Assembly: GCA_000310025.1 (NCBI GenBank)
Contig: FN649758.1
Location: 1,741,996 to 1,788,721 of the forward strand
Length of the DNA: 46,726 nucleotides
Direction: 5' to 3'
DNA from: Ectocarpus siliculosus
Lineage: Eukaryota; Sar; Phaeophyceae; Ectocarpales; Ectocarpaceae
The translations under genes and the position numbers were made by a program. Each line of letters begins with the position of its first letter. Position 1 is the first letter of the stretch. The notes below the pieces were generated by a model, which worked only from the letters and a program-made list of their open reading frames with translations, made no database searches and was not told where the DNA came from. This document shows positions 1 to 46,726 of this stretch, one piece after another.

Positions 1-35
1 AAAGGAGAGGATATCCGGTACCGTCCTTGTAGGTA

Positions 36-266
36 ATGAGAAAGAGTGGCAGGTACTATTTGGGGACTTGGGCACCTGACACGATTGATGTACGTGCAGT
101 AAGATATATTCCCTTCACGGGAGGAAACAGCATTCTTGGTTGCTGTATGGAGGGGAAGAGAGGGAGACAGTATTTATTGGGAGAGAGGCAGAGGCATGAT
201 AGAAAGGGCGTCTGCGGGAGTTATGCTCTCGCTGTCTTCGCTCGGGCTTTAGGAAAACTAAACTAA
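36..266 (+). other. 76-codon ORF repeated in array units
   Basis: An ATG-initiated frame of 76 codons starts 35 bases into unit 1. It recurs intact at 1215-1445 (identical protein) and 2399-2629 (one Ile to Val change). In unit 4 (from 3581) a C-to-T change makes an early stop. No domain was recognised. It is Arg/Gly-rich with four Cys. Because the DNA of the units is itself nearly identical, conservation of the frame is not evidence of selection. It is probably a chance frame in a satellite, listed because it is the longest ATG frame shared by three units. Confidence 0.2.
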
Positions 267-2660
267 ATGCAATTGGAAAGATAACTGTAAACGTTGAGTT
301 TCGTTTTTCTCCCAGAGCAAAACCATTGTATCGTTTTCATCGTTTGCTGGGACGCCTCGTGTCGACTGATATTGAAAGAAACCCTATTCCAGTAGGTCGG
401 TCTATACGGACAATCGCCAAACCTTCCGCTTCTACGTGGATGAATTCGGCGAGACTAGTCAAGCTACGGAGCAACGCCCGCAGCGAATACCGCCAGCATT
501 GTAGCCTTTAGAGTGTTTGGGGGTACTCCTCGCCCTGGTATACATATTGGATCGATTGCAGCTTTTGCTGGGACGCGTCTCGACTGTCATTGGGAACGTG
601 ACCCGTGGGTCGAACTTGGCTCATTTTTGGAGGGAACTGATGGCGCAGCCAACATATGAGTGCAAGCTCATGGGAGATTTCGAGCGAACGCACGCGTGAA
701 CACTCCGCTGACCGTCACGTGCAACCAAGCGACCTCGTTGGCGAACTCGAGATGTATCGCCAACGTGTCGACGTGTTGAGGTTGACATGATTGGTCAGTG
801 CGAAACATGTCCTAGTGCGTACCACTCGAAAAGGGAGAGGGATCATGATTTGTTGTCGCGACACCACCTACCAAGGTCTTATAAAAACGTGGAGTCAGTG
901 GTTGGCCGTCAAGTCATTTCGGTGGTCCCTCTTGCGCCATAGCGTTCTTCACAGCAAGGCGGATGTATTTGTTCGTCAAGAATTGGATAGAGGTTGTAAT
1001 CAGTGGTCACGTTTCGTTGTGTTCACAGAGTCTTCGCGTGCCAGAGAGAGAAAGTAGCGCACAAACAACGAGCAAGGTGGACACATGGAAGGACCCTAGT
1101 GACTTTGCGAGCCTCAAGAGCTGATAACAAGTAGAGAATACACTGCCACCCACCCACGCCTTTCCTTTCGAAGGCGGCGAAAGGAGAGGATATCCGGTAC
1201 CGTCCTTGTAGGTAATGAGAAAGAGTGGCAGGTACTATTTGGGAACTTGGGCACCTGACACGATTGATGTACGTGCAGTAAGATATATTCCCTTCACGGG
1301 AGGAAACAGCATTCTTGGTTGCTGTATGGAGGGGAAGAGAGGGAGACAGTATTTATTGGGAGAGAGGCAGAGGCATGATAGAAAGGGCGTCTGCGGGAGT
1401 TATGCTCTCGCTGTCTTCGCTCGGGCTTTAGGAAAACTAAACTAAATGCAATTGGAAAGATAACTGTAAACGTTGAGTTTCGTTTGTCTCCCAGAGCAAA
1501 ACCATTGTATCGTTTTCATCGTTTGCTGGGACGCCTCGTGTCGGCTGATATTGAAAGAAACCCTATTCCAGTAGGTCGGTCTATACGGACAATCGCCAAA
1601 CCTTCCGCTTCTACGTGGATGAATTCGGCGAGACTAGTCAAGCTACGGAGCAACGCCCGCAGCGAATACCGCTAGCATTGTAGCCTTTAGAGTGTTTGGG
1701 GGCACTCCTCGCCCTGGTATACATATTGGATCGATTGCAGCTTTTGCTGGGACGCGTCTCGACTGTCATTGGGAACGTGACCCGTGGGTCGAACTTGGCT
1801 CATTTTTGGAGGGAACTGATGGCGCAGCCAACATATGAGTGCAAGCTCATGGAAGATTTCGAGCGAACGCACGCGTGAACACTCCGCTGACCATCACGTG
1901 CAACCAAGCGACCTCGTTGGCGAACTCGAGATGTATCGCCAACGTGTCGACGTGTTGAGGTTGACATGATTGGTCAGTGCGAAACATGTCCTAGTGCGTA
2001 CCACTCGAAAAGGGAGAGGGATCATGATTTGTTGTCGCGACACCACCTACCAAGGTCTTATGAAAACGTGGAGTCAGTGGTTGGCCGTCAAATCATTTCG
2101 GTGGTCCCTCTTGCTCCATAGCGTTCTTCACAGCAAGGCGGATGTATTTGTTCGTCAAGAATTGGATAGAGGTTGTAATCAGTGGTCACGTTTCGTTGTG
2201 TTCACAGAGTCTTCGCGTGCCAGAGAGAGAAAGTAGCGCACAAACAACGAGCAAGGTGGACACATGGAAGGACCCTAGTGACTTTGCGAGCCTCAAGAGC
2301 TGATAAACAGTAGAGAATACATTGATTGCTACCCACCCACGCCTTTCCTTTCGAAGGCGGCGAAAAGGAGAGGATATCCGGTACCGTCCTTGTAGGTAAT
2401 GAGAAAGAGTGGCAGGTACTATTTGGGGACTTGGGCACCTGACACGATTGATGTACGTGCAGTAAGATATGTTCCCTTCACGGGAGGAAACAGCATTCTT
2501 GGTTGCTGTATGGAGGGGAAGAGAGGGAGACAGTATTTATTGGGAGAGAGGCAGAGGCATGATAGAAAGGGCGTCTGCGGGAGTTATGCTCTCGCTGTCT
2601 TTGCGCGGGCTTTAGGAAAACTGAACTAAATGCAATTGGAAAGATAACTGTAAACGTTGA

Positions 2661-2876
2661 GTTTCGTTTGTCTCCCAGAGCAAAACCGTTGTATCGTTTC
2701 ATCGTTTGCTGGGACGCCTCGTGTCGGCTGATATTGAAAGAAACCCTTTTCCAAGTAGAACGGTCTATACGGACAATCGCCAAACCTTCCGCTTCTACGT
2801 GGATGAATTCGGCGATAGACTGGTCAAGCTTAGGAGCAACGCCCGCAGCGAATATCGCCAGCATTGTAGCCTTTAG
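2661..2876 (+). pseudogene. Degenerate coding-like frame in array unit 3
   Basis: In unit 3 only, small indels keep one plus frame open for 71 codons, without an ATG, ending at TAG 2874-2876. It reads through a stretch containing RTVYTDNRQTFRFYVDEFGD. The same DNA in units 1, 2 and 4 is frameshifted. This could be the least decayed trace of a protein gene from which the satellite arose, or chance. No family was recognised. Confidence 0.15.
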
Positions 2877-4500
2877 AGTGTTTGGGGGCACTCCTCACTC
2901 TGGTATACATATTGGATCGATTGCAGCTTTGGCTGGCATGCGTGGTCTCGACTGTCATTGGGAACGTGACCCGTGGGTCGAACTTGGCTCATTTTTGGAG
3001 GGAACTGATGGCGGAGCCAACATATGAGTGCAAGCTCATGGGAGATTTCGAGCGAACGCACGCGTGAACACTCCGCTGACCGTCACGTGCAACCAAGCGA
3101 CCTCGTTGGCCAACTCGAGATGTATCGCCAACTTGTCGACGTGTTCAGGTTGACATGATTGGTCAGTGCGAAACATGTCCTAGTGCGCACTCGAAAAGGG
3201 AGAGGGATCATGATTTGTTGCCGCAACACCACCTACCAAGCTCGAATAAAAATCGTGGAGTCAGTGGTTGGCCGTCAAATCATTTCGGTGGTCCCTCTTG
3301 CTCCATAGCGTTCTTCACAGCAAGGCGGATGTATTTGTTCGTCAAGAATTGGATAGAGGTTGTAATCAGTGGTCACGTTTCGTTGTGTTCACAGAGTCTT
3401 CGCGTGCCAGAGAGAGAAAGTAGCGCACAAACAACGAGCAAGGTGGACACATGGAAGGACCCTAGTGACTTGCGAGCCTCAAGAGCTGATAACAAGTAGA
3501 GAATACATTGCCACCCACCCACGCCTTTCCTTTCGAAGGCGGCGAAAAGGAGAGGATATCCGGTACCGTCCTTGTAGGTAATGAGAAAGAGTGGCAGGTA
3601 CTATTTGGGAACTTGGGCACCTGACACGATTGATGTACGTGCAGTAAGATATATTCCCTTCACGGGAGGAAACAGCATTCTTGGTTGCTGTATGGAGGGG
3701 AAGAGAGGGAGATAGTATTTATTGGGGGAGAGGCAGAGGCATGATAGAAAGGGTGCTGAAAGGTGTCTGCGGGAGTTATGCTCTCGCTGTCTTCGCCCGG
3801 GCTTTAGGAAAACTAAACTAAAATGCAATTGGAAAGATAACTGTAAACGTTGAGTTTCGCTTGTTTCCCAGAGAAAGCCTGGTCTATACGGACAATCGCC
3901 AAACCGTCCGCTTCTACGTGGATGAATTCGGCGAGACTAGTCAAGCTACGGAGCAACGCCCGCAGCGAATACCGCCAGCATTATAGCCTTCGACGTGTTT
4001 AGGGGCGCTCCTCACTCTGGTATACATATTGGATCGATTGCAGCTTCTGCCTGGACACCGCGTCTTGACAGTCATTGGGAACGTGACCCGTGGGTCGAAC
4101 TTGGCTCATTTGAGGGAACTGATGGCGCAGCCAACATATGAGTGCAAGTTCTGGGGTATTCCGAGCGAACGCACGCGTACATGTTTCGCTGACCATCACA
4201 TGCAACCAAGCGACCTCGTTGGCCAACACGAGATGGATCTCCAACGTGTCGACCGACGTGTTCAGGTTGACATGATTGGTCAGTGCGAAACATGTCCTGG
4301 TGCGTACCACTCGAAAAGGGAGAGGGATCATGATTTGTTGTCGCGACACCACCTACCAAGCTCGAATAAAAACGTGGAGTCAGTGGTTGGCCGTCAAATC
4401 ATTTCGGTGGTCCCTCTTGCTCCATAGCGTTCTTCACAGCAAGGCGGATGTATTGTTCGTCCAGAAATGGATAGAGGTTGTGACCAGTGGTTACGGGTGA

Positions 4501-5147
4501 CCGACGTTTCCGCTTCTACGTTGATAGATTTCGTCGGTAGAGGAGTCCAGCCCTCGGGGCGATGCCGATTGTGGCCAGTGTTTTGTGCGGAATCGGGCAG
4601 GCAATGACGTCATCCTGATACAGCGACCAACGGCATCGACGTTCGCTCGCAAGGAAGATCGGCTGGGGCGTCGGGTACGTACGCCGCACGCCTTTCCGAC
4701 CCGGGCTGGTGACGTTGCCGGAATGAACGTCGCCGGCGGACATCACGCCATTCACGCGTGAAGAAGGGAGCAGGCTAAGCCAGAACCCCCAAACGGCGAT
4801 ACTATCGGAATCGGCGCATCACTCGCCGCCAGCGCTGCACGTAGCGCGTCGACAACAGAATGGACCAAGAGGTATACTGTGGACGGGTAGACTAAAGGAT
4901 CGTCTGCGGTGTAGATACGCTGATTCCGAGAAGATCATGAACCACACCACCATAACATTAACGAACTGGAATATGAAGCGGTAGAGGTAATTTCAAACGG
5001 GAGCACCCGCAAACCAGCACCACACGCACGGTCATGGTCATGGAACACCGCCCGCCGGCACGAGAGGTATTGACGACGCGACGATGATTCCAACAGCGGT
5101 ACAGGGTGGTTTCAGGCAACGTGCATGGTTCACACAAGGGGGCAGCC
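4501..5147. other. Edge of the array; no gene seen
   Basis: Close similarity to the 1.18 kb unit stops near 4500. A short stretch at 4508-4530 (TTCCGCTTCTACGT) still resembles unit positions near 425-440, so this may be a much-diverged relative. A minus-strand frame at 4516-4755 (79 codons) has no recognisable content. I see no gene here. Confidence 0.5.
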
Positions 5148-5267
5148 ATGCCTTCGACTATGCTGGCGGCCGCCGAGTCGACAGGTGGGACATCAAAGAT
5201 CACGTTCGAGGACGTCAAGAAACGCCTGATCAGCGAGATTTCAGACGCCGAGTGCACCCCACGCTGA
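5148..5267 (+). pseudogene. Possible retroelement gag-like remnant
   Basis: A 39-codon frame (ATG 5148, TGA 5265) contains SKITFEDVKKRLISEISD. This resembles the helix in Ty1/copia Gag polyproteins that precedes the zinc knuckle region. After the stop another frame continues with a Cys-x-x-Cys-like stretch (near 5276). The call rests on general resemblance only. No reverse transcriptase, integrase or LTR was found around it, so at most it is a scrap. Confidence 0.2.
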
Positions 5268-6339
5268 ACACACTTGCCCTGTGTGCAAGCTCACCGAGCC
5301 TGGTGACAGTGAGTTACAAGACGCGAGTGATCTGGCCGACATAGGCACGAGAACTGGGCTCGGTCTATTCATCCTACAAACCTATTTCGAGATAGCAGTT
5401 GAGTTTTTTTCCGAGTGTGAGTCTATTCTCTCACTTGAATGTCATAAACACGTACGTGCAGCGGTTGTTGTTTTTATCTACGGTATGCGCAAAAGTGCTA
5501 GAAGTACAAATAACGAAAAGGTAAGAATGGGCTAAAGTGGGTTGCTTTTTTCGCGATGGGTCCACTGTTCGAGAGTCCCGCAAGGGCTCATGTCAATTTC
5601 ATTTTCTCAAACCCTCAACTATCGCCCGGACAAGTATGAATCTGTAACTTTTCAAGAATCGAAGAACCGGCCGTTTCGTGTTTCTTTCTCGTTCGATTTT
5701 ATCTAGTGGAACAAGAATAAACACGGAATGGTGGATTCTTCGAAAGTCCCGCGATGAAAAGAAAGACTAACACTTCTCGGAGCCAATAATACGCTGCCGT
5801 GAGCGGGTCAAAATATATATATCTGCATGTGAACTTGCTGATGACCATTTTCTGGAACGCTTTCCGTGAACCAGCTAGAGGTACTACTACAACGAAGAAT
5901 CTCGTTTTCTGAAGGATTTCACGATTCAATGGGCGGATGTTATTCATTGCTTATGAGAAAACGTTGTATGAAATACACATGCACACACACGTGTGATTGC
6001 TCCGTTTACCACCGTGTGAGAAACAAAGCAAGACCGTGCAGGCTTAGACAAGTCACTGGCGTGTAGAAGAGTTTTCGAGATCGACAGGAACAAACGTCAC
6101 CACGCACAAGAGAGCGTGAGCACGAAAAGAATAACAACAGAAGGATGGATTTGAGGTCACATATTATGTTTCCGTCGTTGCTCGCGAACACGGGGGGGGG
6201 GAAAGACCATGCGCATCGGAGGCTGGAAGACGAACACCATAGCGAAGCGCTACATCGGGGCTAATACTCGCTCAAGGCGGGTAAGAGTAAGAGTAAACGG
6301 AATGCGGCAGTATGCAGTCAGTCGCTTTCGAGGCACCAT
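5268..6339. other. Gene-poor, AT-richer stretch
   Basis: Only short frames without recognisable domains occur on either strand. There is a G10 run near 6191. Nothing else was recognised. Confidence 0.5.
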
Positions 6340-7400
6340 TGTCGCCGGTCTTTGCGGCGACTTGGTCGGCGTGCATGCCCGTAAGAGCAATGAACGCTAG
6401 TTTTGGGTGAGCCCCAGTTCAACGCATACATACGTGGGCCGATGGATGGTCACACAAAATATTTACACCATGACGGCGTTTGGGCGGGATCAGCGGCCGC
6501 CGCTGAAGGTTTCGCCCAATCCTACACTTCCAAAGGAATTTCACTCCGAGAAAGAGAAACAGAATGAATCTCTCACCATGTGAGACTTCTCCTGAGACCC
6601 TGGGGATTTTTCTCGTGGGTCTCACAGTATTAGTGGATCACGGAGAATTACTAGTCATCATGAGACCCATCCCTTGTTGCCGGATTTGATGCAATTTGAT
6701 CGGCGTACGTACAGCATGCCAGGAACAACAGTCGATGCAAGTTTCGGGTGAGCCTCAATTCAACGCGTACCTGGTCACGCAAAATATTTTCAATCGATCG
6801 AATTTTGGGCGGGGTCACCGGCCACCACAGGAGGCCTCGCCAAATATAATACTTGCGCAATGTATAAATGGTCCAGTCCGAGGAAGGGTATAGATCGCGT
6901 CAAGAGATGCCATTACAATAGAATGAGTTTCTCACCATACGAAAGAACTCTCTTTTGACACCCCGGAGATTTTTCTCAGTGGAGTGGAGTACTGTAGTTC
7001 ATCATGGAGGATCATGATGCATCATGATAATCCCTTGTCGCCGGACTTTGAGGCGATATTTAGTTGGCGTGCATATGCATACCCGAAAACGGTACCAACC
7101 CCCAAGTTTTGGGTGTCTCAATTCAATGCAGACCCGGCCGATGGCCACAAAAATATAGACAACCTAACGAAGTTTGGGCGGGGTCGCCTGCTGCCGCAGG
7201 AGGCCTCGCCACATCATCCCATGCTGCCATTAAATAATATTTTCCGAAGGAGAGAATACAACCATCATCGCGAGATGATACCGTTCGTCTAAAAAAATTC
7301 TCGATATTCACCATGAGATTTCTCTTGAGACTCCGGAGACTTTCTCCTGGATTTCACAGCATTAGTGCATCATGGACATGATGCATCATGGGATCACATA
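6340..7400. repeat. Three diverged ~340-365 bp tandem repeats
   Basis: The same succession of blocks occurs three times: a GGCGTGCATGC-like block, a GTTTTGGGTGAGCC-like block (6401, 6741, 7106), a TTTGGGCGGGGTC-like block (about 6479, 6804, 7164), a gag-gat-tttctc block with 'gagac..ccggagattttt' (about 6600, 6955, 7325), then a CATCATG-rich end. Spacing is about 340 and 365 bp. The copies are clearly related but much diverged, so this is an old tandem triplication. No coding content was recognised. Confidence 0.75.
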
Positions 7401-8470
7401 ATATTATGAAAAAGAAATAAGAAAAAAAACAATATTAAGAACAGTTGAAAAGCATGGGGCACCATGAGACCTCATAATGCACCGTAAGGTCTCCTGACGT
7501 GTTTCATGAAAATGTCACGGAGCACGATGAGGACTGACACCATTCATTGAAGAATAACTAATTGTGAATTCTTTGACTACTCTCATCAAATATATATTGC
7601 TTAGGGTTAAGGGAAAACATGATATGCATGCATGCATGCTCGCTTGGTCTCATGGCGCGTCAAGGTCCTCACGAACTTTTTTTAGAAAAAACACAAGGGA
7701 CTACTACTATATATAGTGTGCGACACGAGGGAACGGTGCACCACACGCGATGATGATGCATCATGAGATCCGCGGCAACAAAATACAAAATGATCATGCA
7801 TCATGCGTAGTCTCGATCCCATGAGGGCCGTGAGGAAAGATTGAGAATTACCTCTCTCTCTCGAGATTTGCACGGCGTAGCATCATCGAGTCCTATCCAT
7901 ACAGTGCACCACCTTCCACCTACCTTCAAAAATGTTTTCACCTTTCATTGTAGATCATCGCTTACCACCATGATGAGTAATTCACTCCGTCTTTGTTGCG
8001 TTGTTTTCCTTGATTGGTTGTCGATTATTGACATGGTGTGCACAACGATGCAACCATCATACATTCATCTACTACATCGAATAATGACGCGGTCGGCATA
8101 GGCCATACAGACAGCAGTCAGTCCCAGCTTTTCTTTTCTTTTTACCCTTCCTTTCCTTCCTTGTCGAAAATAGGGGAATAAGTTGAATTCATCACTATGA
8201 TTGGATGAACTTCATGAAACATTTCGGGGTATGTATGCATATAAATATGTACCACATATAATATTACCTTGGCCCACAAATCAGCGACACACACACTATG
8301 AAAAAAACATGACACATTATTTCATGTTGCGAGGGAGATAATTTAACGGGCCGTCATGGTTCCTCATTCATTCCTCATGGTGCCTCACATGGATGGATGG
8401 ATGGATGGATGGCACACGGTGACATTTTTCTCATGGTGCACCACATGAGGCGCCTTTTTCACTAAATTTT
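7000..8470. repeat. Zone rich in ATGATGCATCAT-type palindromes
   Basis: Perfect palindromes with an ATGATGCATCAT core occur at 7012-7027 (16 bp), 7377-7390 (14 bp) and 7753-7764. A near-palindrome, CTCATGGTGCACCACATGAG, is at 8432-8451. Partial forms (catcatg, ggtgcacca, catgcatcatg) are scattered between them, and TGCATGCATGCATGC is at about 7625. They may be protein binding sites or the decayed ends of small elements. No gene was recognised in 7400-8470. Confidence 0.55.
8389..8412. repeat. (ATGG)6 microsatellite
   Basis: Six perfect ATGG units. Confidence 0.95.
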
Positions 8471-8486
8471 CTTCAAAACAGGGTCA

Positions 8487-8504
8487 CAGCAGCAGCAGCA
8501 GCAG
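8487..8504. repeat. (CAG)6 microsatellite
   Basis: Six perfect CAG units in non-coding sequence. Confidence 0.95.
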
Positions 8505-11500
8505 TTTAAAGTTTTTACGTATGTTTTAATCGCCTGAAACAACTTTATTGGAAGGGAACACAACAAAAAGACAACAAATAATTAATCATCAGGTCATTGA
8601 AAAATAAAATAGATAAAGCCCCTGCCTTAGTTCCGCCTCCATGAATGGCCGTGAAGAAGGCGGTGCACCACCAGAAGCAGCCCCTCCGCCGCCGTGGGTG
8701 GTGTCGGGGGAAGAGGAGGATGCCATGACGACTGTGTCCGTCTTGAGGTGCACAAATAGCTCCTGTACGTGTGTATAGCGCGCACACAGCAGCAGCAGTT
8801 AGTTTCAGAGAGCAAATGAAAGCGCAAGGAAGGTATGCAGCTAATTAGACACCCTCTCTATTGTTTCGTCATCACATCATCACCTCGCCGAGATCATTTT
8901 TTTTCATGGACGGGAGGATCGCTTCGCATTTATTTTTTTGTGAAGGTAGTTGCACGCGACGGATGCCGGCACTCTAACAGTCAGGCACCTACATAGAGGT
9001 TTGTTTGCAGGAAGCGTCGACTGCTTGATGGCAAGCACCAGGTCGATCAGACATGCATGAAGGCCTTTGGTCCACTGCTCTCTCTACATTACATATCGCT
9101 CCAGAATATATGTAGATTACTTGGTACCGCTGAATGAAGCGGTAGATCAGGTCAATCATTGCATACTTTGTAGCCGCCTGCCACTGCTGCTGCTGCTGTT
9201 TAAATACCTCACCGCACCGATCGAAGATATACATCCGCCTGCTGTCCCAGGTAAAGCTTGGCCCCCATGTTATGAACGCGGGACAGGGTTGCTACCTAAG
9301 AGACACGATTAGATACGGAGTATGCATAGAGCGGCGTGCTCCCCCTTGCGTCCGGTGGTGACATGTCTGTCGGATGAGTGCACTCATTTGCCAGCAAATT
9401 GTGTGTGAATTGCCGCGCACGACTGAAGAAGTCTTTCCACTTTTCGCTGGTGCGATGAAAATATCAATGGTGGCCAGAGACACAACAGACAGACAACCGC
9501 GACACGTGTGGCGGAAGAAGCGGAACCCCTCTCCCCTTCGTGAGCACACACTTGCGATAGGTACAAGGCCTAGAATCCATCACCATGAGACAAATCAAGT
9601 ACTACCGGGACTGGGTTGTTCGCGAGAGCCAGATCTCCTCAGCACACTAAAAAAGATCACGAGAGATGACCACAACCTTTTTCTGTTGCCGCACGGAACG
9701 CCGCATCGATCGGAGGGACAAATAAACGTAGAGAAAGAGCGTGGGCGTTGCAATCTGCGGCCGGCCGGATATCGTTTGACTTGGACTAGCGCTCATCACT
9801 GGGAGATCGCAGCAGGAGAGCTAACTCTCGTGGCCTCTCTTGCCTCTATATCCTTCATCTGTCAGGCCGGCTTGCAGCAGCAGCTACAGCAGTAGGCACT
9901 GTCGCAGGATTCCAGCCATGGATTTTCGATGGCACCCTGTGGCACCACGCCATTTTTCATTTCATTATTTATGAACCTGGTGTGAGCGCAGGCTGTAGCA
10001 ACAACGCAACACCGCGCCCGGCATCGGTGGGCGCCCCACGCAAACACGCAAGGAATTTTACCCTCCGCTACCCCTTAGCCCTCCTCGCTTCACGCACCTG
10101 CTCTGACGATCCGACGACCTAGCTCTGCCCCCTTCTTGATGTGCAGAGCTACAGCAGTAGAGCTCGACCCCAAAAAGAGCGGCAGCGTGAAGATCCCGCT
10201 GCACCCAACACCGATTGCAACAACGGCGCCGGGCTGCTGGGCACCGGCGAGCTCGAGCCAGAGTCAGGCCTCCACAATACTCTCGACCTCTGCCGCGCCG
10301 CTGCCCCTTGCTGTTGAGAATCTGGTTGCTCCCGGTTGGTTGTTGTGTGTGTGAGGGGCGGGGGCTGCAGCAGCAGCAGCATACGTATCCAGTGGGCCGA
10401 AAGATTACACCTGCACAGCCGCACCTGTACAATGCACCTGCAAGAGGCAGAAAAATAAAAAAAGAGAGAGAGCAGGTGGTCGATTGTTCCGTCGTGCCGT
10501 ACAATATTATATACCGGTCGTACATTCAACTTGAACGGTCGAGCACTTGCTTGCCCCCTCCCCCATGTTTTTTCTGTGGGTGGGGGTTTGGGTTGGGGTT
10601 GCCTATTGCAGTTCTGCGTGGAGCACCGCCACGTTGTGTTCAGGCACGCTCGGTACTTTGCGTGCATGTTCCCTTTCTGACACCATGAGAGCTACAGAGG
10701 TACAAGCACGGGGCACACGCACGACACGACGGGTTGTCTCAACAACTAATTCCAACATTCATTCCAACTGAAACATAACAACAGCAGCTATTCGTGGATC
10801 CTAGAGCGTACCACAGCAGGTGTGCGCAGACAAGTGAATGCGTTGTTTGCCAGCAGCAGTAATCAGCAGGTACCGTTCAAAGAGACGAGGCGGAGGAGTC
10901 GTAAATAATTTTACTCAGGCTTGTGTCATTTTAAGAAAAAAAGAAAAGAAAAAAGGCGAGGATGCGGGGATCGATTGGCGGATCGCGGTTCAACAAGAGG
11001 ACATTGGAGAACACATTGAAGTAGCGTAAAAAAATACTCCTGGTATATAAAAGCGGTTGATTGAAGAGTTCCTCCGTTGGTGCTTTAGTCTTGTGCTGTA
11101 AGGCGGCAGCATGATATGATTAGGATGCAAGAAGACACCAACTGCGCAGAAGTCGGTCCGCGTGTGTGTGAAGCTCACTCCCGGATCTTCGAGCTACTGC
11201 ATGGCCGTGGCTCTACTCTAGTTCAACTCCAACATTTTCACCCTACCGTGTGTAACTGGGCGTGCGTATACAGGAGTACCCTGGTGTGCCGTGGCATCGT
11301 GTTTACGTAACAAACTCTCGAACTAGGAGTATAGCCTCTTGTTCGCCCTCTGTATAGAGCTGGTGCTAGGTGAGGAGGTCTGTTTGCCGAGCGAGCCGCG
11401 TGGTCTGAGGGGTTTCAACAGGGGATGTTTTCGTGTTGGAAGCGCTTGTCCATCGCATCTCAATCACTGCGTGGTTTGTTTGCGTGGCGTGACGAAATCA

Positions 11501-11965
11501 AAATGTTCTGTCAGGACAGCAACGGCTTGATCCGGCCTCTAAGGCCCATGCCTAACGGCGTTCAGCAAGCCCGAAAACAAATTGAGACATGAGACAACAA
11601 AGCCATGTAACACCTGGAAGAAAAATCCATTTCGCAAAAATCAGGTTCTTTCGTATGAAATCTCCCCTTAAACGAACACGCTTACATCTGTCGATCTCAT
11701 GTTTCTCTCCGCAAGGTCACCGCGGGGACCGTAGAAAGGTGGATGGATGCGGGCGACGACCACAAACGACGACAAGCAAGCAAAAGATGAAGCACAAAAG
11801 CAGCCACAACCACCGATGCCACGATCTGGCTCCCCCCGAAAAAATGTCCCAATCTGTGGTGTTCCATGTTCGGAGTTTTCCAAAGCCGCCGGACGCCCAC
11901 GCTAACCGACACCCCCCCCAACAACACAGAGAAAAATCGTCACACACGATCGACGCAGCAAGGTA
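8505..11965. other. Intergenic region; no supported gene
   Basis: Short frames are present on both strands. The longest, 9374-9895 plus, is listed separately. None shows a recognisable domain or a convincing chain of splice sites. Small CAG/CTG clusters occur near 8787, 9185, 9876 and 10368. A 45-codon frame from ATG 8641 is Pro/Ala/Glu-rich and may be chance. Confidence 0.5.
9374..9895 (+). CDS. Unrecognised 173-codon ORF
   Basis: This is the longest ATG frame between the repeat zone and the FYVE gene. The product is basic, with no signal peptide, membrane segment or motif I recognise, and it ends in a Gln-rich tail encoded by CAG repeats (about 9874-9892). A splice-donor-like GATAG/GTACAAGG lies inside near 9560. 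No neighbour gives context. It could be a chance frame; treat it as hypothetical. Confidence 0.15.
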   Translation: MSALICQQIVCELPRTTEEVFPLFAGAMKISMVARDTTDRQPRHVWRKKRNPSPLREHTLAIGTRPRIHHHETNQVLPGLGCSREPDLLSTLKKITRDDHNLFLLPHGTPHRSEGQINVEKERGRCNLRPAGYRLTWTSAHHWEIAAGELTLVASLASISFICQAGLQQQLQQ

Positions 11966-12187
11966 CCCTAGGTTGCCTCAGATGCCACACCGCGTGGACC
12001 GATTTTCAAAGCTCGATTACCCCACGACGAAGAGGATGCTGAAATTGCAGTATACGTTTGTTATCGGAAAGCTCTCGACGAGACGGTTCCAATGCCGCCA
12101 TTGTCGGCACCGTCACTGATTCTCCTGCCGAGGTACCGAGCTTCGAAAATCGTTCCCAGGGGATGTGATATCTTACTCAACCTACGG
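11966..12187 (-). mobile_element. TA-flanked MITE, copy A
   Basis: A 222 bp element bounded by TA on both sides (11964-11965 and 12188-12189). Its ends are inverted repeats: left CCCTAGGTTGCCTCAGATGC, right the complement of CCGTAGGTTGAGTAAGATAT, each continuing through a block like GGACCGATTTTCAAAGCTCG. The core contains the family block GGAAAGCTCTCGACGAGACG. Internally it lies opposite to copies B and C. No transposase frame is present. It sits downstream of the 3' end of the FYVE gene. Confidence 0.85.
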
Positions 12188-12189
12188 TA

Positions 12190-13172
12190 CTTGTCTGATG
12201 ACAACAACACCGGCCCCAAGCCTTCGCCCATCCCGTCTAACAACACACATGCCCCACCCGCCTGTTGGCAGCTTCCCAAAAATTGAATGACTTTCGCCAA
12301 AAACACGCAGGGAACAAATCGGGAGGCAAATACTCTGGTCGGCGCACCCCTGAGTGAATATACCTCCCCAACATTCAATGAAACACGTGCCCAACAACGG
12401 AAGTAATTTTTCTATGCATAAAACGATTCGATATAAGCCAAGGACGCTGCCATGTCTTGTTACGGTATGCTTATGCTCTGCTTGCTTATGCTCTGCTTGC
12501 TTATCTCTGCTTGCTTATGCCCTGTTTGTTGCTGTGCCGTGTTTCCACGACGCGAATAATCACCATGCAAGGCGAACACGACCAACACTCACACATCAGA
12601 GGGCACAACACGTGAACACGTCGAGCACGGGGAAAGCTGCCGGTAGGCTGCCTCCCACGACAACTAAATAGGTCGAAGACATACAAGAAACCTAACAGAC
12701 CTCGAGTACGAATCCTACCGCCTCCGGAAACATTCAATTCCTCAGGGCCTACTTCGGCCGGTGGCTGCTATCGCCGGGCAAACACGTGAACGAACAATCT
12801 TCCACATTGCTTGTTGCACCAACCTACTGCTGTAGATATGAATTTCCGGTGAGCACGCCGGCCGAACCAACTATAATACCAAGGACTGTATGTAACAGAT
12901 AACTAACATGCGCTGACAGTAGTAAGTTTTTCTTTAAAAGTCAAGGCATTCTCTTTCCACGTACACCAAATAGCAAACACAAAGATAATCACTCATGGGA
13001 TGGATCGTCCCCCTTGCCAGCACCGATTGTCAAAACCGAACATTAAAACCACCACAGCGCCTCTTGCCATCTCTCAGCACGTGGGGCGCTGGCCCGATAA
13101 CTTCAGCCACAAGCGAGATCGCCAAAACGAAAAAATAGAGGTTCTCCCCTCCACAACCACGGCGCACAACCA
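12190..13172. other. Intergenic, 3' of the FYVE gene
   Basis: Apart from the minisatellite listed below, nothing was recognised. A sequence at 12697-12712 weakly resembles a tRNA B box. Confidence 0.5.
12469..12527. repeat. 15 bp minisatellite, four units
   Basis: GCTTATGCTCTGCTT occurs twice exactly, then as a 14 bp version lacking one base, then as a diverged fourth unit. Confidence 0.9.
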
Positions 13173-14744
13173 TCACCACGTGAGCACGATCACGGCTAAA
13201 CAGCCCGCGGTGACAAGGTGGCACACCAGCTTCTTCGCCGAGCTCCACTCCTCCCACGCGGGGTTCCCCTCCACTTTCCCCGCCGGCCAGTTCGCCATCG
13301 CCGCCTCGTACCCCGCCACCTTGTCCACCGCCACCACACCCTCGATCGCGAACGAGCTCTTGCGGACGGGGCCTGCGGAGCCATGCCCGCTACCGCCGGC
13401 GGTGCTGCCGGCGCTGGGCCCGGCAGTGTCCGCGGCGAAACCCCTGAGAGGCGTGCCGAAGACGGACGCGCTCGGCGTGACCCGACTCGGCGTGCCGTAG
13501 ACGGAAGCGCTGGTCGACGTGGAGACAACGCGTTCCGTCACGGGCGTGCCGAACGACAGCTTCGGGTGTGAGGTCACGCGGGGAGTGCTGCAGACGGCAC
13601 CGCCGCCGCCGAAGGCGGCCGCAAACGCGCGTTCTGCCGGCCCCATCGATTCGTCGCGCCCGCCGTCGTTCAAGTGCGGCGTGCCACCGCCGGCACCGGC
13701 ACCGGTGAAGGCACGCCCAAAGCGGTTGTCGCCACTCGCGTCGGCGTCGAGATTGGTAGCTTCGTCTTCCCCGCCGCCACCACCGCCATCTCGCCCCTGA
13801 TCCATGTCCTGCTGAGACCAGGGCAAAACGAGTCCACTTGGTCTCCGCGAGCCGCCACCGACGCCGCTGCCCAACGCCCCGACGCTCGCAACGCTACCGT
13901 GCGCGCTCCCTTGGGCGCTTCCGCCAGCGGCGCTGACGCTCCCACCCCACCCCGATCCGTGGCCGCTGCCGTCCCCAACAGATATGCTGGACACCGCTCG
14001 GTCGAGCTGCTTCAACAACCCCTCTGCCATTCGACCCACCCCGGTCTTCTCCGAATGAGACGAAGTGTCCTGAAGGCCTTTCTCCGCCGTCGCCCCCGCA
14101 TCTCTCGGCTTTGCCACCGGCGGCGGCGGCGGCGGCGGCATCGAAGCCTCCCCTGTATCGCTCCCCTCGTGGCCGAAAGACCCGTTGAGAGCAAGGCTGA
14201 ACTGCTTCCCGATTTCGCCGAGCAGTCCCGCGGGGCTGCTGCTGCCACTCCCACCGGAACTGTCCAGGGTGCCGACAAGCTCCCCGTTCTCGGGGATAGG
14301 CGGCGGCGCCGACTCCGACCCATGACGGCTGCTACCGGGACCGTGCCGGCTACCGGTGCTTGACGAGGACAGGGCGGACAGGCGCCGACCGGCGGTTCCG
14401 TGGCCGCTGCCGCTGCCCCCGCCGCCCGCGCCGTTGCTGTGCCAGCTGAGGCTATGCCCACTGCTTCCGTGGCCGCTTCCCATTCCAACGACGCCGTGTC
14501 CGCTGCCATGCCCGCTGACGTTGCCGTGCCCGCTGCCGCTGCCATGCCCGCTGCTGCCGCAGTTCGTCCCCGCGTTGTGGCGGCTGTTGTTCGCTGCGGA
14601 CGCGAGCGAGTGCGCCGAGGAATCGGGGGTGCCGCTGGCGTTCCTCGAGATAGCCTTCGCGACCATTTTTCGGAGGTTTAGTGGGTCTTCCTTCTTGCCA
14701 GCAGCTTGCCCTTCCTGCACCGCCGTCACTTCGCTCGGCGTCGC
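13173..14744 (-). CDS. FYVE-hydrolase exon 11 (low-complexity C-terminus)
   Basis: 523 codons and a stop at 13173-13175. Acceptor GACGCAG/GCG (an alternative in-frame acceptor lies about 60 bases upstream). The peptide has SGHGSGHG-type repeats, a run of seven Pro, and repeated FGTP/YGTP/STP sites. The last 18 residues are hydrophobic after two Lys. Confidence 0.82.
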   Translation of the reverse strand, partial: ATPSEVTAVQEGQAAGKKEDPLNLRKMVAKAISRNASGTPDSSAHSLASAANNSRHNAGTNCGSSGHGSGSGHGNVSGHGSGHGVVGMGSGHGSSGHSLSWHSNGAGGGGSGSGHGTAGRRLSALSSSSTGSRHGPGSSRHGSESAPPPIPENGELVGTLDSSGGSGSSSPAGLLGEIGKQFSLALNGSFGHEGSDTGEASMPPPPPPPVAKPRDAGATAEKGLQDTSSHSEKTGVGRMAEGLLKQLDRAVSSISVGDGSGHGSGWGGSVSAAGGSAQGSAHGSVASVGALGSGVGGGSRRPSGLVLPWSQQDMDQGRDGGGGGGEDEATNLDADASGDNRFGRAFTGAGAGGGTPHLNDGGRDESMGPAERAFAAAFGGGGAVCSTPRVTSHPKLSFGTPVTERVVSTSTSASVYGTPSRVTPSASVFGTPLRGFAADTAGPSAGSTAGGSGHGSAGPVRKSSFAIEGVVAVDKVAGYEAAMANWPAGKVEGNPAWEEWSSAKKLVCHLVTAGCLAVIVLTW

Positions 14745-17700
14745 CTGCGTCAACACGGTTTGCGAGGGGCGGTGTGCCAGACGAGGGGGTGCGCAAATGT
14801 TTTTCTGGTGGCCTCTCATGTGCGATATCCGCGTGTGCCCACAGCCCATGCATGACCACGGAGCAGGTCCGTCGACACCAAACCGCCGAGCGCATCGCTA
14901 CACGCGTACTGTACGATGGCAGAGAACAGCGCGTACGTTGTAGGCGCGCAAGCACATCAACGTCACGAGTGAAGAGTGCCATGTGGTTTCCATCTGTGAG
15001 GCATGACGTAAACTCGACATCGTCAATGTATCCAGCGGGCCCAAGGACCCGCGCGTCATAACCAAAGCTACCACATTCATACGACCGGGATTCTTGAAAA
15101 AGCGCGGACTACATGACGTCAAGACTTATCCACCCTACGGGGGCGAATCTCGATTAATGTCTTGGCAGTCGCCCGTATCATCGGTCGCATCCCTGAATCG
15201 GAGTATATTCCACGACAAAAGACGTAAACTCGACGTCGTATGTGCCGAGCACGGAGCTTCGCACGCGAACGATGCCCACACTGGCCGACACACGAGCAGA
15301 AAGGCGGGGCGGAGAAATGGCGGCTCCCTACTCGCTATGTGTGCCCCACACCGAGTGTAACGCGAGATATTCCGCCGGAATCAATCAAACAAACAGAGAT
15401 CTGTAACGCGGTGGGGGTTTCGCCTAACAAAAACAATAATGGAAGCGGCCCCGCCATTTTCGTTCTCTTCTTTGTGTACAACCAAGACGTCGGCCGGTTG
15501 TACAAACAACACAAACAGAGAGGGGTGGGGGGGGGTGTACTCATAGTCGTGCATGCCCTGGTCGTTAGACCATTGACCTCGCATCCCTACAAAGCCAGGA
15601 CGGAGCACGCCGGGTTCTCACCGGACCAGGTTCTCACATCACCAACCGCCAAGCGCCGTGAGGTATTGGCGAGTCGCATGAAGGGTGAGCTGCATCCTGC
15701 TAAGGGTATTAGGCATCTTGTGCTTACTTCCTTGCATACGGAATGACGTCTGCGAATGACTGGACATAATTTCTGGTGCTTTCACTTCCAGAGACAATAA
15801 TAAGCACCGTGTAACTGCCTCGAGGGCGCTTGACCATTTTAACACAACGTGGTGCGATCATCCCCGTTGCTTGGAAAAGGGGTTTTCGACCACGCACAAA
15901 ATAACCTACCCCGACCACCAAATAGAGGGGGGGGGGTACATGAACCCGCCGTACCTGATCCACCTTCTTGGTGGAGCGAGGGCTCATCATGCCCGCCGTC
16001 GCGCCCGCGGCCGCCGCCGCCGTAGCCGCCGCCGAAGGGGACGTGTCATCCCGCGGCGAGAAAACGTTCGAAGCCACGTACGACAGCTGGCTGCCTAGTC
16101 GCCGGGCCGTGAAACGGGCGGTAGACTGAACAGGCAGGGGAACGAGGTTACGGAAGAGGAGAGGAAAGGGCTTTGGACCGGTGCCGGGCTCGGGGCGAGT
16201 GGCGGCACTTGAACACTCGCCCCGCGTGTAGTCGAATTGTAGTGTGTGGGCGTGTAGTTCAGTTGTGAGCACGCAAACGTGCTGCAGGGATTGTAGGTGT
16301 ACCTCCTTGGGCTTGTGTACCCTTTTCTTGCCAATAGTGTGCGTGTTCTTTAGATCTTCTGATGGCTTTAGCATTTTTGTGACCACGGGCCGAGTCTTAA
16401 CTAGATTTTGGGATTAGCAACTGACACGAGTTTAATGTGAAGAAAAACAACAACAACAACAACAACAACAATCCTTCACCACGAAAAACGCAACGGGTCA
16501 CTATTAGGACGGTCAAACACGACGCATTTAATCGGTTGGTTTTGAAAAACGTTTTGGGAAGAAACCGCAAGATGTTGCCGGAATAAAACGAGCACGAAGA
16601 GACCAAACAAGCGCTCCTCTGCAGACCTTGCGCTTCCACTGCTCCTTGCTTACCCGGGCCTCCTGGACCCCCTTCTGCGCGGCCGTAAAGACCTCCTCCA
16701 TGCTTCCCTTGTCGTAAACGAGCGCGTGGGTACCCCCGGGTATGACCGCGCTCGTGCAGGACGGTAGCGAGCGCTCGAGCCACTTCGTCGCCGCATACGG
16801 CACCAGCTGGTCCGACCTGTGATAGGAGAGTCGGCAGAGACACGCAGAGTTTGACGGCACGAATCAACCACTGCTGTGCCTGTGCCTGTGTTTCTGCGTG
16901 TTTGGGTTTCTTGTCACTTCCAATGACGCCGCCAAGCAGTGATAACACGCCAGGGTCAGTAGGAAAAACGATTGTTCCCCGATGGCGGACAATAAAACGA
17001 TGCGCGTGTGCATTGTTTCATCGACCACACTACCGTATACCACACAAGATAACACACACCCTGGACAGATTGTCAAAGCTCGATTTCTCAACAGCAGAAA
17101 GAGTCAAAGCCGAAAATGGCGGCATTGAAGCCGTCTCGTCCAGAGCTTTCCAAAAATGAATGGTTGCGTTTATGCATCTTCGTCGTGGCGTAATCCAGCT
17201 TTGAAAATCGGCCTAGTGGCTGTGTCATCTTGTGTGGCATACGGTAACTTGCTGCCCAACGATTGGACGTTATTACGTAGAATAGCGGGGCGACAACATG
17301 TAATCCAAGGTGTGTACAGAAAGCGCGTCCGCAAGCATCTCGGCGTGGATTAGAGTGCAGCCATCACATCACACCAGCAACGTCTTGACATCCAGAGGTG
17401 TGAACGTGCCTACCCTCCTCCATCAGAGTCTCGCCTACCGAGTCGGGGATACTTCTGAAATATAGATACAATCGAAGAAAAGAGCAACCGTTCAAAAAAA
17501 AGAAAAATAACCATTGACTAATCCATCTGCTGCAAGGCCGCTACGTGGAGATCACGCGGCTCGGGCGCTTCCGTACTTGCACGAGCACGGCCATACGCGC
17601 GTGCTGGTGGACGACAAAAAAAGGGGTATGGAGGCGGAGGGGAAGCAACGACACTAGCAGCCCCTCGCACCCCAACGCTACTGACAACAACAGCAACAAA

Positions 17701-20700
17701 CACAAGACGACGACGACGACGACAAGACGACAACAAAAAGCAACGACAAGACGACGACAATTATCGATGAACCGCACCTTCCGTGCCATATCTTGACGGG
17801 GTGGATGACCCCCGTACACCGCTCCATGGCCTCTTCCGGCCCCTTGTTGTGCAGGGCAAGAAATACCTCGTTCTTGATGGACCCCTTCCCTTCCTTAAGG
17901 CCGGACACGTGTTTGATCAGGTCCTGATGCGGAGAACGGGGGGGCAAGGAGAGGGACAACACGCAGCGGTGAAACAAACGCTGTGTCTGCGATAGAGACT
18001 CCACACCTCAATGCACAAGGGCATGGGGATTGCGTCTCCCAAAGCAATGAATCGAGTCATGCAATACCGTGTGCCCGCTTCAATGGCATACCTTTATCTT
18101 GCAGCGTACAACACGGAGGCCTTGCGCGCGTATAAGTCATACAGTAAGACGGATAGTAGGCCAAAAACGGGGGGAGGGGGGGGGTTCGTAGCAAGGGAGA
18201 CAGCAACACTCTTCTATGCCTATTTTACAACCTGTATTATGTTTAGTGGGACCTGGCGCATGCTTGCGTTGGCACGTAAAGCGATCTCCTGCAGCTCTCT
18301 CACGAGAGGGGAGGAGGCGGACACAGACATGGTAAGGCGATTACACGCAGTGCACAAATCGAGCACATACAAGCTAGAGCAAGGATATTCCAACCTACTT
18401 TTCGACTTGACAAGCATGACCTGCCGTGTGCCGTGGTCGCTGTCCAGTGCATGATATGTCGGTGGACTGGACAACCAAAAGCAGCAGGAAAAAAAAAAAA
18501 AAACATCACCTCTTTTTCGGTCCAAGAGGATATTGTTACTCCGGTAACCAAGTATGGCTGTTTGTATTTCGTAAGGGTGACTGGCTGTGCGTGTGCCGTT
18601 CCCTTTGCTCGGGGAAGCTCTCGAAAAGAAGGCGCTTCAAGGAAACCGCGTGAACCAAAAAGAAAAACGGCATGGTGGCCGCAAGACACACATCGTATCG
18701 GAAAACACAAACAAGTACTAATGAAAAGGGTGCCTTCGGGTACCCCAACATAACCTTTCGAGGCAAACGGAGTACATCGAAAAGAAATACCCTGGAGGAC
18801 ACAGACGGGTTCTTCATGGCGGGAAGCAAATAAACATACTTAAGTATACTTCTATCACCTGCGTGTACGGTGCCTCCAAGTAGCCCTTCTCCACCTCGCT
18901 GGCCCCGCTAGACCCCCTCGCCATGTCCCCAACTTGCTTCACCATCATCTCGCCGCCGAGACGGCCGACGGTGCTCGTCAGCGCCGGCATAGAGGACGCC
19001 TTCTGGAGGAAGGTGTTGCACCCTTTCGAAGCGGCAAGGGAAGGGAAGGGACCGGGCGGAAACAGACGGGAAAAAAGAGGTAAAGAGACACCGTTGGCAA
19101 AGACAACACAGACAGACAGAAGCAAGACGCACAGATACAAAGACACGCAAACAGACGGAATGGAGACAAGTCTGGGATGAAAGCGAAGCATCACACTCGT
19201 AGCGGGAGTCGTCACCGCTTACGAGGCCAGGCCGCAGATGAACCCTAGGTAGGCTTCCACAACGTGCGTCCCGCTCAAAAACAACAGGAAAAAAAAAATG
19301 AAACAAGAGACAAAAAAACATGTTCAGAAGCTTGCAGAGGAGAGGCGGGCGCAGGCTCAACAACAGTGCGGTAGATGACACAGGATACCACTCCCAACGA
19401 AGCTACCACACCCCCTGCACACTACTCAAGAATGCCACATCAGGTGGTAGTTTCGCTCCGGCTCAGAATGCACCCCAACCATGAAAAAAGCATCACCCCC
19501 ACACATTCGGATCAGGTATTACGGTGATATCACACGAAAGACGATAATGCCGAAGGCACCCCGCATCGTTTGGAATATTTAGGCTATTTAGTCGCTTGGA
19601 GACATATTTATCACCGACGCGCGTTATCTTGCGTCACCTACGGGGCTAATCTGATTCAGAGTCCGACTTGTGTGAACTATTTGTACCTATGGGCTATATG
19701 CTGATACTCCGTATAGAGTCGTACGTGCCACATAAACAAGTGGTTACCGTGTTGTCTCATGTCACCTACGGGGCAAATCTGATTCAGAATCCACTTGTGT
19801 GTTAACTACCGACGTGCCATGTATCCTGATACTCGGTACAGAATCGAACCCGCCATAGAAGGTGTTTCCCACCACTGCGGTGGTGCAGGATGTGCGTTCG
19901 TGCTTACCTCTAGCTGCCAGCGGTACCCACGGCGACACCAGGCACACCGTAGTGCCTTCGAAGACGTCCTTCAGCTCCTCATTTCGGGCGCAGTCCATCG
20001 CGAACACCGCCCCGACCGACTGCCCCACCATTGCCGCCTTCCCTATCCGCAGCTTTGCGCACAGCTGCCGACACAACAGACGGCGCACGCACAGAGAATG
20101 AAGACTTACGTCGTGAAGCACGGGTTAGCTTTGTTCGCTTTACACCCGTCGGCCAACCTGCTCTCTGCTGCCAGGGAAAGTCGCATCACACGAGGGTAAA
20201 CAGGGGCACCACATCGGGAGGCGCAAGGAAAGCACCAGACGCAGCTCCACCTCTGTCTGAATGATTGCTGTCCCTAGCATTGCAAATACTCCCAAGGAAA
20301 CCACAAGTGGTACTGTTGCATTTATGTTCTCCGCCGTCTGGGGGAAAGTCACAAGTGGTTGGAACCATGGCTGAAGCAGACACCGAGTGAAAACGTGGTG
20401 TGAATAATTCTTGTAAGTACCCCAACCTTGTGTGCCCAGCTCTGAAAGCTAGGATAACCAGCTACGAGCACGCAAACTGAATCACCAACCGACCGCGATT
20501 TCCTTCGGGCACGGGACCAAAACGTCGCTGGACCATGCCTGCTGGAACGCTAGATCCTAGAGTGACCAATGCACGACACACCCGAGAGAATACACTAAAC
20601 AGAAAAGCTCTATGCAAAGATAGGTGCGCATTCTCGACTGAACGCAATGCCGTGTCTCGACAATGCACGCAAACAGCCAGATATGCCGAAGATTTCCGTA

Positions 20701-23486
20701 GGAATTCCGCAGCCCCTTCGAGCCTACAAAAGAGCAGCGCCGAAAAAGACAAAATTCACAAAAGCTTCACCCGCGCAAAAACTTCAATTCAATATGCAAA
20801 GCCGAAGGCACACACCACGCCGCCCCCGGCCGGCCCTCCGCGATAAAACTGCTCGCCTGCTTGATCGTGTCGACCACGGCGGCTTCCGTCGCTTCCGTTA
20901 TCAAGCCCTGAACGTCCACCTCGGCCCCCGCCTCGGCATCGACCTCCGGGACAGGTATGGGATCGGAGCGTCCCCTCCCGGGCCTGTCGATGCAGATCAG
21001 CTGCAGGCCCCGGCGGCGAGCGATGTCCTCGAAGTGGGCGGCCGAGTGCCTGTGAGAGTCGAGGCCCTGCGACAACGACCAACAGGAGGAGGTGACGACA
21101 ACGTGGGGTTGAGAAAAAAATGAGGGGTTTTTATGCCCGCGCGCGTTAACTGCGCCGCCGTCGTGCGCGGTCACGAGGGCATTGAGAAAACATCATTCCA
21201 TGTATGTAGATACACAAAAGGTAGAGTCACCGTCACGATTTCTCGCGCACGCGTGCATCACAGGAAAATAACAACCGAGGTATTCTCGGAGATGATATCT
21301 TGCGTGTGACCCCGGCTTTGCGACACCAGCTGAGGGAGAGAACGCCTAATAAACGTGATCCGAAACCGTCGGCAGGTACACACCGAAGACAATACCTGTC
21401 CAGTCCGAGACGACAAAAAAAACGCAAAAAAAAAACGGATGCTGTGCTGTAACTCCCACGCATCCCCGCCTTCCCCGCGTGGCTCGCCCATGCCCCGGTG
21501 CCACCCCAACGCTCCACGTTCGCCAACAGCTCGTCCCGCGCGAGCGAACTGGTCGATTCTGGCTACGGTTTAAGACACGTCTGGGACAAGCCAACAACAC
21601 TCTCTTAGATCCGGCGTTCTCTTAAAATAATAACTTCATCTCTGAAGCCGTAGCCGCGAGATACGATAGTCGTTTCGCGCCCTTACCAGGAACAGGAAGA
21701 CCGGAAGTCCGTCCGGAACCCCGGCGACGGAGTAGCTGACAGTCTTGCCGTCGGCCCGGACGAAACTGCGGTTGTAGCGCTCCTCCTGTCAGGGGGGGGG
21801 GGGGGTGCGCAACGCGATACGCGATGGTGTGGCGACGCCAGGAGGCGGGCAGCGGAAAAAAACACATCGCGTAAGGCGCACGGGCGGCAACTCGTGCTTG
21901 TTGTCCGGGGCGGAGGAAACAAGCAAGACCCTGCCTTTGCCAAGCAAAATAACAATCACGAGCGCGTTGGTAAGAGACCCCGCGGCGTTTGTTCTTTATC
22001 CCGAGCACCTAATAAAAAAAGAGCGCTGCGTACCACACCAACGGCGTGGGATCCCTTGCCCACTTGTGGTCACCGATGGCGAGGTTAACCAACCCGCCGC
22101 ATACCCCAACCGACTCCCCACCCAGCCAAGACCATGGCAACGCGACCCTCACCTCAATGAGCGAAAACAGAGCAGACTTGCGGACGCCTCCGGCGCCAGC
22201 GGCGCCAGCGGCGCCAGCCGCGGCCCGGTCGTCGTTGGAGGGCAGGCCAAGTCCGGACATCTTCCTCCCTATCCGGTCCCAGCACAGCAAGCACGTCCGG
22301 TCCCCTCTGATGCGCTTCGAGGAACAATCGTCGCACGTCACCCTCCCGCACGTCCTGGGCGCGTCCGTTCGTGGGACGAGAACGGCGGCAGAAGCAGCAC
22401 AAAGCGGGTGTTAAGCTGCGCGATACGGCACTTCAATGCTCACACAAACACCAGGCATACCTTTTTCGCTTCTAGTAATGACGTGTGTTGGTCAATCCGC
22501 ACGCGTGAATTCGGGCAGGAGGACAGAGAGCTTGGACCCGGCATCAGGTGTAGTGAAGTAAGTCTTGGCGACAACTATCAACGTCGACGAACGCCACACG
22601 ACGACAATATTTCCCACAACGCTTGACGCAAGATAAACAAGCGGGGCGAACATCCCTAACGCTTATCCCAACTTCCCCGATTGCATGCATGTTTCCGAAA
22701 ACCTGCGAATGCTACTGAGCCTTCCCTACGAGGGGGGGGGGGGGGGGGGGGGGGGAAAAAAAAACCAACCTTCGGATTTTTTTTCCCAAAATTTTCCCAA
22801 GGGGCCCCCCCCCCAATTTGAACCCCCCTTTGGGACCCTAGGGGGAAAACCGGGGGGAGGGGGGGGGGCCCCGGGGGGCCCCCTTGAAAAAAACCCCCCC
22901 CCTGGGGGGGGGCCCAACCCGGGACCCGGGAAAACCCCCCTTTGACCCCCAACATTTGGGGGCCATGTTCCCCGGCCCCCCAANNNNNNNNNNNNNNNNN
23001 NNNNNNNNNNNNNNNNNNNNNNNNNNNNNNNNNNNNNNNNNNNNNNNNNNNNNNNNNNNNNNNNNNNNNNNNNNNNNNNNNNNCCCCCTACGGGGGGGGG
23101 GGGGGGGGGGGGGGGGCGATTAAACGACCAAGCTTCGGATTTGTTTCGTCAACATCTTCCCGAGGCGCCTCTCCCCGACTTTGACACGTCTCTTGAGCAT
23201 CTAGTGTAGTACACGGTGGCATGCGTGCGTGCCGCGTGCGGCACTCTTGAGATAACACACCTACCTGCAGTGGTGCCGACGCCTGTACACGGCGAACTCC
23301 GCCTTGCACACGCAGCAGTTGGGCGCCATGTCGTCCGGCACCCACATCGAAGCGTCCACCGAGGAAGAGCCCATGGGTCCCCTCACAGACTGCGATTTGC
23401 TGGTTGGGCCAGGAAAAAAAAAATAAATGGCAGGATAAGTTACTGTTAGGAAAACGTGTCAGCGATGCCACCACCGTCGAAATTAC

Positions 23487-23518
<32 letters not shown>

Positions 23519-25680
23519 ATGTTCACCTTCGAAATGATTGCACGTGGTGCTACCAACCAAAACAACCCGAAAGGGCCATGACCACAGCAGCAAGTCGACA
23601 TCCTGGCCTTTTCTACGTCGTCCAAATCGACCCCGGCGCCCCACAGATGTGATGTAGATTTGTATGGCTTCAACCATGTTCAACGAGACGTGTTTAAAAC
23701 TCTTGTCGTATAACCCGGCCTCGAGAATTTCCGTGTTTGTCGATATCCGTATTATTTGAACGCTGGTATTCTACACAGGTCTTGGAAGAGGTAATGCAGG
23801 AGCGGTACTTGCCGTGTCCGGTTGCTCTGCTGAGCTTACGGCAGGACAAAATCAAGACCTGGCGTGACACGAAATGATTCCCTAAGCGCGCCCCCTTTGT
23901 TAAAGCGAGAAAAAGGTTCACCAGTTCCCCTCGCCACCGTCAAGACCGCCGAGCCACCCCCCCCTACGCCACCGTCCTTTTTATGGACCGTCTGGTAAGC
24001 CGGCGTCCATTGTCCGCAACGGCCGGGAAAGCTCTACCTTCCTCAGCGACAAGAAGCGCCGGTGAAGGGACACGCAATCCAGACACAGCAACAAAGACCC
24101 GAAACCTTTGGTATCTTGGTAGAATACCAGGAGGACGGACACCCGGCACAGCTTGTTTGCCGACAGCTGTCTAACTGACGCGGGGAGACTTTCCTCTTGG
24201 CGCCTTTCCTGCTAAGCGCAGGAGACATCGTCCCAGCTACGGTAGGTAGCCGGGCACCGCTTGGCGACGGGGGCTGCTGGCATGCTTGTCGCCCTTCGCC
24301 TCCTCCTTCCGTTTTCCCGCTGACAAAAACACTTGTAAAACCGCTGTGTGAGACCCAGCAGTTTCTTCCACCAGGGGTAGGGGCAACGGGGGCGCCCGTT
24401 AGCTGGACTCTAGCCTTGCCATGCCGCGGCAAGGGCAAGTGTCAAGGGGGTCGGTCCGCCGCACCGAGCGGGGGCGCGCCTGCTGCACCTACCCCAGGTG
24501 CCAGAAACCGCTGGGTGACACGGGGTTGACGAAGGTTTTCAGCGCGAAGATAAAGGGCGACAAAGAAGGCTACTGCTGTAGCGTAGCGCCCCCGTCGTCA
24601 AGCGGCGTGCGCCGACAATCATTTCAAGCTATTATAGTAAAAGACCGCAGTTTTTCATCCCCGGCCGATGGTGTTGACGTGTGTAGGCCCTTTGAGATTG
24701 CGGCTCGTCTCACGGGAATTGGATATTTTCCACGGTATTCGTCAAGTCTTGTTCGATTTTCAGTACTGTTCGATACCAAGCGTCACCACGGTTAAGTCAG
24801 TTTCTTCCAAAACCTTGTAACGAACGTTTTGACCGCCGGGAGGGGAGGAGAGTTCATGTACAATAAGATGTAGGTCTCGGGAGATGAGATGACCGAGAGA
24901 CGGCAGAGCAGATGGCCAGTTAAATTACTTGCTGCCGGGGGGAGAGAGCTGTGTGGATGATGTACATCATGTATGCCTATCAACAACAAGAAATTCAGAT
25001 TACCTCGGACGACACATGAACCATGACCCTGCATGTACATACATGTGCATATGCATATGACATGATGGTGCACAATGGCAGTCATGTGCCCATCTCACGT
25101 GAATAGGACGCATGTGCTGATGCGGCTCTACGTTTGGGTTTAGCTGCTCCGTCTTGTGCGGTTACGTTACGCTAACGCATGTTTCCTGCTGTCCACCGAG
25201 CACCAGCAGGACAGAAGAAGCTTAAGCAGTCTCTGAGTTACAGGAGGATGTATCTGTACGGCAGCGTCTCGCAAGCACCTTTGTACAATGTTGTACAAGG
25301 GAGAACCCTCGGTTTTGAGAGGCCCCCTCATGACGAAAGTATGATGCAACCTTTGACGGGAGGCACCGAACAACACCAGCAGTGACACCTTGACAATACT
25401 TCCCCCGCCCCCCCAACGGGAGTAATAATATATCTCGCCCAACGCCGCTACCATATTCGTTTGAATAGGCGTGTTTCACTTACCCTGTGGACATATTAGT
25501 CTGGCGGCGTCGAGGGGTTGCTGCAACCGGGGAGCTGAAGCCGATGCTTCTTCCCGCTGCCCCGAGATTCTCGTCCCCGCCGCTGTTGCTTCGCCTGGGT
25601 GCCCTCGTGGGAAGCTTATGCAGCTGCGCCGGCCCGTCCTCCGTGGGAGCCGGCCCCTCTTCACCCCCCTCGTGCTCCAT
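13173..25680 (-). CDS. FYVE-finger / alpha-beta hydrolase fusion protein (11 exons, 1080 aa)
   Basis: Spliced from 25680-25484, 23399-23265, 22354-22153, 21785-21687, 21066-20857, 20064-19908, 19022-18859, 17923-17778, 16816-16627, 16125-15955 and 14744-13173; all phases agree. FYVE domain about residues 85-137: W85xxD88, RRHHCR at 106-111, and eight zinc ligands (C94, C97, C110, C113, C118, C121, C132, C135). The loop before the last CxxC is short. An Ala/Gly linker leads to an alpha/beta-hydrolase fold, about 180-490, with nucleophile S297 in GQSVG, Asp439 in GRSDQLVP and His467 in GGTHALVYD. Residues 558-1080 are Ser/Gly/His-rich, with a Pro run and four x-T-P sites, ending in KK plus 18 hydrophobic residues. 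Known: FYVE fingers bind PI3P on endosomes. Inferred: a lipase or esterase held at such membranes; the substrate is unknown. Start chosen as ATG 25680, after a GA-rich leader. One assembly gap lies in intron 2. Confidence 0.88.
14745..15954 (-). other. Intron 10 of the FYVE-hydrolase gene
   Basis: 1210 bp with GT-AG ends. Short frames only. Poly(G) runs lie near 15525 and 15928. Confidence 0.7.
15955..16125 (-). CDS. FYVE-hydrolase exon 10
   Basis: 57 codons, phase 0. Acceptor CTGTTCAG/TCT, donor GATCAG/GTACGG. It is Ala/Ser-rich linker sequence. Confidence 0.78.
16446..16471. repeat. (AAC)n microsatellite in intron 9
   Basis: About eight AAC units. Confidence 0.93.
16627..16816 (-). CDS. 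FYVE-hydrolase exon 9 (Asp and His)
   Basis: Acceptor ATCACAG/G. It encodes SDQLVPYAATKWLE with Asp439 and GGTHALVYD with His467. The donor used is AAG/GTCTGC, a weak site but in phase with exon 10. If it were not used, the frame would run on to a stop at 16528-16530. Confidence 0.83.
17033..17244 (+). mobile_element. TA-flanked MITE, copy B (FYVE gene intron 8)
   Basis: A 212 bp element with TA at 17031-17032 and 17245-17246. The left end CCGTATACCACACAAGATAA and the complement of the right end, CCGTATGCCACACAAGATGA, are inverted repeats that continue to GATTGTCAAAGCTCG. The core GTCTCGTCCAGAGCTTTCC matches copies A and C. There is no coding capacity. Confidence 0.87.
17778..17923 (-). CDS. 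FYVE-hydrolase exon 8
   Basis: Acceptor GCATCAG/GAC, donor GGAAG/GTGCGG, phase 2. It ends with VIHPVKIWHG, the strand leading to the catalytic Asp. Confidence 0.9.
18859..19022 (-). CDS. FYVE-hydrolase exon 7
   Basis: Acceptor CGAAAG/GG, donor ACGCAG/GTGATA. It encodes the cap or lid region, rich in helices, residues 334-388. Confidence 0.87.
19634..19870. repeat. 128 bp diverged tandem pair in intron 6
   Basis: TCACCTACGGGGC(T/A)AATCTGATTCAGA is found at 19634 and 19762, followed in both by CTTGTGTG, GTGCC and GATACTC(C/G)GTA blocks. On the minus strand GGGTTCGATTCTG (about 19840-19852) fits a tRNA-type B box. This may be the remains of a tRNA-derived retroposon. Confidence 0.6.
19908..20064 (-). 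CDS. FYVE-hydrolase exon 6 (nucleophile elbow)
   Basis: Acceptor TCGGCAG/CTG, donor CTAGAG/GTAAGC, phase 1. It encodes KAAMVGQSVGAVFAMD with the catalytic Ser297. Confidence 0.93.
20857..21066 (-). CDS. FYVE-hydrolase exon 5 (GC donor)
   Basis: 70 codons, phase 0. It continues directly from exon 4 as FLFL-GLDSHRH and carries LICIDRPGRGRSD, the conserved strand-4 segment. The donor that keeps the fold and frame is CAG/GCGAGC, a GC-AG intron. The nearest downstream GT sites do not keep the frame. Confidence 0.85.
21687..21785 (-). CDS. FYVE-hydrolase exon 4
   Basis: 33 codons, phase 0 at both ends. Acceptor TGACAG/GAG, donor TCCTG/GTAAGG. It encodes the first strands of the hydrolase fold (DGKTVSYSVAG and LPVFLFL). 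Confidence 0.9.
22153..22354 (-). CDS. FYVE-hydrolase exon 3 (second half of FYVE)
   Basis: Acceptor GCCCAG/GACG, donor TTGAG/GTGAGG, phase 0. It supplies the remaining six zinc ligands except C94/C97 and C110 (C113, C118, C121, C132, C135), then an Ala/Gly linker encoded by GGCGCC repeats. Confidence 0.93.
22732..22983. other. Poly(G) run and stuttered sequence before gap 1
   Basis: A G24 run is followed by sequence made almost only of doubled and extended homopolymers. Its order of bases follows the clean sequence after the gap: ACC-AA-CTTCGGATTT at 22765-22780 matches ACCAAGCTTCGGATTT at 23127-23142, and so on to CCCTAG against ATCTAG. This is the pattern of polymerase slippage in reads past a poly(G) tract. 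It should not be annotated as genomic sequence. Confidence 0.85.
22984..23083. other. Assembly gap 1 (100 N)
   Basis: Exactly 100 N, the conventional unknown-size gap, in intron 2 of the FYVE gene. The flanking pattern suggests the two sides overlap. Confidence 0.99.
23265..23399 (-). CDS. FYVE-hydrolase exon 2 (first half of FYVE)
   Basis: The acceptor follows a T-rich tract (…CCAACCAG/C) and the donor is TGCAG/GTAGGT. It encodes residues 66-111, including WVPDD, C94, C97 and RRHHC. The split Arg111 codon (AG/G) joins exactly onto exon 3. Confidence 0.92.
23489..23518. repeat. (CTG)10 microsatellite in intron 1
   Basis: Ten perfect CTG units. Confidence 0.95.
24251..24615. repeat. ~365 bp imperfect inverted repeat (foldback) in intron 1
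   Basis: The left arm (about 24251-24419) and the complement of the right arm (24615-24428) share in the same order GCACCGCTTGGCGACGGGGGC / GCACGCCGCTTGACGACGGGGGC, CTTGTCGCCCTT / TTTGTCGCCCTT, CGCTGA, CCACCAGGGGTAGG / GCACCTGGGGTAGG and a central CTTGCC palindrome. Both arms can encode a similar peptide, PTPG(G/A)RN.WV, read outward. The element may be a foldback transposon or a degenerate pair of inverted gene fragments, and could form a long hairpin RNA. Confidence 0.65.
25484..25680 (-). CDS. FYVE-hydrolase exon 1 (start)
   Basis: ATG at 25680-25678, residues 1-65 plus two bases of codon 66. The donor is GG/GTAAGTG, a near-perfect site, phase 2. The peptide is acidic at first (MEHEGGEEGPAPTEDGP), then basic and Ser/Arg-rich. 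The frame is open further upstream to 25893, so an earlier start cannot be excluded. The purine-rich leader and the join to exon 2 favour this one. Confidence 0.72.
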
Positions 25681-26180
25681 CTCTCTCTCTCTTCTCCTAT
25701 CTGCTGTTCGGGGTCTTCTTGGGCACCGAGCGCCTACTTCTCTGCTGCAGAGCCAGCCCTCTATCGCCCGTTGCGAAAGACGATGACGATGCCTCGCGTG
25801 TTGGTAAGACAGAGAGGGGAGATGAGAGCCCCTTCCCTTCCACCCTGTGCGTGAGAGATCGCCGAGGGAAAGAAGCCCTTCAGAAATGCTCAAGCCCCAA
25901 CAATGGGGGGCAGGCTGTACCGGTCCAAGGCGTGGGATGCAGCCAGCAGACGGACAGAGAGGCAGCTGGTCCGGATCAGTTCAAACTGATCTTTCTTTCT
26001 GGGGCTACGCAGAGGAGAATAACAATATGCCCTGGTGGGAGGTGTCGGCCTATGATAGGGCGCCGTGCGTCGTGGTGGTGCTGTAGCTGGCCACCGAGGC
26101 GATTTGTCCCGGTGCTGCAGCAGTACATCCCCCACTGCACTCTCGGTCTCTTTCGTCTCGTTTACCAGCTCGAGGGCAAC
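25681..26180. promoter_or_regulatory. Shared upstream region of two divergent genes
   Basis: 500 bp separate the ATG of the FYVE-hydrolase gene (minus, 25680) from the proposed ATG of the TLC gene (plus, 26181). A GA/CT-rich tract (25681-25697) flanks the FYVE start. No TATA box or known operator stands out. The region must hold both 5' leaders and, by inference, a bidirectional promoter. Confidence 0.5.
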
Positions 26181-26191
26181 ATGGGACGCAA
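26181..26191 (+). CDS. TLC gene exon 1 (proposed 11-base start exon)
   Basis: ATG GGA CGC AA is followed by GTGAGT. Phase 2 matches exon 2 (G AAG), giving the N-terminus MGRKKAAEAVV. No closer ATG with a phase-2 donor was found. Transcript data would be needed to confirm it. Confidence 0.5.
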
Positions 26192-29100
26192 GTGAGTTTA
26201 GTGGAAATGCGGGACACTGTTTTGTACATAGCGGAGTAGCGCAGTGGGTAAGGCTTCTTAGCAGAGGAGGAGCAAAATCTTGGTCTATACTACATGTGTG
26301 CCATGCACCGGATGGTTTGAAGTGCCCCCGACTGCCGTGTATTGCACTTGTCTCTCGGGGTGTAAGCTGGCGGGTGAGGTCTTTGTCCCCCTATCTTTCT
26401 TGCCCCTCTCATGTACCTTGGTCCTTCTCAGCGGTTGTTTGCTTGTACCGCAAGCTACAGGTGCAACAAAACTGCAACTCCCAACGTCAACTCAGATTTT
26501 AGCGGCTGCTCTCCTTGACAACTGCTGTTTGCACATGTTGTTTCCTTGCAACCTTATGGTTTGGTTGGAACTGACGCATACAGTTTGGTCGTGGCTGTCT
26601 CTTTCGTGCGTGCTAGCACTTGCCGCTGCCGTTGTTGTATGTCTTCATTCAGGTAGGGTTTGCCCTGTTGTTGTATCGCGCTACCGCAACACATGTATTA
26701 GGGGTGACGTCTACAAAATGGGAGATCGTGGTTGGCAGTCGATCGCCCGCAAGATATGCCGCAATGCACGCGGCAACTTCCAATCGATAATTTACATCGA
26801 TGCCTCGAAACAGAGCTGTTGATATGCCGTTGCGTTGCCTTGACCGAGAAGCCTAGAAACGCCGCCCTTCTCCTCGACATGCACACAACATACACCTCCA
26901 TGCCTCGAGGTTTCGGGGACGGCACGGGCATCGACCACGTGCACATGAACCATGATACATAGGGGCGAAGGGTCTCTCGACCTGCTGAGGTACTATGTTT
27001 GCGGTGTCACGCCACCACAACCACGGTAGCAATAACCCATTGTAAGTTTGGAAGATTTTTATATTTTTATGCCAAGGATTCTATACCAAGCTACCACGCA
27101 CGTGTGCAGCCCGCACCGAAGAACTACTATTAATAACCAGTAGTTAAGAATGCATGCTCAACATTATGCAGAGCGGGTCCCTGTTTAGTGTCGGTTGAAC
27201 AGCAGTGCCAATGCCCGGAATAGTGCCGGCCGGTGTTTTTCGGCGGGCACACACTGAATTTCCAAGTCATTCTGAAAAGTGCCGGTCCGGTACGTGCACA
27301 TCCCGGCACTCAACAGGGACCCCCTCTGTACTCCGGAGTATCAAGCATTAGCACCATTTTTGAGGCCGGTTAAGAACCCCTACGCTAAAACCGATATAAC
27401 GGCCATTTGCAGCCCACAAGAGGAACTACAGGAAGAACCCCAGGCTCGGCCAATACTATTACAATACTACTGTAGAGGTTCTTAAGGAAGTGCGGGCGCT
27501 ATGTATCTGTGTACCACAAAGCAAATGTGTGGAGAACCAACAGCGGCGGTCTGCACTCGTCTCTAGGAGTTTCACTCGTATGTATGCAGAACATGGTTGA
27601 CGCGAAAGGGAAGCGAGGGGGGGGGCGAATAGAAGCGACCGGTACAACAGCTGTAGTATGCATACCGGAATCATGTACCGTAGGTTGCGTATGATATCAC
27701 ACACCCCGGACCGCTTTTGAAAGCTCGGCTACTCGGCAGAAATTGCAGCGACGGTGCGGAAGTGACGGCGTTGGAGCCTCTCGTCGAGAGCTTTCCGAAA
27801 ACATATTATTAGATCTCACCATCTTCTTCGTGGTCGAGTAAGCGAGCTTTGACAATCGGTCCAGGGGGTGTGGTATCTTACGCAACCTACGGTAGTCGTG
27901 CGAGCGAAGGCGCCCATGGGAGGTCTCTCCCTCATCTTATCGGAGCACTCGGACCGGGGTGCGCCAAAAGAGCAAGAACAGCGTGACGTATTTCAAGTCC
28001 GACCGGTATGGGTTCTCTTCGCACCCCGGTGCGATGAAACCGATGTTCGGAGACCGCTCCGGCGTACGTTGCCTGCTGCCGCAAGTCTTTCAGCCTTTCA
28101 CAAGTGGATTCGACGCGTTCGATGATAACTGGCCCCAAAGAAGGAAAAAGTCGATCCACCTCGCGGGGAAACTCGAACAATCGTATGTTTCGTCTTTGTA
28201 ACCGCTGACAGCGCTCCGAACGGGGCAAACCATGGAGTCTTAATTTGCAGAAAAATTATCTTGAAAACATTCAAAAAAAAATTGAGTTTGGGCCTTGTAG
28301 CGGGGGGGGCGATTCAGGGGCAACTATTACTGAGCGCGGTCTACGGTAGTGTGAGCCTTATTGTTTCGGCATGATTCCTGTAGCTCGGCTTCAGAGACCA
28401 TCCACCTATTTTTAACCCGAGCTTACGGTTCTTTGGTGTATTGGTACACGTGTTACGACAAAACCCTTGCAGGAAGGCCGCGGAGGCTGTCGTTGCTGCC
28501 GCCGGCGTGAACTTCTGGACGCTGGAGGAGCCGACGCTGTGGTACGCCGTCGGCCTCCTCGCCCTGCAGGTGGTGGGACGAGAGGTCTTCAAGCGCTACG
28601 GCCCGTTCAAGAGCGATGCCGCGCTATTCGCGCACCAGGTACGTATACAGACTTGATGCGACACCACACTCTGTGTCTGTTGGCTTGCAACATGATGTGA
28701 TTGCGTTTGTATGGTAATGTTCGTGACACTCGCGCTGTGGGATTTTGGGGTCAATGATAGTGTTCTCGCAAGAACGATTTGGAAGGATATTCCTGTCTTC
28801 CAAAAGGTGGCGTGATGTCTATTGCTGCACTGGAGGTGAGACTTTGCAGAGAAGCAACTAAAAAATGGCGGCCTCCACCAGGCTCGTGACATATATCACG
28901 GCGTTGGCGGACGGACGGTGATATGCTGATCTGGTGTTCTTGCCGTGAATTGGCGGATGTAAGTAGGCGGTCCATGAGGCACCGCCCTAGACTGAACATG
29001 GTACATGGTATGTTGATCTTTTGTAAGTAGCTTACGTGTGCGTCTGTCTTTCGTGGGTTGAAGATCTTTCTGTCAATGTCGCGTTGCTTGGTGCGGATCG

Positions 29101-32100
29101 CACAGTGCCTGAAGGCTGCTCTTTCACTCGCTTGCGCAGCCGCGTAGAGCACCAACATACATGCCCTGTGCGTAGCGCCAACTCGGGCTGTGCGTTCACC
29201 CGTATTCCTAACGCCCCGACCTGTGGCACGTGGCACATGTCCTCAGACTGTACCCTGCTAACTTTAAACCTTGGCAACATCGTTGGCATCTACGCTTTCG
29301 AAAATGTACTCCGCACGGGTCCTTTAAGGTGAAATATCAGGGTATGTCGAGAAATTTGTGTTTGCGCCGCGGCATAAATGTACCCGAAAAAATAAAATTT
29401 GGCATAGTAGTTGGCCACCGGGCATCCAACGTACCCGTCTATGGAGGCCCTTGAAAACGCGACCCTCGAAATGTTTGTTTGCAATGCTTTCTCGCCTCGA
29501 CCCACTGCTTTGGTTACACAGGTTTCCGTTTTTTGTGTACAACATAGGGCAGGGTAGACCAAACATCACAAGTACTCTACGCTGCCTCGCAAGTAAGACC
29601 AAGCATTTTGTGTTCTCTGCGGCACCCCTGTCGCCGTTAGTCTACAAATCCTGTGTGGCGTACCTCCCTCGGCCTCCCTTTTGTGTTCACCGATAGAAAC
29701 ACACATGCTCGCGTTACGACCCATCTCGATTTCGTGGTCTCTTATGATATGTATCATCCGTTGTTGTTGTTGTTGTTCCTTTCCTTATATGTGCGTATCT
29801 GGTCGCTGTTTCTAACGTCGCTGCTCCTTTTTGTTGTCATCGTTTCGTGCCGTAGCTGTGCTCGATGGTCTGCATCGCTCACTGCGCGTTCTGGGGGGTG
29901 TACTACTGGTTCGGGGAGGCTAACACCATCGAGGACCGTCTGTACGGCCCCTCTGTCGGCGCTCTGGTCATCGGAAAGGTACAGCAGTACCTGTTGTTGC
30001 CCATGGCGGTTGTTGTGGATGCTGGAGGTTGGCCTGTCGTGTCCTCGTAGATGTATTGCTGGTCCTGGTGGTTCTGTTGCCGGTGCTGTTTTCGGCCTGT
30101 TCTCGTGGAGTGTGGTGTTGCTCGCGGATGGAAGATCCTCCTTACAGAGAGCAGAGAACACTTCGGTCAGTCCAGTTGGAGGGATTATCCTGCTAACATT
30201 GGAAGTTACAGACAGATATGTAAGGAGGCATGTTGGTTCAGGAGACCCCAAGTCCCATCTAGTGCTCTTTTTATTGTTTGGCTGTGGGCTCGGTTCCTTC
30301 CTCCGTGCGGATCAGCGTCGGACACTTAGAGAATGCGATTTTTGAAGGATAAGGCGGGTGTTATCCATGCATCAGTCGGGGAACCAACTCAACATCACCG
30401 GGGATGAAGTTCCTTTGATGATCAGAGACGAGATGGTTGACTACAGGAATCTCGAAAAACACCAGTACAGTATCGTGTTGCCGATGACGGCGGCGGCGGC
30501 TCTTACAACCACAGAGCGTGAAGTTTAAGCGTTGTCTTGGAGAGCGAGCTATGCTTTGTAGGGACACGGCGGTAGTAGTGCTGTTAACCCCACCAGCAGC
30601 CAGCTCCTTTGGCACTCTCCCGTGCTCACCCTCTGACCTTTTTCGACTTCAGCGGCACGATACGGAACTAAAGGTCCGGTGGGAGAGTACACGAGCGATG
30701 CGGATAGCACCCGTCTTCGTGATGTTGGCGTTCGGGGACCGATTAGAACCGGCATGGTGCATCATCCAACACTAACCCTGCCAGGTGCTCTCGGGAAGAG
30801 AGTTTCGTTTGGAAAGTGCACAATCGTCTCCCCCTCCCGTTTAACAACGCTTTGCATGCAATGCTCTTCTTTTTTTTTGGTGTTTGCAAAGGTTAACCTG
30901 GCGTTTCAGTTTTACGACCTGGTGGCGACTGTGTTCATCGGACGACTCTGCAAGGTGGAGATGATCGTGCACCATGCCCTCGCAACCGTCATGTGCTACT
31001 TCCTCATGCGGGACTGGTGAGGAGATGCTAAGGCCTACGGTGGTTTTTGCCGAGAATGGCGGGGTGTATGCCTACACCTGACGTATCCCTTCTACATGCT
31101 TTAGCGGTCTTGCGAAGGAAATAATGAAGACGACAACAATGGCATCAACAGCATCCCTCGAGTGTAGCGCCCCGGGTGATGTCTCTCCAATGTTTCCAAA
31201 CTGTTGCTTGCCACTGGAGGTGACATCGCACCCTCCGTCGAAACATCAGTTACGTGGCTACCGCACTTACGAGGAGGTAAGTGTGCAATCCACACTACCC
31301 GCAATTGTGAGTCTTCCACCAATGTACGTCGCGAGAAAACGGTCAACACAGGAAGGTGCTTCCGCCGGGAGGTCGGGTAACATCACTGGGTGGAGTGCCG
31401 GTTCGATATTCGTGTTTCGTTCCCAACGGATACTTGCCTCAACAGCGTGCCAGCGCTCCACGTCCCTGGTGCAGTTTTAAGAGCCTTCATGGCACAGCTG
31501 CTGCTATTTCAACTGGAATAGCTACCAGCACTTTGTGGACTTGTTTTGCTGGAAAAAGAGTAATTTTATTTTTGGGTTGCGTTTCCAGCGGAACCTCCTG
31601 CGTATCGAAATGCTTGTCAACCGTTCAGCGTTTTTTTTTTTTTCTTTGGCAGCTACGTCCACTACTACGCCATCTTTTTCCTGGGGATCTCGGAGGTGAG
31701 CTCGGTTCCCCTGGTCTTCGTGGACGTCTTCAAGTTCTTCCCGGACGTGGCGGCGAGGTGGGCAAGCTTTAGCAGCAGATATAACTTGATATTTGCAGTA
31801 TTTGGTAATTAGCTCTTTTTTTTTCTGGTGGCACCCTGCTGTATTCTCCATTGCCTGAAGACTCATTTTGCCTGTGACTCTTACTGTCGTGTCGGATCTG
31901 CTTGCACTGGAACACCGTAATGTGGTTGGTCGCAATTATTGCGCCGTCCTACCCAGGGTTGACGTTTTTTGCATTTCTGTTGTTTCAGCCCCGCAGCAGT
32001 GTAAATTAGTGGTGTATTTCCGGTCGAAGCGGGCACCTTGTTTGGGGGCAGACCACCCTTCCATTGGTGTTGTTTTCTTATCATTTTCCACTGCAGTTGC

Positions 32101-33627
32101 ATGTTGTGTCGTCCACTTTGTCGCCAATACGTTTTGGTCACGTTTCCGCTGTCTGCGCGTTGCTTACAAGTTGTGTGTAGTATCTATGTTTAAAGAGAGG
32201 CCCGTACGTAAGGATCTACGAAGAAGCTGTTTCCGACCCGACCAAATTTATTTTTGCCGGGCGGGGCAAAAGGTTTTCCAAAAAAAAAGTTTCCGAGGTT
32301 TTTTCAAAACCCCTTGGGGTTTTGGGGGGATTTTTTTGTTTTCCCGATTCCCCGGGTTCCCCCCCCCCCCCGGGAAAAGGGCCCCCCCCCCCCCCCCCCC
32401 CCCCCCCCGCCCAACCAACCAGCCATCCTTTTAATCTACGGTACGCGCTTCATTGGCATGTCCCCATGTCGGCTGCTATGCTACTCTCTTTGGCAGTTTC
32501 GAAGGCGTGAATAACCTGCTGCGAATCTCTTTCGCGCTCATCTTCATGGTCGTGCGCGTCTTGTACTGGCCGATCGTGGCCGCCCGGCACCTGTTCGACA
32601 CCTTCGGCTCGGTGCAGGTATGATAAGTGTTCGGGAAGTGTTTAACCAACGTGCTTGGCAAATTTTTCCGTACTCCCGGACGTTTCTCTCCTCGTGTATT
32701 CTCTTGTTTTGGGTTATTTCGGCGTGCTTGGTTCTTCATCTTTCTCTCGCCCCCCCTCCCCCTCCCTCTCTCTTTCTCGGCGCCACTAGCTGAGCACAGC
32801 GACGGTTTCGACAAGCGTAACGGAACTATTGCTAAGTGGCAATGCCTCCGTGGGGTACCGCGGTCCCTCAGGTTTAGCCTCACACCCAAAAAGGTCAATC
32901 AAGAGATGGCCGGTCGCGGAACCGGGAGAGACTCAAGAGAGTTGTGAGTCGTGCACAATTCTGTCCGGGGTTTCCTTGCCGGCCATTTTTTCGATTCAAG
33001 CCCGCCGTACACTTCTTTGCCGAACGGTCTCCTCCCACATACTTTGGTCGCTTTCGCTTTGAAGGCTGTCACTGCTGTAGCCTTACGCTGCTAGAGGTGC
33101 GTAGGGCTGCCCACCACGAGCAGGGCCGACGTACGTGCTGTCCTTTTTTTTTTTTTTCCAAAGTCCTGAAGATGTCTTGTCCCTGTTGCCACCGCGGTGA
33201 TCCCTCTCTTCTATCCAAGCTACTGCACTCTTCGGTTTTGGCCAGTTCCTAAAACCAAGCTGCCACCACGGCATGACATTGATGAAAAGCATACCACACC
33301 CTCTTCCGCCAGCACTTGCACGGATGAGAGTGATACACACGTCTTCGGAAAAGGAAACCGCATCGCTGTGTCTCAACTGGGACCATGCATGGTTGTATGT
33401 TCTAGCCGGCGAGCACAGGGAAGCCCTGACCACACCCACACGGATGGAAACCCTTTGCCTTGTTCTCGCAGGCAGGCACCGTGCACGACGTCGGGGTCGT
33501 CGGCTTCTTCACGGCTTGCAACCTCGCGCTCACGTTCATGCAGTGGTATTGGGGGTACCTCATCGTGCGGGCGGCGACCAAGATGCTCTCGGGCGGGAAG
33601 AAGGATTCCAAGATCAAGAAGCAGTAG
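26181..33627 (+). CDS. TLC-domain multi-pass membrane protein (7 exons, 268 aa)
   Basis: Spliced from 26181-26191, 28473-28638, 29856-29978, 30892-31016, 31653-31757, 32497-32617 and 33472-33627; all phases agree. About seven hydrophobic segments are visible. The pattern EMIVHHALATVMCYFL (H127, H128) followed by LGISEVSSVPL (E156) fits the TRAM/LAG1/CLN8 (TLC) family, closer to TMEM56/TLCD-like members than to ceramide synthases, since the HH..D..D signature of the latter is not evident. TLC proteins act in the ER and related membranes in lipid synthesis, sensing or transport; the reaction here is unknown. The C-terminus KIKKQ fits a K-x-K-x-x ER retrieval signal. The first exon is inferred from phase and a strong donor; the other six are clear. 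Intron 5 contains an assembly smear. Confidence 0.87.
26228..26300 (+). other. tRNA-like sequence (possible SINE head)
   Basis: GCGGAGTAGCGCAGTGGGTA contains a perfect A box (TAGCGCAGTGGG). A B box expected 30-45 bases later is only weakly present (TTGGTCTATAC near 26279). It lies in TLC intron 1 and is not a functional tRNA. Confidence 0.3.
27678..27892 (+). mobile_element. TA-flanked MITE, copy C (TLC gene intron 1)
   Basis: A 215 bp element with TA at 27676-27677 and 27893-27894. The left end CCGTAGGTTGCGTATGATAT and the complement of the right end, CCGTAGGTTGCGTAAGATAC, are inverted repeats, continuing through CACCCC..GGACCG and AAAGCTCG. The core CTCTCGTCGAGAGCTTTCCG matches copy A (inverted) and copy B. 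No transposase frame. Confidence 0.9.
27959..28201 (+). other. 80-codon open frame beside MITE C
   Basis: Frame within TLC intron 1. The peptide (for example FKSDRYGFSSHPGAMKPMFG) has a protein-like composition and the opposite strand is also open for 98 codons (28228-27932). No family was recognised. It could be a transposon or gene fragment. Confidence 0.2.
28473..28638 (+). CDS. TLC gene exon 2
   Basis: Acceptor CTTGCAG/G, donor CACCAG/GTACGT. It encodes the first membrane segment (LWYAVGLLALQVVG). Confidence 0.88.
29856..29978 (+). CDS. TLC gene exon 3
   Basis: 41 codons, phase 0. Acceptor TGCCGTAG/CTG after a T-rich tract, donor GGAAAG/GTACAG. Second membrane segment, then a loop. Confidence 0.9.
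30892..31016 (+). CDS. TLC gene exon 4 (HH motif)
   Basis: Acceptor TTGCAAAG/GTT, donor GACTG/GTGAGG, phase 2. It encodes the His127-His128 pair and flanking membrane segments. Confidence 0.9.
31653..31757 (+). CDS. TLC gene exon 5
   Basis: The acceptor TTTGGCAG/C follows T13-T3 tracts; donor GGCGAG/GTGGGC, phase 2. It carries the E-V-S-S-V-P-L signature. Confidence 0.9.
32240..32410. other. Stuttered low-quality sequence in TLC intron 5
   Basis: Homopolymer-inflated sequence (about 32250-32381) runs into a C27 tract (32382-32408). This is the mirror image of the smears at the two gaps, as expected from a reverse read slipping on poly(C). The sequence here is unreliable; exons on both sides are clean. 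Confidence 0.8.
32497..32617 (+). CDS. TLC gene exon 6
   Basis: Acceptor TTGGCAG/T, donor GTGCAG/GTATGA, phase 0. Long hydrophobic segment (ISFALIFMVVRVLYWPIVAA). Confidence 0.9.
33472..33627 (+). CDS. TLC gene exon 7 (end)
   Basis: Acceptor TCTCGCAG/GCA, stop TAG 33625-33627. Last membrane segment, then the Lys-rich tail GGKKDSKIKKQ. Confidence 0.92.
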   Translation, partial: AGTVHDVGVVGFFTACNLALTFMQWYWGYLIVRAATKMLSGGKKDSKIKKQ

Positions 33628-34705
33628 TAGCGTACGGGGGTGAACAGGCCCTTTCGAAACTTACACGACCTTGGAGTTTGAGTTGTGTGCACGGCGTACG
33701 TTGTTGGGCTGGGTGGAGCGACGCATCAGTGCGATCTTTGGTGTCTTGCATGACTGTTCTTGGTCGAAGCGTATGTGCCCGGAATACGTCGCATCGAGGC
33801 TTCGTGTTAAAAGTAGAATGTTTTTCTACGCAAGAGGCCCTTCCGGGCGGGGAGGCTGGCGACGAAAAGGTTCAGCACGCGTCAGTCCAATCAACGAGGT
33901 TGACCGCCAGAGGCAAAGCAAGGCGCAAGGGGTGGACGGGTGGGGGGGGCGGTTAGGCCCGAGCAGGCGGTTGGTGATCTTGACTGAACCAACCCGAAGT
34001 ATGTGATACTCTTGAGGCTGTAAAAGCTTGGTATTTCGAGTTCTCGTTGGATTCCACTTGCTGGTTAGGTTTCTTCCGGCGCTGGGCCGCGCTTTTTCGT
34101 CTTTCTGGACTTGATGCGTTGTTACGGTTGCCGTGTCGGTGTTGGCTTGCAGGCTTGCTCACCTACCCAGGAGATACGAAGGGTTGAATCGGCGTGGAGA
34201 GAAGCATTTGCCGGAGTTCACGTCTACAGCAGTGATTTTCCTGCCCGGCCGTCGTCTCGATTTCATGGGATCAATGTGGTGCTCGATTTCGTGTGTTCAG
34301 GTAGCGGGGGTGGGTTGGTGAACGCCAACGTGGTTCTTGGAGCTACATAGACCCAACAATATTCCCGGCAGATCGACATCATTCCCTCACTTATCAAGGT
34401 ATAATAGATGGTAGCACAAGGGCACACCACGATGCATCAGCTTGTTTAGAGCCCGTCGCCAATGAATACACCGCAGCTGTGACGTCGCAGTAGAACCTGA
34501 AATCGACTCTTTTTTTTTTGCGGGCGCATAAGTGATACGCATATGTATCGTCCTTTATGCGCAGCCTGCGCTGTAGGCAACATGTAGCATGGTGCTGGTG
34601 TCGTGAAAAGCCAACGGATACAAAGGGGGTGGCTGATAGAGTAAATAAGCCGCTTTGTGGTATGTATTCGAGGGGAGTACATAGCAGTAGCGCGTGGGTC
34701 GTGGA
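33628..34705. other. Intergenic region after the TLC gene
   Basis: TLC 3' flank. Only short frames; no domain or RNA gene recognised. Confidence 0.55.
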
Positions 34706-34986
34706 GGGGGGGGGGGGGGGGGGCAGGGGCCCCTGTTTTTCGGCCCAACACCTTTATGTTCAAAACTTTAAGGATTTTTTTTTTCCTTCTGGGGCCAAAA
34801 AAAAAAAAATCCCCCCGGGCTCCTTGTTGGGGGGATCCCCCCCCCAAAACCCTTCCTTTAAAAAAAACGAAACAAACCCCCCGGCCCCTAAAAACCCAAA
34901 GGCCCCATTGCAAAAAAAACCCGAAAAAAATTCGGGGGGGAAACCCGGGTTTTTTTTCAACCCCAAAAATTTCCCCCCTGGTGCCT
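34706..34986. other. Poly(G) run and stuttered sequence before gap 2
   Basis: A G18 run (34706-34723) is followed by homopolymer-inflated sequence. Its last ~70 bases follow the clean sequence at 35087-35155: GAAAAAAATTCGGGGGGG against GAAAATAATCGTGGGGCG, then CCCGGGTTTTTTTT against CCTGCGTTTGTTTG, then CCCCCCTGGTGC against CCCCACTGCTGC. It is most likely a slipped read of the same locus. Confidence 0.83.
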
Positions 34987-35086
34987 NNNNNNNNNNNNNN
35001 NNNNNNNNNNNNNNNNNNNNNNNNNNNNNNNNNNNNNNNNNNNNNNNNNNNNNNNNNNNNNNNNNNNNNNNNNNNNNNNNNNNNNN
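34987..35086. other. Assembly gap 2 (100 N)
   Basis: Exactly 100 N between the smear and clean sequence. Confidence 0.99.
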
Positions 35087-35175
35087 GAAAAGACTCGGAA
35101 AATAATCGTGGGGCGAGACCTGCGTTTGTTTGCAACCACAGACATCTCCCCACTGCTGCTCTAGAGGGCGCTGAT

Positions 35176-35550
35176 ATGTACCACATGTTTTTTTCCAATG
35201 CCGCCGCTGGCGCCCACCTCGAGCGCTGCTTGTCGATCGCCGGGACTCTGCACGAAATGCTTCATCATAATCCGGGCGAGAATTGTGTGTGGCAACTCCG
35301 TTACACCGCCCCAAACAACTCACGTTTGGTCTCGCGTTACATAGCGGACTATGATAGAGAGGAAGATCATTTATTTGTGGGTGGAGATGAGGAGGAGTAC
35401 TATCGGCCCTCTGGGCCTTCGAGCCTTGGGGGAGCGCACCGCTGGGAAAGAGCGACGGAAAACGGCGAGCAACACCACAGCAGTACTTGTAGCGATGCTT
35501 TTTTTTGTTCGTCCGACAGCAGGAGCCGGCGCCCTCATCCCGAAACGTGA
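35176..35550 (+). CDS. Unrecognised 124-aa ORF after gap 2
   Basis: ATG 35176, TGA 35548-35550. The product has two Cys-containing blocks, an acidic patch (GGDEEEYY) and a Ser/Arg-rich end. The frame is open upstream to the gap, so it could be the end of a longer exon. The opposite strand is open too, which lowers the weight. It lies 305 bp upstream of the GAPDH ATG. No family recognised. Confidence 0.2.
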   Translation: MYHMFFSNAAAGAHLERCLSIAGTLHEMLHHNPGENCVWQLRYTAPNNSRLVSRYIADYDREEDHLFVGGDEEEYYRPSGPSSLGGAHRWERATENGEQHHSSTCSDAFFCSSDSRSRRPHPET

Positions 35551-35639
35551 CCACCTTCCCCCCCCCCCCGAACCCCCAACCTTAGCAATATAGAGTCAAG
35601 CTGGAGCAATCGCGAAAGATACGCGCATGTATGCATGCG

Positions 35640-35653
35640 TTCGAACGTTCGAA
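35640..35653. promoter_or_regulatory. Perfect 14 bp palindrome upstream of GAPDH
   Basis: TTCGAACGTTCGAA is 202 bases before the GAPDH ATG. It could be a dimeric factor site. This is inference from symmetry and position alone. Confidence 0.3.
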
Positions 35654-35855
35654 CAAGGTCGGAACATTTCGATCTTTTTTTTTCTATTTGTCTGATTATG
35701 GAGGCGTTTTGCATGCCCGGGGACAATAGGAAAATTCAAGTGACAATTCCCCGGCTTGGCTGCGTGCGTTTTGGGGGCGCTTGCGTGCACCCCCAGCTTT
35801 CAGTCCGCTGTCTACTACCTCTATCCTCTTTTCTAAACCTTCCGATATCGTAAAA

Positions 35856-39269
<3,414 letters not shown>

Positions 39270-41358
39270 GTCGATTTCCGAAACTTTCACTAGCTCTTTC
39301 GTGTTTTATAGTTTTGGGGGTCACAGCAGTCTTGTGGTGTGTGGGAGGCAAGAGAGCGCGATGGTTGCTGCGAAGTCGTGTTTGTTTGAAAGTCGCGCAC
39401 GGCAGGTTTCAACTAGAATTGTTTCTTGGCGTTGGTGAACCAGCACCATCACGAACCCAAGTCGAAATGGTCAGCCAAAGCCTTTCGCAACGCGTGGGGG
39501 CATTTCCTTGACCGCGAAGGAGCAGCATACGGTTTTATAGGTTTTATAGAAACGAGTCAATGCCGGCACGGCATTCTTGGTTTCGATTTTGGCTTGCGTC
39601 TCTGCGTGTTTTCTGCTTGGTTGGTTGATAACCCTTCGGTGCCAGGGAGGGTGCTCGTCCGTTACTCTGGTTTTGTGTGGTTGTCGGCACATGCCACGAT
39701 GTCTTGGAATTTTGAGTTGTTGAGAAATGAGCAGTGCCCTGTGGGCGCGCGCTGGCTACGCCTCGCGTTGATTCCTACCTGCACACAACTGATGTCGGTC
39801 ATAGAGAAGACAGTATCATCAAATAGAGATAAATCGAGGATATTGGACACACACAACACCAGCCTTTCCAGGAATTTTTCACGGGCCCGCAGTGTACAAG
39901 TCGGACCCGTTCACTGCCCTGTAGTATGCATACGTGCGAGAGCGTAACCCAGGCCTACCCACTGCACACCGGCCAAGCTCCTTGGTGTGTGGAATAGGGT
40001 TTATTATTTGGCCTAGCGCCGTGTTGTAAGACTTTCGAAACCTGCTATGCGTATAGAGAAATAGAGTCGTTTTGTGACGGTCTCCCTACCTCCGAAAAAC
40101 TGCTGTTCAATTGGTGACCACAACGAAGTCGCTCAGACCCGGTGTACACGCGCCAGTGGTCTCTGGGTAAATTCTGTCACCAGGCCCCGAACGTGCATGA
40201 TCATTGTCGGCGAAAAAAAACACGCACCGGCACCAATGCTCCGCTGTCGTGAAAAACAAACAGCTTCCCTCCACCTCACGAACCATCAAATAATTGCAAA
40301 CGGCCTCGCGGATTGTTCGGAATGTCTCATGCGGCAGAGGCGGTGGGACTGCTCTGCTGAAAACGACTGCCAAGTCTTTCCAGGAAAATCCTACGGATCA
40401 TGCATGATGACGTCACACTCGTCTCTCCCATCATCGGAGTTGTTTTGCGCTGAGATGAGCTGTGCGATTCCCGCAAAATCGCCGCAATTATTGTTAAAAG
40501 CGACAGGACACATGAGCTCACTCAAACCTTGCAACGGATGAATACCGAGTTTGTTCAAAGTGTGGTGATGGCACAACATTAACATTGGGAAACATGGGAG
40601 CAAACGAGGGAAAGTGACGCACATGACAGAGAAAAGCATGCCCCCCTGATTGTTGCACCGCTGGCTGCTGCATCAGAATATCAGAATGTTTCCGCTGCCC
40701 CGCCCGACCATGTAAAAGACAAGAAACAGACGCAGCGCCAAAGAGCGACCCGCTTGATTGACCGCGTAGAAGCGTGGAATCGTTTAGAGTCCGACTGAAG
40801 TCGAACAAAATATATTCTGCTGCTACCAGTGCTGTCTTGGGGAAGCAGTCGTTTGCTGGTAGATCAGAAGTGACACACCGGCTCACCCAAATTTCAAAAT
40901 TCAGAATGCCCTGATGAGAGGTGTGTATGTATGTAAAGAGTGAGCACGAACGAGAAATTGATACTTGTCACGGGTGAGTGTGTGTCTGTCTCTGTAGTGT
41001 GCAGGAGGAAACAACGCTCGCTAGAATTGGACTGACGATTCATCAATCACAGAGAGAACGAAATTGCTGACCCCGGGTTGAGCTCGTGTTTTGGATGATG
41101 ATGATGGACAAAAAGTGAGGGAACATGCCTGCACACGCACTGGGTAGAGAACCCCAAAGTAGGGGAGGATAGCCCGCGTTTCCCGAAAAGAACGCCTTCC
41201 AGGCATTTTGTTCGGTAACTCTCCTCTGTGAGTCCCATATTGGTCCATCATTTCGGGTGAGCGATAGAGGGAGAGAGCGACTACCGGTGGTGTGTGCCTT
41301 TCTTTGCTTTGGGCTCGAAGGACCCGCCGCCCACACCCACACCTCGCTCACACACGGC
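39270..41358. other. Intergenic region
   Basis: It contains a 155-codon plus frame (40074-40541) and overlapping minus frames (40373-40107, 40886-40518). None has recognisable motifs, and both strands are open, so no gene is called. Confidence 0.5.
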
Positions 41359-42022
41359 ATGAAGTGGGCGCTCAAGTTCTCGACGAAAGGGAAAGGAGCA
41401 GGAGGCGCTGGCAAGCCTTATCAGCAAGAGCCAGGCTTGCGAAACGGAGGAGGAGGAGGAGGAGGAGGAGGTGGAGGAGCTCCAGGGGGTGGAGGCCAGC
41501 GTGGGTTCAGATCGAGCTCGGACGGAGAGGGGGGAGGGGAACGCGGGGACTACTACGACGACGGCGATCTAGAGCCGGGGCAGGAGAGGGACACGCCTAG
41601 TGTTACGCCGCCGGACGCTACAAACGACGGTGGGGGGAGGGAAGCGGGCGGAGGCGGCGGCGGCGGCGGAGGCGGCGGACCAGAACATCATTATCGCAGG
41701 CAGCGGGGGGCAGAAAAGCACGAGGGAGAGGGAGGCGAATCATCGCCCAACTACCGAGACGGGGAGGACGGTGCCGATCACGACAACAACAACAACAACG
41801 CCTCATCGGCGCCGCCTTTTACGGTAGACTCGACGGCGGGCGAGAAGGAGCGGGGAGGGGGAGAAGATATGGACTACGAGAGGCAGCAGCAGCACGGCGT
41901 GTTTGACGAGGACGGCGATAGTCAGGCAAACAGCGCTCAGGCCAGCAAGACGGCTCGCATGAGGTCTTTCGCGGATGATCCGGAGGCGCACGAATTGGAG
42001 GACGGAGACGCGGACTGGGATG
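41359..42022 (+). CDS. Gly-rich protein exon 1
   Basis: 221 codons plus one base; donor GGGATG/GTGAGA. The frame is open 102 bases upstream with no earlier ATG, so ATG 41359 is the natural start. Confidence 0.75.
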
Positions 42023-45000
42023 GTGAGAGGGAGGTAGTCCTGGCGTGGAGTCGTGTTGTGGCCGGTATTTGTGCGCGCAGCGCGATGTCCCTCTGTTTCG
42101 CTTCCATCCATGTGTAGGCCGACAGCGCTTCCGCTGTTTGTAAACAAGTTGCTTCCTCCAAGCTGTTTTTTTCGAAGTCAAAATAAGAGAATGAGGCAAG
42201 CAGTTGTATATGCCACAGGCAGAACGGGAGAGCACGTACATACGCGTGAGTTAAGTGCGTGTGCCTTATGCGAAAATTGTTCTGGCCCGTTTGCTGGAAC
42301 GAGTGTTGCGCTGATGTTACCCAAACGTGCCGGATTCCCACCCGAAGTGAATCTTGTCTGGATGTACCTGCAGAGCGCTTGCCATTCCTTCTCTCGCAAC
42401 CAATTTTTTGCCTCTTTGTTCCCGGGCACAGCAAGCAACAGATGGTTCGTCTCCACGGCACACGGCCACACAAGTTTTGGTAGAATCCTTCTTCTCCTGT
42501 GCGAGTTAGTCACCGCGCCATTGCGACTGCGTGGGGTTGGCCTGTGCCCTTGCTAACACGCACAGCCGCACGCGAGGCAGAGAGCGCGAGAGGCTCAAAT
42601 CTCTGCGTGATCGGCCCTACCTGGCGTACAGCAGCGTAAGAAATGCTCGTCCGCCCCCTCCGATTTTTTGCCCTATTTACTAGGTTGGCATAATTCGTTC
42701 GTCGTGTTGCATTTGCGCACCGGCAATACGAGAGCCTCTTGCGTCTGTCTGTCTGTCTGCTGTGTGCATGCGTGCTTCTCATCTATCTCCCATGCGGCGT
42801 GACATGCTTCGTCTCGCACTCTTCTCTTTGCTTGCTATTTATACCGGTATAAACCGTCCGAATATAGCAAAGTTCCAGAGGGCAGTGACATGACAAAAAC
42901 AGAGGCGAGAGGCGAGAGGCGAGAGGGCCGCGAGACTCCCAGTATTATTAATAGAGAAAATGACTGGAGAAGAAAAATGTTCTCGGCTTACATGTGTACC
43001 AGTACGCAGAACGGTCACAGAACGACACTGGATGATTATCTGGTCTGCTGCCGCCGTGTTTTGTAAGAGGTTGGTGGTCGATTGGATTCCGGGTGCTTGG
43101 CATGCCCGAGGGGCGGAGGGCACAGCGCACTTGTCATCGGGAATATGCACAGCAGAATCCTCCTTCTCTCCGCGATCTGGACAGCAGTGTATTTTGAGCT
43201 TCTTTTGCCTGGAAATTCCATCTACATACATGTGCCCAGTATTAATGGGCGCCTTACCAGCTTGGCCAATCTGTCTCACTGCTGTCATTGACAGCCTCAT
43301 GCCTCTACATACACGTGTGTGACAGCTCACGGGCAAGGCAGCTCCGCAGGGGGGGTTTGATCCCTTGCGCATTTCTTTCGCCAACGACTTGGGTGCACTA
43401 TCAAGAGAGGAAACCTGCCCGCCTTTGTAACACAGCATTATTTTAGTTGCTTTGAATGTAATAGCAGTATTCTAGTTGGATCCCAGCACCTGCTGTTGTT
43501 ACATGAATCATCTCCCGGGGAATTCGACATGAAACTACGAAAACTTACCACGGGGCTTTGTTTCCGAGGGTACTTTTTCGCCATGCGACTTGAAAAATAG
43601 AACAGTCACCATGTGCATGGTTGAAAAATGCGCACGCTCTTGTTATATAGGGAGGCGTTGTGCGAGTGTGCGATCGCGGGGTATATTCGATCATGCTTAA
43701 GAGAAAATGAGCAATGCAGCAGCAGCAGCAGCAGCAGCAGCGCCGAGCCTCCTTCTGGCGCTGTTCGATTCTCGAAGCCTGCTTCGCCCAAGGAACAAGA
43801 GTAAGAGTTACAGAGCGTCGTGCATTGCTCGTCGGTGATCATTTGATGGTGGCTTGCTGCACACGCAGAGGCTCTGCCGGTCCTTTCGTATGATACCGCG
43901 TAACAGCAGTGCCCGACGAGACTCACCATTCGCACGAAACCCGGACCCAGATATTTGAAGAAATTGAGAATGGCGGAACAATTTTTGGTCAGCAGCCGGC
44001 ACCACACGATCCTAACTATTGTGGAAATGAGTTAGTGCAGCAGCAGCAGCAACAGCAGCAGCAGCAAGGGTTGTGAGTTTTGCTTGTTGTAGATAGGCCG
44101 ACATTGCTGCTGTCGTATGTCGTAGACTATGCCGCATCCGATTTTCGAAACGCTTCCATTCCTCGCATGCTGTCTCATTCTTCTCGACGAGTTACGTACG
44201 TTTTCACGGAGCGAGAACACCTTTCCCATATAAATGATGACTGACCTATAGAGACTCACAAGCAGTCGTCACGGGCGTTGTTTTGTTTTGCCCACGGAAA
44301 TATGCAACAGCAAATCGACGACCCCATTCTTTTTCGCGCGCATCAGTAGATCCATACCCACGAGCGTTTTTCCAACCCGCTTTAGATGGACAGGGGGACA
44401 CCATTGGTAACCACGTGTAGGTGATAAGTGGTATACGGTGCGAACACGGAAGCTCTACAAATATTGTAGTGAGTAAATGTCGAGCGTGTTGATCGGTTCG
44501 GGGGGGTTTCCACGATCTTTGAAGGCGTGCGCTGTTTTCCGGCGGGCGTCGATGATTCCTGACCGCTGTGACGACTGCGACGCGTGATCTGAATGTCGTG
44601 TGGAGTTGACGACACGTGTCGCTGTTTCACTTCCACCAAGTCTGCTTTTGGGATAAATATCCGAAGGCTGCATGCAACTTGAGTCATGTGCCTCGGACAC
44701 TCGAGTTCGGTGTTTTACAATTGATCCCTCCCAAACCCCAAACCCTGGCGAGTGTACTTTACTGTAGTTGCGTAGAGGCGAAAATGGGCGACGTGAGCGA
44801 CATCAAAAGCAACGTTACCACGCACTTCTTCTACAACCGCACGCGCAACGCATTTGGCGGAGAAAAAATTAACGGAAACCTCAAATTCTGGCCCACTTTG
44901 GTTGATTTTCGTTTTTGACATAGTGGAGAGCCTCAATTAGATGGTCCAGTGATCTTGACAACAGTCCAGTGCAGGGCTGCCCTCTGCGAGCGTTCTTGCG

Positions 45001-46726
45001 CACGCATGCATACACCGCTCGGTTCTTTTTTGCTGTTGGTGTCGCCACCTTAAACAGACGATGTGCCACCGTGCATATCGGCCGGATTGCCGATCTGTCC
45101 ATGACGCCACGGTCTACTTGGCCGTTGTCGCTTTTCCTTTCCTTGCCTGAGAGGGTGTTGCGCTGTCGTTGTTGACTCTTCTGTCGGTTTTCGGCGTTTT
45201 GTTTGTCCCAAAGTACCCCCTCCGGTGTGGTCGCAGCCCCGCTTTGTTCACGAATACTCGCTCACGAATACATACTCGTGCTTGACGTCTACGATCGTCG
45301 TCTTTCCTTTTTTGACCCCGCCGTTGTTGTCGCGGTGTAATGGTGCTGTGGCGATGTCGCGACCCTACTGCTGTACAGCGGGCAAGGCCGACGGTCGACG
45401 GGAGGGTAACAGTCGTTCGGGCAGCCAGGGCGATCGATCCAGCCGAAACGATGAAGAGGGAAGCCACAGCGACCACAGCGAGGATGAAGCAAACGGTACA
45501 TAAGAATGCGTGTGTGTGTGTTTTTTTCCTTGCCGAAGTTGCTCTTTTGTTTTGGGGTTTCGGGTTTTGCCTTTTTTCTTTGATTCATGAGTTACGGCTG
45601 CGGGCGGGTGTTGCTTGCAAAGCGCAGTTTTTTCTGTTTTTTTTGCTCTTTTTTTTGTCGGTGATGGGTGCTAGTATGCGCTTCAGGTGTGGAGTGTCCT
45701 CTCTCTCGTGTATGACATGTCACTCACAGCGAGGTCTCGTGTGTGCCATTCACAAGAGGGTGTTATGCTGTCTTATTTTGGTGTGTGGGTGGACATTTAG
45801 TTGCTGGGGCCCCGCAGTAGGCACAAGAATCGATGGACAGCTCATCAGCAATCACGACTGCGGGTGCTACAAGAAATTGGTGTGTGCGTCGGATGACGCA
45901 AAAATCTCTCAGGTGGAGCACGCTTACATTTATTTCGTGCCATTCTTTTGGGTACCCCACCCATGCAGTCGCACGGCTCTTCTCCCAGCTTCGCCTGTCA
46001 CTCTGGCGTGTGTGTGAACCCTTCGTTCTCCCGTAGCAACCCCAACTCAACGCGCATTTATTCTCGAAGCCCCTTTCCGCTTTATTTTTAATGACAAGAC
46101 CATGTGGACTCACGCTCTGTCGACTCGTTTCACGCGGCTTGCGATTCCGCTCAGGCACCGAGGAGGGAGGGTATGCCTCCAACCCCAGCCGGGGGCGCAC
46201 GAGCACAGACGGCGGCGGGGGCAAGGGCGCCGGCTACAACTCGTTCAGCGGCGCCAGGCAAGGCCGACCACTCGAAGACGGGGAGGAAGAAGTGGAGGAG
46301 GAGGATTTAGCCGAGGGCGGAGACGTCGAGGATGAGGAGGAAGAGGAAGAGGAAGAGGAGGAGGAGGAGGAAGACCAAGATGAAGAGGAGAGACATCATG
46401 GTGTTGGCAATGGGATGCGAGGAGGCGGGGGCGGGGGCGGGGGGGGACACGCCTACAACTCCGGCGACCGGAACTCCCGCGACCAGGCCGACCTGGAGCG
46501 CCGCGCGATGGCGCACGCGTACGCCGACGGTCTGGACGGCGGGGGCGGCGGCGGCGAGCACTACGGCTCGGGCGGAGGGGCGGACAGGAATCCGCAGCGC
46601 AACATGCCCCCGGCCCCTCCGGGGGCCGCGAACGGCATCTCGCCTGTGGACGCGCGCGCGGCGGCGTTTCTCGCGGCGCGTACCCGGCTGGCCGGCGGCG
46701 GGGTCGCTGTTCCCGAGAGGCCGGGG
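41359..46726 (+). CDS. Gly-rich acidic low-complexity protein (5' part, runs off window)
   Basis: Spliced from 41359-42022, 45379-45495 and 46155 to the edge; both introns are phase 1 and the frame is open at the end (at least 451 residues). The start is MKWALKFSTKGKG, a basic patch. Then come two runs of 11 Gly, an Asn5 run, a long Glu/Asp run (exon 3) and Ser/Asp/Glu stretches such as SHSDHSEDEAN. No folded domain is visible yet. The composition suggests a long disordered region, perhaps the N-terminus of a larger nuclear or scaffold protein; that is only a guess. Intron 1 is 3.36 kb; an extra in-phase exon there cannot be excluded. Confidence 0.72.
43717..43740. repeat. (CAG)8 microsatellite
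   Basis: Eight perfect CAG units in the large intron. Confidence 0.95.
44038..44066. repeat. Interrupted CAG/CAA microsatellite
   Basis: CAG repeats with one CAA interruption, 300 bases from the previous array. Confidence 0.92.
45379..45495 (+). CDS. Gly-rich protein exon 2
   Basis: Acceptor TGTACAG/CGG, donor AAACG/GTACAT, phase 1 at both ends. Ser/Asp/Glu/Arg-rich. Confidence 0.68.
46155..46726 (+). CDS. Gly-rich protein exon 3 (incomplete)
   Basis: Acceptor CCGCTCAG/GC. It has an acidic run of about 15 residues near 46330-46385, then Gly-rich and Ala-rich stretches. No stop before the window ends. Confidence 0.72.

Follow-up and report, generated by a model that had tools for sequence, protein, structure and literature searches.

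A predicted Ectocarpus siliculosus protein combining a FYVE finger with an alpha/beta hydrolase domain and a hydrophobic C-terminus

Conceptual splicing of 11 exons on the minus strand (25680-13173) of a 46,726-nucleotide stretch of the Ectocarpus siliculosus genome, in the following called the window, yielded a single frame of 1071 amino acids with zero internal stops. The frame contains a FYVE finger followed by an alpha/beta hydrolase domain, both with their characteristic motifs, the three residues of a catalytic triad, and a hydrophobic end. With somewhat better than even confidence we read this as one intron-rich gene, whose product would consist of a low-complexity N-terminus, a FYVE finger recruited by PI3P, an alpha/beta hydrolase of the Abhydrolase_1/Hydrolase_4 type, a linker of approximately 550 residues and the hydrophobic C-terminus. 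The protein is best read as a PI3P-recruited serine esterase or lipase, perhaps tail-anchored. If real, it would tie a serine hydrolase directly to the PI3P signal within a single polypeptide, and enzyme placement and membrane identity would become testable together. Knowledge of either single domain is unchanged by the fusion.

The exons are summarized in Table 1. A preliminary description made from the same DNA had proposed eleven exons in consistent phase within a single frame, and this splicing was reproduced. The length of 1080 residues given there was shortened by 9 residues, due to a different end of exon 9. Two donors were found at this exon, GTAAGC at 16653 and, 27 bases further downstream, GTCTGC, which is used when the exon ends at 16627. 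As GTAAGC, judged by eye, is closer to the usual donor, the end at 16654 is preferred, with 16627 as a possible one. Nine of the 10 introns are of the GT-AG type and one, following position 20857, is GC-AG. For exon 5, a GT donor with extension of the exon to 20812 was tried and rejected. All three hydrolase scores fell, for Hydrolase_4 from 43.3 to 36.4 bits and for Abhydrolase_1 to 24.8 bits, which is under its Pfam cut-off of 25.8, and the extension would insert residues immediately ahead of the nucleophile elbow, a place at which the exon of an unfused paralogue on contig C12 (see below) is continuous. The GC-AG intron was therefore preferred over the only GT alternative tried. An optional exon of 36 bases between exons 7 and 8 was left undecided by the Pfam scores (Hydrolase_4 43.3 bits with and 43.2 bits without it). 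At codon position 3 the GC content of exons 2 to 9 (n = 8) ranged from 0.79 to 0.89. Exon 1, with the donor gtaagtga and a phase 2 junction to exon 2, is the least certain exon of the model, since it comes without homology evidence. Exon 7 probably provides the lid of the hydrolase. The intron splitting the FYVE finger contains an assembly gap (N, 22984-23083), surrounded by C runs and unusual low-complexity flanks (window 22720-23120). Within exon 9, 49 bases (window 16664-16712) are identical to C33:3938788-3938836; the 9.9 kb around this match contained no further DNA matches to the window at 1e-10.

Table 1. Exons of the predicted FYVE-hydrolase gene (positions in the window).
Feature	Position	Strand	Content
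Exon 1	25484..25680	-	Start codon and low-complexity N-terminus (residues 1-66); GC at third positions 0.71
Exon 2	23265..23399	-	N-terminal half of FYVE finger with WVPD, RRHHC and the first Cys pair; Pfam FYVE at 85-128 of the spliced protein
Exon 3	22153..22354	-	C-terminal half of FYVE finger with RTC and Cys pairs, followed by a linker that ends ...FSLIE; phmmer match to the ZFYVE16 FYVE finger
Exon 4	21687..21785	-	First strands of the alpha/beta hydrolase; C12 paralogue homologous from the exon start
Exon 5	20857..21066	-	GLDSHRH and DRPGRGRSDP motifs; GC donor; C12 paralogue similarity across exons 4-5
Exon 6	19908..20064	-	Nucleophile elbow GQSVG with Ser297
Exon 7	18859..19022	-	Middle of the hydrolase; in phase; within the Hydrolase_4 match
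Optional 36-base exon EIALRANASMRQ	18253..18288	-	In phase, AG and GT flanks; GC at third positions 0.67
Exon 8	17778..17923	-	Ends ...PVKIWHG; PDB 9wlv alignment spans the exon 8/9 joint
Exon 9	16654..16816	-	SDQLVP (Asp439) and THAL (His467)
Exon 10	15955..16125	-	Beginning of the long low-complexity linker
Exon 11	13173..14744 (stop codon included)	-	Gly/Ser/Ala-rich linker, C-terminal hydrophobic segment, stop

A domain search of the spliced protein (Pfam, residues 1-548), one of the checks suggested in the preliminary description, found FYVE followed by hydrolase families, all above their curated cut-offs. Judged by E-value, both domains lie far outside chance expectation. The FYVE match (PF01363, residues 85-128) reached an E-value of 2.5e-13 and 50.4 bits (cut-off 27.8) and covers profile positions 2-45 of 67 only. 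At the position of exon 2 the finger was also detected in a genome-wide profile scan (E 4.2e-4). WVPD, RRHHCR and RTC (V replaced by T compared to RVC) are present in the translation. The eight zinc ligands announced earlier along with RRHHCR are all there, as eight Cys in four C-x2-C pairs (94/97, 110/113, 118/121, 132/135). Using phmmer, the closest solved structure was the FYVE finger of ZFYVE16 (3t7l; 58 residues, E 1.5e-12), and those of RUFY1 and EEA1 matched as well. All three share WxxD, RRHHCR, R-x-C and the eight Cys ligands with the Ectocarpus finger, whose C6-C7 loop is shorter than in FYVE proteins of this type, by 6 residues in the alignment with ZFYVE16. None of the three is known to carry an alpha/beta hydrolase. 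The hallmarks of the PI3P pocket of FYVE fingers are WxxD, R(R/K)HHCR and RVC (survey excerpt, PMC2837644), and from this motif set binding of PI3P by the Ectocarpus finger is predicted.

For the hydrolase part, three families were found, Hydrolase_4 (residues 207-473, E 3.8e-11, 43.2 bits, cut-off 27), Abhydrolase_1 (E 1.6e-8, 35 bits, cut-off 25.8) and Abhydrolase_6 (E 2.3e-7, 32.1 bits, cut-off 26.3), each within residues 1-548. The motifs DRPGRGRSDP, GQSVG, SDQLVP and THAL were identified, and the triad residues S297, D439 and H467 follow each other in the expected order, with exactly the numbering reported before. The best solved relative (E 2e-7) is PDB 9wlv, a 290-residue chain with the name pimeloyl-ACP methyl ester carboxylesterase. 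Its catalytic Asp and His align with those of the Ectocarpus domain and both share an RPGxGxS motif. Catalysis by the hydrolase is likely. The fold had been called lipase-like. The profile matches above cut-off place the domain in the alpha/beta hydrolase superfamily and predict its fold; however, no lipase family was among the Pfam matches at E 0.1 for residues 1-548 or exon 11, and the 10 NCBIfam families found at E up to 0.1 (RutD and others) include none near its cut-off and no lipase above cut-off. As Hydrolase_4, Abhydrolase_1 and Abhydrolase_6 are broad families, "lipase" is only one possibility among several.

Finger and hydrolase probably belong to one gene. Exon 4, the first hydrolase exon, contains no Met, and an in-frame stop is located 2 codons upstream of it, so that the hydrolase needs an upstream exon. 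The nearest exon seen upstream that fits in phase and has good splice sites is exon 3 with the end of the finger, which makes a single gene likely. We consider it improbable that there are two genes, with exons 1-3 encoding a small FYVE protein of their own and the hydrolase starting independently at the exon 3 ATG past the finger or in an unseen exon. An in-frame Met is indeed present in exon 3 after the finger, and the nearest relative of the hydrolase in the genome, at C12:1676578-1682100, is unfused and has its own ATG. Against two genes stand the FYVE frame, which is not closed by a stop before the donor, the splice sites and phase, which fit on both sides, and the fact that the sole start seen near the hydrolase sits inside a FYVE exon. 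The C12 paralogue is 41% identical over 75 amino acids across exons 4-5 and shares GxSxG and the RPGxGxS motif with the hydrolase of the fusion, but no FYVE finger was detected in 15.4 kb of real sequence around it (19.8 kb minus 4.4 kb of N, downstream; best matches E 0.23 and 0.30), and its first exon alone matched no Pfam family. In BLAST the alignment enters exon 3 by two residues, neither of which is identical (0/2). Its homology reaches back no further than the beginning of exon 4, and the paralogue gives no support for the joint of exons 3 and 4.

The C-terminal part is of different character. Residues 501-1050 comprise 106 Gly, 88 Ser and 70 Ala in 550 positions. The last 19 residues (1053-1071) have a Kyte-Doolittle mean of 1.86, where 1.6 is the usual threshold for a membrane span. 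Windows of 19 residues reaching 1.6 were found only three times, overlapping and all at the C-terminal end. This is hydrophobic enough for the membrane anchor considered possible before, and the segment may be a tail anchor. When 400 sequences were simulated with a Markov model of this region, 9 contained at least 570 open codons in one of six frames, so the length of the C-terminal open frame is weak evidence by itself. Exon 11 alone matched no Pfam family at E 0.1. A partial copy of the 3' end of the gene and its flank was found at C216:14271-19746. It matches pieces of the window between 10922 and 16628 with about 93% identity and contains exons 10 and 11, frameshifted. On C216, of which 29.4 of 47.8 kb were covered, neither finger nor hydrolase was found. 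The best FYVE match there (E 0.023) was a gapped alignment of 55 residues that lacked the motifs. The only good match of the hydrolase query (9.5e-5) was exon 10, the one piece also given for this contig by the whole-genome protein search.

Divergence from this copy is 6.5% in exon 10, 4.2% in exon 11, 13.3% and 11.4% in the intron stretches on either side of exon 10, and 3.0% in the 3' flank. Exon 11 itself is uneven. Over its first 305 bases the divergence is 9.3%, near the intron value, and over the remainder 3.0%, which equals that of the 3' flank beyond the gene; low divergence in exon 11 need therefore not mean constraint. The dN/dS ratio of exon 10 was 0.37 and that of exon 11 was 0.52. 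Pooling both exons, 30 synonymous changes at 439 sites were counted versus 44 nonsynonymous ones at 1274 sites (Fisher p 0.004). The comparison supports a coding exon 11 to a moderate degree, since the values for the flank and the first part of the exon show that uneven similarity has non-coding causes. We consider it improbable that exon 11 was wrongly joined, in which case the protein would end soon past the hydrolase, and the Gly/Ser/Ala-rich frame with its hydrophobic end would be a chance frame or part of another gene. The simulated frame lengths, the missing Pfam families, the 1210 bases of intron 10 and the divergence pattern just described would fit such an error. A dN/dS of about 0.5 and the gaps of exon 11, 4 of 5 being multiples of three despite the frameshifted state of the C216 copy, speak for the exon as part of the gene.

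In the favored reading of a PI3P-recruited serine esterase or lipase, the finger would bind PI3P and so recruit the enzyme to endosomal or autophagic membranes. There the Ser-Asp-His triad would cleave an ester bond, probably one in a lipid. The C-terminal segment may also enter a membrane as a tail anchor. If so, the protein would have two membrane attachments with about 550 probably flexible residues between them, and could either work in cis or connect two organelles. A less probable, though not negligible, reading accepts the fusion and assigns the hydrolase a substrate other than membrane lipids (a small ester, a peptide or a thioester) or a role as protein-binding scaffold, the finger serving only for its placement. 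The broad families matched and the carboxylesterase 9wlv as best solved relative are in agreement with this, as are the NCBIfam matches far under their cut-offs. Moreover, such hydrolases commonly have an HG motif before the oxyanion hole, and here Leu stands in place of its His (LFLGLDS). On the other hand, all triad residues are present, and the finger would set the enzyme on lipid membranes.

A tail-anchored enzyme of membrane contact sites is an elaboration which we regard as quite unlikely. Its span would reside in the membrane of a first organelle, for example the ER, the linker would cross the gap, and the finger would dock in trans on PI3P of an endosome or autophagosome. Editing of partner-membrane lipids by the hydrolase would then be confined to sites where the membranes meet. 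Proteins joining a phosphoinositide reader with a membrane anchor were termed "transmembrane membrane readers", with protrudin (ZFYVE27) as the only human FYVE example counted in the part of the source available (PMC9692390). As proposed for the Ectocarpus protein, protrudin combines reader and anchor in a single protein; according to the same excerpt it differs by four N-terminal spans, PIP2/PIP3 as ligands and the lack of an enzyme domain (PMC9692390).

Fusion of FYVE with an alpha/beta hydrolase is not new in kind, as seen from excerpts of two publications and from a second locus in the same genome. In Table 1 of a 2010 survey, Abhydrolase_3 and Lipase_GDSL are among the catalytic domains associated with FYVE (PMC2837644, table excerpt). 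These proteins have FYVE with an alpha/beta or GDSL hydrolase in common with the Ectocarpus fusion, but the Pfam families differ. Lipase class 3 in tandem with FYVE was noted in sequences called archaeal (PMC9324892, excerpt). Among the literature matches listed, the exact order of FYVE followed by Abhydrolase_1/Hydrolase_4 was not found, and the portions available of PMC8409312, PMC8163842, PMC8233823 and PMC10912746 contain nothing on a FYVE-hydrolase combination. The order had been called unfamiliar. This stands for the exact order among those matches, but the novelty is smaller than suggested, given the FYVE proteins with Abhydrolase_3 or Lipase_GDSL (PMC2837644, in part) and Lipase_3 in the same genome. 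As far as the literature matches tell, the hydrolase family and the C-terminal segment are new here, a novelty we rate as moderate. The protein would combine well-known domains in a new way and would not represent a novel class of system. Searches of viral contigs gave 1 pattern match for the hydrolase and 7 for FYVE, none confirmed, and those of genome contigs 68 for the hydrolase, again none confirmed; both sets cover viruses and prokaryotes and say little about eukaryotes.

The genome-wide profile scan (189 Mb, 492 contigs) found 18 FYVE places versus 71 places for Hydrolase_4, Abhydrolase_1 or Lipase_3, some counted under two families. Within 20 kb, FYVE and one of these three hydrolase families were paired on the same strand on contig C17 only, and on opposite strands on C51. 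The scan was insensitive: the hydrolase of the window itself was missed under Hydrolase_4 and Abhydrolase_1. On C17 (C17:48551-58003) a Lipase_3 place lies between two FYVE places, C17:57866 and C17:48551, all on one strand (FYVE 1.6e-14, Lipase_3 6.4e-19, FYVE 4.9e-11; the pieces were joined by eye and the locus is partly assembled). This FYVE-Lipase_3-FYVE arrangement is probably one gene ending in the second finger. Like the FYVE-hydrolase gene, it combines FYVE and a Ser hydrolase of the alpha/beta fold on one strand; it differs by the hydrolase family, by having two fingers and by the second finger as its end. If the FYVE-hydrolase gene is real, both loci together suggest that fusions of FYVE fingers with alpha/beta hydrolases arose on more than one occasion in the lineage.

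No Rfam family was found, and 2 of 20 long open frames scanned contained a total of 3 families. Repeats with a spacing of about 1.18 kb (from match coordinates) occupy window 1-4500 and are also present at C216:3300-7251 with 86-95% identity. Next to the partial copy of the 3' end on C216, 9.3 kb of other sequence precede the next stretch that matches the window (10581-10923). On the plus strand, window 35730-38023 carries exons of a glyceraldehyde 3-phosphate dehydrogenase gene.
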